Part shown: positions 1 to 64,000 of the stretch, one piece after another | Layout of the letters: each line of letters starts with the position of its first letter | Numbering within the stretch: position 1 is the first letter of the stretch | Assembly (NCBI RefSeq): GCF_035978755.1 | Contig: NZ_CP108414.1 | Span: 6,820,001 to 6,884,000 of the forward strand | Direction: 5' to 3' | Length of the DNA: 64,000 nt | Source: Streptomyces sp. NBC_01298 | GTDB lineage: Bacteria; Actinomycetota; Actinomycetes; Streptomycetales; Streptomycetaceae | Notes under the pieces: generated by a model | What the model saw: the letters and a program-made list of their open reading frames with translations, nothing else | Told to the model about the DNA's origin: nothing | Database searches by the model: none | Position numbers and translations under genes: made by a program

Positions 1-1145
1 GACCCGGCGAGGCGCCCCGGCCCATCGCCGGGGACGCGAGCGGCTGGTCCATGGAGGAGCGGCTCTACAACCAGGTCTGGGGCATGTTCGAGGACCTGGC
101 CCGCGCCGTCGCCGCCTACCGCGGAGCCGTCGAGTTCGCCGACTCCCGGATGGACCGCGAGCTCGACGAGGCCCTGTCCGACCCGCGCCACCGCCTCGGC
201 GGCTCCGGCAACGCCGCCCGGGACACCGCCCGGGCCCGCCGCGAGGAACTGGTCGCGCGGGCGCAGGAGGTCCTCGACCGGGACCTGGTCCAGCTCACCG
301 CCGAGTCCGAGGTGGTCGAGCCCGCGCTGCCCGCCGCGTACGCGCGCTGGGACAACCCCGTCTGGCAGGCGCACACCGTGCCCGCCGAAGCCCCCCTCGC
401 CCTGCGCCTGGGCGACCTCCACCTGCCCGAGCGGCCCGACCTGCGCATCCCCATGCTGGTCCGGGTCCCGCCGGAGCGCGGTCTGTGGATCGACAACGGC
501 CGCACCGGCTCCGAGGCGGCCATGGCGATGGACACCGACCGGCTGCGCCGCGCCGCCATGGACATGGCCGTCGCGCACGCGGCGCGGATGCTGGCCGCCC
601 ACCCCGCGGACCGGTTCGCCGTCCACGTCATCGACGCGGCCGGCGCCGGAGCCGCCTCGCTGGCCCCGCTGGTGCGCGCCGGAGTGCTGGCCGGGGCGCC
701 GGCGGCCGGGGCCGCGGGGGTCACCGAGACCCTGGAGCGGCTGACCCGCCGGGTGGACCTCGTACAGATGGCGGTGCGGGCCGGGGCTCCCGAGGACCTG
801 CCGCCCGATGTGGACACCTCCGACCAGCTGCTGATCGTGCACGACTTCCCGCACGGCTTCGACGACCGCGCCGTCACCCGTTTGCGCTATCTCGCCGACG
901 AGGGCCCGGCGGTCGGCGTGCACCTCCTGATGGTCGCGGACCGTGACGAGGCCTCGGCCTACGGGCCGCTGCTGGATCCGCTGTGGCGCTCGCTGATGCG
1001 GCTGTCGCCCGTCCCGGACAACCACCTCGCGGACCCCTGGGTCCACCACGCCTGGACCTTCGAGCCGGATCTGCCCCCGCAGGGCAGCCGGGTCCTGGAC
1101 CAGGCGCTGGAGCGGGTCGCGGCGGCCCGGGGACGCGCGCGGTAG
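1..1145 (+). CDS. TerD-family-like protein, 3' portion (gene starts upstream of the window)
   Basis: The reading frame is open from base 3, without a stop before the first ATG at 51, so the gene almost certainly begins outside the window; about 380 residues are visible. The visible part has a helical stretch (SMEERLYNQVWGMFEDLARA), an Arg/Glu-rich helical segment, then a C-terminal half ending in a beta-strand-rich block with LLIVHDFPHGF and HLLMVADRD, which resembles the Walker-B-like core of P-loop or FtsK-like folds without a visible Walker A here. From memory, streptomycete proteins with this tail are annotated as TerD family (tellurium resistance or Ca2+-binding stress proteins) or as export-associated. 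The TerD domain itself would lie off-window. A TerC-family gene follows on the same strand, which fits a ter-type neighbourhood. Family assignment is inference. Confidence 0.55.
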   Translation, partial: PGEAPRPIAGDASGWSMEERLYNQVWGMFEDLARAVAAYRGAVEFADSRMDRELDEALSDPRHRLGGSGNAARDTARARREELVARAQEVLDRDLVQLTAESEVVEPALPAAYARWDNPVWQAHTVPAEAPLALRLGDLHLPERPDLRIPMLVRVPPERGLWIDNGRTGSEAAMAMDTDRLRRAAMDMAVAHAARMLAAHPADRFAVHVIDAAGAGAASLAPLVRAGVLAGAPAAGAAGVTETLERLTRRVDLVQMAVRAGAPEDLPPDVDTSDQLLIVHDFPHGFDDRAVTRLRYLADEGPAVGVHLLMVADRDEASAYGPLLDPLWRSLMRLSPVPDNHLADPWVHHAWTFEPDLPPQGSRVLDQALERVAAARGRAR

Positions 1146-1246
1146 CGGTGGCCGGGCGGTCCGCCGCCCGGCCTCGATGACCGGCCGCTGACCAGTTCTT
1201 GGGTTCCCCTTTACCTTTCGCGCCCACCGCGGGTACTCTGGTGAAC

Positions 1247-1402
1247 GCGGAGGGGAGTATTCCTGCTTTCCTGCTACGGCGTGCCCGTCAATACGGACTG
1301 CAATCGGTCCCGGGGCGCCGGCCCGTGGCCTCCTGGCCGTCCGGGTGGAAGAGACCTCCGGCAGCGATGACGCTGACAAAGTTCTGAGCCATCTGCCGGA
1401 GG
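1247..1402 (+). promoter_or_regulatory. yybP-ykoY-type (Mn2+) riboswitch with ribosome-binding-site-sequestering expression platform
   Basis: The leader of the TerC gene carries the yybP-ykoY signature blocks: GGGGAGTATTCC at 1252-1263, CGTCAATACGG around 1286-1296 and GGTGGAAGAGACC at 1344-1356. P1 can form between 1248-1253 (CGGAGG) and 1355-1360 (CCTCCG). The same 3' strand, 1355-1364, is the perfect 10-base reverse complement of 1393-1402 (CTGCCGGAGG), which contains the Shine-Dalgarno sequence of the downstream gene. The two pairings are mutually exclusive. The metal-bound form would close P1 and free the ribosome site; the unbound form would hide it. The family is known to sense Mn2+ and commonly sits before TerC/Alx and MntP genes. 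A possible -10 (TACTCT, 1234-1239) lies just upstream. Confidence 0.82.
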
Positions 1403-1412
1403 CGTGTTCATA

Positions 1413-2408
1413 GTGGACGTTTCGTTGACTCTCTGGGTGCTGACCATTCTCGGTCTGGGCATCCTCATCGGCGCCGATTTCTTCATCGGCCGCAAGCCGC
1501 ACGACGTCTCCATGAAGGAGGCGGGCATCTGGACGGTCGTCTGGATCGTCCTCGCGGTGCTCTTCGGTCTCGGCCTGCTGGTGTTCGGGCACGGCCAGGC
1601 CTCGCAGGAGTTCTTCGCCGGTTTCATCACCGAGAAGTCCCTCAGCGTGGACAACCTCTTCGTCTTCGTCCTGATCATGGCGAAGTTCGCGGTGCCCTCG
1701 CAGCTCCAGCAGCGCGTGCTGCTGATCGGCGTGCTGATCGCCCTGGTCCTGCGCGCCATCTTCATCGCCGCCGGCGCCGCGATCATCACCAACTTCTCGT
1801 GGGTCTTCTACATCTTCGGCGCGTTCCTCATCTACACCGCGTGGAAGCTGATCCAGGAAGCCCGCAAGGACGAGGAGGAAGAGGAGTTCGAGGAGAACCG
1901 CCTCCTGAAGTCCATCGAGAAGAAGTTCGGAGTCTCCGACCGCTACCACGGCACGAAGCTCTTCATCCAGAACAACGGCAAGCGCATCATGACCCCGCTG
2001 ATGGTCGTCATGCTCGCCATCGGCACCACCGACGTGCTGTTCGCCCTGGACTCGATCCCCGCGATCTTCGGCCTCACCCAGGACCCGTACATCGTCTTCA
2101 CCGCGAACGCCTTCGCGCTGATGGGTCTGCGCCAGCTGTACTTCCTCATCGGCGGCCTGCTCAAGAAGCTGGTCCACCTCAGCTACGGCCTCTCCGTCAT
2201 CCTCGGCTTCATCGGCATCAAGCTCGTGCTGCACGCCCTGCACGAGTCGGGCCTGCACGTCCCGCAGATCTCCATCCCGGTCTCCCTCGGCGTCATCTGC
2301 GGCGTCCTGGTGATCACCACGATCACCAGCCTGATCGCCTCGAAGAAGCAGGCGGAGGCCGAAGCGGCCGAGGCCGCCGCGGCCGGCCCGGAGCGCATCG
2401 AGGCCTGA
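1413..2408 (+). CDS. TerC-family integral membrane protein, probable Mn2+ exporter
   Basis: 331 residues with seven to nine predicted membrane segments. TerC-family acidic motifs are visible: IGADFFIG near residues 17-24, EKSLSVDNLFVF near 75-86 and DVLFALDSIPAIF near 206-218, with an acidic cytoplasmic loop (KDEEEEEFEEN) in the middle. The family (TerC/Alx) is linked to metal efflux, mainly manganese, and to tellurite or alkaline stress; the Mn2+-type riboswitch directly upstream supports manganese. I prefer the GTG at 1413 (start VDVSLTLWVL) to the in-frame GTG at 1404, because the GGAGG at 1398-1402 lies 10 bases from 1413 but only one base from 1404. The C-terminus is an Ala/Glu-rich soluble tail. 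A GC hairpin follows the stop. Confidence 0.85.
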   Translation: MDVSLTLWVLTILGLGILIGADFFIGRKPHDVSMKEAGIWTVVWIVLAVLFGLGLLVFGHGQASQEFFAGFITEKSLSVDNLFVFVLIMAKFAVPSQLQQRVLLIGVLIALVLRAIFIAAGAAIITNFSWVFYIFGAFLIYTAWKLIQEARKDEEEEEFEENRLLKSIEKKFGVSDRYHGTKLFIQNNGKRIMTPLMVVMLAIGTTDVLFALDSIPAIFGLTQDPYIVFTANAFALMGLRQLYFLIGGLLKKLVHLSYGLSVILGFIGIKLVLHALHESGLHVPQISIPVSLGVICGVLVITTITSLIASKKQAEAEAAEAAAAGPERIEA

Positions 2409-2414
2409 TCCGGT

Positions 2415-2445
2415 GCCACCCCGGCCGCCGCGCGACCGGGGTGGC
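2415..2445 (+). terminator. Terminator hairpin after the TerC gene
   Basis: Perfect 10-bp stem, GCCACCCCGG at 2415-2424 with CCGGGGTGGC at 2436-2445, and an 11-base loop, a few bases past the stop codon. No U-tract follows, as is usual in this GC-rich chromosome. Confidence 0.6.
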
Positions 2446-2503
2446 GCGGGCCTAGGCTGGTGGGACGTTTCTCCCTCGTCGTCGTACGACAGGAGGCCGA
2501 CCC

Positions 2504-3721
2504 ATGAGGCCGACCCGCATCAGGATGCGCAGGGCCTGTGTGGCGGTTGCCGCCGCAGGCCTGCTCATCACCCCGGCCGTCGCGGGCTCCGCGTACGGGG
2601 CGACCGCCCCGTCCGTGTCCGCGGCCCCGTCACCGTCCGGCGATACGGAGTTCCCGCAGCTCACCCCGGCCGTCGCGGCCCGACTGGACGCGGCGATCCG
2701 CCAGGTCATGGACCTGACGAAGGTGCCGGGCGTGACCGTGGGGCTGTGGGCCCCCGGCAAGGGCAGCTACGTGAAGTCCTTCGGCGTGGCCGACAAGGCG
2801 ACCGGCGCACCCATGACGCCCGATCTCGGGGTGCGCATCGGCAGCGAGACCAAGACCTTCACGGTCACGGCCCTCCTCCAGCTCGTCGACCAGGGCAAGC
2901 TCGCCCTCGACGACCCGATCGGCAAGTACATCAGCGGCGTCCCCAACGGGGACCGCATCACCCTGCGCGAACTGGCGGGCATGCGCAGCGGGCTCTTCAA
3001 CTACAGCGAGGACCCGGGCTTCGACAAGGAGCTCAACGGCACCTCCGTCTTCACCCCTCAGCAACTGCTCGACATCTCCTTCAAGCACCCGGTGAACTTC
3101 GAGCCGGGCGCGAAGTTCGAGTACTCCAACACCAATCTGATCCTGCTCGGCCTGCTGGTGGAGAAGATCACCGGCCGGCCGCTCCAAGAGGTCATCGCGC
3201 AGGACGTCGTCAAGCCCGCGGGGCTGGGCGGGCGGACCCTCCTTGCGACGGGGACGACGTTCCCCGAGCCGCACGCGCACGGCTACACGAACGATCTGCC
3301 CGGCGGCAAGATCGTGGACGCGACGAACTTCGACCCGTCCTGGGCCTGGGCCGCCGGAGCGATGGCCTCCGACCTCCAGGACCTGCGCAGCTGGGCCAAG
3401 ACCCTGGCCACCGGCACGCTGCTGACCCCCGCGACCCAGGCCGAGCGCCTGAAGACCCAGCCGATCGGCATCATCCCCGGCGACGGCTACGGGCTCGGCA
3501 TCTTCAACGTCCAGGGCTGGCTCGGCCACAACGGCTCGCTCCCCGGATACGAGACGCTCACCGTCTACCTGCCGGAGGAGCAGGCGACCATGGTCATCCT
3601 GCTCACCACCGACGACCTGTACAAGGGCCAGGAGCCCAGCACCCTCTTCGGCGAGGCGGTCACCAATATCGTCACCCCCGGTCACCTGTACCCGGGCCAC
3701 AAGCCGGTGGAGACCAAGTAG
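2504..3721 (+). CDS. Secreted serine hydrolase of the beta-lactamase / D-Ala-D-Ala carboxypeptidase family
   Basis: 405 residues. A Sec signal peptide is visible: basic MRPTRIRMRRA, then hydrophobic to about residue 29 with an AGSAYGA cleavage-like end. The three active-site motifs of class C beta-lactamase or DD-peptidase folds are present: SETK (SxxK, nucleophile Ser and general base Lys, near residue 119), YSN (YxN, near 208) and HNG (HxG, near 344). This indicates an extracytoplasmic serine acyl-enzyme hydrolase acting on peptidoglycan peptides or similar amides or esters; substrate cannot be read from sequence. AGGAGG at about 2489-2494 fixes the ATG start. It converges on a transporter gene with an inverted-repeat element between them. 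A monocistronic unit is likely. Confidence 0.85.
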   Translation: MRPTRIRMRRACVAVAAAGLLITPAVAGSAYGATAPSVSAAPSPSGDTEFPQLTPAVAARLDAAIRQVMDLTKVPGVTVGLWAPGKGSYVKSFGVADKATGAPMTPDLGVRIGSETKTFTVTALLQLVDQGKLALDDPIGKYISGVPNGDRITLRELAGMRSGLFNYSEDPGFDKELNGTSVFTPQQLLDISFKHPVNFEPGAKFEYSNTNLILLGLLVEKITGRPLQEVIAQDVVKPAGLGGRTLLATGTTFPEPHAHGYTNDLPGGKIVDATNFDPSWAWAAGAMASDLQDLRSWAKTLATGTLLTPATQAERLKTQPIGIIPGDGYGLGIFNVQGWLGHNGSLPGYETLTVYLPEEQATMVILLTTDDLYKGQEPSTLFGEAVTNIVTPGHLYPGHKPVETK

Positions 3722-3737
3722 CGGCCGGAGGGCGGGG

Positions 3738-3905
3738 CTAGGCCGTCTCTTTCGGATCTTGCCGGGCCCGCGACGCCTGGCACCGCGCCTGGCCGCACTG
3801 CCGAGGCGGCCACGTACGCCCAGTACGCGAGCGCCCCGACAGCACGCCCAGGCACGGCACCAGACGCCGTGGACTCGGCCGACAAGATCCGAAAGAGACG
3901 ACCTA
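3738..3905. mobile_element. MITE-like element with 27-bp terminal inverted repeats
   Basis: Bases 3739-3765 and 3879-3905 are inverted repeats reading TAGGYCGTCTCTTTCGGATC followed by TTGYCGG; the two copies differ only at the two Y positions. The central 18 bases (3744-3761 and 3883-3900) are a perfect inverted match. The outer ends both read CTA, which could be a target duplication or part of the repeat. The roughly 113-bp interior is GC-rich and has no convincing ORF. This architecture fits a non-autonomous miniature element mobilised in trans by an IS transposase. It sits between two convergent genes, where its hairpin could also act as a bidirectional terminator. Confidence 0.6.
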
Positions 3906-3918
3906 CACGGCTCTACGG

Positions 3919-5307
3919 CTATGCGGGGGCGGTCGCTTCGGCCGCCCCCTTCTGCGCCTCCGCACCCGTCCGCTGCCGGACGACCGCCGGGTTGGTCTCC
4001 GGCAGCCGCGCGAAGCAGGCCAGCGAGACCAGGGCGATCGCCGTCAGGTAGACGGCGACGGCCCACGGCGGGCCGGAGCCGTCCGCCAGCGCCGTCGCCA
4101 CGATCGGGGTCAGCGCACCGCCCAGCACCCCGCCGAGGTTGTAGCCGACGGCCGCCCCCGTGCAGCGGATGCGCGGGGCGTACAGCTCGGGCAGGTAGGC
4201 GCCCACCACCGCGAACATCGTCACCATCCCGAGCAGGGCGCCGAAGAGGCCCACGGTCATCAGGAGCGGGTCCGCGGTGCGCAGCAGCGCCACGAACGGG
4301 AACATCCACAGCGCGGACGCCGCGCAGCCCGCCAGGCACAGCGGGCGCCGGCCGTAGCGGTCGCCGAGCACCGCGATCACCGGAGTGGCCGCCCCCTTGA
4401 GGGCGACGGCCACCATGATGCAGGCCAGCATCACCGAGCGGTGCACGCCGAGGTGCTCGGTGGCGTAGGCGAGGGACCAGGTGGTGACCGCGTAGAAGAC
4501 GGCGTAGCCCACGGCCAGTGCCCCGCCGGTCAGCAGGAGCAGCCGCCAGTGGCCCCGTAGGACCTCCGTCAGCGGGGCCTCGGCCCGGCGGCCGGTCTCG
4601 GTCAGCGCACGGAACTGCGGGGTCTCCTCCACCGAGCGGCGCAGCCACAGCCCGGTCAGGGCCAGCAGCCCCGCCACCCAGAACGGCACCCGCCAGCCCC
4701 AGGCGGCGAACTGCCCGTCGGACAGCGTGCTCGACAGGATCAGCATCAGGCCGTTGGCCAGCAGGAACCCGACCGCCGGGCCCATCTGCGGGAAGCTCGA
4801 CCAGAGCCCGCGACGCCCCTCGGGGGCGTGCTCGGAGGTCAGCAGGACCGCGCCGCCCCACTCCCCGCCGAGGCCGAGGCCCTGGAGGAAGCGCAGCAGG
4901 ACCAGCAGGATCGGCGCGGCCATCCCGATGGAGGCGTACGAGGGCACGCAGCCCACCGCCACCGTGGCGAGACCGGTGAGCAGCAGGGAGGCGAGCAGCA
5001 CCGGGCGGCGGCCGTACCGGTCGCCGATGTGGCCGAAGACGGCGGAGCCGAGGGGCCGGGCGAGGAAGCCGACGCCGAAAGTGCCGAAGGCGGCGAGGGT
5101 ACCGGCGAGCGGGGAGAAGGAGGGGAAGAAGAGCGGGCCGAGCACCAGGGCGGCGGCGGTGCCGTAGACGAAGAAGTCGTAGAACTCGATGGCGGTGCCG
5201 ACGAGGGAGGCCGCGGCGAGCCGGAGCATCGAGGGGGCGGCCGGGGCGGCTTCGGCCGGGGCGTCTTCGGCCTTGGAGGGGGGAGCGGGGGAGGGGTCGT
5301 GTTGCAT
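3919..5307 (-). CDS. MFS transporter, metabolite:H+ symporter (MHS) type
   Basis: 462 residues with 12 predicted membrane helices behind a Pro/Ala/Glu-rich cytoplasmic N-terminus. The MHS signature is clear: IEFYDFFVYG in helix 1, FGHIGDRYGRRPVL in loop 2-3 and GGEWGGAVLL in helix 4; a second GDRYGRRPL occurs in loop 8-9. MHS proteins (ProP, KgtP, ShiA relatives) take up small organic acids, osmolytes or aromatic acids with protons; the substrate here is unknown. The ATG at 5307 lacks a strong ribosome site; a perfect inverted repeat (5350-5365) upstream may be an operator. It lies 101 bases downstream of the hydrolase gene on the same strand and probably has its own promoter. Confidence 0.85.
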   Translation of the reverse strand: MQHDPSPAPPSKAEDAPAEAAPAAPSMLRLAAASLVGTAIEFYDFFVYGTAAALVLGPLFFPSFSPLAGTLAAFGTFGVGFLARPLGSAVFGHIGDRYGRRPVLLASLLLTGLATVAVGCVPSYASIGMAAPILLVLLRFLQGLGLGGEWGGAVLLTSEHAPEGRRGLWSSFPQMGPAVGFLLANGLMLILSSTLSDGQFAAWGWRVPFWVAGLLALTGLWLRRSVEETPQFRALTETGRRAEAPLTEVLRGHWRLLLLTGGALAVGYAVFYAVTTWSLAYATEHLGVHRSVMLACIMVAVALKGAATPVIAVLGDRYGRRPLCLAGCAASALWMFPFVALLRTADPLLMTVGLFGALLGMVTMFAVVGAYLPELYAPRIRCTGAAVGYNLGGVLGGALTPIVATALADGSGPPWAVAVYLTAIALVSLACFARLPETNPAVVRQRTGAEAQKGAAEATAPA

Positions 5308-5349
5308 GGTGCAGCAATTACCCCGCCCCGCACCCTCAGGACGTGCGTT

Positions 5350-5365
5350 CGGTCATCAATGACCG
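5350..5365. promoter_or_regulatory. Inverted repeat upstream of the MHS transporter
   Basis: CGGTCAT-CA-ATGACCG, a perfect 7-bp inverted repeat about 45 bases before the transporter start. The size and position fit a dimeric repressor operator, but no cognate regulator is adjacent. Confidence 0.4.
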
Positions 5366-5408
5366 GAAGGGAGTGCGGTCCGGCGCGAGGTTGACGCGCC
5401 GGAGCGGT

Positions 5409-6065
5409 TCACCAGCCGCGCTCGCGCCATTCGGCGAGGTGGGGACGCTCGGCGCCGAGCGTGGTGTCGTTGCCGTGGCCTGGATAGACCCAGGTCTCGT
5501 CGGACAGTTCGCCGAACAGCTTGGTCTCCACGTCGTCGAGCAGGCTGGTGAAGGCCTTCTGGTCGCCCGAGGTGTTGCCGACGCCGCCCGGGAACAGGCA
5601 GTCACCGGTGAACACGTGCGCGTGGCCGTGCGGGTCGTCGTAGACCAGCGCGATCGAGCCGGGGGTGTGACCGACCAGGTGGCGGGCGGTCAGCGTGACC
5701 CGGCCGACCGTGATCGTGTCCCCGTCCTCGACGGGCACGTCGGTGGCGACCGGGATGCCCTCCGCGTCGAAGCGGCCCGCGTACGTCCGCGCGCCGGTCG
5801 CCTCGACCACCTCCGCCAGTGCGCCCCAGTGGTCGCCGTGCTGGTGGGTGGTGACCACCGAGGCGATGCCGCCGTCGCCGATCAGGCTCAGCAGGGTCGC
5901 CGGCTCCGCGGCCGCGTCGATGAGCAGCTGCTCGTCGGTGGCCCGGCAGCGCAGCAGGTAGGCGTTGTTGTTCATGCCGCCCACCGCGACTTTGGAAATC
6001 ATCAGGTCCGAGAGTTCGTGCACGTCGGCCGGACCGCCGACCTTGACCGCTCCGCTGTACGTCAT
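5409..6065 (-). CDS. MBL-fold metallo-hydrolase (glyoxalase II-like)
   Basis: 218 residues, a single metallo-beta-lactamase domain. The metal-binding motif THQHGDH lies near residues 74-80, a second His near HTPGSIAL (about 134), the bridging Asp in FTGDCLF (about 153) and a final His in YPGHGNDT (about 195). This is the glyoxalase II / persulfide dioxygenase-like set of ligands for two metal ions. Reactions of this subfamily include thioester hydrolysis; with mycothiol as the actinobacterial thiol, a mycothiol-conjugate hydrolase is plausible but not shown. Its stop lies in the plus-strand direction toward the MHS gene; its start is 10 bases after the upstream maleylpyruvate-isomerase-like gene, so the two probably form one operon. 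Confidence 0.85.
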   Translation of the reverse strand: MTYSGAVKVGGPADVHELSDLMISKVAVGGMNNNAYLLRCRATDEQLLIDAAAEPATLLSLIGDGGIASVVTTHQHGDHWGALAEVVEATGARTYAGRFDAEGIPVATDVPVEDGDTITVGRVTLTARHLVGHTPGSIALVYDDPHGHAHVFTGDCLFPGGVGNTSGDQKAFTSLLDDVETKLFGELSDETWVYPGHGNDTTLGAERPHLAEWRERGW

Positions 6066-6075
6066 GGACTGAATC

Positions 6076-6765
6076 CTAGAGCGGAGGGAGGGCCGGCAGG
6101 GGGCCGCCCTCGGTGGTCAGGGAGGCGCCCTTGTCCCCGCGGCCGGCCAGCCAGCCCAGGAGCGCGGCGGCGGCGCCGGTGACGGTGACGGCCGGGTCGC
6201 CGGCGGAGCCGGTCCGCCAGTGGCGCCCGTCGGTGGCGGACAGGGCGGTGGGCGGCACGTCCGGGCGTCCGGACCAGCGCTCGGCGAGGAACTCGATCTC
6301 CCGGCCGGTGAACTCCCCGGGGAGGTCGGAGAGCTCGTAGCCGATGTCCAGGTCGACGTGGTGCAGCTCGACCTCGATGAGGCGGCGGAAGGGGACGCGG
6401 GCCGCCGAGTCGGTGACGCCGTTGCGCAGTTCGACGGTGCGGGTCCAGTCCTGCGGCGCCGCGGCCACGGCCTGCCAGCGGTCCGCGGAATTCCGTACGT
6501 CCTCCAGCTGTTCCAGCAGAGGACGCCCCGCATCACGCTCGATGTCGGACTCCCGGGAGGTGGCGCTCTCGTACATCGGGCGGCCCTCGAAGACCTCGAC
6601 CAGGGCGTCCGCGTTCCGGGCTAGGTGGGCCAGGACGTGTCCGCGGCTCCAGCCGGGGAGACGTGACTCTTCGGCCAGCTTCGCGTTGTCCAGCTTCGCG
6701 ACCGCGGTCAGCAGCCGATCGGTGGCCTCATGAACGGATCGCAGGTCGTGCGCATGATCAATCAT
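6076..6765 (-). CDS. Maleylpyruvate isomerase-family mycothiol-dependent enzyme (DinB-like fold)
   Basis: 229 residues. N-terminal DinB/MDMPI-like helical bundle with the typical [20 protein letters not shown] segment (about residues 43-62) and a second metal-type His in [11 protein letters not shown]; the C-terminal part matches the MDMPI C-terminal domain. The family includes mycothiol-dependent maleylpyruvate isomerase, and many members act on other mycothiol conjugates. The start chosen is the ATG at 6765 ([10 protein letters not shown]); the open frame continues upstream to 7086 but overlaps uvrA, so the longer version is rejected. It is the first gene of a two-gene operon with the metallo-hydrolase and is divergent from uvrA; the pairing suggests thiol-conjugate detoxification (inference). 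Confidence 0.8.
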
Positions 6766-6835
6766 GCGGCCGAGCCTAGTGGCCGAGGGGTCCTCGCCAC
6801 ACGATCGGGTGAAGAGGGCTGCGGAGTGCCGGAAA

Positions 6836-6855
6836 TCGAATGCACGTGCTATACG
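6836..6855 (+). promoter_or_regulatory. Possible uvrA promoter with degenerate LexA-like box
   Basis: The 187-base gap between the divergent genes holds TCGAATGCACGTGCTA at 6836-6851. It partly matches the actinobacterial SOS pattern GAAC-N4-GTTC, with several mismatches, and overlaps a -10-like TATACG at 6850-6855. UvrA is SOS-controlled in many bacteria. Weak call. Confidence 0.25.
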
Positions 6856-6952
6856 CTCGGAGTCCAGTCTCCCACTCCACCGCAGAGGCGCCCCCCAATA
6901 CCCTGGGACGGGGGCCAGTGCCCCCGCTCTCTCAAGAAAGGTGCGGACCGGC

Positions 6953-9958
<3,006 letters not shown>

Positions 9959-9966
9959 TCCTCAGG

Positions 9967-10003
9967 AGGCGGCGCCGGTCCCGTTGGGGGAGCGGCGCCG
10001 CCT
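9967..10003 (+). terminator. Terminator hairpin after uvrA
   Basis: Perfect 11-bp stem AGGCGGCGCCG (9967-9977) with CGGCGCCGCCT (9993-10003), eight bases after the stop. It lies between two convergent genes and can serve both. Confidence 0.65.
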
Positions 10004-10012
10004 TCCGGGCTC

Positions 10013-10753
10013 CTACGGGCTGGGGGCGCCGCCGATGAGGTAGTCCACCCGGCGCCGCAGTCCGTTCCAGCGCCGGTCGTGGTGATAGGCCCTTCTCATC
10101 GCCCGGGCCCGGGCTGTGGCCCGGCCGCGGTAGAGGCGCCGGGCCCACGGGGACGTCGGGCGTGCCAGCCGTACGGCGGCGACCATCGCGATGAGCGGAA
10201 CGACCGCGCCGAGAACGGCCATCCGGGGTTTCCCCTTGAACAGGGCCACGACCGCGAACAGCAGGTTCACCACCACCGTGGCGACCGCCGTCAGCCGGTT
10301 GCGCTCCTCGACGGGCGTCAGCCCGTCCACCCCCAGCGGAAGGAACCCGCAGAGCAGCAGCGACGCGAGCGCCGCGGTCATGATCACGACCTCGATGCTG
10401 ATCGTGCCCTGCTTGGTCCAGTAGACGTCGCTCAGGTGCAGGATCAGCGCGAACTCGTCCAGGACCAGCCCCGTGCCCATCCCGAACAGCACCGCCGCCA
10501 CCGAGGCCCCCCACCCCGACCGGCCGGCCGAGGCGATGCCCGTGAAACCGCCGACGGTCATCAGGATCACTCCCGGAACGGCGTGGTGGACGTGCAGCCC
10601 GCCCGGAGTGACGTTGCGGAACGGTCCCTTGCCCGCGCGGATCATCCGGGTGATGACCCGGGTCACGGCGAAGGCGAGCACGAACGCCGACAGTGCGAGG
10701 AGCAGCGGCAGCTTCCCGGGCTCCAGGACATTGCGGTACCACCAGTGGCCCAT
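10013..10753 (-). CDS. Integral membrane protein of unknown function
   Basis: 246 residues from the ATG at 10753 (MGHWWYRNVLEPGK). About six membrane segments, with conserved-looking polar motifs placed in or near them: GGLHVHHAVPGVILM (three His in HVHH) and DEFALILHLSDVYWTKQG, which could form a metal or ligand site. The C-terminus is Arg-rich and soluble. I do not recognise a characterised family; similar streptomycete proteins are simply called integral membrane proteins. The longer open frame to 11524 runs through the neighbouring gene in another frame and is rejected. It is convergent with uvrA and 92 bases downstream of the NAD(P)-binding gene on the same strand. Confidence 0.75.
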   Translation of the reverse strand: MGHWWYRNVLEPGKLPLLLALSAFVLAFAVTRVITRMIRAGKGPFRNVTPGGLHVHHAVPGVILMTVGGFTGIASAGRSGWGASVAAVLFGMGTGLVLDEFALILHLSDVYWTKQGTISIEVVIMTAALASLLLCGFLPLGVDGLTPVEERNRLTAVATVVVNLLFAVVALFKGKPRMAVLGAVVPLIAMVAAVRLARPTSPWARRLYRGRATARARAMRRAYHHDRRWNGLRRRVDYLIGGAPSP

Positions 10754-10845
10754 GCCGTCACCCTCCCGGCCGGGGGCGCACCCCGCACGACGGGAACCGC
10801 CGTTAGGGGGCCCGGCCGGAGCGGCGCGAGCGCCGCACGGGGCCG

Positions 10846-11496
10846 TCAGGCGGCGACGCCGATGGCGTGGCCCGACGTCGAGGGGTCGGACAGGGTGGTC
10901 AGGAGGGCGTCCGCGACGTCCGCGCGGGCGATCACCTTGCCGCCCGGCACGTTGGCGTCGACCGCCCGCCGGTAGGTCCCCGTGTACGGCCGGTCCAGCA
11001 GCCGCGGCGGCCGGATCACCGTCCACCGCGTACGGCTGGCGGAGATGGCCGCCTCCATGACCGTGAGGTCCGCGTACACGTCCCGCAGCGCCCTGCGCAG
11101 CAGCGGGTAGACCAGCACCCGGGTGAGCGCGCCGTCCTCCGGGGATTCGGGGCCCAGCGGCGCCGCGCTGACCGCCGACAGGCGGCTCACCCCGGCCCGG
11201 TCCATCGCGGAGACGATCGACCGCCGGGCCGGGCCGGCGATGGGGGTGAGCCTGGCCTGCTTGTTGCTCGCCGGGCCGAGCGCGGAGACCACCGCCTCCT
11301 GCCCCTCCAGCACCCGCACGACCGCGTCCTCGTCGGTGAGGTCCCGTACGACCGCCACCCGCAGCCGGTCGTGCGCCGGTACGTCCAGCCGGGCCGGGTC
11401 GCGGACGACCGCCGTCACCTCGTGACCCGCTTCGAGCGCCTGCCGGACCACTTCGTGGCCGATCCCGCCCGTGGCTCCGAACACCGTGAGTTTCAT
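10846..11496 (-). CDS. NAD(P)-binding Rossmann-fold protein (atypical SDR, NmrA/flavin-reductase-like)
   Basis: 216 residues from the ATG at 11496, which directly begins the Rossmann motif MKLTVFGATGGIGHEV (GATGGIG at residues 7-13) and has GGGAG-type ribosome site upstream; the longer frame to 11583 would read through the repeat-rich promoter region. The fold is that of the NAD(P)H-binding SDR_a5 or NmrA-like group, which covers flavin/biliverdin reductases, quinone-reductase-like proteins and redox sensors. No catalytic YxxxK is evident. It is divergent from a TetR regulator across two operator-like palindromes, so it is the probable target of that repressor. Substrate unknown. Confidence 0.8.
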   Translation of the reverse strand: MKLTVFGATGGIGHEVVRQALEAGHEVTAVVRDPARLDVPAHDRLRVAVVRDLTDEDAVVRVLEGQEAVVSALGPASNKQARLTPIAGPARRSIVSAMDRAGVSRLSAVSAAPLGPESPEDGALTRVLVYPLLRRALRDVYADLTVMEAAISASRTRWTVIRPPRLLDRPYTGTYRRAVDANVPGGKVIARADVADALLTTLSDPSTSGHAIGVAA

Positions 11497-11520
11497 TCCG
11501 ACTCCCACATTTCGCGTGAC

Positions 11521-11556
11521 GCATGACGTGTGGCGCATGACGTGTGGCGCATGACG
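11521..11556. repeat. 14-bp tandem repeat in divergent promoter region
   Basis: GCATGACGTGTGGC occurs at 11521-11534 and 11535-11548, followed by a partial third copy GCATGACG (11549-11556). It lies in the leader of the NAD(P)-binding gene. It may be repeat slippage or a regulator site. Confidence 0.6.
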
Positions 11557-11565
11557 GAGAGGGGT

Positions 11566-11617
11566 GGGTGAGTATTCACTCACCCCTCACTACCGCTATG
11601 GTGAGTGAATGCTCACC
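11566..11617. promoter_or_regulatory. Pair of TetR-type operators between divergent genes
   Basis: Two sites share the geometry GGTGAGT-N4-RCTCACC. Site 1 is 11566-11585 (perfect 8-bp arms GGGTGAGT and ACTCACCC with a 4-base centre). Site 2 is 11600-11617 (GGTGAGT-GAAT-GCTCACC), which overlaps the regulator's own ATG at 11609. Centres are about 33 bases apart. This fits autoregulation of the TetR gene and control of the divergent NAD(P)-binding gene. Confidence 0.65.
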
Positions 11618-12214
11618 CCGAAGTCAAGCCGCTCCACCCCGGAGCGCCTGCTCGATGCCGCCGAAACCCTGATGCGCACCACGGGGCTGGCCAACGCCAC
11701 CACGAAGGCCATCGCCCGGGAGGCGGGCTGCTCGGAGGCCGCGCTCTACAAGTACTTCGCGAACAAGGAAGAGCTGTTCGTCCGCGTGCTGATGGAGCGG
11801 CGCCCCAACGCCGGCGCGATGATGGCGGCGCTGACCAGCGACCCGGGGGACCAGTCGGCCGAGGAGCGGCTCACCGAGATCGCCCGGTACGCCTCGCTCT
11901 TCTACGCCGAGGCCATGCCCATGGCAGGCTCGCTCTTCGCCGATCCCGTCCTGCTCGCCCGCCACAGGGAGGGCGTACGGAGCATCGGCGCGGGTCCGCA
12001 CGTGGTGCTGGAGGCCCTCACCGGCCATCTGTTCCGCGAGCTCGAACGCGGCAGGCTGCGCCCCGACGCCGACCCGGCGGCCGCGGCCGCGCTGCTGCTC
12101 GGCGCCTGCTTCCAGCGGGCCTTCTTCCTGCACTTCTCCGGGCCCGACACCGTCGGCCCCGTCGAGGAGTTCGCCCCCGCCGTCGCCGCTACGGTGTGGG
12201 CCGCCCTGCGCTGA
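11609..12214 (+). CDS. TetR/AcrR-family transcriptional regulator
   Basis: 201 residues. The N-terminal DNA-binding domain is typical: RLLDAAETLMRTTGLANATTKAIAREAGCSEAALYKYFANKEELF (helix-turn-helix about residues 30-52). The C-terminal helical domain (about 60-201) is the ligand-binding and dimerisation part, ligand unknown. It lies divergent from the NAD(P)-binding protein gene, and two matching palindromes lie between and over its start, so self-repression and control of that neighbour are likely. There is no separate ribosome site before the ATG; the operator overlaps the start, and the transcript may be leaderless. The last 26 bases overlap the 3' end of the convergent PfkB kinase gene. 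Confidence 0.9.
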   Translation: MLTPKSSRSTPERLLDAAETLMRTTGLANATTKAIAREAGCSEAALYKYFANKEELFVRVLMERRPNAGAMMAALTSDPGDQSAEERLTEIARYASLFYAEAMPMAGSLFADPVLLARHREGVRSIGAGPHVVLEALTGHLFRELERGRLRPDADPAAAAALLLGACFQRAFFLHFSGPDTVGPVEEFAPAVAATVWAALR

Positions 12215-13106
12215 GGTCGGCGGCGTACGGAGGCTCCGCGCCGGCCCGGGTGCAGGTCAGCGCGGCCGCCGCGGCGGCGTAGGACAGCACCCCGGGCCAG
12301 TCCACCGGGCCCGGGAGCCCCGCGCCGCCCGCGCCGACCGCTTCGCCCGCGAGCCGGTGGAGCAGGGCCGCGTTCACGGTGTCGCCCGCGCCGATGGTGT
12401 CCACCACCGCGACCCGGCGGGCCGGTACCGAGTGCTCCGCGCCCTCCCGCGTCCACACCGTCAGGCCGCCCGCGCCCCGGGTGAGCACCACCGCCGACGG
12501 GCCCGCCGCCAGCCAGTCGCCGGCCCGGCCGCCCAGCCACGCCGCGTCCTCCTCCGACAGCTTCAGCACGCCGACGTGCGGCAGCCAGGACAGGAAGCGG
12601 GCCCGGTAGGCCGCCGGGTCGGCGATCAGCGCCGGGCGGATGTTGGGGTCGAGCAGGGTCAGCAGCCCGCGCCCGGATTCCCGGCGCAGCAGGGTCTCGT
12701 AGGCGCTCGCCCCGGGCTCCAGGACCAGCGAACAGGTGCCGAGCGCGAGGGCCCGTACGCCCTCGGGGAGCGCGGGCGGCAGCCGGAACAGCCGGTCGGC
12801 CGTGCCCTCGACGTAGAACCCGTACGCCGCCGAGCCGTCCGGTGCCAGCGAGGGCACCGCCAGCGTGGTCGGCTCCGGTCCGCGCTGGACCAGCGAGAGG
12901 TCCACCCCGGCCGCGCGCAGCCCGTCGAGCAGCGAGGCGCCGAAGCCGTCCGTGGAGATCCGGGAGCAGAAGGCGACCGGTGCGCCGAGCCGGCCCAGGG
13001 CGAGCGCGGTGTTGTACGGTCCGCCGCCCGGCCGCGGCAGCAGGGCGCCCGACGGTCCTTCGACGGGCACCAGGTCGATCAGGGCTTCTCCACCGACGAC
13101 GATCAC
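12189..13106 (-). CDS. PfkB-family carbohydrate kinase (fructokinase-like)
   Basis: 305 residues, ribokinase/PfkB fold. The N-terminal substrate motif is GGEALIDLVP, followed by the GG signature GGGPYNTALALGRLG (about 27-41), DPNIRP in the middle and the C-terminal ATP/catalytic motif DTIGAGDTVNAAL (about 238-250; Asp of GAGD is the catalytic base). These enzymes phosphorylate sugars such as fructose or ribose, or nucleosides; the GGGPYNTA form is most like fructokinases. Its 3' end overlaps the TetR gene by 26 bases, tail to tail. The start at 13106 (ATG) directly begins the conserved MIVVGGEALIDL. No sugar transporter is adjacent, so the substrate stays open. Confidence 0.85.
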   Translation of the reverse strand: MIVVGGEALIDLVPVEGPSGALLPRPGGGPYNTALALGRLGAPVAFCSRISTDGFGASLLDGLRAAGVDLSLVQRGPEPTTLAVPSLAPDGSAAYGFYVEGTADRLFRLPPALPEGVRALALGTCSLVLEPGASAYETLLRRESGRGLLTLLDPNIRPALIADPAAYRARFLSWLPHVGVLKLSEEDAAWLGGRAGDWLAAGPSAVVLTRGAGGLTVWTREGAEHSVPARRVAVVDTIGAGDTVNAALLHRLAGEAVGAGGAGLPGPVDWPGVLSYAAAAAALTCTRAGAEPPYAADLSAGRPTP

Positions 13107-13219
13107 GCGGGGGAAGCTACCCCATCGGGCGCGGGTATCGTCGGGTGGGCCCGCCGGGCCCGGCCGTGCCGATTCCGGCCCCGCCGTATCCGCACGCCGC
13201 CTCGTTCCGGGAGAACCGC

Positions 13220-13651
13220 ATGTCCGCCTCGCAGTCCGCCGCCCGCCGTACCGTCCTCAAGGGCGCCGCCGCGATCGTCGGAGCCGTCGGCGGCGGCGCT
13301 GCGCTCACCGCCTGCTCGACCGCGACCAACAGCGGCTCCGGTTCCCCGGCGGTCCCCGCCCAGCCCGTCGAGCTGGGGGCGGCGGCCGAGGTCCCGGTCG
13401 GCGGCGCGAAGCTGTTCCGGGAGAAGAAGCTCGTGGTCAGCTGCGCGGAGGCGGGCCAGTACAAGGCCTTCAGCGCCCAGTGCACCCACTCGGGCTGCGT
13501 CCTGGACAAGATTGTCGAAGGTGAGGGCAACTGCCCGTGCCACGGCAGCCGCTTCGACGTGACCACGGGCCAGGTGCTGCGCGGCCCGGCCACCGAGCCG
13601 CTGCCCGAGGTCCCGGTGAAGGTCGAGGGCGGCAACCTCGTCGCGGGCTGA
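13220..13651 (+). CDS. Rieske [2Fe-2S] lipoprotein, Tat-exported
   Basis: 143 residues from the ATG at 13220 (GGGAGA 6 bases upstream); a longer frame to 12842 is a shadow of the kinase gene. The N-terminus has a twin-arginine signal (AARRTVLKGAA) and a lipobox LTAC at the end of the hydrophobic stretch, so a Tat-exported, lipid-anchored protein is expected, as in many streptomycete lipoproteins. The Rieske motifs CTHSGC (about 91-96) and CPCHGSRFD (about 108-116) supply the two Cys and two His ligands of a [2Fe-2S] cluster. Role is likely extracytoplasmic electron transfer; the partner is not adjacent. The stop codon lies in the first unit of an 8-bp tandem repeat. Confidence 0.9.
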   Translation: MSASQSAARRTVLKGAAAIVGAVGGGAALTACSTATNSGSGSPAVPAQPVELGAAAEVPVGGAKLFREKKLVVSCAEAGQYKAFSAQCTHSGCVLDKIVEGEGNCPCHGSRFDVTTGQVLRGPATEPLPEVPVKVEGGNLVAG

Positions 13652-13708
13652 CGGGCTGACGGGCTGACGGGCTGACGGGCTGACGGGCTGACGAGTTGGC
13701 GGGCTGAC
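13645..13708. repeat. 8-bp tandem repeat overlapping a stop codon
   Basis: GGGCTGAC is repeated perfectly six times from 13645 to 13692, then a degenerate unit (GAGTTGGC) and another perfect one (13701-13708). The stop of the Rieske gene is the TGA of unit 1. Because the unit length is not a multiple of three, it places TGA in every frame. Confidence 0.9.
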
Positions 13709-13731
13709 CGGCTGGAGCGCCGGGCCGGCGC

Positions 13732-14730
13732 TCACTCCCAGTCCCACCCGATCCCCAGGATCCCGCGCCGCACCCCCTGCTCCACCAGGTGCACGGCCCG
13801 GTACGGTCCGCTCGGGTTCAGGTCCACGAGCCGCCCGCGCGGCGCGTCCGCCCCGCTGCGCGTGAAGCGGCGGCAGCGCACCGGCAGCGCGGCCTCGTCG
13901 AAGCGGACCTGGAGCACGTACTGCCCGCCCGTGTAGCTGAAGCCGCGCACGTACTCGCTGCTGCGGCCGGCGGTGCCGTCCTCGAAGCCGTAGCCGAAGA
14001 CGTAGGTGTCCCCGGCGCGCAGCCGGGTGTCGAAGAGCAGTTCGGCGACGACCAGCTCGGCTTCGGGGTGGCGGCGGACGCGCCCGGTCCGGCAGTTCTC
14101 GTCGGCCCGCACCCGGATCCGCCGGGGATCGCAGCCCGGGTCGCCGTGGTGCACCGCGACGTACCGGTCGACCCCGTCGCGGTGGGCCCGTACGACGTGC
14201 TGCGATTCGCGGCCGAGGAGTTCCCCGGCGGGCCCGATCCACACCCGCTCGTGATGGCCGACGGTGTGCAGGCCGCCGTCCGCGGGCAGTTCCATGCCGG
14301 CCAGCAGCCCCTCCACGGTCGCGCCCACGCTGAACAGCGCCCGGTACGAACGCGCGGGCGGCCGGGCCGTCCCGGGCGCGGCGGGATCCGGCGCGGCCAG
14401 CAGCCGCAGCAGGGCCCCCTCGGGCAGTTCCAGGATCTGCTCCAGGGCCCGTACGGCCTTCAGCGACTCGGGGCGGCCCGGCCGCCGGGCGCCCTGCTGC
14501 CAGTAACTGAGGCTCGTCACCCCGAGCTTGACGCCGCGGGCGGCGAGCCGGTGCTGCACCCGGTGCAGGGGCAGGCCGAGGGCGGCGAGGGCGGCGCGGA
14601 GCGCCAGGTGGAAGGGGCCGTCGCGCAGCAGGCGCGGCAGCTCCAGCGCGGCGTCCGCGCGGGCGCCGTCCGAAGCGGCGGTGTTCGCGGGGGCGCTGTC
14701 CGGGAAGGTGCCGTTCGCGCTCGACCGCAT
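13732..14730 (-). CDS. XRE-like DNA-binding protein with unknown C-terminal domain
   Basis: 332 residues. The first 40 residues are low complexity. Residues about 40-105 form a helical block ending SLSYWQQGARRPGRPESL and KAVRALEQILELPEGALL, which looks like an XRE/Cro helix-turn-helix domain (streptomycete form with YWQ). The remaining 220 residues are beta-rich, with HHGDPGCDPRRIRVRADENCRTGRV and DTYVFGYGFEDGTAGRSSEYVRGF, and match nothing I recognise; a sensor or effector domain is likely. AGGAGGAG sits 7 bases before the ATG. It is divergent from a secreted cysteine protease operon, and the gap carries GTTCAC-type repeats that could be its binding sites (inference). Confidence 0.7.
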   Translation of the reverse strand: MRSSANGTFPDSAPANTAASDGARADAALELPRLLRDGPFHLALRAALAALGLPLHRVQHRLAARGVKLGVTSLSYWQQGARRPGRPESLKAVRALEQILELPEGALLRLLAAPDPAAPGTARPPARSYRALFSVGATVEGLLAGMELPADGGLHTVGHHERVWIGPAGELLGRESQHVVRAHRDGVDRYVAVHHGDPGCDPRRIRVRADENCRTGRVRRHPEAELVVAELLFDTRLRAGDTYVFGYGFEDGTAGRSSEYVRGFSYTGGQYVLQVRFDEAALPVRCRRFTRSGADAPRGRLVDLNPSGPYRAVHLVEQGVRRGILGIGWDWE

Positions 14731-14743
14731 GGCGGCTCCTCCT

Positions 14744-14866
14744 GTGAACGTTCACGCGACGGGGTGCGGGTGCTCCGGCGGGTGACGCCCGCGGTCCCGG
14801 TGGGTCCAGGTGGGGTGACGGCGGACGTTCACACTCCGGCCCCACCGTTCACACCGTGATGTCACG
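14744..14866. promoter_or_regulatory. GTTCAC-repeat cluster between divergent regulator and protease genes
   Basis: A perfect 12-bp palindrome GTGAACGTTCAC lies at 14744-14755, just before the XRE-like gene. CGTTCACAC occurs at 14826-14834 and again at 14846-14854, exactly 20 bp apart, on the same face of the helix. A further inverted repeat, CGTGA-TG-TCACG, is at 14855-14866. The spacing suggests cooperative binding of a dimeric regulator. Confidence 0.5.
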
Positions 14867-14969
14867 CCGTATTGAAGCGTGTTGACCTGTTCCCGACAAC
14901 ACCCCGATGCTCCTCCACAGCGTCCGGACGCGCTCCTCCATCCCCGCTCCCCACAACGGGAGGAACGCG

Positions 14970-15620
14970 ATGCGCCACCGCAACCGGCGGCTTTCCCTCG
15001 CCGCCTTCGTCACCGCCCTGCTCACCGCCTTGCTCGCCTTGCCCACCGCTGCCGCCACCGCCGCCGATGTCGCCGCCGGTACGGGCACCACGACCGCCAT
15101 CTCATCCGTGGCCGCCGTACCCGCCGAGACCTCGGCGCTGGCGTCCAAGCGGCTGAACATCACCATGCAGGCCCAGCAGAAGACCAACTGGTGCTGGGCC
15201 GCCTCGGGCAACACCATCGCCACCTGGTTCGGCCGCACCTACAGCCAGAACCAGTTCTGCAACGCGGCGTTCAACCGCCAGCAGGGCTACGACTGCCCCA
15301 ACAACCAGGCCAACCTGGCCAACGTGCAGACCGCCCTGCGCTGGGCCGGCATCAACTCCGGCTCCTACGTGACCGGCTGGCTCCAGTACTCCACCGTGCA
15401 GACCGAGATCAACGCCAACCGCCCGGTCGAGACCCGCATCCAGTGGTCCAACGGCGGCGGCCACATGCACGTGATCTACGGCTACGACACCGCGAACAGC
15501 TGGGTGTACTGGGGAGACCCATGGCCCTCCAGCGACCGCTACAACTGGGCCTCGCACGCCTGGTACGTGGACAACAGCACCTTCTCCTGGACCCACTCGC
15601 TCTACCGGATCGGGGCGTGA
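14970..15620 (+). CDS. Secreted papain-like cysteine protease (C39/C70-like fold)
   Basis: 216 residues from the ATG at 14970 (GGGAGG 6 bases upstream). A Sec signal peptide covers about residues 1-36 (RHRNRRLSLAAFVTALLTAL). The mature part starts with a short propeptide-like stretch and then QQKTNWCWAASGNTIATWF (about 78-96), the Gln-oxyanion/catalytic Cys motif of the AvrRpt2-like papain-like family, with GHMHVIYGYD (about 173-182) supplying the catalytic His and a following WVYWGDPWP the Asp/Asn. It acts outside the cell on proteins or peptidoglycan-linked peptides; target unknown. It is the first of two genes: the next begins four bases after its stop, so the pair is almost surely co-translated. 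A divergent XRE-like regulator is upstream. Confidence 0.82.
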   Translation: MRHRNRRLSLAAFVTALLTALLALPTAAATAADVAAGTGTTTAISSVAAVPAETSALASKRLNITMQAQQKTNWCWAASGNTIATWFGRTYSQNQFCNAAFNRQQGYDCPNNQANLANVQTALRWAGINSGSYVTGWLQYSTVQTEINANRPVETRIQWSNGGGHMHVIYGYDTANSWVYWGDPWPSSDRYNWASHAWYVDNSTFSWTHSLYRIGA

Positions 15621-15624
15621 CCCC

Positions 15625-16461
15625 ATGAATCCCCGTGACCTCATGAAGGCCCGTCTCGCCGCCGCGGCCGTCGCCGCGACCGCCGTACTGGCCCTGGCCC
15701 CCGCCCAGGCGTCCGCGGCGCCCGTACCGCAGCCCCAGGCCGCCACCGCCGAGAACCTGGCCGCCGCCGGGCGGACGGCGGCGGCCCCCGACACCCTCGC
15801 CACCCTGTCGCGCTTCTTCGCCCGCGAGGGCAAGGTCTCGCTCGCCGCCGCGCGGCCCCGCATCGAGGGCGAGAGCGTTCCCGTGCACTACCTCTCCCCG
15901 GAGTTCGTCGCCGGGAAGGCGGGCGCGAGCGTGGCCCGGCTGGAGTTCCTCGCCAGCCAGGCCGTCTCCTCGGACGGACAGCAGGCCGCCCTGTGGACCG
16001 CGCAGACCGAAGCGGGCTGGCAGGTGGTGAACATCGCCACCGGCGACGACGAGTTCCGCTATGCGCGGCTCGGCGCGGCGAAACTCCCCGGCGGGACCGT
16101 GTTCCGCGAACCGCAGATCGACGCCTGGTACGTGGCCGGCGGCGACCGGGTCCTGCCCCTGGACGAGGACGCGGCCACCGCCGTCGGCGGGCAGGGCACG
16201 AGCCTGGCCGCCTACCGGACGCGGGTCGTGAAGGCCTACGGGGACAAGCTGCCGGGATCCGCCTACGGCAAGGCCGGCAAGGCCGGTGGCTTCGCCCCCA
16301 CGGAAGCCACGCAAGCCACGCAAGCCACGGCGGCCTCCGCCACCACCGGGCCCGCCTCCGCCGGGCTCCCGATGACCGCCGGAGCCCTGGCTCTGGCGCT
16401 GGGCGCGGCCGGCGCGGTGGCCGCGCGGCGCGCCCGGCGGCAGCGGGTGGTGCGGGCGTAG
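15625..16461 (+). CDS. Secreted protein with C-terminal membrane/wall anchor, partner of the cysteine protease
   Basis: 278 residues, no family recognised. Signal peptide about 1-31 ([20 protein letters not shown] then ASA-AP). The ectodomain (about 32-215) contains [15 protein letters not shown] and an alpha/beta region without catalytic motifs. A TQATQATA linker leads to LPMTAG, a 17-residue hydrophobic stretch and [11 protein letters not shown]: this is the layout of a sorting signal, with LPMTA close to LPxTG/LAxTG, or alternatively a plain membrane anchor. Being four bases downstream of the secreted protease gene, it may anchor, inhibit or be processed by it (inference). An internal ATG at 15643 is possible but has no ribosome site. 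A strong hairpin ends the operon. Confidence 0.7.
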
Positions 16462-16470
16462 CCACCCGGA

Positions 16471-16509
16471 GGGTCCGGCCGTCCGGCCGCCTGCCGGGCG
16501 GCCGGACCC
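16471..16509 (+). terminator. Terminator after the protease operon
   Basis: Nested hairpins: GTCCGGCCGC (16481-16490) with GCGGCCGGAC (16498-16507), 7-base loop, and an alternative outer pairing of 16471-16480 with 16500-16509. It lies ten bases past the stop. Confidence 0.7.
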
Positions 16510-16512
16510 TGC

Positions 16513-16559
16513 CCCGCGACCGGGAGGCCTCGGCCCGCGACCGGGAGGCCTCGGCCCGC
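16513..16559. repeat. 21-bp tandem duplication before uvrC
   Basis: Two perfect copies of a 21-bp unit beginning CCCGCGACCGGGAGG (16513-16533 and 16534-16554), then five bases of a third. No function is evident. Confidence 0.7.
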
Positions 16560-16589
16560 TTGTCGGCGGGCGACAGTAGGGTGGTTGGC

Positions 16590-18650
16590 ATGGCCGACCC
16601 TTCCAGCTACCGCCCCCAGCCGGGACAGGTCCCCGACTCCCCGGGGGTCTACAAATTCCGCGACGAGCACCGCCGGGTGATCTACGTCGGGAAGGCCAAG
16701 AGCCTGCGCCAGCGGCTGGCCAGCTACTTCCAGGACCTCGCCGGGCTGCACCCGCGCACCGCCACCATGGTGACCACGGCCGCCTCCGTCGAGTGGACCG
16801 TGGTCTCCACCGAGGTCGAGGCGCTCCAGCTCGAATACTCCTGGATCAAGGAGTTCGACCCCCGGTTCAACGTCAAGTACCGGGACGACAAGAGCTACCC
16901 CTCCCTCGCCGTCACCATGAACGAGGACTACCCGCGGGTCCAGGTCATGCGCGGACCCAAGAAGAAGGGCGTGCGCTACTTCGGCCCGTACGGGCACGCC
17001 TGGGCCATCCGCGAGACCGTCGACCTGATGCTCCGGGTCTTCCCCGTCCGCACCTGCTCCGCCGGTGTGTTCAAGCGGTCCGCCCAGATCGGCCGCCCGT
17101 GCCTGCTCGGGTACATCGGCAAGTGCGCCGCGCCCTGCGTCGGCCGGGTCACCCCCGAGGAGCACCGCGAACTCGCCGAGGACTTCTGCGACTTCATGGC
17201 CGGCCGCACCGGCACCTACCTCACCCGCCTCGAACAGCAGATGCACGAGGCCGCGGAGGAGATGGAGTACGAGAAGGCCGCCCGGCTGCGCGACGACATA
17301 GGGGCCCTGCGCCGGGCCATGGAGAAGAACGCGGTCGTGCTCGCCGACGCCACCGACGCCGACCTGTTCGCGGTGGCCGAGGACGAGCTCGAAGCGGCCG
17401 TGCAGATCTTCCACGTCCGCGGCGGCCGGGTCCGCGGCCAGCGCGGCTGGGTCACCGACAAGGTCGAGGCCGTGGACACCGCCGGACTCGTCGAGCACGC
17501 CCTGCAGCAGCTGTACGGGGAGGAGAAGGGCGAGTCCGTCCCCAAGGAGGTGCTGGTTCCGGCGCTCCCCGAGGACACCCCGGCCCTGAGCCAGTGGCTC
17601 GCCGAGCGGCGCGGTTCGCAGGTCAGCCTGCGCATCCCGCAGCGCGGGGACAAGAAGGCGCTGATGGAGACCGTCCACCGCAACGCCCAGCAGTCCCTCG
17701 CCCTGCACAAGACCAAGCGCGCCGCCGACCTCACCACCCGCTCGCGGGCCCTGGAGGAGATCGCCGAGGCCCTGGACCTGGACGGCGCGCCGCTGCGCAT
17801 CGAGTGCTTCGACATCTCCCACCTCCAGGGCGACGACGTCGTGGCCTCGATGGTCGTCTTCGAGGACGGGCTCGCGCGCAAGGGCGAGTACCGGCGCTTC
17901 CAGATCAAGTCCTTCGAGGGCCAGGACGACGTCCGCTCCATGCACGAGGTCGTCTCCCGGCGCTTCCGCCGCTACCTCCAGGAGAAGCTGAAGACGGGGG
18001 AGTGGTCCCCCGAGTCCCCCGAGTCCTCCGAGTCCTCCGAGTCCCCCGGGGCCGCCGCCGGCGGGGAAGTCGACCGGGACACGCCCGAGGACGACGGACG
18101 CCCCAAGCGCTTCGCGTACCCGCCGCAGCTCGTCGTGGTCGACGGCGGGCAGCCCCAGGTGGCCGCCGCCAAGCGCGCCCTGGAAGAGCTGGGGATCGAC
18201 GACGTCGCCGTGTGCGGCCTCGCCAAGCGGCTGGAGGAGGTCTGGCTGCCCGGGGAGGACGATCCGGTGGTGCTGCCCCGCAGCAGCGAGGGCCTGTACC
18301 TGCTCCAGCGGGTGCGTGACGAAGCCCACCGGTTCGCCATCCAGTACCAGCGCAACAAGCGGGGCAAGCGCCTGAAGGCCGGCCCCCTCGACGAGGTCCC
18401 CGGGCTCGGCGAGAGCCGCAAACTGGCCCTGATCAAGCACTTCGGTTCGGTGAAAAAGCTGAGACAGGCGACAATCGACCAGATCTGCGAGGTCCCGGGC
18501 ATAGGCCGCAAGACGGCCGAGACCGTGGCCGTGGCCCTCGCCCAGGCGGTTCCCGCCGGTCCCGCCGTCAATACGGCGACCGGGGAGATCATTGAGGATG
18601 AGACACCCGCGTCCGCGGGAGCAGCATCCGATCGGGGGACCGAGCAATGA
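16590..18650 (+). CDS. uvrC: Excinuclease ABC subunit C
   Basis: 686 residues from the ATG at 16590 ([21 protein letters not shown]). UvrC makes the 3' and 5' incisions around a lesion held by UvrB. Domains in order: GIY-YIG nuclease (about 15-95; [25 protein letters not shown]), Cys-containing linker [13 protein letters not shown] domain (about 205-240) for UvrB contact, RNase H-like nuclease (about 385-560; [31 protein letters not shown]) and tandem helix-hairpin-helix DNA-binding motifs (about 600-660). A Glu-Ser-Pro-rich insert encoded by a 9-bp repeat (18012-18047) lies in the nuclease domain. A TAGGGT -10-like hexamer ends 7 bases before the ATG, suggesting a leaderless transcript. Its stop overlaps rapZ (ATGA). 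Confidence 0.96.
18012..18047 (+). repeat. 9-bp coding microsatellite in uvrC
   Basis: Four units, GAGTCCCCC, GAGTCCTCC twice, then GAGTCCCCC, encoding [12 protein letters not shown] in a linker of the UvrC nuclease domain. It is in frame, so copy-number changes would lengthen or shorten the linker without a frameshift. Confidence 0.85.
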
Positions 18651-19651
18651 CCGAGCGCGAAACCCGCCACGACCGAGGATCCGAGCAGGATTCCGGAACC
18701 GGCACCGCAGACATCGCATCCGAGTACGACCGAGACGGAGCACAGGTGAGTACGGGCACGACAGTGGAGCCCGGAGATACCGCCGAGGCGGCCATCCCCG
18801 AGCTGGTGATCATCTCCGGTATGTCCGGGGCCGGCCGCAGTACGGCGGCCAAGTGCCTGGAGGACCTCGGCTGGTTCGTCGTCGACAACCTCCCGCCCGC
18901 GCTGATCACCACCATGGTGGAACTCGGCGCCCGCTCGCAGGGCAACGTGGCGCGCATCGCCGTCGTCGTCGACGTCCGCGGCCGACAGTTCTTCGACGCG
19001 CTGCGCGAATCCCTCGCCGACCTGGAGACCCGCGGGGTCACCCGGCGGATCGTCTTCCTGGAGTCCTCGGACGACGCCCTCGTGCGCCGCTTCGAGTCGG
19101 TCCGCCGCCCGCACCCGCTCCAGGGCGACGGCCGCATCGTCGACGGCATCGCCGCCGAGCGCGACCTGCTGCGCGAGCTGCGCGGCGACGCCGACCTCGT
19201 CATCGACACCTCCAGCCTGAACGTGCACGAGCTGCGCGCCAAGATGGACGCCCAGTTCGCCGGCGACGAGGAGCCCGAGCTGCGGGCCACCGTCATGTCC
19301 TTCGGCTACAAGTACGGGCTCCCCGTCGACGCCGACCTCGTCGTCGACTGCCGCTTCATCCCCAACCCGCACTGGGTCCCGGAGCTGCGCCCCTTCACCG
19401 GCCTGAACGAGGAGGTGTCGGGCTACGTCTTCAGCCAGCCCGGCGCCAAGGAGTTCCTCGACCGCTACACCGAGCTGCTCCAGCTCATCGCCACCGGCTA
19501 CCGCCGCGAGGGCAAGCGGTACGTGACCATCGCGGTCGGCTGCACCGGCGGCAAGCACCGCAGCGTCGCCATGTCGGAGAAGCTCGCCGCCCGCCTCGCC
19601 TCCGAAGGAGTCGAGACCGTCGTCGTCCACAGGGACATGGGGCGCGAGTGA
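18647..19651 (+). CDS. rapZ: RapZ/YvcJ-family nucleotide-binding protein
   Basis: 334 residues. An N-terminal 50-residue acidic extension precedes the P-loop domain: Walker [10 protein letters not shown] (about 58-66) carries Arg where Lys is usual, as seen in actinobacterial members; DNLPP (switch) follows and the C-terminal domain has [12 protein letters not shown] [19 protein letters not shown] and [10 protein letters not shown]. In E. coli RapZ is an RNase E adaptor controlling glmS; in Gram-positives (YvcJ) it binds GTP/ATP and influences competence or envelope metabolism. The RNA-adaptor role is not established here. The ATG overlaps the uvrC stop as ATGA and its own stop overlaps yvcK as GTGA, so translation is coupled. 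Confidence 0.93.
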
Positions 19652-20721
19652 CCGGACGTACCATGCGGCTCCGCCGCCTGCGCCGCCTCACCACCGGCAA
19701 GGGGGAGGACGGCGCGGGCCGTACGGGCCTGCGCCGGGGCGAGGCGGCCTCCGAGGTGGCCGCGCCCAAGGTCGTGGCGCTGGGCGGCGGCATGGGCCTC
19801 TCGGCCTCGCTGACCGCCCTGCGCCGGATCACGGGTGAGCTGACCGCCGTCGTCACCGTCGCCGACGACGGCGGCTCCAGCGGCCGGCTGCGCGAGGAGC
19901 TCGGCGTCCTGCCGCCCGGGGACCTGCGCAAGGCGCTGGCCGCGCTGTGCGGTGACGACGACTGGGGGCAGACCTGGGCGCGGGTCATCCAGCACCGCTT
20001 CCAGTCCCAGGGCGACCTGCACGAGCACGCGGTCGGCAATCTGCTGATCGTCGCGCTGTGGGAACAGCTCGGCGACCCCGTCCAGGCCCTGGACCTCGTC
20101 GGCAAGCTGCTCGGCGCCCAGGGCCGGGTGCTGCCCATGTCGGCGGTTCCGCTGGAGCTCCAGGCCCTGGTCAAGGGCCACGATCCGGCCCGCCCCGAGG
20201 ACGTGGACACCGTACGGGGGCAGGCCACCGTGGCGCTGACCCCCGGCGAGGTGCTCTCCGTACAGGTGGTGCCGAGCGACCCGCCGGCGGTGCCCGAAGC
20301 GGTCGCGGCGGTGCTCGACGCGGACTGGGTCGTGCTCGGTCCGGGGTCCTGGTTCTCCTCGGTGATCCCGCACCTGCTGGTGCCCGAACTGCTCGACGCG
20401 CTGGTCGAGACGAAGGCCCGCAGGGTGCTCTCGCTGAACCTCGCACCACAACCCGGCGAAACAGAGGGCTTCTCTCCGCAGCGTCATTTGGAGGTTTTGG
20501 CCCGACACGCCCCTAAACTCGCCCTGGACGTGGTGCTGGCCGATCAGGCCGCCGTGCCCGATCGCGAGTCCCTCGCCGATGCCGCAAAACGGTTCGGTGC
20601 CGCGGTCGAGCTGGCGCCGGTTGCCCGGCTGGACGGCTCTCCGAAGCATGATCCGGAGCTGCTGGCCGCCGCGTACGACCGTATTTTTCGGATGCATGGA
20701 AGGATCGGCCCATGGCGATGA
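19648..20721 (+). CDS. yvcK: YvcK/CofD-like gluconeogenesis factor
   Basis: 357 residues from the GTG at 19648, which overlaps the rapZ stop (GTGA); an alternative ATG is at 19663. The conserved glycine-rich [19 protein letters not shown] (about 45-63) and [16 protein letters not shown] (about 75-90) identify the CofD/UPF0052 fold; the C-terminal [17 protein letters not shown] is also typical. YvcK binds UDP-sugars and is needed for growth on gluconeogenic carbon and for cell-wall balance in Bacillus and mycobacteria (CuvA). The Arg-rich N-terminus ([13 protein letters not shown]) is longer than in Bacillus. It sits between rapZ and whiA in the order conserved across Gram-positives; its end overlaps the whiA start by 10 bases. 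Confidence 0.93.
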
Positions 20722-21713
20722 CGCCCGCGGTGAAGGATGAGATCGCCCGCCTGCCTGTCACCCGCACCTGCTGCAGGAAGGCGGAGGTCTCGGCGATCCT
20801 TCGGTTCGCGGGCGGGTTGCACCTGGTGAGCGGCCGGATCGTCATCGAGGCGGAACTGGACGCGGGGATCGCGGCCCGCCGCCTGCGCAAGGACATTCTG
20901 GAGATCTTCGGGCACTCCTCGGATCTCGTGATCATGGCTCCCGGCGGCCTGCGCCGGGGCAACCGGTACGTGGTCCGCGTGGTCGCCGGCGGCGACCAGC
21001 TGGCCCGCCAGACCGGCCTCGTGGACGGCCGCGGCCGTCCGATCCGGGGTCTCCCCCCACAGGTGGTCTCCGGGGCCACCTGCGACGCCGAGGCGGCCTG
21101 GCGCGGGGCCTTCCTGGCCCACGGCTCGCTGACCGAGCCGGGGCGCTCCTCCTCCCTGGAGGTCACCTGCCCCGGTCCGGAGGCCGCCCTGGCCCTGGTC
21201 GGCGCCGCCCGCCGGCTCTCCATCGCCGCGAAGGCCCGTGAGGTCCGCGGCGTGGACCGGGTCGTCGTACGGGACGGGGACGCCATCGGCGCCCTGCTGA
21301 CCCGGCTCGGCGCCCACGACTCCGTGCTGGCCTGGGAGGAGCGGCGGATGCGGCGCGAGGTGCGCGCCACCGCCAACCGCCTGGCCAACTTCGACGACGC
21401 CAACCTGCGCCGCTCGGCGCGGGCCGCGGTGGCCGCCGGAGCGCGGGTCCAGCGGGCCCTGGAGATCCTCGCCGAGGAGGTCCCCGAGCACCTCGCCGCC
21501 GCCGGCCGGCTGCGCATGGAGCACAAGCAGGCCTCCCTGGAGGAGCTGGGCGCGCTCGCCGACCCGCCGCTGACCAAGGACGCGGTCGCCGGCCGGATCC
21601 GCCGCCTGCTGGCGATGGCCGACAAGCGGGCCCAGGACCTCGGGATCCCGGGCACCGAGTCGAACCTCGACCTCAGCGACAGCGAGGAGCTGGCCGACAA
21701 CATGGCCGGCTGA
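20712..21713 (+). CDS. whiA: Sporulation transcription factor WhiA
   Basis: 333 residues. WhiA works with WhiB to switch on the division and sporulation programme (ftsZ and others) in Streptomyces aerial hyphae and is autoregulatory. The N-terminal part (about 20-190) is a degenerate LAGLIDADG homing-endonuclease fold ([33 protein letters not shown]) without nuclease activity; the C-terminal helix-turn-helix (about 245-310; [28 protein letters not shown]) is the main DNA-binding domain. The ATG at 20712 lies 8 bases after a GAAGGA; the next ATG at 20718 forms an ATGA with the yvcK stop and is the alternative. A strong hairpin follows. Confidence 0.96.
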
Positions 21714-21731
21714 GCGGAGAAAACACCTCCG

Positions 21732-21767
21732 AAAGGGGCTCGCACGATCACTCGTGCGGGCCCCTTT
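21732..21767 (+). terminator. Terminator of the uvrC-rapZ-yvcK-whiA cluster
   Basis: 16-bp stem, AAAGGGGCTCGCACGA (21732-21747) with TCGTGCGGGCCCCTTT (21752-21767), one T-G wobble, loop TCAC. It ends in CCCCTTT, so it has some T-tract character. Confidence 0.85.
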
Positions 21768-21823
21768 CCGGTATGCCCCATTGACATGAGCATGTGCGGG
21801 TCGTGAGCCTGTCGTCCGAAGCC

Positions 21824-21855
21824 TTCGTGGCAGACGGAGACTTTCGTGGCAGACG
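21824..21855 (+). repeat. 13-bp direct repeat in the carboxypeptidase leader
   Basis: TTCGTGGCAGACG occurs at 21824-21836 and 21843-21855, 19 bp apart, close before the ribosome site of the M14 gene. It could be a regulator site or a duplication. Confidence 0.5.
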
Positions 21856-21871
21856 ACGCCCAGGGGGGCAC

Positions 21872-24829
21872 ATGAGGCACCGCGCGAGATCGATCCTCGC
21901 CGCAAGCGCATTCGTCTTCGGCACCACACTGGCCGCACTACCCGCTGCGGCCCAGGCCCAGCCCGGCGCGGCGGACCGGTCCGCCGCCGACGAGGTACGG
22001 GTCTACGACGCCGACATCACCAAGGAGCAGGTCCCGCTGGTCCTGGCGGCCGGCCAGGACGCGCACGAGCTCTCCGAACGCGCCCCGCAGAGCGGGACCG
22101 CCAAGGTCGAGCTCTTCCTCACCGGCGGTCAGGCCAAGGACCTGGAAGCCCAGGGGATCAAGCTCGCCGAACGCAAGGTCGCGGCCAAGGCCGCGGCGCG
22201 CACGCTGGCGGCCGGCGACGGGGTCTTCCGCCCGTACAGCGGCAAGGGCGGGCTCCAGGAGGAGATCCTGCGCACCGCCCAGGAGAACCCCGGCCTCACC
22301 AAGGTCGTCTCCATCGGCAAGACCGTCCAGGGCAAGGACATCCTCGCCCTGAAGGTGACCAAGAACGCCAAGAAGACCAGGGACGGCGCCAAGCCCTCCA
22401 CGCTCTTCATGTCGAACCAGCACGCCCGTGAGTGGATCACCCCCGAGATGACCCGGCGGCTGATGCACCACACCCTCGACGGCTACGGCAAGGACCCGCG
22501 GATCACCAAGCTGGTGGACTCCACCGAGCTGTGGTTCCTGCTGTCCGCCAACCCCGACGGCTACGACTACACCTTCGCCCCCGACGGCCAGCGGCTGTGG
22601 CGCAAGAACCTGCGCGACAACAACGCCGACGGCAAGATCACCGCGGGCGACGGCGTGGACCTCAACCGCAACTTCGCCTACAAGTGGGGCTACGACAACG
22701 AGGGCTCCTCGCCCAACCAGTCGAGCGAGACCTACCGCGGCGCCAAGGCGGCCTCCGAGCCCGAGACCGTCGCCCTGGATACGTTCCAGAAGCGCATCGG
22801 CTTCGACTACGCCGTCAACTACCACTCCGCCGCCGAACTGATCCTCTACGGCGTGGGCTGGCAGGTGGCCACCCCCACCCCCGACGACATCGCCTACAAG
22901 GCGCTCGCCGGCACCCCCGAGAACCCGGCCGTCCCCGGCTACTACCCCCAGGTCTCCTCCGAGCTCTACACCACCAACGGCGAAGCGGACAGCCAGGCCG
23001 CCAACGCCAACGGCATCATGATGTTCACGCCGGAGATGACCACCTGCCAGACGGCCTCCGCGATCGACCCGGCCGACCAGTGGAAGCCCGAGGACTGCGC
23101 CTCCGGCTTCAACTTCCCGGACGACGAGAAGCTCATCCAGGCCGAGTTCGCCAAGAACATCCCCTTCGCGCTCTCCGTGGCCGAGAGCGCCGAGCACCCG
23201 GACCAGCCGAAGTCCTCCCTGGGCCTGACCGCCGCGGACTTCACCCTGGACCCCTTCACCACCTCCTACGCGGCCCGCGGCGAGGACCAGAAGGTCGCCG
23301 TCACCGCCCGCAAGGCGCTGAAGGACAAGGAACTCAACTACCGGATCAACGGGGGCCGCACCCACGACGAGGACCTCGAAGCCTGGAAAGGCGGCGAGAC
23401 CTACGGCGGCGACGACAACAACTGGTTCGACGAGTACCGCGCCGAGGTCGAGGGCGCCCGGCCCGGCGACAAGGTCGAGGTCTGGTTCACCGGCCGCGAC
23501 CGGGGCAAGCAGGTCTCCAGCGGGCACTTCACGTACACGGTGGCCGAGCGGCCCCGCGCCGACGTGCTGGTGATCGCCGAGGAGGGCGCCCCGGCGCAGC
23601 ACGCGCAGGAGTACGTGGACGCCCTGAAGGCCAACGGCAAGAGCGCGGCGGTCTGGGACGTGGCCGTCCAGGGCGCCCCGCACCACCTCGGAGCCCTCTC
23701 CCACTTCCGTACGGCCGTCCACTACACCGGGGCCAAGTCCCCGGGCGGCGACACCCAGCTGGCCGTGCGCGACTTCCTCAACGAGGGCGGCAAGCTGATC
23801 GAGGCCGGCGAGCTGGCGGGCGGCAACGCCCAGGTCGGCCGCGCCGTGACCAACGACTTCAGCCAGTACTTCCTCGGCGCCTACGGCCGCGCGGGAGTCA
23901 CCGGCCCCACCGGCTTCACCGGCGCCGGCTCCCTGACCGGAGCCAAGGGCGCCCTCGGTGACGCCACGGGCAACCCGCTCGACCGCCCGGGCTCCTACAC
24001 GGTCACCTCCGACACCCTGCCCGCGGCGCAGTTCCCGCAGTTCAAGAGCGCGCAGGCGGGCCAGTACGCCGGAGTCGTGAACCCGTACGCCCCGTACGCG
24101 GGCGCCTCGATGGCCTCGGCCACGCACGACGACGACGACTGGAAGCGCCTCACCCGCACCATCGACCTCACCGGTGTCACCGCGGCCGACCAGCCGAAGC
24201 TCAAGACGGCGCTCAACTGGAACACCGAGGAGGGCTACGACCACGCGGTCCTGGAGTCCCGTACCGCGGGCGGCGACGACTGGACCACGCTGCCCGATCT
24301 GGGCGGCCTGACCACCACCACCGTTCCTGAGGAGTGCGGGGCCGGGTTCTTCGTCAACGACCACCCGTTCCTGCGCCGCTACCTCACCCTCGACGCCGGC
24401 GGCTGCGCCCCGCAGGGCACCAGCGGTGCCTGGAACTCCTTCACCGGTTCCTCCGGCGGCTGGAAGCAGGTCTCCTTCGACCTGAGCGCCTACGCGGGCA
24501 AGACCGTCGAGGTCTCCCTCGCCTACATCACCGACCCGGGCTCCGGCGGCCGCGGGGTCTTCGCGGACGAGGCCCGCGTCTCGATCGGCGGCACGGACCA
24601 GGCGGCCGAGGGATTCGAGTCCTCGTTCGGTGTCTGGACCGCCCAGGGCGCACCTGCCGGAAGCCCCGATGTTCCGGGCGATTGGTCCCGGTCGGGCGAG
24701 CTGTTCAAGTCCTACGCCTCCGTCACTACGCGTGACACCGTGCTCCTGGGCTTCGGCCTCGAACACGTGCCGGCCGCGGCCGACCGCGCCGTACTGGTCG
24801 GTAAGGCCCTCAGGTCGCTGAACCACTGA
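21872..24829 (+). CDS. Secreted M14-family zinc carboxypeptidase
   Basis: 985 residues from the ATG at 21872 (GGGGGG just upstream). Signal peptide about 1-28 (RHRARSILAASAFVFGTTLA). A propeptide-like region (about 30-120) precedes the catalytic domain (about 120-440): zinc ligands in SNQHAREW (His about 183, Glu about 186) and NYHSA (His about 317), substrate Arg in DLNRNFAY and general-base Glu in MMFTPEMTTC (about 387). The long C-terminal part (about 445-985) holds beta-rich modules, including a GATase-like segment (DVLVIAEEGAPAQHAQEYVDAL) and a region like the immune-inhibitor-A / MAM type (WNTEEGYDHAVLESRTAGGDDW). It removes C-terminal residues from extracellular peptides. Monocistronic, between two hairpins. 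Confidence 0.9.
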   Translation: MRHRARSILAASAFVFGTTLAALPAAAQAQPGAADRSAADEVRVYDADITKEQVPLVLAAGQDAHELSERAPQSGTAKVELFLTGGQAKDLEAQGIKLAERKVAAKAAARTLAAGDGVFRPYSGKGGLQEEILRTAQENPGLTKVVSIGKTVQGKDILALKVTKNAKKTRDGAKPSTLFMSNQHAREWITPEMTRRLMHHTLDGYGKDPRITKLVDSTELWFLLSANPDGYDYTFAPDGQRLWRKNLRDNNADGKITAGDGVDLNRNFAYKWGYDNEGSSPNQSSETYRGAKAASEPETVALDTFQKRIGFDYAVNYHSAAELILYGVGWQVATPTPDDIAYKALAGTPENPAVPGYYPQVSSELYTTNGEADSQAANANGIMMFTPEMTTCQTASAIDPADQWKPEDCASGFNFPDDEKLIQAEFAKNIPFALSVAESAEHPDQPKSSLGLTAADFTLDPFTTSYAARGEDQKVAVTARKALKDKELNYRINGGRTHDEDLEAWKGGETYGGDDNNWFDEYRAEVEGARPGDKVEVWFTGRDRGKQVSSGHFTYTVAERPRADVLVIAEEGAPAQHAQEYVDALKANGKSAAVWDVAVQGAPHHLGALSHFRTAVHYTGAKSPGGDTQLAVRDFLNEGGKLIEAGELAGGNAQVGRAVTNDFSQYFLGAYGRAGVTGPTGFTGAGSLTGAKGALGDATGNPLDRPGSYTVTSDTLPAAQFPQFKSAQAGQYAGVVNPYAPYAGASMASATHDDDDWKRLTRTIDLTGVTAADQPKLKTALNWNTEEGYDHAVLESRTAGGDDWTTLPDLGGLTTTTVPEECGAGFFVNDHPFLRRYLTLDAGGCAPQGTSGAWNSFTGSSGGWKQVSFDLSAYAGKTVEVSLAYITDPGSGGRGVFADEARVSIGGTDQAAEGFESSFGVWTAQGAPAGSPDVPGDWSRSGELFKSYASVTTRDTVLLGFGLEHVPAAADRAVLVGKALRSLNH

Positions 24830-24874
24830 TCAGAGGCCCTGCCCGCGCTCACCGTGCGTGACCGGGCACAAAGT

Positions 24875-24916
24875 CCCCGAGGTCCCGTACTCGTCCTGGA
24901 GTGCGGGGCCTCGGGG
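24875..24916 (+). terminator. Terminator between the carboxypeptidase gene and gap
   Basis: 18-bp stem, CCCCGAGGTCCCGTACTC (24875-24892) with GAGTGCGGGGCCTCGGGG (24899-24916), two T-G wobbles, 6-base loop. Confidence 0.75.
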
Positions 24917-24971
24917 CGTGTCACAGGATGGTCGATGTCACTCCGAAGCTCACGGAGAGGTAGTGTCGTAA

Positions 24972-26042
<1,071 letters not shown>

Positions 26043-26182
26043 GCACCAAGGCAGGCACCACGATGTGAGCACCGGGGCTCGGGCAGCGCGATGAAGCGCT
26101 GTACGGGCCCTGTTGCTTGCCTCGTACCCCTCTCACCCCGCACGGGTAAAGTCCTGGGCTGGGAAAAGGAGTAGAAAACAGC

Positions 26183-27394
26183 ATGAAGACGATCGACGAA
26201 CTTCTCGCCGAGGGCGTTTCCGGCAAGCGTGTCTTCGTACGCGCCGACCTCAACGTGCCCCTCTCGAACGGTGAGATCACCGACGACGGCCGCATCCGCG
26301 CCGTGCAGCCGACCATCGCGAAGCTCGCCGAGGCCGGCGCCCGCGTGGTCGTGGCCTCGCACCTGGGCCGCCCCAAGGGCGCCCCGGACCCGGCCTTCTC
26401 GCTGGCGCCCGCCGCCGCCCGCCTCGGCGAGCTGCTCGGTACGGACGTCGCGTTCGCCACCGACACCGTCGGCGCCTCCGCCAAGGAGACCGTCGCGGCC
26501 CTCGCCGACGGCCAGGTCGCCGTCATCGAGAACCTGCGCTTCAACGCCGGTGAGACCGCCAAGGACGACGCCGAGCGCGGCGCCTTCGCGGACCAGCTCG
26601 CCGAGCTGGCCGACATCTACGTCGGCGACGGCTTCGGCGCTGTCCACCGCAAGCACGCCTCGGTCTTCGACCTCCCCGCGCGCCTCCCGCACGCGGCCGG
26701 CTACCTCATCGCCACCGAGGTCGGCGTCCTGAAGAAGCTGACCGACGAGGTCAAGCGCCCGTACGTGGTCATCCTCGGCGGCGCCAAGGTCTCCGACAAG
26801 CTGGCCGTCATCGACCAGCTGCTCGGCAAGGCCGACCGCATCCTCATCGGCGGCGGCATGGCGTACACCTTCCTCTACGCCAAGGGCTACGAGGTCGGCA
26901 TCTCCCTGCTCCAGAAGGACCAGGTGGACGTCGTCAAGGAGTACATGGAGCGCGCCGCGAAGAACGGTGTCGAACTGGTCCTCCCGGTCGACATCCTCGC
27001 CTCCAAGGACTTCCCGGACCTGAAGACCAAGGCCCCGGCCGACTTCATCACCGTCGACGCGGACAAGATCCCCGCCGACCAGGAGGGTCTGGACATCGGT
27101 CCCAAGACCCGCGAGCTGTACGCCTCGAAGATCGCCGACGCCGAGACCGTCTTCTGGAACGGTCCCGTGGGCGTCTTCGAGCACCCCGACTACGCCGGCG
27201 GCACCAGCGCCATCGCGCAGGCCCTCGTCGACAGCAGCGCCTTCACCGTCGTCGGCGGTGGCGACTCGGCCGCCGCGGTGCGCACGCTCGGCTTCGACGA
27301 GAACGCTTTCGGCCACATTTCGACCGGTGGCGGCGCCTCCCTCGAATACCTCGAGGGCAAGACGCTCCCCGGCCTCGCCGCTCTGGAGGTCTGA
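26183..27394 (+). CDS. pgk: Phosphoglycerate kinase
   Basis: 403 residues; makes ATP and 3-phosphoglycerate from 1,3-bisphosphoglycerate. The N-terminal substrate domain has RADLNVPL (about 19-26), SHLGRPKG (about 60-67) and ENLRFNAGE; the nucleotide domain has LGGAKVSDK and [13 protein letters not shown] near the C-terminus. AAGGAG lies 11 bases before the ATG. It is 140 bases downstream of gap, so it may have its own promoter or be read through, and tpiA begins six bases after its stop. Confidence 0.97.
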
Positions 27395-27400
27395 ACCCTG

Positions 27401-28189
27401 ATGACTGAGAACACCGCCGGCCGTACCCCGCTGATGGCGGGCAACTGGAAGATGAACCTCAACCACCTCGAGGCCATCGCCCACGTCCAGAAGCTCGCCT
27501 TCGCCCTGGCCGACAAGGACTACGACTTCGTCGAGGTCGCGGTGCTGCCGCCCTTCGTCGACCTCCGTTCGGTCCAGACCCTGGTCGACGGCGACAAGCT
27601 GAAGATCAAGTACGGCGCCCAGGACATCTCGGCGCACGACTCCGGTGCCTACACCGGCGAGATCTCCGGCCCGATGCTCTCGAAGCTGAAGTGCACGTTC
27701 GTGGCCGTCGGCCACAGCGAGCGCCGCCAGTACCACGGCGAGAGCGACGAGATCTGCAACGCCAAGGTCAAGGCCGCCTACAAGCACGGGATCACCCCGA
27801 TCCTGTGCGTCGGCGAGGGCCTGGACATCCGCAAGGCCGGCCAGCAGGTCGAGTACACGCTGAAGCAGCTCGACGGCGGCCTCAAGGACCTCCCGGCCGA
27901 GCAGGCCGAGTCCATCGTGATCGCGTACGAGCCCGTCTGGGCGATCGGGACCGGCGAGGTCGCCACCCCCGACGACGCGCAGGAGGTCTGCGGTGCCATC
28001 CGCGTGCGCCTCGCGGAGCTGTACTCGCAGGAGCTGGCCGACAAGGTCCGCATCCAGTACGGCGGCTCGGTCAAGTCCGGCAACATCGCCGCGATCATGG
28101 CCCAGCCCGACGTCGACGGCGCCCTGATCGGCGGCGCGGCGCTGGACGCGGACGAGTTCGTGAAGATCGTCCGGTTCCGCGACCAGTGA
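27401..28189 (+). CDS. tpiA: Triosephosphate isomerase
   Basis: 262 residues; interconverts dihydroxyacetone phosphate and glyceraldehyde 3-phosphate. Motifs: GNWKMNLNH (Lys about 16), [12 protein letters not shown] (electrophilic His about 106), the catalytic Glu in [11 protein letters not shown] (about 180) and phosphate-binding YGGSVKSGN and GALIGGAAL. The ribosome site (GGAGG) lies inside the 3' end of pgk, 11 bases before the ATG, so the two genes are translationally linked. Confidence 0.97.
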
Positions 28190-28233
28190 CGTTCATCGTG
28201 AGTATGCGGTAGGGCGGATCCGTCGTACCCTTG

Positions 28234-28270
28234 CGGGGGCCGAGCAGGCTGAACCAGCTGCCGGCCCCCG
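28234..28270 (+). terminator. Hairpin between tpiA and secG
   Basis: CGGGGGCCG (28234-28242) pairs with CGGCCCCCG (28262-28270), with secondary pairing possible inside the 19-base loop. It can act as terminator of the glycolytic operon or as an attenuator before secG. Confidence 0.6.
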
Positions 28271-28333
28271 TGCTCGTAATCGGCACTGCGGGAACGCCGG
28301 AAAGCCAGTAAGCCAGGAAAGTAGGAATCAGCC

Positions 28334-28570
28334 GTGATTATGGGGTTCGAGATCGCCTTGGTCGTCTTCAGCGCCCTGCTGATGCTGCTCGTGCTGATGC
28401 ACAAGGGCAAGGGCGGCGGTCTTTCCGACATGTTCGGCGGCGGTATGCAGTCGTCGGTCGGCGGCTCCTCGGTCGCGGAGCGCAACCTCGACCGCATCAC
28501 CGTGGTGATCGGTCTGCTCTGGTTCGCGTGCATCGTCGCGCTCGGTCTGCTCATGAAGACGAGCAGCTGA
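28334..28570 (+). CDS. secG: Preprotein translocase subunit SecG
   Basis: 78 residues with two membrane helices (about 4-24 and 52-74) around a Gly/Ser-rich cytoplasmic loop (KGKGGGLSDMFGGG), the standard SecG layout. It is the small accessory subunit of the SecYEG channel. I take the GTG at 28334 (AGGAA 6 bases upstream); an ATG at 28340 is the alternative. Its place after tpiA is conserved in many bacteria. Confidence 0.93.
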   Translation: MIMGFEIALVVFSALLMLLVLMHKGKGGGLSDMFGGGMQSSVGGSSVAERNLDRITVVIGLLWFACIVALGLLMKTSS

Positions 28571-28639
28571 ACCGTTCTGGCCATTCCGGCAGTCCGGTCG
28601 GCTCCCCCCGGCCTATCATGAGGTCCGGCGTCCTTGTCT

Positions 28640-28687
28640 GGAATGGGTAACTCCATTCCTGGACGGGTGCCCCGCCTTACGTAGACT
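28640..28687 (+). promoter_or_regulatory. Promoter with inverted repeat upstream of the RbpA-like gene
   Basis: A 7-bp inverted repeat, GGAATGG (28640-28646) and CCATTCC (28653-28659), abuts a -35-like CTGGAC (28659-28664) that lies 17 bases before a -10-like TAGACT (28682-28687). The placement suggests a repressor or activator site. Confidence 0.45.
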
Positions 28688-28748
28688 TGGGCGCCCGCGA
28701 CGGAATCCACTCACGCTTCGCGGCACCATCACGCAGGGAGTTACGACC

Positions 28749-29084
28749 GTGGCAAGTGGCAACGCGATCCGTGGTAGTCGGGTCGGAGCGGGGCCGATGG
28801 GTGAGGCCGAGCGCGGCGAGTCCGCGCCCCGCCTGCGCATCTCCTTCTGGTGCTCGAACGGGCACGAGACGCAGCCGAGCTTCGCCAGCGACGCGCAGGT
28901 GCCGGACACCTGGGACTGCCCGCGCTGCGGGTTCCCGGCCGGCCAGGACCGGGACAACCCGCCCGCGCCGCCGCGCACCGAGCCGTACAAGACGCACCTG
29001 GCGTACGTACGGGAGCGGCGCACCGACGCCGACGGCGAGGCGATCCTCGCCGAGGCGCTCGCCAAACTGCGCGGCGAGATCTGA
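28749..29084 (+). CDS. RbpA-like RNA polymerase-binding protein (divergent paralogue)
   Basis: 111 residues from a GTG with AGGGAG 8 bases upstream. The N-terminus AIRGSRVGAGPMGEAERG and the C-terminus KTHLAYVRERRTDADGEAILAEAL line up with RbpA, the actinobacterial activator that binds the principal sigma factor and core polymerase. Cys35, His39, Cys57 and Cys60 (WCSNGH, CPRC) keep the zinc-site spacing of the core domain. The sigma-interaction segment differs from the canonical PxRTHWDMLxERR (here PYKTHLAYVRERR, Trp lost), so sigma preference may differ. The standard rbpA normally lies elsewhere in Streptomyces, so this looks like a paralogue; gene symbol withheld. It has its own promoter and a perfect terminator. 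Confidence 0.8.
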   Translation: MASGNAIRGSRVGAGPMGEAERGESAPRLRISFWCSNGHETQPSFASDAQVPDTWDCPRCGFPAGQDRDNPPAPPRTEPYKTHLAYVRERRTDADGEAILAEALAKLRGEI

Positions 29085-29116
29085 CGCGTTCCCGCCGAAC
29101 GACCGACGTGCCATCC

Positions 29117-29156
29117 GGCCCGGCCCGCAGGAGACTTGTCTCCTGCGGGCCGGGCC
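29117..29156 (+). terminator. Terminator after the RbpA-like gene
   Basis: Perfect 18-bp stem, GGCCCGGCCCGCAGGAGA (29117-29134) with its exact reverse complement (29139-29156), loop CTTG, then GCTTT. Confidence 0.88.
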
Positions 29157-29231
29157 GCTTTGTGTCGGTTGTGCCCCTTCCCATCCCTTAGGTTGGAACC
29201 GGCGGGGCACGACAGGACAGGAAGTGGGTTG

Positions 29232-30893
29232 ATGTCCGAGATGAACGCAGACAGCCGGACGAGGCTTAACCGGACACCCGAGTGGGCCGCACTCGGCAAG
29301 CACCGGGACGAGCTGGGGCAGACGCATCTGCGGGAGCTGTTCGAGGCGGATCCGGGCCGGGGCACCGGCTACACCCTGCGGGTCGGGGACCTGCACATCG
29401 ACTACTCGAAGCACCTCGTGAACGACGAGACGCTGGGACTGCTGCGCGAACTGGCCGCGGCGACCGGCGTGGCCGAGCTGCGCGAGGCCATGTTCCGCGG
29501 CGAGAAGATCAACACGACCGAGGACCGGGCGGTCCTGCACACCGCGCTGCGCGCACCGGCCGACGCGGTCGTCGAGGTGGACGGGGAGAACGTCGTCCCC
29601 GCGGTCCACGCGGTCCTCGACAAGATGGCGGCCTTCGCCGACCGGGTCCGGTCGGGGGAGTGGACCGGCTTCACCGGCAAGCCCATCAAGAACGTCGTCA
29701 ACGTCGGCATCGGCGGCTCCGACCTCGGTCCGGCGATGGCGTACGAGGCGCTGCGCGCCTTCTCCGACCGGGGCCTGACGGTCCGTTTCGTGTCCAACGT
29801 GGACGGCGCCGACCTGCACGAGGCCCTACGCGACCTCGATCCGGCCGAGACGCTGTTCGTCATCGCGTCGAAGACCTTCACGACGATCGAGACCATCACC
29901 AACGCCACCTCGGCGCGGGAGTGGCTGCTCGCGGGCGTCGGCGGCGACGAGGCGGCCGTGGCACGGCACTTCGTGGCGCTCTCCACCAACGAGGAGAAGG
30001 TCTCCGCGTTCGGCATCGACACGGCCAACATGTTCGAGTTCTGGGACTGGGTCGGCGGACGCTACTCCTTCGACTCGGCCATCGGGCTCTCCCTGATGAT
30101 CGCGATCGGCCCGGACGCCTTCCGGGAACTGCTCGGCGGATTCCACGCCATGGACGAGCACTTCCGCACGGCGCCCGCCGAGGAGAACGCCCCGCTGCTG
30201 CTGGGCCTGCTGGGGATCTGGTACGGCGCCTTCTTCGACGCCCAGTCGCACGCGGTGCTCCCGTACAGCCACTACCTCTCCCGGTTCACCGCGTACTTGC
30301 AGCAGCTGGACATGGAGTCCAACGGCAAGTCGGTGGACCGCGAGGGCAACCCGGTGGACTGGCAGACCGGGCCGGTGGTGTGGGGCACGCCCGGCACCAA
30401 CGGCCAGCACGCCTACTACCAGTTGATCCACCAGGGCACCAAGGTGATCCCGGCGGACTTCATCGGCTTCGCGCGGCCGGTCGGCGAACTGCCGCCCGCG
30501 CTGGCGGCCCAGCACGACCTGCTGATGGCGAACTTCTTCGCCCAGACGCAGGCGCTGGCCTTCGGCAAGACGGCGGACGAGGTCCGGGCGGAGGGCGTCG
30601 CCGAACCGCTGGTCCCGCACAAGACCTTCGCGGGCAACCACCCGACGACGACGATCCTGGCGGCCGAGCTCACTCCGGCGGTCCTGGGCCAGCTGATCGC
30701 GCTCTACGAGCACAAGGTGTTCGTCCAGGGCGCGGTGTGGAACATCGACTCCTTCGACCAGTGGGGCGTGGAGCTCGGGAAGGTACTGGCCAAGCGGGTC
30801 GAGCCGGCGCTGACCGACGGCACGGAGGTACCGGGCCTGGACGCGTCCACGCGGGCCCTGGTGGCCACCTACCGCTCGCTGCGGGGCCGCTGA
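29232..30893 (+). CDS. pgi: Glucose-6-phosphate isomerase
   Basis: 553 residues from the ATG at 29232 (AGGAAGTG upstream); the open frame extends back to 29136 but runs through the terminator of the previous gene. It interconverts glucose 6-phosphate and fructose 6-phosphate and links glycolysis to the pentose phosphate operon just downstream on the other strand. Signatures: [12 protein letters not shown] (about 156-167), SKTFTTIET (about 214-222), GGRYSF, the catalytic Glu region around [11 protein letters not shown] (about 357-367) and His in [11 protein letters not shown] (about 388). [16 protein letters not shown] near the C-terminus is the second PROSITE-type motif. Monocistronic. Confidence 0.97.
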
Positions 30894-30905
30894 CGATCGA
30901 ATGGC

Positions 30906-30943
30906 GACAGGGCCCGCTCTCCCCGGGGAGAGCGGGCCCTGTC
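30906..30943. terminator. Bidirectional terminator between pgi and pgl
   Basis: A perfect 38-bp palindrome: GACAGGGCCCGCTCTCCCC (30906-30924) followed directly by its reverse complement (30925-30943). Both genes converge on it. Confidence 0.88.
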
Positions 30944-30962
30944 TGCGTTCTGCGTCTACGGG

Positions 30963-31751
30963 TCAGGCGGAGGCCGGCGGGTACATGTCCGTGGGGAGCT
31001 TCGCCGCCGCCGCGCGGTCGAGGAGCCACAGGGTGCGCGAGCTGCCGCGTGCCTCGGCCGCCGGTGCCTGGATCCCGCCCGCGCCGCCCAGCGCGATCGC
31101 CACCGCTCCGGCCTTGTCCTCGCCGGCCGCCAGCAGCCAGACCTCGCGGGCGGCTCGGATCGCCGGGAGGGTGAGCGAGATCCGGGTCGGCGGCGGCTTG
31201 GGCGCGCCGTGCACGCCGACGACGGTGCGCTCGCTCTCGCGGGACGCCGGGTGCTCGGGGAAGAGCGAGGCCACGTGCGTGTCCGGGCCGACGCCCAGCA
31301 TCAGGACGTCGAAGCGGGGGACCGGGCCGTGGTCCTCGGGGCCGGAGGCCTCGCGCAGCTCCGCCGCGTAGGAGGCGGCCGCCGCGTCCACGTCGGCCCC
31401 GTACGGGCCGTCGGAGGCGGGCATGACGTGGACCCGGGCGGGGTCGACCGGAACGGAGTCCAGCAGGGCCTCACGGGCCTGTACGTGGTTGCGCTCGGGG
31501 TCGTCGGCGGGCACGTAGCGCTCGTCGCCCCACCACAGGTCGATCCGCGACCAGTCGATGGCGTCCCGGGCCGGGGCCGCGGCCAGTGCGGCGAGCAGGC
31601 CGTTGCCGTTGCGGCCGCCCGTGAGGACCACCGACGCGGTGCCGCGGGCCGCCTGCGCGTCCACGATCTTCGTGATCAGCCGGGCGGCCGCGGCCTGGGC
31701 CATCAGCTCCTTGTCCCGGTGGACGACGACCTGGGGAGTCGTCATACCCAT
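30963..31751 (-). CDS. pgl: 6-phosphogluconolactonase
   Basis: 262 residues; hydrolyses 6-phosphogluconolactone, the product of Zwf. DevB/SOL type: LTGGRNGNGLLAAL (about 43-56), WWGDERYVPADDPERN (about 73-88), LGVGPDTHVASLFPEHPA (about 152-169) and a Lys near GEDKAGAV. Two starts are possible, ATG 31751 and ATG 31745 (MTTPQVV); the first is kept. Last gene of the tkt-tal-zwf-opcA-pgl operon; a strong hairpin in the gap after opcA may reduce its transcription. Confidence 0.93.
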   Translation of the reverse strand: MGMTTPQVVVHRDKELMAQAAAARLITKIVDAQAARGTASVVLTGGRNGNGLLAALAAAPARDAIDWSRIDLWWGDERYVPADDPERNHVQAREALLDSVPVDPARVHVMPASDGPYGADVDAAAASYAAELREASGPEDHGPVPRFDVLMLGVGPDTHVASLFPEHPASRESERTVVGVHGAPKPPPTRISLTLPAIRAAREVWLLAAGEDKAGAVAIALGGAGGIQAPAAEARGSSRTLWLLDRAAAAKLPTDMYPPASA

Positions 31752-31796
31752 GTGCTGCCGCCTTGTCGGTAGTTCGGGGTCGTGCGGGTGCGGACG

Positions 31797-31845
31797 CCGC
31801 CGCGCGGAGCTGCTCCCGGGTGGGGGGGACAGCTCCGCGCGGCGG
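31797..31845 (-). terminator. Intra-operon hairpin between opcA and pgl
   Basis: Perfect 16-bp stem, CCGCCGCGCGGAGCTG (31797-31812) with its reverse complement (31830-31845), and a G-rich 17-base loop. It lies 14 bases after the opcA stop; partial termination or mRNA 3'-end protection is likely. Confidence 0.65.
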
Positions 31846-31859
31846 GGCCGTTGCCTCGC

Positions 31860-32909
31860 CTACTTGGCCGCGGCCTTCTTGGCCGGCTTCGCCGGAGCGG
31901 GCTTCGCCGCCGGGGCCTCCGCATCGGCCGGGGCCTGCGCCTTGGCCTCCGCCTTGGCGGGTGCCGGCTTCGCCGACCCGGACGTGGCTGCCAGGCGGGC
32001 CACGCCGAACTTCAGCGAGGCCTCGTAGGTGTTGTCCGGGTCCAGGCGGCGGAGTTCCTCCGCCAGCAGCTCGGCCGTGTCGCGGCGCTTCAGCGCCACC
32101 GCACGGTCGGGCTGCCCCGGCATGCACAGCGTGGCCAGCGCCCCGTCCGCCCGGTCCAGGACGATCCCGCCGCCCTTGGTCTCCAGACGGACCGCGGTGA
32201 GCCCGGGGCCCGCCGAGGAGGTGCGCTTGACGGGGACCTGGAGCCGGTCCGAGAGCCACATCGCCAGCAGCTCGCAGCTCGGGTTGTCGTCCTCGCCCTC
32301 GACCGTGGCCGAGGACACCGAGTGGACCTGCTGGTCGAGCGCCGCCGCCAGCATGGAGCGCCACGGGGTGATCCGGGTCCAGGACAGGTCCGTGTCCCCG
32401 GGCGCGTACGCCGTCGCCCGGCTGCCGAGCGCCTCGATCGGGTCCTCGGCGGAGTAGGTGTCCGTGATCCGGCGCTGGCCGAGTGACCCCAGGGGGTCGC
32501 CCGCCAGGTCCTGGGGAGCACCCTCCGGCCACCAGACGACGACGGGCGCGTCCGGGAGCAGGAGCGGGAGAACCACCGACTGGGCGTGGTCGACCAGTTC
32601 GCCGTGCAGGCGCAGGACAACCGTTTCACCGGTGCCCGAGTCCGTCCCGACGCGGACTTCCGCGTCGAGACGGGCATCGCGGCGGCTGCGCGGCGAGCGG
32701 CTGACCCGCTTGATGACGACGATGATCCGCGAGGGGTGTTCGCGGGACGCGTCGTTCGCCGACTTGAGCGCGTCGTACGCGTTCTCCTCGTCGGTCACGA
32801 TCACCAGCGTGAGCACCATCCCGATGGCAGGCGTGCCGATGTCCCGGCGCGCCTGCACCAACGAGGCGTTGATCTTGCTGGAGTTGGTCTCCGTGAGGTC
32901 GATCTTCAT
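31860..32909 (-). CDS. opcA: Glucose-6-phosphate dehydrogenase assembly/activator protein OpcA
   Basis: 349 residues. OpcA is an allosteric activator or assembly factor of glucose-6-phosphate dehydrogenase in cyanobacteria and actinobacteria. The N-terminus MKIDLTETNSSKINASLVQAR and VVWWPEGAPQDLAGDPLGSLGQRRITD are typical. The C-terminal 45 residues are an Ala/Lys/Pro tail (APAKAEAKAQAP, KPAPAKPAKKAAAK) beyond the conserved domain. Its ATG overlaps the zwf stop by four bases, so the two partners are made together. Confidence 0.95.
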   Translation of the reverse strand: MKIDLTETNSSKINASLVQARRDIGTPAIGMVLTLVIVTDEENAYDALKSANDASREHPSRIIVVIKRVSRSPRSRRDARLDAEVRVGTDSGTGETVVLRLHGELVDHAQSVVLPLLLPDAPVVVWWPEGAPQDLAGDPLGSLGQRRITDTYSAEDPIEALGSRATAYAPGDTDLSWTRITPWRSMLAAALDQQVHSVSSATVEGEDDNPSCELLAMWLSDRLQVPVKRTSSAGPGLTAVRLETKGGGIVLDRADGALATLCMPGQPDRAVALKRRDTAELLAEELRRLDPDNTYEASLKFGVARLAATSGSAKPAPAKAEAKAQAPADAEAPAAKPAPAKPAKKAAAK

Positions 32910-34435
32910 GGCCGGCGCCAGCTCCGTCCGTCTCGTGCGAGCATCTCGTCCGCCTCGACCGGTCCCCAGGTGCCCGACGGGTACTGGGCGGGCTTGCCGT
33001 GCGTGTCCCAGTACCGCTCGATCGGGTCGAGGATGTTCCAGGACAGCTCGACCTCCTGGTGGCGCGGGAACAGGTTCGCGTCACCCAGCAGCACGTCGAG
33101 GATCAGCCGCTCGTAGGCCTCGGGGCTCGACTCCGTGAAGGACTCGCCGTAGGCGAAGTCCATCGTCACGTCCCGGACCTCCATGGAGGTGCCCGGAACC
33201 TTGGAACCGAAGCGCACCGTCACGCCCTCGTCCGGCTGGACCCGGATGACCAGGGCGTTCTGCCCCAGCTCCTCGGTCGCGCCCGATTCGAACGGCAGGT
33301 ACGGGGCCCGCTTGAAGACGACCGCGATCTCGGTCACCCGGCGGCCCAGGCGCTTGCCCGTCCGCAGGTAGAACGGGACGCCCGCCCAGCGGCGGTTGTT
33401 GATCTCCAGGCGGATGGCCGCGTAGGTGTCGGTCTTCGACTTGGGGTCGATGCCGTCCTCTTCGAGGTACCCGACGACCTTCTCGCCGCCCTGCCACGCC
33501 GCCGAGTACTGGCCGCGCACGGTGTGCTTGCCCAGGTCCTCGGGCAGCTCCACGGCGGTGAGCACCTTGAGCTTCTCGGCCACCAGCGCCTTGGGGTGGA
33601 AGGAGCCGGGCTCCTCCATCGCCGTCAGCGCCAGCAGCTGGAGCAGGTGGTTCTGGATGACGTCGCGGGCCGCGCCGATGCCGTCGTAGTAGCCGGCCCG
33701 GCCGCCGATGCCGATGTCCTCGGCCATGGTGATCTGTACGTGGTCGACGTACGACCGGTTCCAGATCGGCTCGAACATCGTGTTGGCGAAGCGGAGCGCC
33801 AGGATGTTCTGGACGGTCTCCTTGCCCAGGTAGTGGTCGATCCGGAAGACCTCGTTGGGCGGGAAGACGTCGTGCACGAGCTGGTTGAGCTCCTGCGCAC
33901 TGGTCAGGTCGTGCCCGAACGGCTTCTCGATGACCGCGCGACGCCAGGAGCCCTCCTTCTGGTCCGCCAGCCCGTGCTTCTTGAGCTGGGCGACGACCTT
34001 GGGGAAGAACTTCGGCGGGACGGACAGGTAGAAGGCGAAGTTGCCGCCGGTGCCCTGCGCCTTGTCCAGCTCCTCGATCGTCGACTTCAGCGTCTCGAAC
34101 GCCTGGTCGTCGTCGAAGTCGCCCTGGACGAAGCGGCAGCCCTGCACCAGCTGCTGCCACACCTCTTCGCGGAAGGGCGTGCGCGCGTGCTGCTTGACCG
34201 CGTCGTGAACCTCCTGCGCGAAGTCCTCGTCCTGCCACTCGCGTCGGGCGAACCCGATCAGGGAGAAGCCCGGCGGGAGCAGGCCGCGGTTGGCGAGGTC
34301 GTAGACGGCAGGCATCAGCTTCTTGCGCGACAGGTCACCCGTAACGCCGAAAATGACCAGGCCGGACGGCCCCGCGATGCGCGGGAGCCGCCGGTCCTGT
34401 GCGTCACGAAGCGGGTTCGCTCCGTTTACAGACAA
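32906..34435 (-). CDS. zwf: Glucose-6-phosphate 1-dehydrogenase
   Basis: 509 residues; first step of the oxidative pentose phosphate pathway, making NADPH. Coenzyme motif FGVTGDLSRKKLMPA (about 28-42), active-site RIDHYLGKE (about 199-207) and EKPFGHD are visible. The start is a TTG at 34435, ten bases after a GGAGG that lies in the 3' end of tal; no ATG or GTG sits in a better place, and the first conserved residues (NPLRDAQDRRLPRIAGPSG) come right after it. Its start is five bases from the tal stop and its stop overlaps opcA. Confidence 0.96.
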   Translation of the reverse strand: MSVNGANPLRDAQDRRLPRIAGPSGLVIFGVTGDLSRKKLMPAVYDLANRGLLPPGFSLIGFARREWQDEDFAQEVHDAVKQHARTPFREEVWQQLVQGCRFVQGDFDDDQAFETLKSTIEELDKAQGTGGNFAFYLSVPPKFFPKVVAQLKKHGLADQKEGSWRRAVIEKPFGHDLTSAQELNQLVHDVFPPNEVFRIDHYLGKETVQNILALRFANTMFEPIWNRSYVDHVQITMAEDIGIGGRAGYYDGIGAARDVIQNHLLQLLALTAMEEPGSFHPKALVAEKLKVLTAVELPEDLGKHTVRGQYSAAWQGGEKVVGYLEEDGIDPKSKTDTYAAIRLEINNRRWAGVPFYLRTGKRLGRRVTEIAVVFKRAPYLPFESGATEELGQNALVIRVQPDEGVTVRFGSKVPGTSMEVRDVTMDFAYGESFTESSPEAYERLILDVLLGDANLFPRHQEVELSWNILDPIERYWDTHGKPAQYPSGTWGPVEADEMLARDGRSWRRP

Positions 34436-34440
34436 AGTGT

Positions 34441-35559
34441 TCAGGCCTCCGTGGGGGCGAGGCGCTCAAGCTCCGCCTCGGTCGACTTCAGCAGGTCGTT
34501 CCAGGACACCGCGAACTTCTCGACGCCCTCTTCCTCGAGCAGCTGCACCACATCGTCGTACGAAATGCCCAGCTTCGCGACCGCTGCGAGCTCGGCGCGG
34601 GACTGCTCGTACGTGCCGCGGATGGTGTCGCCCGCGACCTCGCCGTGGTCGGCGGTGGCCTCGAGGGTGCCCTCGGGCATGGTGTTCACGGTGCCGGGGG
34701 CGACCAGGTCCACCACGTACAGGGTGTCCTTGTACGCCGGGTCCTTGACGCCGGTCGAGGCCCAGAGCGGACGCTGCTTGTTGGCGTGCGCCTTGTCCAG
34801 GGCGGCCCAGCGCTCGCTGGAGAACACCTCTTCGTAGGCCTCGTAGGCCAGACGGGCGTTCGCGAGCGCCGCCTTGCCCTTGAGGGCCTTGGCCTCGTCG
34901 GTGCCCAGGGCGTCCAGACGCTTGTCGATCTCGGAGTCCACGCGGGACACGAAGAAGGAGGCGACCGAGTGGATCTTGGAGAGGTCCAGGCCCGCGGCCT
35001 TCGCCTTCTCCAGACCCGCCAGGTACGCGTCCATGACCTCGCGGTAGCGCTCCAGCGAGAAGATCAGCGTGACGTTGACGCTGATGCCCTTGCCGATGAC
35101 CTCGGTGATCGCCGGCAGGCCGGCCTTGGTCGCCGGGATCTTGATGAGCGTGTTCGGGCGGTCCACCAGCCACGCGAGCTGCTTGGCCTCGGCGATGGTC
35201 GCCGTGGTGTTGTGGGCCAGGCGCGGGTCGACCTCGATCGAGACCCGGCCGTCCTGGCCCTCGGTGGAGTCGTACACCGGGCGCAGGATGTCGGCGGCGT
35301 CGCGGACGTCCGCCGTGGTGATCATGCGGATGGCCTCTTCGACGGTGACCTTGCGGGCGGCCAGGTCGGCGAGCTGCTGCTCGTACCCCTCGCCGCCGCT
35401 GATCGCCTTCTGGAAGATCGCCGGGTTGGTGGTGACACCCACCACGTGCTGCTGGTCGATGAGCTCGGCCAGGTTGCCGGACGTGATCCGCTTGCGGGAC
35501 AGGTCGTCCAGCCAGATCGCGACGCCCTCGTCGGAAAGGCGCTTCAGTGCGTCTGTCAT
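34441..35559 (-). CDS. tal: Transaldolase
   Basis: 372 residues, subfamily common in actinobacteria and cyanobacteria. Transfers a dihydroxyacetone unit between sugar phosphates. [14 protein letters not shown] (about 39-52) and the Schiff-base Lys in [10 protein letters not shown] (about 137-146) are seen, plus [16 protein letters not shown]. It lies 35 bases downstream of tkt and five bases upstream of zwf. The much longer open frame reaching 37488 is the shadow of tkt in another frame. Confidence 0.96.
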
Positions 35560-35594
35560 GGGAATTGCATCTCCTACTGGTCTGGGTGCGGGAG

Positions 35595-37682
35595 TCAGCG
35601 CGCGGCGGCGGCGAGCGACTCGCGTGCGGCGGCGGTCACGGCTTCGGCGGTGAGGCCGAACTCGCGGTAGAGCACGGCGCCGTCGGCCGAGGCACCGAAG
35701 TGCTCCAGCGAGACGATCCGGCCCGCGTCGCCGACGTAGCGGTGCCAGGTCAGGCCGATGCCGGCCTCGACCGCGACACGCGCCTTGACCGAGGGCGGCA
35801 GGACGCTGTCCTTGTACTCCTGGGACTGCTCCTCGAACCACTCGACGGACGGCATCGAGACGACCCGGGCCGGGACGCCCTCGGCCTGCAGCGCCTCGCG
35901 CGCGGCGACGGCGAGCTGGACCTCGGAACCGGTGCCGATGAGCACGACCTGAGCCGGGCCGCCCTCGGCCTCGAAGAGCACGTACCCGCCCTTGGCGGCG
36001 TCCTCGTTGCGCTCGTAGGTCGGCACGCCCTGGCGGGTCAGCGCCAGACCGTGCGGGGCGCCCTTGCCGAAGACCTTGGTGTGGCGCTTGAGGATCTCGC
36101 GCCAGGCGACGGCCGTCTCGTTCGCGTCGGCCGGGCGGACCACGTTCAGGCCCGGGATGGCGCGCAGCGCGGCGACGTGCTCCACCGGCTGGTGGGTCGG
36201 GCCGTCCTCGCCGAGGCCGATGGAGTCGTGCGTCCACACGTAGGTGACGGGCACGTGCATCAGCGCGGAGAGGCGGACGGCGTTGCGCATGTAGTCGGAG
36301 AACACCAGGAAGGTGCCGCCGTAGACGCGGGTGTGGCCGTGCAGGGCGATGCCGTTCATGGCCGCGGCCATGGCGTGCTCGCGGATGCCGAAGTGGATGG
36401 TGCGGCCGTACGGGTCGGCCTCCGGCAGCGGGTTGCCCACCGGCAGGAACGAGGAGTTCTTGTCGATGGTGGTGTTGTTGGAGCCGGCCAGGTCGGCCGA
36501 GCCGCCCCACAGCTCCGGGATGACCGCGCCGAGCGCCTCGAGCACCTTGCCGGAGGCGGCGCGGGTGGCGACGCCCTTTCCGGTCTCGAAGACGGGGAGC
36601 TTGTCCTCCCAGCCCGCGGGCAGCTCGCCCGCGTTGATGCGGTCGAACTCGGCCGCGCGCTCCGGGTTGGCGGTGCGCCAGGCGGAGAACTCCTTCTCCC
36701 ACGCGGCCTTGGCCTCGCGGCCGCGGTCGCCCAGCGCGCGGGTGTGCGCGATGACCTCGTCGGAGACCTCGAACGTCTGCTCCGGGTCGAAGCCGAGCAC
36801 GCGCTTGGTGGCGGCGACCTCGTCGTTGCCGAGGGCCGAGCCGTGCGAGGCCTCGGTGCCCTGGGCGTGCGGGGCCGGCCAGGCGATGATCGAGCGGGCC
36901 GCGATGAAGGAGGGGCGCTCCGTCTCGGCCTTGGCGGCCTGCAGCGCGGCGAACAGCGCCTTCGGGTCGAGGTCGCCGTTCTCCTGCTGCGCGACGCGCT
37001 GGACGTGCCAGCCGTACGCCTCGTAGCGCTTCAGGGTGTCCTCGGAGACGGCCGTCTCCGTGTCGCCCTCGATGGAGATGTGGTTGTCGTCCCACAGCAG
37101 CACGAGGTTGCCGAGCTTCTGGTGGCCGGCCAGCGCGGACGCCTCGTGGGAGATGCCCTCCTGGAGGCAGCCGTCGCCCGCGATCGCGTAGATCATGTGG
37201 TCGAACGGGGAGGCGCCCGCGGGGGCCTCGGGGTCGAACAGGCCGCGCTCGTAGCGGGCGGCCATGGCCATGCCCACCGCGTTGGCGATGCCCTGGCCCA
37301 GCGGGCCGGTGGTGGTCTCGACGCCCGCGGTGTGGCCGTACTCCGGGTGGCCCGGGGTCTTGGAACCCCAGGTGCGGAAGGCCTTCAGGTCGTCGAGTTC
37401 CAGGCCGAACCCGCCGAGGTACAGCTGGGTGTAGAGGGTCAGCGAGGAGTGACCCGCGGAGAGCACGAAACGGTCGCGGCCGACCCACTCCGGGTCCGCC
37501 GGGTCGTGCCGCATCACCTTCTGGAAGAGGGTGTACGCGGCGGGGGCCAGGCTCATCGCCGTACCGGGGTGGCCGTTACCGACCTTCTGGACCGCGTCGG
37601 CGGCCAGGATCCGGGCGGTGTCGACAGCACGCTGGTCCAGTTCGGTCCAGTCGAGCTCTGTGGTCGTCGGCTTGGTGCTCAC
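35595..37682 (-). CDS. tkt: Transketolase
   Basis: 695 residues from a GTG at 37682 ([16 protein letters not shown]). Thiamine diphosphate enzyme moving two-carbon units between pentose and hexose phosphates. [19 protein letters not shown] (about 36-54), the ThDP motif [19 protein letters not shown]...NLVLLWDDN (about 163-195) and the pyrimidine-domain [18 protein letters not shown] (about 438-455) are clear. First gene of the five-gene operon tkt-tal-zwf-opcA-pgl. Confidence 0.97.
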
Positions 37683-37967
37683 CGTGGGTCAGGGCTCCTC
37701 TCCACATGTCTGGTTCCCGGTGACGAACGGTGCACCGGCGCGATTCCGAGCCTACCCCCGCCACAGCGTGCAGCTATTCGAGTACCCGCGGTCCGCGCGT
37801 GACGTCTGAGCGCCGATCGGACCAACACGGGGCGACCGGGGGCGACCCCCGCGCGGGACGAGCCAATGGCTACGTCTAGAGTGGCGTGGTACGCGCAAGC
37901 ATTTACGCGACCTTCATGTTTAAAAGGTTCACGTCGGAGCTTGCTGGATTCTCTGTCAGGGGTGTGC
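37683..37967. promoter_or_regulatory. Divergent promoter region of tkt and ctaB
   Basis: 285 bases without a gene. It must contain the start signals of both operons. A TAGAGT (-10-like) lies at about 37876-37881, and an unusually A/T-rich patch (ATGTTTAAAAGG, about 37915-37926) lies nearer ctaB. No clear inverted repeat or riboswitch is visible. Confidence 0.4.
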
Positions 37968-38909
37968 GTGACGGCCGTCGAATCCCGTCCAGCGGGGGTG
38001 CTCGGGACGAGCCCCGGTCACCGGCCGTTCGGGGCCCGGGCCATGGCTTTCGTGGCACTGACCAAGCCGCGGATCATCGAGCTTCTGCTCATCACGACCG
38101 TGCCGGTGATGTTCCTCGCCGAGCAGGACGTGCCTTCGCTGTGGCTGGTCCTCGCCACCTGCTTCGGCGGTTATCTGTCGGCGGGCGGCGCCAACGCGCT
38201 GAACATGTACATCGACCGCGACATCGACGCGCTGATGGACCGGACCTCGGGACGCCCGCTGGTGACCGGCATGGTCAGCCCGCGCGAATGCCTGGTCTTC
38301 GGCATCACGCTCGGCGTCGCGTCCACCCTGTTCTTCGGGCTGCTGATCAACTGGCTGTCGGCCGCGCTCGCGCTCGGCGCGCTCCTCTTCTACGTCGTCG
38401 TCTACACGATGCTGTTGAAGCGGCGCACCTCGCAGAACATCGTGTGGGGCGGCATCGCGGGCTGCATGCCGGTGCTCATCGGCTGGTCGGCCGTGAAGAA
38501 CGAGGTCTCCTGGGCCGCCGTCATCCTCTTCCTCGTCATCTTCTTCTGGACGCCGCCGCACTACTGGCCGCTGTCGATGAAGGTGAAGGACGACTACGCG
38601 CGGGTCGGCGTGCCGATGCTGCCGGTCGTCGCGGGCAACAAGGCCGTGGCCAAGCAGATCGTCCTCTACAGCTGGGTGATGGTGGCGGTCTCGCTGCTGC
38701 TGACCCCGCTGGGGTACACCGGCTGGTTCTACACCTCGGTCGCCCTGGTCGCCGGCGGCTGGTGGCTCTGGGAGGCGCACGGGCTCAACGCGCGCGCCAA
38801 GTCGGGCGTGACGGGCGCGAAGCTCAAGGAGATGCGGCTGTTCCACTGGTCGATCACCTACGTGTCGCTGCTCTTCGTCGCCGTGGCCGTGGACCCCTTC
38901 CTCCGCTGA
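37968..38909 (+). CDS. ctaB: Protoheme IX farnesyltransferase (heme O synthase)
   Basis: 313 residues from the GTG at 37968 (CAGGGG 5 bases upstream); the open frame reaches 37866 but those residues are unlike the family. UbiA-type membrane prenyltransferase adding farnesyl to heme B for cytochrome aa3. Nine or so membrane helices; first Asp-rich motif [20 protein letters not shown] (about 78-97), [18 protein letters not shown] and the second loop around [17 protein letters not shown]. CtaA, the next enzyme in heme A synthesis, is encoded 1.8 kb downstream on the opposite strand. Confidence 0.95.
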
Positions 38910-39009
38910 TCCTTCGCCGGGTCCTTCTCTGATCCTCTCCGGATCCTTCGGTGGATCCTGCGGCGGCCGGTCCTTCCTCCGCCCGTTACCGGCCGGTAGC
39001 ATGCCCTCC

Positions 39010-39360
39010 ATGGCAGACACCGAGGAGACCGCCGCCACGGCGGACAAGAAGCAGGACCGTACGGCCGCGAAGCTGGCCAAGCAGATCGGCGCGTTCGCCA
39101 AGCTGCACGGCGGAGCCGAGGGCCACCTCGCGCACATCGGCCAGGCGGGCACCCGGATCGTCCTCGTCGGTACCGACGGCGAGTGGGGCGACCTGGTCGC
39201 CCCGGCCTACGACACCGCGCGGCTCGCGGCCGGGAAGGCCGGGCTGACCCTCCACGAGGAGTTCGACGGCGAGTTCGCCGCGCGGGTGCGGACAGGGCCG
39301 TACGAGTGGTCCCGGATGGCCGGAATGCAGCTGGGCGGAACCGCCAATCCCGCGGCCTGA
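39010..39360 (+). CDS. Conserved hypothetical small protein
   Basis: 116 residues from the ATG at 39010 (MADTEETAATADKKQ). TAGCAT at 38997-39002 ends seven bases before this ATG, so the transcript is probably leaderless; an in-frame ATG at 39001 would overlap that hexamer. The N-terminus is charged and disordered, followed by KLAKQIGAFAKLHGGAEGHLAHI, an alpha/beta stretch and EWSRMAGMQLGG. No family, signal or membrane segment is recognised. The gap before it (38910-39009) holds only GATCCTT-like repeats. Confidence 0.65.
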   Translation: MADTEETAATADKKQDRTAAKLAKQIGAFAKLHGGAEGHLAHIGQAGTRIVLVGTDGEWGDLVAPAYDTARLAAGKAGLTLHEEFDGEFAARVRTGPYEWSRMAGMQLGGTANPAA

Positions 39361-39462
39361 CCCGGTTGATCTTGGCTTGATCATTGGCCTGATCGTTACC
39401 GCGTCATCCGCTCGGTCAACAGCGCGAGCAACACCTCACACCCCGCTCACCCGTTAGGACGT

Positions 39463-40611
39463 GTGGAAGCCCCTTCCTCACGTCCGCAACGGGATGCCCG
39501 GATGATCGAAACGCCGCCCCTGGTGGACCAGTACTGCCAGGGAGTGCTCCGCACGGAGCTGGGCCTCGCCACCTTCGAGGCCCAGCTGATCCCCCCGGCC
39601 GGCCCGCCCGCCGCCGGCACCACCTTCTTCGACACCCAGGCCGGCTTCGCCGTGCGCCGCTGGTGCCCGCCGCTGCTCGGGCTCGAACCGCACTGCGCCC
39701 CCGCCCGCTACCTCGCCCGGCGGCGCGAACTGGGCGCCGCCGAGACGGCCCGCCGACTGCTGCGCGGCTGCGGGGTCGGGGCCCGGCTCCTCGACACCGC
39801 AGGGCCCGGGGACCTCACCGGGCCCAAGGAACTGGCCCTGGCGGGCGCGGCGGAGGCCTTCGAGCTGGTGCGGCCGGAGCTGTTGGCCCGGCAGACGGCG
39901 GACACCTCCGGGACCGTCGCCGCCTTCCTGGCCAACCTCGCCGGGGCGGTCCACCAGGCCGCCGCCGGGGCCGTGGCCTTCAGCTGCGGTGCCGGGGAGG
40001 AGGGCCGCGCCTGGGCGGCGGCCCTGGAGGCCGAGCCCGAGCCGCCCGGTCCGGGCGAGGTGCGGGGCGCGGCCGGGCGCTGGCTGGCGGGGCGGACCAG
40101 GGGCGGGGCGGTACGGGATCCCGTACTCCTGCGGCACCTGGCGTGGAGCGCGGTGTCCTCGGGGCTCCCGCTCCAGCTGCACACGGGCGGGGAGTCGGGG
40201 GAGCCGGAGCGGCTGACCGGGTTCCTGCGGGCGACCGGGGGTCTGGGAGCCCGGCTGGTCCTGCTCGGCGGGTACCCGCACCACCGGCAAGCGGCGGGGC
40301 TGGCCGCGGCCTTCCCGCACGTCCACGCCGACCTCGGGGCGGCGCTGGGGTCCACGGGGGCGCGGGCGGCCGCGGTACTGGCCGAGTGCCTGGAGACCGC
40401 GCCGTTCGGGAAGCTGATGTTCTCCGGCGGCGGACGGCAACTGCCCGAACTGCACGCGGTGGGCGCGCTGGGCTTCCGGGAGGCGCTCGGCCGGGTGCTC
40501 GGCGGCTGGGTCGCCGACGGCTCCTGGTCCTGGCGGGACGCGGAGCGGGTGGCGGCGATGGTCGCCGCGGGCAATGCCCGCCGCGTCTACCGGCTGGACG
40601 AACGGGGCTGA
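39463..40611 (+). CDS. Amidohydrolase-fold protein with degenerate metal site
   Basis: 382 residues. The layout matches the Amidohydro_2 / FluG-N-terminal-like family (PPLVDxxCxGVLRTEL, FDTQAGFAVRRWCPPLLGLEP, LQLHTGGES, GYPHHRQAAGLA). Where active members have HxH, this protein reads VDQYCQG (Tyr24, Gln26); LLHxYP has become LLGGYP (about 267-272); and the terminal Asp loop reads MFSGGGRQLPELH (about 319-331). Only the His of LHTG (240) is kept. It is therefore probably catalytically dead as a metallo-hydrolase, or binds a ligand only. The start is uncertain: GTG 39463 lies very near a TAGGAC (39455-39460), and ATG 39502 (MIETPPLVDQ) is a good alternative. Confidence 0.7.
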   Translation: MEAPSSRPQRDARMIETPPLVDQYCQGVLRTELGLATFEAQLIPPAGPPAAGTTFFDTQAGFAVRRWCPPLLGLEPHCAPARYLARRRELGAAETARRLLRGCGVGARLLDTAGPGDLTGPKELALAGAAEAFELVRPELLARQTADTSGTVAAFLANLAGAVHQAAAGAVAFSCGAGEEGRAWAAALEAEPEPPGPGEVRGAAGRWLAGRTRGGAVRDPVLLRHLAWSAVSSGLPLQLHTGGESGEPERLTGFLRATGGLGARLVLLGGYPHHRQAAGLAAAFPHVHADLGAALGSTGARAAAVLAECLETAPFGKLMFSGGGRQLPELHAVGALGFREALGRVLGGWVADGSWSWRDAERVAAMVAAGNARRVYRLDERG

Positions 40612-40649
40612 CGAACGGGGCTGAAGGGCTGGGCTGAAGGGCTGGGCTG
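40598..40649. repeat. 13-bp tandem repeats across the amidohydrolase-like stop codon
   Basis: ACGAACGGGGCTG occurs twice (40598-40610, 40611-40623), then AAGGGCTGGGCTG twice (40624-40636, 40637-40649). The stop TGA is at the first junction and is repeated at each following one. Confidence 0.85.
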
Positions 40650-40687
40650 ACGGACGGGACCCGCGCGCGGGTCCCGCCTCCGGAGGG

Positions 40688-41650
40688 TCAGACCGCCGCG
40701 AGCCGGGCGTCGTCGCCCTGCGCCGGGATGCCGGCCTGCTCGGACGGACGCTCGCGCAGGCTCAGCACCACGCGGACCACCGAGATCCACACCAGGCAGG
40801 AGCCGAGCATGTGGGCGGCGACCAGGGCCTCGGGCACCTCGGTGAAGTACTGGACGTAGCCGATGGCGCCCTGGGAGAGCAGCACGATCAGCAGGTCGCG
40901 GGCGCGCGCCCGGGTGTCGACGGGGGCGTCGACCACGCGCAGCACCAGCCACATGGCGACGGCGAGCGCGCAGACCACCCAGGCCGAGATCGCGTGCACG
41001 TGGGCGGTGGCCGACCAGTCGAACGGCATCCGCTTGATCTCGCTGCTGTCACCGGCGTGCGGGCCGGAACCGGTGACCACCGTGCCGGCCGCGATCAGGA
41101 CGACGGTGGCCGCGACCAGCGCCCACGCGAGCTTGCGCACCGGGGCGGGCACGCGCGGCCGGGCCGGGCCGTCACCCTCGCGGGTGCGCTGCCAGGTGAT
41201 CGTCGTCACGGTGATCAGCGAGGTGGCGAGCATGAAGTGCCCGGCCACGCTGTAGGGGTTGAGGCCCGTCAGGACGGTGATGCCGCCGAGGACCGCGTTG
41301 CCCATCACGATGGCGAACTGGATCCATCCGAGCCGGGTCAGCGAGGTGCGCCACGGCTTGGCGCAGCGGGCGGCGGTGATCGCCCAGCCAACGGCCGCGC
41401 AGAGCACGTACGTCAGCATGCGGTTGCCGAACTCGATGGCGCCGTGGAAGCCCTGCTCCTGGGTCACGATCAGGCTGTCGCTCGTGCACTTGGGCCAGGT
41501 GTCGCAGCCGAGTCCGGATCCGGTCAGCCGCACCGCGCCGCCGGTGACGACGATGACGATGCTCATGAGCACGGCCGCCAACGCGGCCCGCTGGACGGTC
41601 CGGGGTGAGGGAGTCCAGCGGCTGGCGAGGTATGCGAGGGGGGTCAACAC
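40688..41650 (-). CDS. ctaA: Heme A synthase (COX15/CtaA)
   Basis: 320 residues from the GTG at 41650, preceded by TACGAT seven bases upstream, so a leaderless transcript is likely; the open frame to 41827 is not family-like. Eight membrane helices. Heme-ligand His candidates are in GFHGAIEFGNRML (about 73), AGHFMLATS (about 142), AHVHAISAW (about 225) and AAHMLGS (about 290). The enzyme oxidises the C8 methyl of heme O to heme A for cytochrome c oxidase. The Cys-containing loop TGSGLGCDTWPKC is typical of the actinobacterial/Bacillus form. It lies 34 bases downstream of the hypothetical gene on the same strand. Confidence 0.95.
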   Translation of the reverse strand: MLTPLAYLASRWTPSPRTVQRAALAAVLMSIVIVVTGGAVRLTGSGLGCDTWPKCTSDSLIVTQEQGFHGAIEFGNRMLTYVLCAAVGWAITAARCAKPWRTSLTRLGWIQFAIVMGNAVLGGITVLTGLNPYSVAGHFMLATSLITVTTITWQRTREGDGPARPRVPAPVRKLAWALVAATVVLIAAGTVVTGSGPHAGDSSEIKRMPFDWSATAHVHAISAWVVCALAVAMWLVLRVVDAPVDTRARARDLLIVLLSQGAIGYVQYFTEVPEALVAAHMLGSCLVWISVVRVVLSLRERPSEQAGIPAQGDDARLAAV

Positions 41651-41684
41651 GGCACTTATCGTACGCGGACACTTGTGCAAAGTT

Positions 41685-42821
41685 TCACGAGGGGGTGGCG
41701 ATCGTTCCGTCAGGGCCGATGACCAGCCGGAACAGGGCCCCGGCCGGGTCGCCTTCGGTGTGCCACCACACGCGGATCCGCCAATGCGCGCTCCCGCCCG
41801 GGTAGTCGGCCGAGGCCGCGAAGCCATGTACCAATTCGGCCCCTACGTCCTCGGCTGTCCTGTTTCGCACTTCCGCCCCGCTGTGCCAGGGATGCGACTG
41901 TACGTTCCACAGCCCGTCGGGGCCGCGGACCTCGACGCGCCACACCGCGACCCACGGGGTCACCTCCAGCATCGTGTGGACCTGGTCGGGGTCCAGGCCC
42001 AGCCCGGCGGCGATCTCCTCCTCGGGGGCGCCCCGGACGCGGGCGCCCACCACGGCCTGGGGCAGTAGCCGTTCGGGCAGCAGCCCGCGCGTGCGCAGAC
42101 CCACCAGGGAGGCGAAGGGCAGGAAGCGAAGCCGCAGTTCGAGCTGGCGGCCGATGTGGTCCAGGGCCTCTTCGGCCTCCTGGGACTCGTCGGAGCCCGG
42201 ATCGGCGAGCAGGAGCCGCCGGAAGGAGCCCTCCGCGTCGACCGCCCAGGCCACGGACTCCTCGGCCAGGCCCAGCTCCGCGAGCCGGTCGCCGAGGAAC
42301 ACCTTCGCCTGCGCGAGGCCCCGCTGATTGACCGGATCCTCCTGGTCCAGGGCAGCCCAGACCTCCACCGCGCCGTGGGTCAGGTCTCTGGCCCGCTCGC
42401 CCGCTGCCTGCTCCATGGGGCTCGGGCCGCTCTCGGAGCCGGGGCCCAGCGGGTGCTTCGGCAGCCGCTCCCCGTCGCTGAGCGGCCAGGACAGCCAGAC
42501 CCCCTGGTTGATCAGGCCCCGGGCGTACCAGCGGGCGTACTCGGCCGCGTGCCCGGCCGCCTGCTGCGAGAAGCGCAGCCCCTCCTCGATGGCGGCCAGC
42601 GCCCCGGCCCGGTCCCCGTCGGCGAACCGGCGGGCCGCCAGATCGCCGAGGCGCAGACCCAGCCGGGCCGCGCACTCGGCGTCCGCGCGGGCCGGCTCGC
42701 GCAAGGCCGCGATCAGCTCGGCGAGCAGGGCGTCGGCCTCCGCGGGCTCCGCGTGCGCCGCGCCCGACCGGATCCGTGCCCACTGTTCGTCCAGCCGCAG
42801 AACGGCCTCCCGCTGCGCCAT
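41685..42821 (-). CDS. Hypothetical protein, TPR-like N-terminus
   Basis: 378 residues, no named family. Residues about 1-230 are Ala/Leu/Glu-rich helices (RRFADGDRAGALAAIEEGLRFSQQAAGHAAEYARWYARG) resembling tetratricopeptide repeats; the remainder (TPWVAVWRVEVRGPDGLWNVQSHPWHSGAEVRNRTAEDVG...) is beta-rich and Trp-rich. No signal or membrane segment. A location just upstream of ctaA on the same strand suggests co-transcription, though ctaA seems to have its own promoter. A scaffold or ligand-binding role is only a guess. Confidence 0.65.
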   Translation of the reverse strand: MAQREAVLRLDEQWARIRSGAAHAEPAEADALLAELIAALREPARADAECAARLGLRLGDLAARRFADGDRAGALAAIEEGLRFSQQAAGHAAEYARWYARGLINQGVWLSWPLSDGERLPKHPLGPGSESGPSPMEQAAGERARDLTHGAVEVWAALDQEDPVNQRGLAQAKVFLGDRLAELGLAEESVAWAVDAEGSFRRLLLADPGSDESQEAEEALDHIGRQLELRLRFLPFASLVGLRTRGLLPERLLPQAVVGARVRGAPEEEIAAGLGLDPDQVHTMLEVTPWVAVWRVEVRGPDGLWNVQSHPWHSGAEVRNRTAEDVGAELVHGFAASADYPGGSAHWRIRVWWHTEGDPAGALFRLVIGPDGTIATPS

Positions 42822-42925
42822 GTCAGCCCCCCGGCTCCACGCGTGAACGTGCCCATCCTCCCAGGGAACGCCAGGCCGGGGGGAAGTGTTCCGATCAATC
42901 CCCGCGGCTATTCGAGTGATGGTAC

Positions 42926-43050
42926 GGTTGCACTGCGTAACCGGGCGGGTCTCAACCCGGGTGGCATCGATCGCGTAAGACTTGTCCGTCCGCTGGGCGG
43001 CGAGCAGCGTGAGCCAGGAAGTTCCCTCGCCTGCGGGGGAGCGGGGTCAA
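42926..43050 (+). mobile_element. Possible IS200/IS605-type right-end / omega-RNA (TnpB guide RNA) remnant
   Basis: The gap between the hypothetical gene and the ABC permease holds a structured plus-strand segment. It contains an ACCGGGCGGGTCTCAACCCGGGTGG-like fold, a GGGCGGCGAGCAGC block, then CAGGAAGTTCCCTCGCC with hairpin CCCTCGC-CT-GCGGGGG (43023-43038), ending GAGCGGGGTCAA at 43050. From memory this resembles the 3' end of IS1341/tnpB elements, where the guide scaffold ends just inside the TCAA right end. In the same frame, GGEQREPGSS looks like TnpB tails. No TnpB nuclease or zinc-finger part remains. The element end overlaps the stop codon of the permease. Tentative. Confidence 0.35.
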
Positions 43051-43814
43051 TCCCAGCGGAACCAGCGTGCAGCAGCGCCGAGTCCGAGTACGGCCCAGCA
43101 GGTAAGCACGGCCGCGTCGCCCCAGGGCAGCGCGGCCCCGTGCTGGAGCACCTCGCGCAGCCCGTCGGAGAGCGCGGAGATCGGGAGCAGGCCGAGGGCG
43201 GACTGGACCGCGCCGGGGAACTTGTCCATCGGCACGATGACCCCGCCGCCGACCAGGAGCAGCAGGAAGACCAGGTTGGCCGCGGCCAGGGTGGCCTCCG
43301 CCCGCAGGGTGCCCGCCATCAGCAGGCCGAGCCCGGAGAAGGCGGCGGTCCCGAGCAGGATCAGCGCGGCGACGGACAGCGGGTTCCCGTGCGGGGACCA
43401 GCCCAGGGCGAAGGCGATCACCGTCAGCAGCGCGATCTGCAGCACCTCGGTGACCAGCACCGACAGGGTCTTGGCGGCCATCAGGGCCCAGCGCGGCAGC
43501 GGGGAGGCCCCGAGCCGCTTGAGGACCCCGTAGCGACGGTCGAAGCCGGTGGCGATGGCCTGGCCGGTGAAGGCGGTGGACATCACGGCCAGCGCCAGGA
43601 TGCCGGGGGCGAGGAAGTCCACGGACTTGCCGTCACCCGTGTCGACGATGTCGACGGCGGAGAAGAGGGTCAGCAGCAGCGCCGGGATGATCACGGTCAG
43701 CAGGAGCTGCTCCCCGTTGCGCAGCAGCATCCGGGTCTCCAGCGCGGTCTGCGCGAGGATCATGCGGGACACGGGCGCGGCCCCCGGGCGGGGGGTGAAC
43801 GTACCGGCGCTCAT
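43047..43814 (-). CDS. ABC-2 type permease
   Basis: 255 residues with six predicted membrane helices, ABC2_membrane family: RMILAQTALETRMLLRNGEQLLLTVIIPALLLTLFS at the N-terminus and GGGVIVPMDKFPGAVQ in the middle. With the ATPase gene just upstream it forms a two-component exporter of the drug/antibiotic-resistance type. Its ATG overlaps the ATPase stop by four bases. The C-terminus ends RWFRWD with the stop inside the possible insertion remnant, so a few terminal residues may have been lost. Confidence 0.88.
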   Translation of the reverse strand: MSAGTFTPRPGAAPVSRMILAQTALETRMLLRNGEQLLLTVIIPALLLTLFSAVDIVDTGDGKSVDFLAPGILALAVMSTAFTGQAIATGFDRRYGVLKRLGASPLPRWALMAAKTLSVLVTEVLQIALLTVIAFALGWSPHGNPLSVAALILLGTAAFSGLGLLMAGTLRAEATLAAANLVFLLLLVGGGVIVPMDKFPGAVQSALGLLPISALSDGLREVLQHGAALPWGDAAVLTCWAVLGLGAAARWFRWD

Positions 43815-44737
43815 GCGCGCAGCTCCTTACCGGTGAGCTCCAGAAAAACGTCTTCGAGGGTGTGCCGCTCCACCGAGAGGCTGTCGGGCATCACCCCGTG
43901 CTGCGCGCACCAGGAGGCGACGGTGGCCAGCAGCTGGGGATCGACGTCGCCGGTGACCCGGTAGACGCCGGGCAGGAGCTCGGCGGCCTGGGTGCCGTCG
44001 GGCAGGGCCTTCAGCAGGGAGCCGACGTCGAGGGAGGGGCGGCCGGTGAAGCGCAGGGTGTTCTCGGCGCCGCCGCGGCACAGGGCGTCGGGGGTGCCGT
44101 GGGCGATGACCTGGCCGGCGTCGACGATGGCGACCTCGTCCGCGAGCTGCTCGGCCTCGTCCATGTGGTGGGTGGTGAGGACGACCGAGACCCCGTCGGC
44201 GCGCAGTTCCCGTACGAGTTCCCAGGTCGCGCGCCGGGCCTGCGGGTCGAGGCCGGCGGTCGGTTCGTCCAGGAAGACCAGCTCGGGGCGGCCGACGACG
44301 GCCATGGCGAGGGCCAGGCGCTGCTGCTGGCCGCCGGAGAGCCGGCGGTAGGCGGTGCGGCCGCAGCCGCCGAGGCCGAGGCGGTCCACCAGGGTGGGGA
44401 CGTCCAGGGGGTCGGCGTAGAGCTTGGCCATGTGGCGCAGCATCTCGACGGCCCGGGCGCCGGAGTAGACGCCGCCGGACTGGAGCATCACGCCGATGCG
44501 CGGGCGCAGGGACTCGGCCTGGGTCACGGGGTCGAGGCCGAGGACGCGGACGGATCCGGCGTCGGGGCGGCGGTAGCCCTCGCAGGTTTCCACAGTGGTC
44601 GTCTTGCCCGCGCCGTTGGGACCAAGGACTGCGGTGACCGAGGCCCTCCGGACGGTGAGGTCCAGGCCGTCCACCGCGGTTTTGGGGCCGTACCGCTTCA
44701 CCAGTCCGCGGATTTCCACGGCGGGGTCGTTGCTCAT
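43811..44737 (-). CDS. ABC transporter ATP-binding protein (DrrA/CcmA-like)
   Basis: 308 residues. Walker A GPNGAGKTTT (about 38-47), Q-loop MLQSGGVYSG, signature LSGGQQQRLALAMA (about 137-150), Walker B LVFLDEPTAGLD and H-loop TTHHMDEAEQ are complete. The C-terminal 90 residues form the DrrA-type extension (ending LEDVFLELTGKEL), typical of exporters of drugs or lipids. It forms an operon with the permease; the substrate is unknown. It is divergent from the FNT channel gene. Confidence 0.9.
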   Translation of the reverse strand: MSNDPAVEIRGLVKRYGPKTAVDGLDLTVRRASVTAVLGPNGAGKTTTVETCEGYRRPDAGSVRVLGLDPVTQAESLRPRIGVMLQSGGVYSGARAVEMLRHMAKLYADPLDVPTLVDRLGLGGCGRTAYRRLSGGQQQRLALAMAVVGRPELVFLDEPTAGLDPQARRATWELVRELRADGVSVVLTTHHMDEAEQLADEVAIVDAGQVIAHGTPDALCRGGAENTLRFTGRPSLDVGSLLKALPDGTQAAELLPGVYRVTGDVDPQLLATVASWCAQHGVMPDSLSVERHTLEDVFLELTGKELRA

Positions 44738-44867
44738 GGGAAGTGAGTCTACGGAGCCGTGGGAGGTGACCGGGGTGGGGCCGTAGGTCCTGCCCCCGAA
44801 GGGTCACGGACCTGCGCATTCGTGACTTTATCGTCCGTCCGGGAGTGGGGTCGGGGCCTAACGTCGA

Positions 44868-45662
44868 ATGGTGAACAGCATCGCTCAGAACGTCGAAGCC
44901 ACCTCGGGGCAGGCCGAGCACAAGGCCCATGACCTCGGGCATCCGCCGCGCTACTTCGTGTCGGCGATGCTCGCGGGCGCCTACATCGCCATCGGCGAGG
45001 TGCTGCTCCTGGTCGCGATCTCGCCGTTCGTGGCCAAGGGCTCGCCGGCCGTGAAGCTGCTGGAGGGGGCGGTCTTCCCGATCGCCCTGACCATCGTGAT
45101 GTTCGCCGGCGCCCAGCTCTTCACGAGCAATGTGATGGTCATGCTGGTCGGCGCCCTGTCGGGGCGGACCGGCCCCCGGGACCTGATCCTCTCCTGGACG
45201 CTCTCGCTGGCCGGGAACCTGGTGGGAGCCTTCGCCTTCGGGGCCATGGTGCACGCCTCGGGCGTGGCCTCCTCGCCTTCGGCGCGGTCGATGCTCACCG
45301 AGATGGTGCACGGGAAGATGGCGCTGAGCGGCGGACAGCTGTTCTGGCGCGCGGTGCTCTGCAACATGCTCGTCTGCCTGGCCATCTGGATGTTCACCCG
45401 GGCCCGCGGCGATGCCGCCAAGATTTTCGTCCTGTGGCTGCCGGTGGCCGTCTTTGTCGCCGTCGGATTCGAACACTGTGTAGCGAACATGGCTGTTTTC
45501 AGCCTCGCGATCCTGGATGGCTCAGCCGGGTTCGGTGATCTTTTCCGCAATCTGATGTTCACCGTGCCGGGGAACATCGTGGGCGGGGGATTGCTGGTGG
45601 GAGCCGTTTATTGGTTCACCGGCGGGGCCCTGCGCGAGGGCGGAGCGTCGACTTCGGAGTAA
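44868..45662 (+). CDS. Formate/nitrite transporter (FNT) family channel
   Basis: 264 residues, six membrane helices with the FNT fold: AGAYIAIGEVLLLV, FAGAQLFTSNVMVMLVG (about 82-98), GNLVGAF, AVLCNMLVCLAIWM, FEHCVANMAVF (about 203-213) and PGNIVGGGLLVG. The helix-interrupting FTSN and EHCVANM loops match formate, nitrite or hydrosulfide channels (FocA/NirC/HSC). No nitrite reductase or formate enzyme is adjacent, so the ion is open; proximity to the suf operon makes hydrosulfide worth a test. ATG 44868 and GTG 44871 both follow a -10-like TAACGT (44859-44864), suggesting a leaderless mRNA. Confidence 0.85.
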   Translation: MVNSIAQNVEATSGQAEHKAHDLGHPPRYFVSAMLAGAYIAIGEVLLLVAISPFVAKGSPAVKLLEGAVFPIALTIVMFAGAQLFTSNVMVMLVGALSGRTGPRDLILSWTLSLAGNLVGAFAFGAMVHASGVASSPSARSMLTEMVHGKMALSGGQLFWRAVLCNMLVCLAIWMFTRARGDAAKIFVLWLPVAVFVAVGFEHCVANMAVFSLAILDGSAGFGDLFRNLMFTVPGNIVGGGLLVGAVYWFTGGALREGGASTSE

Positions 45663-45691
45663 CGCTCCGTGGATAAATAAGGTAACCCTTA

Positions 45692-45724
45692 GTGATGGAG
45701 GCCACCAGAGGTGGCCTCCATCAC
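45692..45724 (+). terminator. Terminator after the FNT gene
   Basis: Perfect 15-bp stem, GTGATGGAGGCCACC (45692-45706) with GGTGGCCTCCATCAC (45710-45724), loop AGA. Confidence 0.85.
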
Positions 45725-45750
45725 GGCTTGTCGGGGCCCGACTAATTACG

Positions 45751-45764
45751 CAACAATGGCGTTG
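45751..45764. promoter_or_regulatory. SufR operator
   Basis: CAAC-AATGGC-GTTG, an exact match to the CAAC-N6-GTTG palindrome that I recall being reported for SufR of Streptomyces avermitilis. It lies just downstream of a -10-like TAATTA (45743-45748) and reaches the sufR start, so bound SufR would cover the transcription start. Confidence 0.75.
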
Positions 45765-46543
45765 TGAAATACGGCGAACGGATGAGCGAGGCCCCCCAGG
45801 GCGAACTCGCGACCGGGGAGCGGTCAACCCGCAACCGGGTCGCGCGGTCGATCCTGGACCACGGTCCCTCCACCGTCGCCGACCTCGCCCAGCGCCTCGG
45901 CCTCACCCAGGCCGCCGTCCGCCGCCACCTCGACACGCTCGTCGCGGACGACGTGGTCGAACCCCGTGAGCAGCGCGTGTACGGCGCGCGGACCCGAGGG
46001 CGGCCCGCCAAGGTCTTCGCGCTGACCGACTGCGGCCGTGACGCCTTCGACCAGTCCTACGATTCGCTCGCCGCCGACGCCATGCGCTGGATCGCGCAGG
46101 CCGCCGGGGGCGGGGAGCAGGGCGAGGCGGCCGTGGCCGCCTTCGCGAAGGCCAGGCTGACGGCGCAGGCGGAGACCTACCGCGAAGCCGTCGAAGCGGC
46201 CGGCCCCGCGGGGCGCACCGAGGCCCTTGCCAAGGCGTTGACCGGAGACGGGTACGCTGCTACGGCGAAGAGCGCTCCCGGTCCGCACAGCGGTGAACAG
46301 CTCTGCCAGCACCACTGCCCGGTCGCACACGTCGCCGAGCAGTTCCCGCAGCTCTGCGAGGCGGAGACCGAGGTCTTCTCCCGCCTGCTCGGGACGCACG
46401 TGCAGCGTCTCGCCACGATCGCCCACGGCGACGGGGTGTGCACGACGTTCATTCCACGCAGTGGGAACGGCGTCCGTGCCGCAGGCGCCACACAGACCGA
46501 CATTTCAGTATCTGCAAGTACGGCCGGGAGGAACCCCGCATGA
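45764..46543 (+). CDS. sufR: SufR, Fe-S-sensing repressor of the suf operon
   Basis: 259 residues. Winged helix-turn-helix N-terminus (about 22-95; [34 protein letters not shown], then wing [12 protein letters not shown]). The C-terminal half has [21 protein letters not shown] (Cys near 183, 187 and 200) and a further Cys in GDGVCTTF, a set that can hold the [4Fe-4S] cluster of the SufR family. Holo-SufR represses suf when clusters are plentiful. Starts GTG 45764 or ATG 45782 ([12 protein letters not shown]); the operator overlaps the first. First gene of the operon; its stop overlaps sufB as ATGA. Confidence 0.9.
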
Positions 46544-47955
46544 CCACGGAGACTGCTCACCCTGAGCTCGATGGCCTGGGCACCTACGAATACGGATGGG
46601 TCGACTCCGACGCGGCCGGCGCGGTCGCCAAGCGAGGCCTGTCCGAGGAGGTCGTCCGCGACATCTCGGCGAAGAAGTCCGAGCCGGAGTGGATGCTGAA
46701 CCTCCGTCTCAAGGGCCTCAAGCTGTTCGGCAAGAAGCCCATGCCCAACTGGGGTTCCGACCTCTCGGGCATCGACTTCGACAACATCAAGTACTTCGTG
46801 CGTTCCACCGAGAAGCAGGCCGCTTCGTGGGAGGATCTGCCGGAGGACATCAAGAACACGTACGACCGGCTCGGCATCCCGGAGGCGGAGAAGCAGCGCC
46901 TCGTCGCCGGTGTCGCCGCCCAGTACGAGTCCGAGGTCGTCTACCACCAGATCCGTGAGGACCTGGAGGAGCAGGGCGTCATCTTCCTCGACACGGACAC
47001 CGCGCTCAAGGAGCACCCGGAGCTCTTCCAGGAGTACTTCGGCACGGTCATCCCGGTCGGCGACAACAAGTTCGCCTCGCTGAACACCGCCGTGTGGTCG
47101 GGCGGCTCGTTCATCTACGTCCCCAAGGGCGTCAAGGTCGACATCCCGCTCCAGGCCTACTTCCGTATCAACACGGAGAACATGGGCCAGTTCGAGCGGA
47201 CGCTGATCATCGTGGACGAGGACGCCTACGTCCACTACGTCGAGGGCTGCACCGCCCCGATCTACTCCTCGGACTCGCTGCACAGCGCCGTGGTCGAGAT
47301 CATCGTGAAGAAGGGCGGCCGCTGCCGCTACACGACGATCCAGAACTGGTCGAACAACGTCTACAACCTGGTCACCAAGCGCGCCGTGGCGTACGAGGGC
47401 GCGACCATGGAGTGGATCGACGGCAACATCGGTTCCAAGGTCACCATGAAGTACCCGGCCGTCTACCTGATGGGCGAGCACGCCAAGGGCGAGACCCTCT
47501 CCATCGCCTTCGCGGGCGAGGGCCAGCACCAGGACGCCGGCTCCAAGATGGTCCACATGGCGCCGAACACCTCCTCCAACATCGTCTCGAAGTCGGTGGC
47601 CCGAGGCGGCGGCCGCACCTCGTACCGCGGTCTGGTCGAGATCGGCGAAGGCGCCAAGGGCTCCAAGTCCAACGTGCTGTGCGACGCGCTCCTGGTCGAC
47701 ACCATCTCCCGCTCGGACACGTACCCCTACGTGGACGTCCGCGAGGACGACGTGTCCATGGGCCACGAGGCGACCGTCTCCAAGGTCTCCGACGACCAGC
47801 TCTTCTACCTGATGAGCCGCGGTCTGACGGAGTTCGAGGCCATGGCGATGATCGTGCGCGGCTTCGTCGAGCCGATCGCCCGTGAGCTGCCGATGGAGTA
47901 CGCGCTGGAGCTGAACCGGCTGATCGAGCTGCAGATGGAAGGCTCGGTCGGTTAG
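46540..47955 (+). CDS. sufB: Fe-S cluster assembly protein SufB
   Basis: 471 residues from the ATG at 46540 (GGGAGG 8 bases upstream, overlapping the sufR stop). SufB is the scaffold subunit of the SufBCD complex on which clusters form from SufS/SufU sulfur. The beta-helix core is visible with [27 protein letters not shown] (about 184-210) and [23 protein letters not shown] (about 237-259). The conserved C-terminal [21 protein letters not shown], which mediates SufC contact, is present. Confidence 0.97.
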
Positions 47956-48014
47956 TCCCGGCCCGCCCGACGTCCCGCAGCAGATTCTTTAAGGAAGAGA
48001 GCAACACGACAGCC

Positions 48015-49193
48015 ATGGCTGAGGCTCAGAACATTCCGGCGGGTTCCACCACCGCCGGCGCGATCGCGGTGGCCGCCGAGTCGACCGTCGCCACCCGGAT
48101 GAGTGCCCCCCCGTCCTTCGACGTGGCGGACTTCCCCGTGCCCACCGGCCGCGAGGAGGAGTGGCGCTTCACGCCGCTCGCCCGCCTCAAGGGTCTGCAC
48201 GACGGCACCGCGGTCGCCAACGGCACCATGAAGGCTCAGATCGACGCGCCCGACGTGGTCACGATCGAGTCCGTTGAGCGCGGCGACGCGCGCATCGGCA
48301 AGGCCGGCACTCCGGTGGACCGGATCGCCGCCCAGGCGTTCTCGTCCTTCGCCAAGGCCACGGTCGTGACCGTGCCCAAGGAAGCGGTCCTCACCGAGCC
48401 CGTGCGCGTCACGCTGCACGGCGAGGGCGGCACCACCTTCGGCCACACCGTCTTCGACGTGAAGGCCTTCGCCGAAGCCGTCGTCGTCATCGACCACACC
48501 GGTGACGGCGTCCGCGCCGCCAACGTGGACTTCCTCGTCGGCGACGGCGCCAAGCTCACCGTGGTCTCCGTGCAGGACTGGGACGACACCGCCGTCCACG
48601 TGTCCCAGCACAACGCGCTGATCGGACGCGACGCGACCTTCAAGTCGATCGTGGTCACCTTCGGCGGAGACCTCGTACGCCTCCACCCGCGCGTGAACTA
48701 CGCGGGCCCCGGCGGCGAGGCCGAGCTCTTCGGCCTGTACTTCACGGACGCCGGTCAGCACCAGGAGCACCGCCTCCTGGTCGACCACAAGGCCCCGCAC
48801 TGCAAGTCGAACGTGGTCTACAAGGGCGCGCTCCAGGGCCAGGACGCCCACGCCGTCTGGATCGGTGACGTGCTCATCGAGAAGACCGCCGAGGGCACCG
48901 ACACCTACGAGATGAACCGCAACCTCGTCCTCACGGACGGCGCGCGGGTCGACTCGGTGCCGAACCTGGAGATCGAGACCGGCGAGATCGTCGGCGCCGG
49001 CCACGCCTCCGCGACCGGCCGCTTCGACGACGAGCAGCTCTTCTACCTGCAGTCGCGCGGCATCCCGGCCGACGAGGCCCGCCGCCTGGTCGTGCGCGGC
49101 TTCTTCGCCGAGCTCGTCCAGCAGATCGGTGTCGACGACATCGAGGAGCGCCTGCTCGCCAAGATCGAGACCGAGCTCCAGGGTTCCGTCTGA
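48015..49193 (+). CDS. sufD: Fe-S cluster assembly protein SufD
   Basis: 392 residues; structural partner of SufB in the SufBC2D complex. The N-terminal helical segment has GREEEWRFTPLARL and the C-terminus has GHASATGRFDDEQLFYLQSRGIPADEARRLVVRGFF, the SufC-binding region shared with SufB. The His of QHQEHRLLVDHKAPHCKSNVVYKG region is near the cluster-building interface. An AAGGAAG lies unusually far (about 17 bases) from the ATG at 48015. The final TGA overlaps the next ATG by one base. Confidence 0.96.
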   Translation: MAEAQNIPAGSTTAGAIAVAAESTVATRMSAPPSFDVADFPVPTGREEEWRFTPLARLKGLHDGTAVANGTMKAQIDAPDVVTIESVERGDARIGKAGTPVDRIAAQAFSSFAKATVVTVPKEAVLTEPVRVTLHGEGGTTFGHTVFDVKAFAEAVVVIDHTGDGVRAANVDFLVGDGAKLTVVSVQDWDDTAVHVSQHNALIGRDATFKSIVVTFGGDLVRLHPRVNYAGPGGEAELFGLYFTDAGQHQEHRLLVDHKAPHCKSNVVYKGALQGQDAHAVWIGDVLIEKTAEGTDTYEMNRNLVLTDGARVDSVPNLEIETGEIVGAGHASATGRFDDEQLFYLQSRGIPADEARRLVVRGFFAELVQQIGVDDIEERLLAKIETELQGSV

Positions 49194-49510
49194 TGACTTA
49201 CGTCAAGGCCTGCGCGCTGAGCGAGCTCGAGGAGAACGCCCCCAAGCGGGTCGAACTCGACGGCACGCCGGTGTCCATCGTGCGCGCCGGGGGGGAGGTG
49301 TTCGCGATCAACGACATCTGCTCGCACGCGAACGTCTCCCTCTCGGAGGGCGAGGTCGAAGACTGCATGATCGAATGCTGGCTGCACGGCTCGGCCTTCG
49401 ACCTGCGCACGGGCAAGCCGTCCGGCCTGCCCGCGACGCGCCCCGTCCCCGTATACCCCGTAAAGATCGAAGGGGACGACGTGCTCGTCTCCCTCACCCA
49501 GGAGTCCTGA
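49193..49510 (+). CDS. Rieske-type ferredoxin in the suf operon
   Basis: 105 residues, a soluble Rieske [2Fe-2S] domain. Ligand motifs CSHANVSL (Cys43, His45) and CWLHGSAF (Cys63, His66) are intact. It is similar to ferredoxin components of non-heme oxygenases, but its position between sufD and sufC, conserved in actinobacteria, suggests an electron-transfer role in cluster assembly (inference). The start overlaps the sufD stop (TGATG). Confidence 0.92.
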   Translation: MTYVKACALSELEENAPKRVELDGTPVSIVRAGGEVFAINDICSHANVSLSEGEVEDCMIECWLHGSAFDLRTGKPSGLPATRPVPVYPVKIEGDDVLVSLTQES

Positions 49511-49517
49511 GGTATCC

Positions 49518-50285
49518 ATGGCAACGCTTGAAATCCACGACCTGCACGTCTCCGTCGAGGCCGAGAACGGCGCCCGCGAGATCCTCAAGGGCGTCGAGCT
49601 CACCATCAAGCAGGGTGAGACGCACGCCATCATGGGTCCGAACGGCTCCGGCAAGTCCACCCTCGCGTACGCGCTGGCCGGTCACCCGAAGTACACCATC
49701 ACCAAGGGCACCGTGACCCTGGACGGCGAAGACGTCCTGGAGATGTCCGTCGACGAGCGCGCCCGCGCCGGCATGTTCCTCGCGATGCAGTACCCGGTCG
49801 AGATCCCCGGCGTCTCGGTCTCCAACTTCCTGCGCACCTCGGCCACCGCCATCCGCGGCGAGGCGCCGAAGCTGCGCACCTGGGTGAAGGAGGTCAAGTC
49901 CGCGATGGAGCAGCTCCAGATGGACACGGCCTTCGCCGAGCGCAACGTCAACGAGGGCTTCTCCGGCGGTGAGAAGAAGCGCCACGAGATCCTGCAGCTG
50001 GAGCTCCTGAAGCCGAAGATCGCGATCCTCGACGAGACCGACTCCGGCCTCGACGTCGACGCCCTGCGCCAGGTCTCCGAGGGCGTCAACCGCGTCCACT
50101 CGACCGGCGACACCGGCACCCTGCTGATCACGCACTACACGCGGATCCTCCGTTACATCAAGCCCGACTTCGTCCACGTCTTCTCCGAGGGCCGCATCGT
50201 CGAGTCCGGCGGCGCCGAGCTCGCCGACAAGCTGGAGGCAGAGGGCTACGAGTCCTACAGCACGAAGGGTGGCGCGACCGCGTGA
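49518..50285 (+). CDS. sufC: Fe-S cluster assembly ATPase SufC
   Basis: 255 residues, ABC-type ATPase: Walker A GPNGSGKSTLAY (about 35-46), Q-loop MQYPVEIPGVS, signature FSGGEKKRHEILQ (about 150-162; the SufC-specific form), Walker B IAILDETDSGLD and ITHYTRIL. It drives conformational changes of SufB-SufD. The gap to the Rieske gene is seven bases and its stop overlaps sufS (GTGA). Confidence 0.97.
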   Translation: MATLEIHDLHVSVEAENGAREILKGVELTIKQGETHAIMGPNGSGKSTLAYALAGHPKYTITKGTVTLDGEDVLEMSVDERARAGMFLAMQYPVEIPGVSVSNFLRTSATAIRGEAPKLRTWVKEVKSAMEQLQMDTAFAERNVNEGFSGGEKKRHEILQLELLKPKIAILDETDSGLDVDALRQVSEGVNRVHSTGDTGTLLITHYTRILRYIKPDFVHVFSEGRIVESGGAELADKLEAEGYESYSTKGGATA

Positions 50286-51538
50286 CACAGCTGCCTGGCC
50301 TCCTCGACATCGAGGCGATCCGCAAGGACTTCCCCCTTCTGGATCGTGTGGTCCACGACGGGAAGAAGATCGTTTACCTGGACAACGCTGCGACCTCGCA
50401 GAAGCCGCGCCAGGTGCTCGACGCGCTGAACGAGTACTACGAGCAGCACAACGCCAACGTCCACCGCGGCGTGCACGTGCTCGCCGAGGAGGCCACGGCG
50501 CTGTACGAGGGCGCCCGCGACAAGGTCGCCGCCTTCATCAACGCTCCGAGCCGCAACGAGGTGATCTTCACCAAGAACGCCTCGGAGTCGCTCAACCTGG
50601 TCGCGAACATGCTCGGCTGGGCGGACGAGCCCTACCGGGTCGACCGCGAGACCGAGATCGCCATCACGGAGATGGAGCACCACTCCAACATCGTCCCGTG
50701 GCAGCTGCTCTCGCAGCGCACGGGCGCGAAGCTGAAGTGGTTCGGCCTCACCGACGACGGCCGGCTCGACCTGTCCAACATCGAAGAGGTCATCACGGAG
50801 AAGACGAAGATCGTCTCCTTCACGCTGGTCTCCAACATCATGGGCACGGTCAACCCGACCGAGGCGATCGTCCGGCGCGCGCAGGAGGTCGGCGCGCTGG
50901 TGCTGATCGACGCCTCGCAGGCCGCGCCGCACATGCCGCTCGACGTGCAGGCGCTCGGCGCCGACTTCGTGGCCTTCACCGGCCACAAGATGTGCGGCCC
51001 GACCGGCATCGGCGTCCTCTGGGGCCGCCAGGAGCTGCTCGAGGACCTGCCGCCCTTCCTGGGCGGCGGCGAGATGATCGAAACCGTCTCGATGCACTCC
51101 TCGACCTACGCCCCGGCGCCCCACAAGTTCGAGGCCGGTACGCCCCCGATCGCCCAGGCCGTCGGCCTCGGCGCGGCCGTGGACTACCTGACCGCGATCG
51201 GCATGGACAAGATCGCCGCGCACGAGCACGCGATCACCGAGTACGCGATCAAGCGCCTCGCGGAGGTCCCCGACCTGCGCATCATCGGCCCCACCACGGC
51301 CGAGGACCGCGGCGCCGCGATCTCCTTCGTGCTCGGTGACATCCACCCGCACGACGTCGGCCAGGTACTGGACGAGCAGGGCATCGCGGTCCGCGTGGGA
51401 CACCACTGCGCCCGCCCGGTCTGTCTCCGGTACGGAATTCCGGCGACGACGCGAGCGTCTTTCTATCTGTACTCCTCTCCGGCCGAGGTCGACGCACTGG
51501 TCGCCGGGCTGGAGCACGTACGGAACTTCTTCGGATAA
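50282..51538 (+). CDS. sufS: Cysteine desulfurase SufS
   Basis: 418 residues from a GTG that overlaps the sufC stop. PLP enzyme taking sulfur from cysteine. N-terminal YLDNAATSQKP, PLP Lys236 in FTGHKMCGPTG and the persulfide Cys near residue 376 in VGHHCARPVC identify group II (SufS/NifS-like). It hands sulfur to SufU, encoded next. Confidence 0.97.
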   Translation: MTQLPGLLDIEAIRKDFPLLDRVVHDGKKIVYLDNAATSQKPRQVLDALNEYYEQHNANVHRGVHVLAEEATALYEGARDKVAAFINAPSRNEVIFTKNASESLNLVANMLGWADEPYRVDRETEIAITEMEHHSNIVPWQLLSQRTGAKLKWFGLTDDGRLDLSNIEEVITEKTKIVSFTLVSNIMGTVNPTEAIVRRAQEVGALVLIDASQAAPHMPLDVQALGADFVAFTGHKMCGPTGIGVLWGRQELLEDLPPFLGGGEMIETVSMHSSTYAPAPHKFEAGTPPIAQAVGLGAAVDYLTAIGMDKIAAHEHAITEYAIKRLAEVPDLRIIGPTTAEDRGAAISFVLGDIHPHDVGQVLDEQGIAVRVGHHCARPVCLRYGIPATTRASFYLYSSPAEVDALVAGLEHVRNFFG

Positions 51539-51567
51539 GACGAAGCGACGAAGGCGACGAGGGCGCA

Positions 51568-52029
51568 GTGAAGCTGGAATCCCTGTACCAGGAACTGATC
51601 CTGGACCACTACAAGCACCCGCGCGGGCGAGGCCTGCGCGACGGCGACGCCGAGGTGCACCACGTCAACCCGACGTGCGGTGACGAGATCACCCTGCGCG
51701 TGAAGTACGACGGCGAGACCCTCACGGACATCTCGTACGAGGGCCAGGGCTGCTCCATCAGCCAGGCCGGCGCGTCGATACTGAACGAGCTGCTCGTCGG
51801 CAAGGAGCTGGGCGAGGCGCGGAAGATCCAGGAAGTCTTCCTGGAGCTGATGCAGTCCAAGGGCAAGATGGAGCCCGACGAGGCCATGGAGGAGGTGCTG
51901 GAGGACGCGGTCGCGTTCGCCGGCGTCTCCAAGTACCCGGCCCGGGTGAAGTGCGCCCTGCTGAGCTGGATGGCGTGGAAGGACGCGACCGCCCAGGCAC
52001 TGGGCGACGCCGAGAGGAAGACGGCATGA
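51568..52029 (+). CDS. sufU: Sulfur-transfer/scaffold protein SufU
   Basis: 153 residues from a GTG start. IscU-fold protein with the SufU-type ligands: Cys37 in NPTCGDEI, Cys62 in GQGCSIS and Cys129 in RVKCALLSW, with the Gram-positive insertion between the last two. In Bacillus, SufU is a zinc-dependent acceptor of SufS sulfur. The stop overlaps the following sufT ATG (ATGA). Confidence 0.96.
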   Translation: MKLESLYQELILDHYKHPRGRGLRDGDAEVHHVNPTCGDEITLRVKYDGETLTDISYEGQGCSISQAGASILNELLVGKELGEARKIQEVFLELMQSKGKMEPDEAMEEVLEDAVAFAGVSKYPARVKCALLSWMAWKDATAQALGDAERKTA

Positions 52030-52370
52030 CCGAGAACGCGACGCCCGAGGCGTCCATCAAGCCGGCCACCGAGGAAGAGGTCCGCGAGGCCCTCTACGAC
52101 GTGGTCGACCCCGAGCTGGGCATCGACGTCGTCAACCTGGGCCTGATCTACGGCATCCACGTCGACGACGCGAACATCGCCACCCTCGACATGACCCTCA
52201 CCTCGGCGGCCTGCCCGCTGACGGACGTCATCGAGGACCAGGCGAAGTCGGCCACGGACGGCATCGTCAGCGAACTGCGCATCAACTGGGTGTGGATGCC
52301 GCCGTGGGGCCCGGACAAGATCACGGACGACGGCCGCGAGCAGCTGCGCGCGCTCGGGTTCAACGTCTGA
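52026..52370 (+). CDS. sufT: SufT / MIP18-family (DUF59) metal-sulfur cluster assembly factor
   Basis: 114 residues from the ATG at 52026. Signatures: DPELGIDVVNLGLIYGI (about 29-45), the Cys in LTSAACPLTDVIEDQ (about 63) and VWMPPWGPDKITDDGREQLRALGF. The DUF59 family helps Fe-S maturation. Last gene of the suf operon, followed by a strong terminator. Confidence 0.94.
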   Translation: MTENATPEASIKPATEEEVREALYDVVDPELGIDVVNLGLIYGIHVDDANIATLDMTLTSAACPLTDVIEDQAKSATDGIVSELRINWVWMPPWGPDKITDDGREQLRALGFNV

Positions 52371-52426
52371 TCGACGCCCGCCCCATGTAAGACCCGCACG
52401 ACGGCCGCCTGACGGCCGAGTGAACG

Positions 52427-52460
52427 GACGACCCCCGGCACCGGTGTGCCGGGGGTCGTC
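52427..52460 (+). terminator. Terminator of the suf operon
   Basis: Perfect 15-bp stem, GACGACCCCCGGCAC (52427-52441) with GTGCCGGGGGTCGTC (52446-52460), loop CGGT, then TGTTTTCCC: one of the few with a T-run in the window. Confidence 0.9.
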
Positions 52461-52563
52461 TGTTTTCCCGTCGGACCGCCCGCGTGCACCGGGAGTTGGC
52501 CATGGTGGCCGAATCTTCTCGACGGCCCGTCACAACGTGACGGCGCAGACGAGAGGACCTCCG

Positions 52564-53988
52564 TTGACCGTTCGCCTTTCACCGGCACGCCGCCTCGGTG
52601 CCGTGGGAGCCGCCGGGGCCGCTGCCCTGCTCGCCGCCGGACTGGCCGCGCCCGCCCACGCCGCCCAGGAAGCCGTCGCCGAACCGACCATCGCGCTCTC
52701 CGCCGGGCACCTGTCGGGGGCCGTCGGCGCGATCGGCGACCCGGCCGTCACCGTGGACATCGCGCAGGAGGGGATACCCGCCGCCTTCCTCAAGGTCGAG
52801 GTCCTCTCCTCCAGCAACCCGGCGGTCGCCGGGCCCGGCGACGTACGCATCGTGCGGACCTGGCAGGGCGACCGCGAACTGACCGTCCACCCGCGGGCCC
52901 AGGGCTATACCGACCTGACGCTCCGGGTGACCGGCCGCGGCGGCGGGACGGCCACGGCCACCCTCTCCTACGCCGCTTCGGCGCGGGTGGGCACGGGCGC
53001 CCTCACCACCCGCTACCTCACGGGCTCCGCCGACTCCTCGGCCGCCGTGGACGTCGGCGGCGGCTACGCGCTGGTGGCCGACGACGAGACCAACGTGCTG
53101 CGCCTGTACGACCGGCTGCGCTCGGGCGCCCCCGTGAAGACCTGGGACCTCGGCCCCGCGCTCGGCATCAAGAAGGAAGCCGACATCGAGGCCGCCGCCC
53201 GGGTCGGCGACACCGTCTACTGGACGGGCTCGCTCGGCAACAACAAGGACGGCAAGTACAAGGCCGAGCGCAACACCGTCTTCACCACCCGGATCACCGG
53301 ATCGGGCGCCGACACCGAGATCGTCTTCGGCTCCGCCTACAAGGGCCTGCGCGAGGACCTGATCGCCTGGGACACGGCCAACGGGAACCGCTTCGGCTTC
53401 GCGGCGGGCACGGCGGCCGGCAAGATCCCCAAGAGCATCGACGGGTTCAACGTCGAGGGCCTGGAGTTCGCCCCCGGTTCCACCACCACCGCCTACCTGG
53501 GCTTCCGTGCCCCGCTGGCCCCCGCCGTACCCGGCGGCAAGGCACTGGTCGTGCCCGTCACCAACATCGACCAGGTCGTGGCCGGCGCGGCCAAGCCGGT
53601 ATTCGGCGAGCCCGTCGAGATGGACCTGGGCGGGCTCGCGATCCGCGACATCCGCAAGAACGCGGCGGACCAGTTCCTGATCCTGGCGGGCTCCTGGGCG
53701 GCGGACGACAACTCCGACCCCTACGCCCTCTACCAGTGGGACGGCGTCCCGGCCCACGCCCCGGTCAAGCGGGCCGACCTGCCGACCACCGACCCCGGCG
53801 GCTGGGAAGCCGTGGTCTCCGTACCCGACCTGCGGGTGCCCGGAGCCCCCGTCCAGCTGATCACCGACAGCGGCTCCGCCGACCTGTACGGCGACGGCAC
53901 CGAGGCCAAGGACCTCGACCACCCGGAGTGGAAGAAGTCCCGGTCCGGATGGTTCGCGCTCAGCCCGATTCGCGGAGGTCACCGATGA
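52564..53988 (+). CDS. Secreted protein of unknown function, tandem paralogue 1
   Basis: 474 residues from a TTG at 52564, placed 7 bases after GAGAGG; there is no nearby ATG or GTG in frame. Signal peptide about 1-34 (RRLGAVGAAGAAALLAAGL to AHA-A). Residues about 40-145 form an Ig-like or cadherin-like beta domain (TIALSAGHLSGAVGAIGDPAV), and about 150-474 a repetitive beta region (GGYALVADDETNVLRLYDR, IYWTGSLGNNKDG, NVEGLEFAPGSTTTAYLGF) like a beta-propeller or DUF3616/phytase-like esterase fold. I do not recognise a defined family. Its stop overlaps the ATG of paralogue 2. Confidence 0.75.
   Translation: MTVRLSPARRLGAVGAAGAAALLAAGLAAPAHAAQEAVAEPTIALSAGHLSGAVGAIGDPAVTVDIAQEGIPAAFLKVEVLSSSNPAVAGPGDVRIVRTWQGDRELTVHPRAQGYTDLTLRVTGRGGGTATATLSYAASARVGTGALTTRYLTGSADSSAAVDVGGGYALVADDETNVLRLYDRLRSGAPVKTWDLGPALGIKKEADIEAAARVGDTVYWTGSLGNNKDGKYKAERNTVFTTRITGSGADTEIVFGSAYKGLREDLIAWDTANGNRFGFAAGTAAGKIPKSIDGFNVEGLEFAPGSTTTAYLGFRAPLAPAVPGGKALVVPVTNIDQVVAGAAKPVFGEPVEMDLGGLAIRDIRKNAADQFLILAGSWAADDNSDPYALYQWDGVPAHAPVKRADLPTTDPGGWEAVVSVPDLRVPGAPVQLITDSGSADLYGDGTEAKDLDHPEWKKSRSGWFALSPIRGGHR
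53676..53811 (+). repeat. 136-bp tract identical between the two paralogues (copy 1)
   Basis: 53676-53811 is identical, including third codon positions, to 55085-55220, 1,409 bp away. The neighbouring codons differ, and overall the paralogues are well diverged. This points to recent gene conversion or recombination. Confidence 0.9.
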
Positions 53989-55376
53989 ACACGCAGCATG
54001 GGAAGACGATGAAGAAGACGTACCTCGGGGCCGCCGGCATCGCCGCGCTGCTGCTCGCCGCCACGACGATGCCCGCGCAGGCGGTGACGTACGGTACGCC
54101 CACCATCTCGCTGTCCGCCTCCTACCTGTCCGGTGCCGTAGGCGCGACGGGTGACCCGACGGTGGACGTGACCGTGGCGCAGAGCGGCGCGGACGTCTCC
54201 GCGCTCACCGTGAGCGCCTCGGCCTCCAGCAAGGCCACGGTCGCCGGGACCGGCGACGTGAGCGTCACCGGGACCGGCGCGGTCCGCAAGCTGGCGGTCG
54301 CCGCGCGCGGCCGCGGCTACACCAACCTCACCGTCAAGGTGACCGGGCTGGGCGGCAAGACCGCCACCAAGACCCTGTACTTCGCGGCCTCCGCGGCGGT
54401 GCAGAACCCGGCCGAGGCGCGCTACTTCACCGGCGCCTCCGACTCCTCGGCCGCCGTGGACGTCGGCGGCGGCTATACGGTCGTCGCCGACGACGAGAGC
54501 AACGTGCTGCGCCTGTACGACCGCGCGGGCTCGGCCGCGCCGGTGCGGACCTGGGACTTCAGCTCGCAGCTCGGTGTCACCAAGGAGGTGGACATCGAGG
54601 GCGCGACCCTGATCGGCGGCACCATCTACTGGACGGGCTCGCTCGGCAACAACAAGGACGGCGAGTACAAGGCGCCCCGCAACACGGTGTTCACCACCAC
54701 GCTGAGCGGCTCGGGCTCCACCGCGCAGCTCGCGTACGGGCGTTCGTACAAGAAGCTCCGTGACGACCTGGTCGCCTGGGACACGGCGAACGGCAACCGC
54801 TACGGCTTCGCCGCCGGTACGGCCGCCGGTGAGGCGCCGAAGCAGATCGACGGGTTCAACGTGGAGGGCCTGGAGTTCGCTCCCGGTTCCACCACCACCG
54901 CCTACCTGGGCTTCCGTGCCCCGCTGGCCCCGGCGGTGATCGGCGGCAAGGCGCTGGTCGTGCCGGTGACCAACTTCGACAAGGTGATCTCCAGCGGGAC
55001 CAAGGCCACCTTCGGCGCGGGCATCGAGCTCGACCTGGGCGGGCTCGCGATCCGCGACATCCGCAAGAACGCCGCCGACCAGTACCTGATCCTGGCGGGC
55101 TCCTGGGCGGCGGACGACAACTCCGACCCCTACGCCCTCTACCAGTGGGACGGCGTCCCGGCCCACGCCCCGGTCAAGCGGGCCGACCTGCCGACCACCG
55201 ACCCCGGCGGCTGGGAAGCCATCGTGGCGGTTCCCGACCTGTCGGTCGCGGGCGCGCGGGTGCAGCTGATCACCGACAGCGGCTCCGCCGACCTGTACGG
55301 CGACGGCATCGAGGCGAAGGACCTCACCCACCCGGAGTGGAAGAAGTCCCGCGCGGCCTGGTTCACGCTGAACTGA
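53985..55376 (+). CDS. Secreted protein of unknown function, tandem paralogue 2
   Basis: 463 residues from the ATG at 53985, eight bases after GGAGG; an ATG at 54009 (MKKTYLGAAG) is the alternative. Signal peptide about 9-34. Same two-part plan as paralogue 1, with strong identity in the C-terminal propeller-like part (RNTVFTT, DLVAWDTANGNRYGFAAGTAAG, DLGGLAIRDIRKNAADQ) and little in the first 100 residues. Being translationally coupled, the two may form a heterodimer or act in sequence outside the cell (inference). The last 14 bases overlap the convergent membrane-protein gene. Confidence 0.75.
   Translation: MNTQHGKTMKKTYLGAAGIAALLLAATTMPAQAVTYGTPTISLSASYLSGAVGATGDPTVDVTVAQSGADVSALTVSASASSKATVAGTGDVSVTGTGAVRKLAVAARGRGYTNLTVKVTGLGGKTATKTLYFAASAAVQNPAEARYFTGASDSSAAVDVGGGYTVVADDESNVLRLYDRAGSAAPVRTWDFSSQLGVTKEVDIEGATLIGGTIYWTGSLGNNKDGEYKAPRNTVFTTTLSGSGSTAQLAYGRSYKKLRDDLVAWDTANGNRYGFAAGTAAGEAPKQIDGFNVEGLEFAPGSTTTAYLGFRAPLAPAVIGGKALVVPVTNFDKVISSGTKATFGAGIELDLGGLAIRDIRKNAADQYLILAGSWAADDNSDPYALYQWDGVPAHAPVKRADLPTTDPGGWEAIVAVPDLSVAGARVQLITDSGSADLYGDGIEAKDLTHPEWKKSRAAWFTLN
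55085..55220 (+). repeat. 136-bp tract identical between the two paralogues (copy 2)
   Basis: Second copy of the identical tract described for 53676-53811; it encodes the segment from LILAGSWAADDNSDP to GGWEA. Confidence 0.9.
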
Positions 55377-56277
55377 CCCCCCCTGATGGCGCCGACTGCC
55401 TGGTGAGCTCCTCGGCCAGGCCCTCGCGGCGGATCCGCCGGTCTGCGTAGAGCAGGCCGGCGGTGAGCTGCGGGAAGCAGAGCAGCAGGGTCTGCGCGAG
55501 CATCCCGCCGAGTGCGGTGAGGACCGCGTGCACGAAACCGCCGTCCACAGCCGGGATCAGACTGAGCGCCCCGGCGAAGGCGAAGGGCAGCTGGACGGCG
55601 TACGCCGCCGCGAGCGCGAGCGCGGCGGCGAGTGCGGTGAGGCCGAGCGTGCGCCACCAGGCCCCGCGCACCAGACGGGCCGAGCGGCGCAGGGCGCCGA
55701 GCGGGCCGAGCCCCTCGCAGGCCGCGACCGTGGGCGCGAGCGCGAACAGGACCCCGCATCCGAGTGCGGCCGGCAGGGTGGCCGCCGCCAGGAGCGGGGA
55801 CAGCCCGGCGGCCAGGACGGCTGCGCCCGGTCCGGCCACGGCTCCGAGTACCAGGAGTTGGGTGCCGAGGACGGCCGCGCAGCGGGGGCCGGCGGCGCGC
55901 AGCAGCGTACGGGCGGTCGCGGGGCGGCCCAGTACCGCCGGGCGGAGCGCGGCTCCCGTCAGGGCGGCGGCCAGGGCGCAGGTCAGCAGGGTGGCCAGGG
56001 CCGCGGCCGGAAGCAGGGCGTCGACGGGCCGGGCGTGCAGCGCGAGCGCGGTCAGGACGGTGGCGGCGACCAGCAGCAGCGCGCCGAGCTGGCCGAGGAG
56101 CATGGCTGCGGCGAGGCGGACCCCGTAGCGGGCGAGGGCGGCGCAGGCGCCGCCGAGTATCTCGCCGGGGGTGAGCGGCCGCAGGGCGATGACCCCGGGC
56201 CGGGGAGCCTGCGGGGGCAGCCAGCCGCCGCCCCAGGGCGTCCACAGCGACCCCTCCCTCGCTCCGTCCTGGGTCAT
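55363..56277 (-). CDS. Multi-pass membrane protein (glycerophosphodiester phosphodiesterase membrane-domain-like)
   Basis: 304 residues from the ATG at 56277 (MTQDGAREGSLWTPWGG); the open frame to 56409 runs into the SMR promoter. A Pro-rich cytoplasmic N-terminus (WLPPQAPRPGVIALRPLTPGEILGGA) precedes six Ala/Leu-rich helices; RPLTPGEILGGA and ARLVRGAWWRTLGL are typical of actinobacterial proteins with the GDPD-type membrane region but no catalytic domain. Function unknown. Tail-to-tail overlap of 14 bases with paralogue 2. Confidence 0.7.
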   Translation of the reverse strand: MTQDGAREGSLWTPWGGGWLPPQAPRPGVIALRPLTPGEILGGACAALARYGVRLAAAMLLGQLGALLLVAATVLTALALHARPVDALLPAAALATLLTCALAAALTGAALRPAVLGRPATARTLLRAAGPRCAAVLGTQLLVLGAVAGPGAAVLAAGLSPLLAAATLPAALGCGVLFALAPTVAACEGLGPLGALRRSARLVRGAWWRTLGLTALAAALALAAAYAVQLPFAFAGALSLIPAVDGGFVHAVLTALGGMLAQTLLLCFPQLTAGLLYADRRIRREGLAEELTRQSAPSGGVSSA

Positions 56278-56390
56278 GCGGATCTCCCGTCCCCCGGTGC
56301 GAGCGCCCCGGTGCCGCCGCGCCGACACCGTAGCGGCAGGGGCCGGGGAAGTCCCGGGGACACGCGGATATGTACGACCGTCCATAACGA

Positions 56391-56412
56391 TGTGTACTGT
56401 CGTACGCATGCC
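56391..56412 (+). promoter_or_regulatory. SMR gene leaderless promoter/operator (repeat copy 1)
   Basis: A 22-base segment containing -10-like TACTGT (56395-56400), seven bases, then the ATG at 56408; it is identical to 56842-56863 before the regulator. An upstream TGTACGAC (56371-56378) and the GTCGTAC at 56399-56405 form an inverted pair. Confidence 0.6.
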
Positions 56413-56731
56413 CTACATACTGCTCGCCGCCGCCATCGCCGCGGAGGTCGCCGGCACCACCGCCATGAAGTTCAGCGAGGGCTTCACGAAGCTGTGGCCC
56501 TCGCTGATCACGCTGGTGGGCTACGTCATCGCCTTCACCCTGCTCGCGCAGACGCTGAAGTCGATGTCGGTGGGGACGGCGTACGCGATCTGGGCCGGCG
56601 TGGGCACGGCCGCGATCGCCGCGATCGGCATGGTCTTCATGGGGGAGGCCGCGACGGCCGCGAAGATCGGCGGCATCGTGCTGGTGATCGCCGGGGTCGT
56701 GCTGCTGAACCTCGGGGGGACCACGCACTGA
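56408..56731 (+). CDS. Small multidrug resistance (SMR/QacE-EmrE) family transporter
   Basis: 107 residues, four membrane helices. The family pattern is clear: PYILLAAAIAAEVAGTTAMKFSEGFTKLWPS with the essential membrane Glu at position 13, then GYVIAFTLLAQTLKSMSVGTAYAIWAGVGTAAIA. Dimeric proton-coupled exporter of quaternary cations or guanidinium. The ATG is preceded at seven bases by TACTGT and there is no ribosome site, so the transcript is likely leaderless. The next genes are a 15-codon ORF and a TetR regulator with the same promoter sequence. Its stop codon lies in a 17-bp tandem duplication. Confidence 0.9.
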   Translation: MPYILLAAAIAAEVAGTTAMKFSEGFTKLWPSLITLVGYVIAFTLLAQTLKSMSVGTAYAIWAGVGTAAIAAIGMVFMGEAATAAKIGGIVLVIAGVVLLNLGGTTH

Positions 56732-56749
56732 TGGGGACCACGCACTGAT
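56716..56749 (+). repeat. 17-bp tandem duplication across the SMR stop codon
   Basis: GGGGACCACGCACTGAT is present twice in perfect tandem (56716-56732, 56733-56749), giving two TGA codons. Confidence 0.9.
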
Positions 56750-56841
56750 GCCCCGCCGGAGTTCCGGCAGGGCATCGACGGGTGCCGGGGGATCCGGCCG
56801 GACCGCGCCGCGATGTGGCCGGCGGTGCGCGGGTGCCCGCG

Positions 56842-56863
56842 TGTGTACTGTCGTACGCATGCC
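56842..56863 (+). promoter_or_regulatory. Regulator leaderless promoter/operator (repeat copy 2)
   Basis: Second copy of the 22-base segment: TACTGT at 56846-56851, seven bases, then an ATG at 56859. It suggests that one regulator controls both promoters. Confidence 0.6.
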
Positions 56864-56906
56864 TCGTCTGTCGCCCGCCGCCGCCCTTACGGGCGCCGTC
56901 CGCTGA
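56859..56906 (+). CDS. 15-codon leader ORF translationally coupled to the TetR gene
   Basis: ATG at 56859, seven bases after the -10-like TACTGT, opens a 15-residue ORF (MPRLSPAAALTGAVR) whose TGA (56904-56906) overlaps the regulator's ATG at 56906 as TGATG. The peptide begins MP like the SMR protein, reflecting the shared repeat, and has no recognisable function. Because the mRNA would start at this ATG, ribosomes must enter here, and the TetR gene would be translated by termination-reinitiation. A frameshift of a longer original N-terminus is the alternative. Confidence 0.5.
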   Translation: MPRLSPAAALTGAVR

Positions 56907-57454
56907 TGGCCGGCTCCGTGCGCCGCTACGACCCGGACCGGCGGGACCGGATCATCGCCGCGGCCATCCGGGTGGTCGGCGCCCGGGGCATCGCCGGGCT
57001 CAGTCACCGCAGCGTGGCCGCGGAGGCCGACGTGCCGCTCGGCTCCACGACGTACCACTTCAAGACCCTGGACGACCTCCTGGTCGCGGCGCTGCGACAG
57101 GCCAACGAGGGCTTCGCCCGGGCGGTGGCGGACTCCGCGGCGCTGGCCGATCCGGCCGCGGACCTGGCGGGAGCCCTGGCCGGCCTGCTCGGCGAGTTCC
57201 TGGGGGCGGACCGGGCGCGGGCGGAGCTGGAGTACGAGCTCTACCTGGAGGCCCTGCGCCGTCCCGCGCTGCGGCCCGTGGCGGCCGCATGGTGCGAGGC
57301 CGTCTCCACGGCCCTGTCCGCGCGGACGGACCCGGCCACGGCGCGGGCGCTGGTGGCGGTCATGGACGGGATCAGCCTGCAGGTGCTGCTGACGGGGGCG
57401 GAGTACGACCGGGCGTACGCCTGCGAGGTCCTGCGGCGGGTGCTGCGGGCCTGA
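56906..57454 (+). CDS. TetR-family regulator of the SMR gene
   Basis: 182 residues from the ATG at 56906 (MAGSVRRYDPDRRDRII). Helix-turn-helix: GIAGLSHRSVAAEADVPLGSTTYHFKTLDDLL (about 29-60; STTYHF is typical of this TetR subgroup). The C-terminal domain contains AELEYELYLEALRRPALRPVAAAW, seen in many streptomycete TetR proteins. Adjacent to an SMR transporter with the same promoter motif, it is likely a substrate-relieved repressor of it (inference). The longer frame to 56813 includes the promoter. Confidence 0.85.
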   Translation: MAGSVRRYDPDRRDRIIAAAIRVVGARGIAGLSHRSVAAEADVPLGSTTYHFKTLDDLLVAALRQANEGFARAVADSAALADPAADLAGALAGLLGEFLGADRARAELEYELYLEALRRPALRPVAAAWCEAVSTALSARTDPATARALVAVMDGISLQVLLTGAEYDRAYACEVLRRVLRA

Positions 57455-57483
57455 CGCCGGGCGGGGCGGCGGCGCGGCGGCGC

Positions 57484-57547
57484 GGTGGCGTCCCGGGCGG
57501 TGGCGCGCGTGGTGGCCCGGCGGTGGTGCGGGTGGCGTCCCGGGCGG
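57484..57547. repeat. 17-bp direct repeat in GC-rich spacer
   Basis: GGTGGCGTCCCGGGCGG occurs at 57484-57500 and 57531-57547 in a spacer of almost only G and C between two convergent genes. It may serve as a terminator-like structure; no gene is seen. Confidence 0.6.
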
Positions 57548-57587
57548 CGGCCGAAGCGTGGCCCGGGCGGCGCCCGACCGGCCCCGG

Positions 57588-58460
57588 CTACGCGCCGCGG
57601 ACCGCCTCCAGGGCGGCGGCCACGCTCGCCTCGATGTCCTGGACCGGGTAGAAGACCTCGCGGACGGTCCGGTCGCGGTCCACCACCAGCGTCAGGCGCT
57701 TCAGCCGGCTGATGCCCCCCGCCCGGAACGTCGGCAGCCGCAGCGCCGTCACCAGGGTCAGCTCCGCGTCGGAGAGGAGGGGGAAGCGGAGCCCCTCGGC
57801 CTCCGCGAACTCCCGCTGCTCGTCCGGCCGCTGGGTCGACACCCCGTGCACCGTCGCGCCCGCTGCCGTGAACTCCCCGAGCTGGTCCCGGTAGGTGCAC
57901 GATTCCAGGATGCACCCCCGCGCCCCGGGGATCCCGGCCCACCCCGGCGGGTAGGACTCGGACCGGGCGAACGCGCCCGGGAAGCCGTACAGGACGGTGA
58001 AGGGAGTGTCCGCCACCGGGTCGCGGAGCTCGCCGAACCGGTCCGGCAGCGAGAGCTCCGGCAGCCGGGTGCCGCGCAGCGCGTGGACCCGGACCGCCTC
58101 GCGCGAAGCCTCTTCGGTCGTCGCCGTCATCTCTCCCTCTCCCAGGATCCATCGGTCCCCCCAGTCCTGGAGGGCGACGAGCACCGGCAGCAGGCCGCGT
58201 CCGCGCGGGGTCAGTCGGTACGCGTGGCGCACCGGCCGCTCCTGGTACGGCTCGCGGGTCAGGACGCCCGCCTCGACGAGCAGTTTCAGCCGCTCCGTCA
58301 GGACCTTGCGGGACATGCCCAGTTCGCGCTGGAACTCGTCGAATCGGTCCACCCCGCGTGCGGCGTCGCGGACGATCAGCAGCGTCCACCAGTCGCCCAC
58401 GACGTCGAGCGCCTGGGCGATGGAGCAGTCCGCGTCGTCGAGGTGCGTGCGCTGGGCCAT
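57588..58460 (-). CDS. HxlR-type regulator fused to a PrxQ/BCP-like peroxiredoxin
   Basis: 290 residues from the ATG at 58460 (AAGGAGT just upstream). Residues about 8-112 are a HxlR winged helix domain (DADCSIAQALDVVGDWWTLLIVRDAARGVDRFDEFQ, then LTERLKLLVEAGVLTREPY), with Cys12 in the place used for redox sensing by some HxlR proteins. Residues about 140-290 are a thioredoxin-fold peroxiredoxin: RGCILESCTYRDQL has the PrxQ pattern, peroxidatic Cys183 and resolving Cys188 (CxxxxC), and LPTFRAGG, RLTLVVDRDRTVREVFYPV continue the fold. A transcription factor carrying its own peroxidase points to peroxide-linked sensing. It is divergent from an MFS exporter across a perfect palindrome. Confidence 0.88.
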   Translation of the reverse strand: MAQRTHLDDADCSIAQALDVVGDWWTLLIVRDAARGVDRFDEFQRELGMSRKVLTERLKLLVEAGVLTREPYQERPVRHAYRLTPRGRGLLPVLVALQDWGDRWILGEGEMTATTEEASREAVRVHALRGTRLPELSLPDRFGELRDPVADTPFTVLYGFPGAFARSESYPPGWAGIPGARGCILESCTYRDQLGEFTAAGATVHGVSTQRPDEQREFAEAEGLRFPLLSDAELTLVTALRLPTFRAGGISRLKRLTLVVDRDRTVREVFYPVQDIEASVAAALEAVRGA

Positions 58461-58502
58461 GGCACTCCTTTGTCCGTTGACCCGAGGTTGCCATGCTGGC
58501 AC

Positions 58503-58527
58503 AGTTAGTTCCCAAAGGGAACTAACT
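58503..58527. promoter_or_regulatory. Perfect palindromic operator between the HxlR-Prx and MFS genes
   Basis: AGTTAGTTCCC-AAA-GGGAACTAACT, 11-bp arms and a 3-base centre, in the 80-base gap between the divergent starts. The size fits a dimeric winged-helix repressor such as HxlR. Confidence 0.75.
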
Positions 58528-58540
58528 CGGGGGTCGGCTG

Positions 58541-59857
58541 GTGCTGCAAGGATTCAAGGACGTGCCGAGAGCGGTGTGGCTGCTCTTGCCGGGTGTCTTC
58601 GTCAATGCCGTGTCCAGCTTCACCTTCGTCTTCGTCTTCGTGTACCTGACCGGTCCGCGCGGCCTCTCCGTCTCCGAGGCCGGCCTGATCACCGGAATCG
58701 GCGGCATCGGCCTGGTCGCGGGCAACTTCACGGGCGGCGGGTTCGGGGACCGCTTCGGCCACCGCCGCGTCCTGCTCGTCGCGTCCGCGCTCGCGGGCGG
58801 CGCCCTCGTCCTGCTGCCCGCACTGCCCACCGCCGTGCTCTACGCCGCACTGCCGCCGGCCCAGTACGCCATCGGCTCGATCCGCTCCGCCAACGCCGCG
58901 CTCGTCGCGGTGATCGTCCCGGAGGGGGTGCGCCGGCAGGCCTTCGCCGTCGTGCGCTGCGTCTCCAACGGCGGCTTCACCCTCGGCGCGCCGCTGGGCG
59001 CCCTGATCGCGACGGGCCTCTCCTACGACTGGCTCTTCGTCTGCGACGGCGCGGGCATCCTGGTCTTCGCCCTGTGGACCGCCCGCGTCGTACCGGCGCG
59101 CGGCGCCGCGAACACCCCCACCGCGGCCCCGGACGGGGGTCGGGGCCGCGGTGTGTGGGGGGAGCTCCGTACCAGGCCGGCCGTCCTCGTCATGCTGGTC
59201 GCGGTCCTGGTCGTCGACGTGATCTACCGCCAGCAGTACACGACCTTCCCCGTGTACCTCGCCGCCCACGGGTTCTCCACCGCCGCCTACGGGCTGATCA
59301 TCGCGCTCAACGGAGCCGTCATCCTCGTCCTGGAACTCCCGGCCGCCGTCGCCCTGCGCACCCGGCCGCCCCTGCGCGTCATCGGCGTCGGGCTGCTGCT
59401 CGTCGGCGCCGGGTACGGAGCCCTGCTGCTCGGGCCCGGGATCGCGGCGGCCGTCGCGATGATGCTGCTGCTGAGCCTCGGGGAGATCCTCTACAAGACG
59501 ACGGCCACCGCCTACGTCGCCGACCAGGCGCCCGCACACGCCATCGGGCTGTTCCAGAGCCTGTACGCCGGGGTCTCGGCCAGTGGCGTCGTCCTCGGCG
59601 GGCCGCTCGGCGGGGCCCTGTACTCCGCGGCGCCCGGGCTGCTGTGGCCGCTGTGCGCGGCGCTGGCGGCGGGGGCGGGCGGGGCGGTGCTGTGGATGTC
59701 GGTACGGGTGGCGCGGGAGCCGCGACCTGCGGGGGAGGCGCTCGCGGCGCGGGAGCCCGAGCCGGGGCTCGTACCGGGGCCCGCGGAGGCCCCGGCGCGA
59801 CACGACCCGCGCCCGGCACATGAGACCGGTTCGCGACCGCGGGCCGTCGCCGGTTAG
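58541..59857 (+). CDS. MFS transporter (drug/metabolite exporter-like)
   Basis: 438 residues from a GTG at 58541; 12 predicted membrane helices. Motif A GDRFGHRRVLL (about 68-78) in loop 2-3; LPGVFVNAVSSFTFVFVFVYL is helix 1. The C-terminal 45 residues are a charged, disordered tail. Related proteins are mostly exporters; the substrate is unknown. It shares its promoter region, with a perfect palindrome, with the HxlR-peroxiredoxin gene and is its likely target. The TAG stop lies in the -10-like TAGGTT of dapD. Confidence 0.87.
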   Translation: MLQGFKDVPRAVWLLLPGVFVNAVSSFTFVFVFVYLTGPRGLSVSEAGLITGIGGIGLVAGNFTGGGFGDRFGHRRVLLVASALAGGALVLLPALPTAVLYAALPPAQYAIGSIRSANAALVAVIVPEGVRRQAFAVVRCVSNGGFTLGAPLGALIATGLSYDWLFVCDGAGILVFALWTARVVPARGAANTPTAAPDGGRGRGVWGELRTRPAVLVMLVAVLVVDVIYRQQYTTFPVYLAAHGFSTAAYGLIIALNGAVILVLELPAAVALRTRPPLRVIGVGLLLVGAGYGALLLGPGIAAAVAMMLLLSLGEILYKTTATAYVADQAPAHAIGLFQSLYAGVSASGVVLGGPLGGALYSAAPGLLWPLCAALAAGAGGAVLWMSVRVAREPRPAGEALAAREPEPGLVPGPAEAPARHDPRPAHETGSRPRAVAG

Positions 59858-59860
59858 GTT
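59855..59860 (+). promoter_or_regulatory. -10-like hexamer of dapD within the MFS stop codon
   Basis: TAGGTT at 59855-59860, six bases before the dapD ATG at 59867; its TAG is also the stop of the MFS gene. The arrangement predicts a leaderless dapD mRNA. Confidence 0.5.
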
Positions 59861-59866
59861 TCGGGC

Positions 59867-60847
59867 ATGACTGCTACGCGTACCACCGGCGCCGTCGCCG
59901 CCGGACTTGCCACCATCACCGCCGACGGCACCGTCCTCGACACCTGGTTCCCCGCCCCCCAGCTGGTCGCCGAGCCCGGCCCGGCCGGGACCGAGCGCCT
60001 CACCGCCGAGCAGGCCGTGGAGCTGCTGGGGGCCACCGCGCCCAAGGCGATCCGCCAGGACGCGGTCCGCGGCGTCGAGGTCGTAGCCGTCCGCACCGTG
60101 ATCGCCTCCCTGGAGGACAAGCCGCTGGACGCGCACGACGCGTACCTGCGCCTGCACCTGCTCAGCCACCGCCTGGTCAAGCCGCACGGCCAGAACCTGG
60201 ACGGCGTCTTCGGCCTGCTGGCCAACGTCGCCTGGACCTCGCTGGGCCCGGTCGCGATCGACCAGGTCGAGACGGTCCGCCTGAACGCCCGCGCCGAGGG
60301 CCTGCACCTCCAGGTCACCTCGATCGACAAGTTCCCGCGGATGACGGACTACGTCGCCCCCAAGGGCGTGCGCATCGCCGACGCGGACCGGGTCCGCCTG
60401 GGCGCGCACCTCGCCGAGGGCACCACCGTCATGCACGAGGGCTTCGTCAACTTCAACGCCGGCACCCTGGGCACCTCCATGGTCGAGGGCCGGATCTCCG
60501 CGGGCGTCGTGGTCGGCGACGGCTCCGACATCGGCGGCGGCGCGTCCACGATGGGCACCCTGTCGGGCGGCGGCAAGCAGATCATCTCGATCGGCGAGCG
60601 CACCCTGATCGGCGCCGAGGCGGGCATCGGCATCGCGCTGGGCAACGAGTGCGTCGTCGAGGCGGGCCTCTACGTCACCGCCGGCACCCGCGTCACCCTG
60701 CCGGACGGCCAGGTCGTCAAGGCCCTGGAGCTCTCCGGCGCCGACAACATCCTCTTCCGCCGCAACTCGGTCACCGGCGCCGTCGAGGCCCGCCCGTACA
60801 AGGCGGCTTGGGGCGGCCTGAACGAGGTCCTGCACAGCCACAACTGA
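59867..60847 (+). CDS. dapD: 2,3,4,5-tetrahydropyridine-2,6-dicarboxylate N-succinyltransferase
   Basis: 326 residues; succinyl-CoA-dependent step of the lysine/meso-diaminopimelate pathway. The left-handed beta-helix with hexapeptide repeats covers about residues 165-285 ([59 protein letters not shown]); the catalytic acid lies in MVEGR. The N-terminal domain and the length fit the actinobacterial type. No ribosome site lies before the ATG. Confidence 0.95.
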
Positions 60848-60863
60848 CCGACCCCGGTCCGGT

Positions 60864-60913
60864 CACGCACGACGCCCTCCCACCCCGACGGGGGTGGGAG
60901 GGCGTCGTGCGTG
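60864..60913 (+). terminator. Terminator after dapD
   Basis: Perfect 23-bp stem (60864-60886 with 60891-60913) and loop GACG, the longest perfect hairpin in the window. Confidence 0.88.
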
Positions 60914-60993
60914 GTGAGAGCCCTCCCGCCCCGAGCGGGGGAGGGACTTCGCGCACGCGGGGGCCGCGCGGGCCGGGGATCCGGCCGGCGGCG

Positions 60994-61248
60994 TCAGTGC
61001 AGGGGGATCGTGCGGACCAGGCCGGCGAAGGCCTGCTGCTCCGCTTCGGTCAGTTCCACCGACTCCATCGGGTGGACGGAGGCGCCGCGCTGGGCGGGGA
61101 TGATCGAGAGACCTTCGAAGGCGCCTGGTTCCGGGTGGTGGAAGCGGCTGTCCCACAGCATGTGGCCGAGGCCGATCAGCCAGACGGCGGCGGCCACGAG
61201 CAGGACGGCGATGCCGATTTCCTGAGCGAGGGAAATGGAGGGGAACAC
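60994..61248 (-). CDS. Small single-pass membrane protein, hypothetical
   Basis: 84 residues from the GTG at 61248 (GGAGGA 7 bases upstream); a longer frame to 61347 exists but lacks a ribosome site. One membrane helix (about 10-29; IGIAVLLVAAAVWLIGLGHM), then a cytoplasmic or external tail with WDSRFHHPEPGAFEGLSIIPAQRG and VELTEAEQQAFAGLVRTIPLH. No family recognised. Confidence 0.65.
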   Translation of the reverse strand: MFPSISLAQEIGIAVLLVAAAVWLIGLGHMLWDSRFHHPEPGAFEGLSIIPAQRGASVHPMESVELTEAEQQAFAGLVRTIPLH

Positions 61249-61426
61249 GCGGTCCTCCAAAGGAGTGCTGGAGTGCGGTACAAGATCGGGCGTGGGGACA
61301 CTCAACACCAGAACCGCCCGAATGGGTAGGGATGTGCTGAGCGTCACGCCAGGGCCAAAGGTCCCGTCCTGGGGTCCCGTCCTGGGGTTCCGACCGTCCG
61401 GACTCCGGTCCCGGCCGCCCTCCCCG

Positions 61427-61900
61427 CTAGGCCAGCGGCAGCTTGAAGCCCTCGTGGCTCCGGGCGTAGCCCAGCCGCTCGTAGAAGCGGTGCGCGGCGG
61501 TGCGCCGCTTGTTGCTGGTGAGCTGGATCAGGCCGCAGCCGCGCTCGCGGGCCCGGTCCGCCGCCAGCTCCATCAGCCGGGCCCCGAGCCCCCCGCCCCG
61601 CCGGTCCGCGCGGATCCGTACCGCCTCGACGAGGGCCCGCTCCCGCCCGCCCCGGCCGAGACCCGGGATGTACGTCAGCTGCAGGCAGCCCACGAGGTCC
61701 CCGTCCTCCTCCAGGACCAGCATCTCGTTGCGCGGGTCCGCCGTGATCGCGGCGAAGGCCCGCTCGTGGGCCTCGGAGACCGGCTCCGGGGCCGGAGTCC
61801 CGGTGCCGGCCGCGGACCCCGCCGGCTCCGGGTCTTCGTCCTGGGCCAGCAGGGCGAGTACGGCGGGCAGGTCCTGGCGCGTCGCGGTGCGGAAGATCAT
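61427..61900 (-). CDS. GNAT-family N-acetyltransferase
   Basis: 157 residues. GNAT motifs: FRTATRQDLPAVLALLAQ at the start, the acetyl-CoA P-loop RIRADRRGGGLGARLMELAADRARERG (about 93-119; the R/Q-x-x-G-x-G/A pattern) and AHRFYERLGYARSHEGFKL at the end. An Ala/Pro/Glu-rich insertion (about 22-44) is unusual. It acetylates a small molecule or protein; substrate unknown. Start ATG 61900. Confidence 0.88.
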   Translation of the reverse strand: MIFRTATRQDLPAVLALLAQDEDPEPAGSAAGTGTPAPEPVSEAHERAFAAITADPRNEMLVLEEDGDLVGCLQLTYIPGLGRGGRERALVEAVRIRADRRGGGLGARLMELAADRARERGCGLIQLTSNKRRTAAHRFYERLGYARSHEGFKLPLA

Positions 61901-61959
61901 GCGGGGATCATGCCAAAGGGGCCGGGCGGCGGTGCGGCCCGGCCCCTTCGACGCCGCCG

Positions 61960-63801
61960 CTACGGGCGGAAGCGCACGACCTGCGGGTCGTGGTCGCTGT
62001 TCTGGTCGGAGAACTCCGCGTTGATGTGCACGCTGTCGTAGCTGAACTGCTTGACGCCCGGGCTCGTCAGGATCTGGTCCAGGACCTGGGCGTTGCCCTG
62101 GTAGACGTACGAGTAACGTTCCGGCTTCGGGAGCGACTTGACCGCCGCGTACAGCGCGCCGCCGTCCTCCAGCGCCTTCGTCGTGTCCGAGAACTCGAAG
62201 TCGTTGATGTCGCCGACCACGAGGACCGCGGCCTTCTTCTCCACCGCCAGGATGTCCTTCACGAACCCGTTCACGGCCTGCGCCTGCAGCAGCCGCTTGG
62301 CCTCGGACGAGCGGACCGGGGGCTGGGTCGAGGAGGTCAGGCCCTGGTCGCCGCCCTTGGAACCGAAGTGGTTGGCGATCACGAAGACCGTCTTGCCGCG
62401 GAAGACGAACTCGCCGGCCAGCGGCTTGCGGCTGTCCACCCAGGCCGGGTTCGCCGGGTCGATCCGGCCGGGGGAGTGGGTCAGGGCGGCCTTGCCCTGC
62501 TCCGTCACCACACCGGTCGCCGTCACCGCGTCGCCCGGGGCGCGCTCGGTGAAGGAGACCCGCTCCGGGTTGAAGAGGAACACCTGGCGGATGTTGCCGC
62601 CGGGCTCGCCGCCGTCCTTCTTGTCCTCCGGGTTGACGCTCCGCCACTGGTAGGCCGGGCCGCCCGCGGCCGCGATGGCCTGGGTGAACTTCGTCAGGGT
62701 GGCCTCGGCCGACACCGTGCCGTCGTTCTTGGCGCCGTTGTCGTCCTGGATCTCCTCCAGGGCGAGGATGTCGGGGGAGGCGAGGTTCTCGACGACGGCC
62801 TTCGCCAGGTTGTCGAACTTCTCCTGCGGGTCGGACGGGTCGAGGTTCTCCACGTTGTACGTGGCCACCGCGAGTTCCTTCTCGGCCTGCGGCTTGGTCT
62901 TCTCGGCGGCGAGGGTGCCCGCCTTGACCGTGCCGAGGGTGCGCGCCACCAGGGTGTAGCCGCCGAACTGGTTGAAGTCCAGCGGGCCTTCGGTGGGGCC
63001 GGTCAGCTTGTCGCCGACGTTGGCCACCGGGAACGGCTGCTGCGCGAGGGGCGCGAGCTGCTGGATCTGGAGGCGGCCGGTGTTCTGGGAGTCGTACGAA
63101 CCGTAGAGCGTGCCGCCGCGCTTGGTGTTGTTCTCCCAGCCCTTCACGGTCACCCACAGCTCGGCGTACGGGTCGGTGGCGCCGACCACGCGCGCGTTGC
63201 CGATCGCGATGTTCATGCCCTCGAGGGACTCGTAGTAGTCCAGGGCGTAGCGCGAGGGCTCCAGGGCCAGGCCGTTGATGCTGCCGGCGGCCGCCGCGTC
63301 GCCGTCCGGGGCGTACGCGCAGGGGACCGAGTACTCGTTGACGGAGGTGGCCGCGGGCACCGCGTTGCCGGAGGAGACCACGGTCACGACGGGCTTGGAG
63401 ATCTGCGTGACCGACTGGTTGCCGGAGGCGACGCCGCCGGGGATGTACTCGCCGACCAGGCCGGAAACGGTGACCGCGTCGCCGACCGCGACGGTCGGGA
63501 CCGAGCTGGTGAAGACGAACACGCCCTCGCTGGTGGCGTCGTCGTCGTCGGTGTCCGGGTCCTGGATCCAGAAGCCGCGCGAACCGTACGTACGGACGCC
63601 CGTGACGATGCCCGCCACGTCGGCGACCTGCTTGCCGACCAGCGGGGATATCCGGGTCGTGCCCTGGATGTCGTGGATGCGTATCGGATCGGCGGACACG
63701 GCGCCTTCGGCCGCGTCGGCGGTGCCCGCGAGCAGGCCGGTGGCCAGCGCGGTGGCGACGAGGGCCGCGACGGCGGCGGAACGGGGATGCGAGGAGCGCA
63801 T
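61960..63801 (-). CDS. Secreted endonuclease/exonuclease/phosphatase (ExeM/NucH-like nuclease)
   Basis: 613 residues from the ATG at 63801. Signal peptide about 1-31 (PRSAAVAALVATALATGLLA to ADA-A). An OB-fold-type nucleic-acid-binding region (about 40-140; IRIHDIQGTTRISPLVGKQVADVAGIVTGV) precedes the Mg2+-dependent EEP catalytic domain (about 330-613) with TYNVENLD, LALEEIQDD (metal Glu), VIANHFGSKGGD (His), VVGDINDFE (Asp/Asn) and SDHDPQVVRF (catalytic His). This is the layout of extracellular DNases such as ExeM/NucH, which recover phosphate or nucleosides. The longer frame to 63852 has no ribosome site. Confidence 0.9.
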   Translation of the reverse strand: MRSSHPRSAAVAALVATALATGLLAGTADAAEGAVSADPIRIHDIQGTTRISPLVGKQVADVAGIVTGVRTYGSRGFWIQDPDTDDDDATSEGVFVFTSSVPTVAVGDAVTVSGLVGEYIPGGVASGNQSVTQISKPVVTVVSSGNAVPAATSVNEYSVPCAYAPDGDAAAAGSINGLALEPSRYALDYYESLEGMNIAIGNARVVGATDPYAELWVTVKGWENNTKRGGTLYGSYDSQNTGRLQIQQLAPLAQQPFPVANVGDKLTGPTEGPLDFNQFGGYTLVARTLGTVKAGTLAAEKTKPQAEKELAVATYNVENLDPSDPQEKFDNLAKAVVENLASPDILALEEIQDDNGAKNDGTVSAEATLTKFTQAIAAAGGPAYQWRSVNPEDKKDGGEPGGNIRQVFLFNPERVSFTERAPGDAVTATGVVTEQGKAALTHSPGRIDPANPAWVDSRKPLAGEFVFRGKTVFVIANHFGSKGGDQGLTSSTQPPVRSSEAKRLLQAQAVNGFVKDILAVEKKAAVLVVGDINDFEFSDTTKALEDGGALYAAVKSLPKPERYSYVYQGNAQVLDQILTSPGVKQFSYDSVHINAEFSDQNSDHDPQVVRFRP

Positions 63802-64000
63802 GGGCGGGAACTCCGGTGTGTGGAGGGGGAAGCAGATATCTACGCGCGTCAATTTCCTTCGTGCCCGGCAAAGTTGTCAAGCCCTACAGGGAAGACGGGG
63901 GTTGACTGTGGGATGAACCAAAGGGGAGTGGCCGCCGGGACCGCCCGAAATGCGTCTACTCTGGGGCGCCGTACGACCCGTACCCGAAGCACCCGAACCA
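63802..64000. promoter_or_regulatory. Upstream region of the nuclease gene; no gene seen
   Basis: About 200 bases. On the minus strand a TTGACA (63875-63880) and an A/T-rich patch with TAGATA around 63836-63841 could serve the nuclease. No PHO-box or coding start is clear up to the window end. Confidence 0.35.

Follow-up and report, generated by a model that had tools for sequence, protein, structure and literature searches.

How could a repressor be made from a promoter that it seems to control when its own gene seems to lack a ribosome entry site? This question is raised by an efflux gene, a tetR gene and the DNA between them in the 64,000-nucleotide stretch analysed here (the window), which belongs to a genome of 9.7 Mb and whose nearest named relatives are Streptomyces. 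An earlier note, written from the letters of the window alone, had proposed that ribosomes enter a short leaderless open reading frame (ORF) and reinitiate at tetR. We compared the locus with its counterparts in other genomes.

An operator-like palindrome is duplicated at two start codons

The first gene of the pair, smr (56408..56731, + strand), encodes a small multidrug resistance (EmrE/EbrB-like) efflux protein of 107 aa, residues 1-93 of which match PF00893 (E 5e-29). EbrB was the best-scoring model for the product, at 99 bits and under the cut-off of 160. The protein has the Multi_Drug_Res domain and a length within the range of about 105-110 residues expected of SMR pumps, and transport is predicted. 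The second gene, tetR (56906..57454, + strand), encodes a 182-aa repressor of the TetR family (EbrR type) with the domains PF00440 (TetR_N HTH; 25.9 bits, cut-off 24) and PF17940 (TetR_C_31; 63.8 bits, cut-off 27.4), and displays no clear Shine-Dalgarno (SD) sequence at its start. Its closest solved structures were 3iuv and the entries termed 'EbrA repressor' in the PDB (3hta, 3hth, 3hti and 3htj), with E near 1e-77 over residues 5-180. We take the protein of these 3hta-type entries to be the one named EbrR, and the entries to include drug complexes.

The 22-bp sequence TGTGTACTGTCGTACGCATGCC is found exactly at 56391-56412 and at 56842-56863, and the identity extends neither way. In both copies TACTGT is followed by seven nucleotides and an ATG (56408 and 56859); the earlier note, which had placed the same 22 bases (a -10-like TACTGT, seven bases, ATG) before the SMR gene and a 15-codon ORF, was correct to the base. 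Absent from that note is the palindrome TGYGTAC-N4-GTACRCA, which makes up the first 18 bases of the repeat. Operator 1 (56391..56408, + strand) ends on the A of the smr ATG and covers the -10-like TACTGT (56395-56400) together with the presumed leaderless start of smr (P1), while operator 2 (56842..56859, + strand) covers the -10-like TACTGT (56846-56851) of a second presumed leaderless promoter (P2). Upstream of both ATGs lies the palindrome GTACTGTCGTACGC, with no SD sequence seen on inspection, and a promoter scan found no consensus -35/-10 pair.

Within the 9,695,021 bases of the genome, TGYGTACNNNNGTACRCA matched exactly at two sites, the two promoters only, which is more than chance given an expectation of about 0.1 at even base composition. 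Allowing up to one mismatch added one site (L003), and a reversed control pattern gave 3 matches per strand at up to one mismatch, a figure given without a split by mismatch class. As the sole one-mismatch site lies at this control background, a regulon past the two sites was rejected within the one-mismatch limit of the search. With the palindrome conserved at P1 and P2 and having no other exact match in the genome, binding by TetR is predicted.

To place the locus among its relatives we assembled two sets of loci. The first combined the best 80 of 319 relatives from a protein search of genome_contigs, the best 30 places from 150 genomes of the genus, the next 93 and 10 others, giving 213 loci, of which 198 remained after removal of duplicates. 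The second drew on 160 further genomes, 126 of which (58 of 80 and 68 of 80) passed the chosen match limit; these 126 loci yielded 118 that were new and distinct, 115 of them with SMR. The motif GTACN4GTACNN stood immediately before the SMR ATG in 182 of the 198 unique loci and subsequently in 109 of the 115 further loci. Among the exceptions (16 and 6 loci, respectively), 12 and 5 keep a GTAC 9-11 nt ahead of an ATG, four (L102, L112, L187 and L331) have no GTAC in that position, and at L197 the SMR start lies past the contig end, so that the promoter falls outside the assessment. An imperfect operator-like palindrome, TATGTACGACCGTCCATA (56369..56386), also precedes operator 1 in the window, with its GTAC 22 bp ahead of that of the first repeat. 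Relatives have a matching element 21-23 bp upstream, overlapping the -35 position; of 182 loci, 138 show a second GTACN4GT[AC]C ahead of the operator, in 134 cases at 21-23 bp.

Because a palindrome pressed against the ATG leaves no space for an SD sequence, smr is very probably leaderless in these species, and the position of the -10-like box 7 nt ahead of the ATG fits the predicted leaderless start. Comparison thus lends support to the leaderless start proposed in the earlier note, and the repeat is probably an operator lying over the -10 region and start of a leaderless promoter. Single-base differences mark the P1 copy in relatives, such as TACAGT in L005, L043 and L045, so that it is a peculiarity of this genome that its two copies match perfectly.

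Stop-start overlap of smr and tetR is maintained across relatives

We then considered how smr and tetR are joined. The SMR stop overlaps a tetR start codon in 287 of the 313 unique loci with SMR, 282 of them as TGATG. In the first set the overlap was present in 179 of 198 loci (176 TGATG and one each of TTGA, GTGA and ATGA), and in the second 108 of 115 loci had a direct overlap and 7 an insert. The usual layout in relatives is one promoter followed by a direct smr-tetR overlap. The 26 loci without a scored overlap comprise two that are TGATG by eye (L122, where the SMR match is truncated, and L192, where the tetR frame is interrupted in the assembly), one CTGA junction with no ATG, GTG or TTG start (L160), 20 plain inserts and three inserts carrying P2.

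All 20 plain inserts contain a single relay ORF of 4-28 codons that leads from the SMR stop to the tetR start. The first set held 16 true inserts, 13 of which consist of one relay ORF of 4 to 27 codons running from TGATG to TGATG. The last 7 plain inserts were collected after the prediction had been set down, and all 7 were bridged, five by TGATG and two by GTGA (L232 and L289, whose relays end in a GTGA overlapping a tetR start); the relays of L229, L236 and L232 repeat or nearly repeat first-set ones, leaving 4 of the 7 as new by eye. Relay peptides vary between lineages, and the relay state requires at least 8 changes on the tetR tree, with the P2 rows excluded. Under a null of 1/2, the chance of such bridging is 1.2e-4 for the 13 loci and 0.004 for 8 tree changes. 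A null of 1/2 is fairer than 1/3, since inserts of length 0 mod 3 are read as N-terminal variants and remain hidden in the direct class. The palindrome, its adjacency to the ATG, and the stop-start overlap and its upkeep can all be read directly from the compared loci.

At L329 the junction has been copied in tandem: the relay is a duplicated tetR start (MARRYDPERRRRILGGASH, then a stop) and meets the genuine tetR at TGATG. This locus shows one apparent origin of relays, namely junction duplication giving a tetR fragment.

The window itself retains a chain of this kind, which the earlier note did not report. The end of smr is duplicated in tandem over 17 bp (GGGGACCACGCACTGAT, 56716-56749; copies at 56716 and 56733), creating a 5-codon relay, MGTTH (56731..56748, + strand), with a TGATG at either end, the first of them at the SMR stop. 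From the MGTTH stop a 52-codon relay frame (56748..56906, + strand), within which the 15-codon ORF lies in frame, leads to tetR. Stop-start linkage thus continues unbroken from SMR through the 5-codon and 52-codon ORFs to the TGA at the tetR start. The counterpart of the 52-codon frame has 45 codons in L045, where it likewise holds the mini-ORF in frame, and misses tetR in L043.

Just behind smr, before the second copy of the repeat, lies a hairpin of 13 pairs (56746..56777, + strand), likewise absent from the earlier note, a possible transcript end or barrier that has no U-tract. The segment 56745-56790 has a folding energy of -27.2 kcal/mol (z -2.8), and 1 of 200 shuffles was equally stable. 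A hairpin is found at the equivalent TGATG in L043 and elsewhere in L045. As no U-tract terminator was found between smr and tetR in the window, such a terminator was rejected there and the hairpin is retained as a possible barrier only; hairpins behind smr could separate smr from tetR transcription.

A second operator-like site and a mini-ORF precede tetR in three genomes

The 15-codon ORF (56859..56906, + strand; MPRLSPAAALTGAVR, then a stop), hereafter the mini-ORF, is a putative leaderless ORF, so assigned by sequence comparison. Its TGA shares an A with the tetR ATG at 56906 (TGATG, 56904-56908), exactly as the earlier note had positioned a 15-codon ORF whose TGA overlaps the TetR ATG. 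Among the 313 unique loci with SMR, an operator between smr and tetR occurs only in the window, in L045 (Streptomyces sp. AP-93) and in L043 (Streptomyces sp. H27-H1), and P2 is present at 3 of 316 unique loci. The inserts measure 175 bp in the window, 137 bp in L045 and 243 bp in L043. The 22-base block of operator, promoter and ATG at P2 is identical in all three, while the spacer before it (113, 66 and 193 nt, in the same order) is only patchily similar. In each genome the mini-ORF ATG adjoins the operator and TGATG is kept at tetR, with lengths of 15, 18 and 11 codons and differing peptides.

Indels in the mini-ORF are all multiples of three. The share of synonymous substitutions was 3/10 between the window and L045, 3/4 between the window and L043, and 2/7 between L045 and L043; in these three pairwise comparisons the pattern lends no support to the frame, and since the synonymous counts are not conclusive we discarded it as proof of translation. 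The peptides MPRLSPAAALTGAVR, MPCQLPTAAAAAVTGVAR and MPRLSPAAAAR have only MP and Ala-rich parts in common. An attenuator or arrest leader peptide is therefore out: the three peptides are without conservation, and they offer neither regulatory codon runs nor a conserved arrest peptide. The mini-ORF peptide has no evident role.

The energy of SD pairing at tetR is -2.5 in the window, +0.3 in L043 and -8.5 in L045; random 18-mers from the window have a median of -4.0, and the median of 193 tetR starts is -6.6. In L043, whose chain from SMR does not arrive at tetR and whose tetR lacks an SD sequence, no visible route other than the putative leaderless mini-ORF leads to tetR. These values bear on the idea that tetR is translated independently, either by weak internal entry at its own ATG or as an extension from a GTG in the operator, with the small ORF incidental. 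In all three P2 genomes the tetR frame does read upstream to an in-frame GTG in the operator; conservation of the mini-ORF frame would by itself fit such an extension too. SD-like stretches are also present in L045 and L239. However, neither the window nor L043 has a clear SD sequence relative to the random median, the GTG lies upstream of any P2 start point, and the tetR start codon overlaps an upstream stop both directly in most loci and at relay ends. Moreover, insertion of a relay shifts the tetR frame away from that of the formerly coupled ATG, and relays therefore cannot be accounted for by an extension. We consider independent translation of tetR quite improbable, and the comparison instead supports the proposal of the earlier note that tetR is fed by a terminating small ORF, since TGATG is kept at tetR in all three P2 genomes and a stop-start overlap nearly everywhere.

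A further possibility is that the insert is left over from a tandem duplication of the operon and is now decaying, with tetR of the first copy and smr of the second mostly deleted and with no present function, so that its frames and operator reflect recent ancestry. The L043 insert opens with a tetR start (CTGATGGCCGGC, MAGR...) and a stretch within it is similar to mid-tetR sequence (shuffle test, P 0.006); in its own right, this insert suggests a decayed tandem operon duplication. Compared with codon-shuffled versions, the mini-ORFs of the window and L045 are also more similar to the smr 5' end (P about 0.02 for either), with P 0.20 for L043. The test for a tetR remnant was, however, negative in the window (P 0.40) and L045 (P 0.67), and simple decay sits poorly with spacers that diverge strongly around 22 identical bases at P2 and with indels in multiples of three. 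Such an origin would in any case be compatible with present function. We regard a functionless remnant as quite improbable.

A mobile or viral origin was searched for and rejected. The 21 plasmid records that matched all fell in the 60-80% band, with the best at 65% identity over 61% of the query; 5 stretches of viral contigs matched a pattern, none was confirmed and no relative was found. The sister genomes L005 and L034 are without the P2 insert. The five near species form one well-supported clade whose inner branching the tree leaves unsettled, and the distribution of P2 needs 3 changes on a quick tetR tree. The simplest view is a single gain of P2, followed by losses or recombination.

Operator-like sites and mini-ORFs without an adjacent smr

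At two loci, L239 and L253, no SMR was found before tetR. Their tetR genes are 94% alike and were counted as one lineage; the source genome of L239 (G168) has a listed contamination of 6%. Both carry an operator-like sequence (GTACGGTCGTGGC or GTACGGTCGTGCC), an ATG, a 9-codon ORF (MAPVPGACD or MVPVPGTCD) and TGATG at tetR. The palindrome is degenerate, the distance to the ATG is one base under the usual, and L239 has an SD-like stretch at tetR (-10.2). This is suggestive of a second occurrence of the operator and mini-ORF layout, the absence of SMR concerning the locus only.

These loci also bear on a simpler scheme in which all transcription begins at P1, ribosomes from smr reach tetR through the 5- and 52-codon chain, operator 2 serves as a roadblock or looping partner and the mini-ORF is merely the 3' part of the relay. 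The intact chain in the window and L045 speaks for it, as do the single relay ORFs in all 20 other inserts. It has more difficulty with L043, where the chain falls short of tetR, with the strong hairpin between smr and P2, and with the retention in all three P2 genomes of the -10-like box, the 7-nt spacing and the ATG along with the palindrome, which goes beyond the need of a bare operator. At L239 and L253, in addition, an operator-like site, ATG, mini-ORF and tetR occur together with no neighbouring smr. Transcription from P1 only is thus doubtful in our view, and the reading with a second promoter is preferred.

At L339, where likewise no adjacent SMR was found, the tetR ATG lies 5 nt past two intact palindromes, and there is no mini-ORF. 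The tetR of this locus looks near-leaderless. As it starts 5 nt behind the operator without one, a mini-ORF is not strictly required, and entry at the 5' end may count more than the mini-ORF as such.

A proposed model for repressor supply

Taken together, these comparisons make it fairly likely, in our estimation, that the locus is an autoregulated EbrR-type efflux operon with two leaderless promoters and a tetR coupled to the mini-ORF. TetR would bind the 18-bp palindrome over the -10 region and start of both promoters: P1, which precedes smr, and P2, which lies between the two genes. Transcripts from P2 would start at the ATG at 56859 or one base ahead of it. A ribosome would then load at the 5'-terminal AUG, translate 15 codons, terminate at the TGA at 56904-56906 and reinitiate at the overlapping tetR AUG (56906), tetR having no ribosome entry site of its own. 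In this scheme the mini-ORF would stand in for smr, the upstream cistron that appears coupled to tetR in most of the genus as sampled, and P2, itself repressed by TetR, would allow the repressor to be made even when transcripts from P1 ended at the hairpin. Leaderless entry and reinitiation appear well supported by comparison; the transcription starts, mini-ORF translation, reinitiation and TetR binding are steps that we infer from the arrangement of the DNA. Counting against the model are the lack of a consensus -35/-10 pair in the promoter scan, the substitution pattern of the mini-ORF, the chain that stays open in the window and L045, the SD-like stretches in L045 and L239, the missing mini-ORF of L339, and the rarity of P2, which the two sister genomes L005 and L034 lack.

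The earlier note had described a simple device to make a little repressor from the promoter it controls. The small amount is a prediction of that note which gains no support from the comparison. The control by the repressor does gain from it, in that a putative operator lies over the promoter, but the device does not stand alone: it replaces or supplements an older smr-tetR coupling, and the frames from SMR through the relay to tetR stay open here.

More generally, selection may have left the repressor without its own entry site and dependent on ribosomes from a terminating upstream ORF, with a relay or a leaderless mini-cistron stepping in when smr is displaced or absent, and with the coupling rather than the peptide under selection. 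TetR synthesis would then be tied to every round of leaderless entry at a promoter that TetR represses. On this broader proposal we find the arguments evenly balanced.

Other features of the window

Two adjacent tandem paralogues at 52420-55376 are secreted, as judged by eye, and contain many exact repeats 1409 bp apart; a relative of these paralogues, again by eye, lies just before the mini-ORF and tetR in L239. On the - strand, the ORF at 57588-58502 combines an HxlR-type helix-turn-helix (residues 34-119) with an AhpC/TSA-redoxin domain (residues 170-296), and by its domain content is a transcription factor fused to a peroxiredoxin-like domain. At 13644-13693 an 8-bp unit, CGGGCTGA or one of its rotations, is repeated in tandem about six times.

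Comparison with known systems

Published systems are compared here as excerpts of their accounts describe them. Overlaps of the ATGA and TGATG types are common in prokaryotes (PMC6728339). Of the primary start sites of S. coelicolor, 21% yield leaderless mRNAs, among which TetR genes are prominent (PMC4895711). The closest likeness is to the coupled leaderless small ORFs of mycobacteria (Shell et al. 2015, PMC4633059), which share with the mini-ORF a 5'-terminal start codon, a short ORF and a stop-start overlap. In M. tuberculosis 23 of 220 leaderless small ORFs are coupled, and in some cases the linkage persists although the peptide is not conserved; leaderless initiation in mycobacteria is described as robust (PMC4633059). 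The mini-ORF of the window likewise has a stop overlapping the downstream start, and promotion of tetR is predicted. In contrast to the RTGA (-4) overlap of mycobacteria, the Streptomyces locus has TGATG (-1) and, unlike the mycobacterial cases as excerpted, its mini-ORF lies under the apparent operator of the repressor that it would feed, in place of a full cistron (PMC4633059).

Reinitiation from a short ORF to a gene without an SD sequence has been demonstrated for uPPE2-PPE2 of M. tuberculosis, where the downstream gene similarly depends on the short ORF through termination-reinitiation, but where the excerpted account gives the uORF an SD sequence, a riboswitch and an AUGA overlap (PMC11260477). 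Mycobacterial MIRU insertions resemble the relays in that inserted DNA carries an ORF preserving downstream coupling, yet MIRUs are repeated and apparently mobile, whereas the Streptomyces relays are short, lineage-specific sequences (review, PMC12548453, in excerpt). In E. coli a 5'-terminal AUG also opens short ORFs before genes; according to the excerpt, however, the downstream genes there have their own SD sequences and only some need the upstream AUG (ptrB -93%, rhaB +4%) (PMC4965119). That work also provides a precedent against our model, since several E. coli 5'-AUG ORFs are without effect downstream, among them that of rhaB, which has an ATGA overlap and its own SD sequence and changes by +4% on removal of the upstream AUG (PMC4965119). 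Repressor mRNA is leaderless in Tn1721 as well, but there tetR itself is leaderless (PMC4681348, in excerpt).

Like the EbrR-type pair represented by 3hta, 3hth, 3hti and 3htj, the window has the TetR match next to an SMR gene, to which it adds P2 and the mini-ORF. A literature search on EbrR, 'EbrA repressor' or 3HTA gave nothing related by title among the matches listed, and nothing on smr-tetR coupling of this kind appeared by title or abstract start among the matches listed in a search that had subscription journals mostly outside it. As far as these limited listings go, two aspects are new: a mini-ORF that lies inside the repressor's duplicated operator and would replace the efflux gene, and a many-species record of coupling kept by relay ORFs without fixed content. 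The locus also shows how the short first cistron of a transcript may be missed. One gene pair provides a natural series across the genus, from direct overlap through relays and leaderless mini-ORFs, with or without an adjacent smr, to a near-leaderless tetR. With this series one can ask whether stop-start coupling itself is selected, the peptide aside, and how leaderless entry and reinitiation set the level of a repressor.
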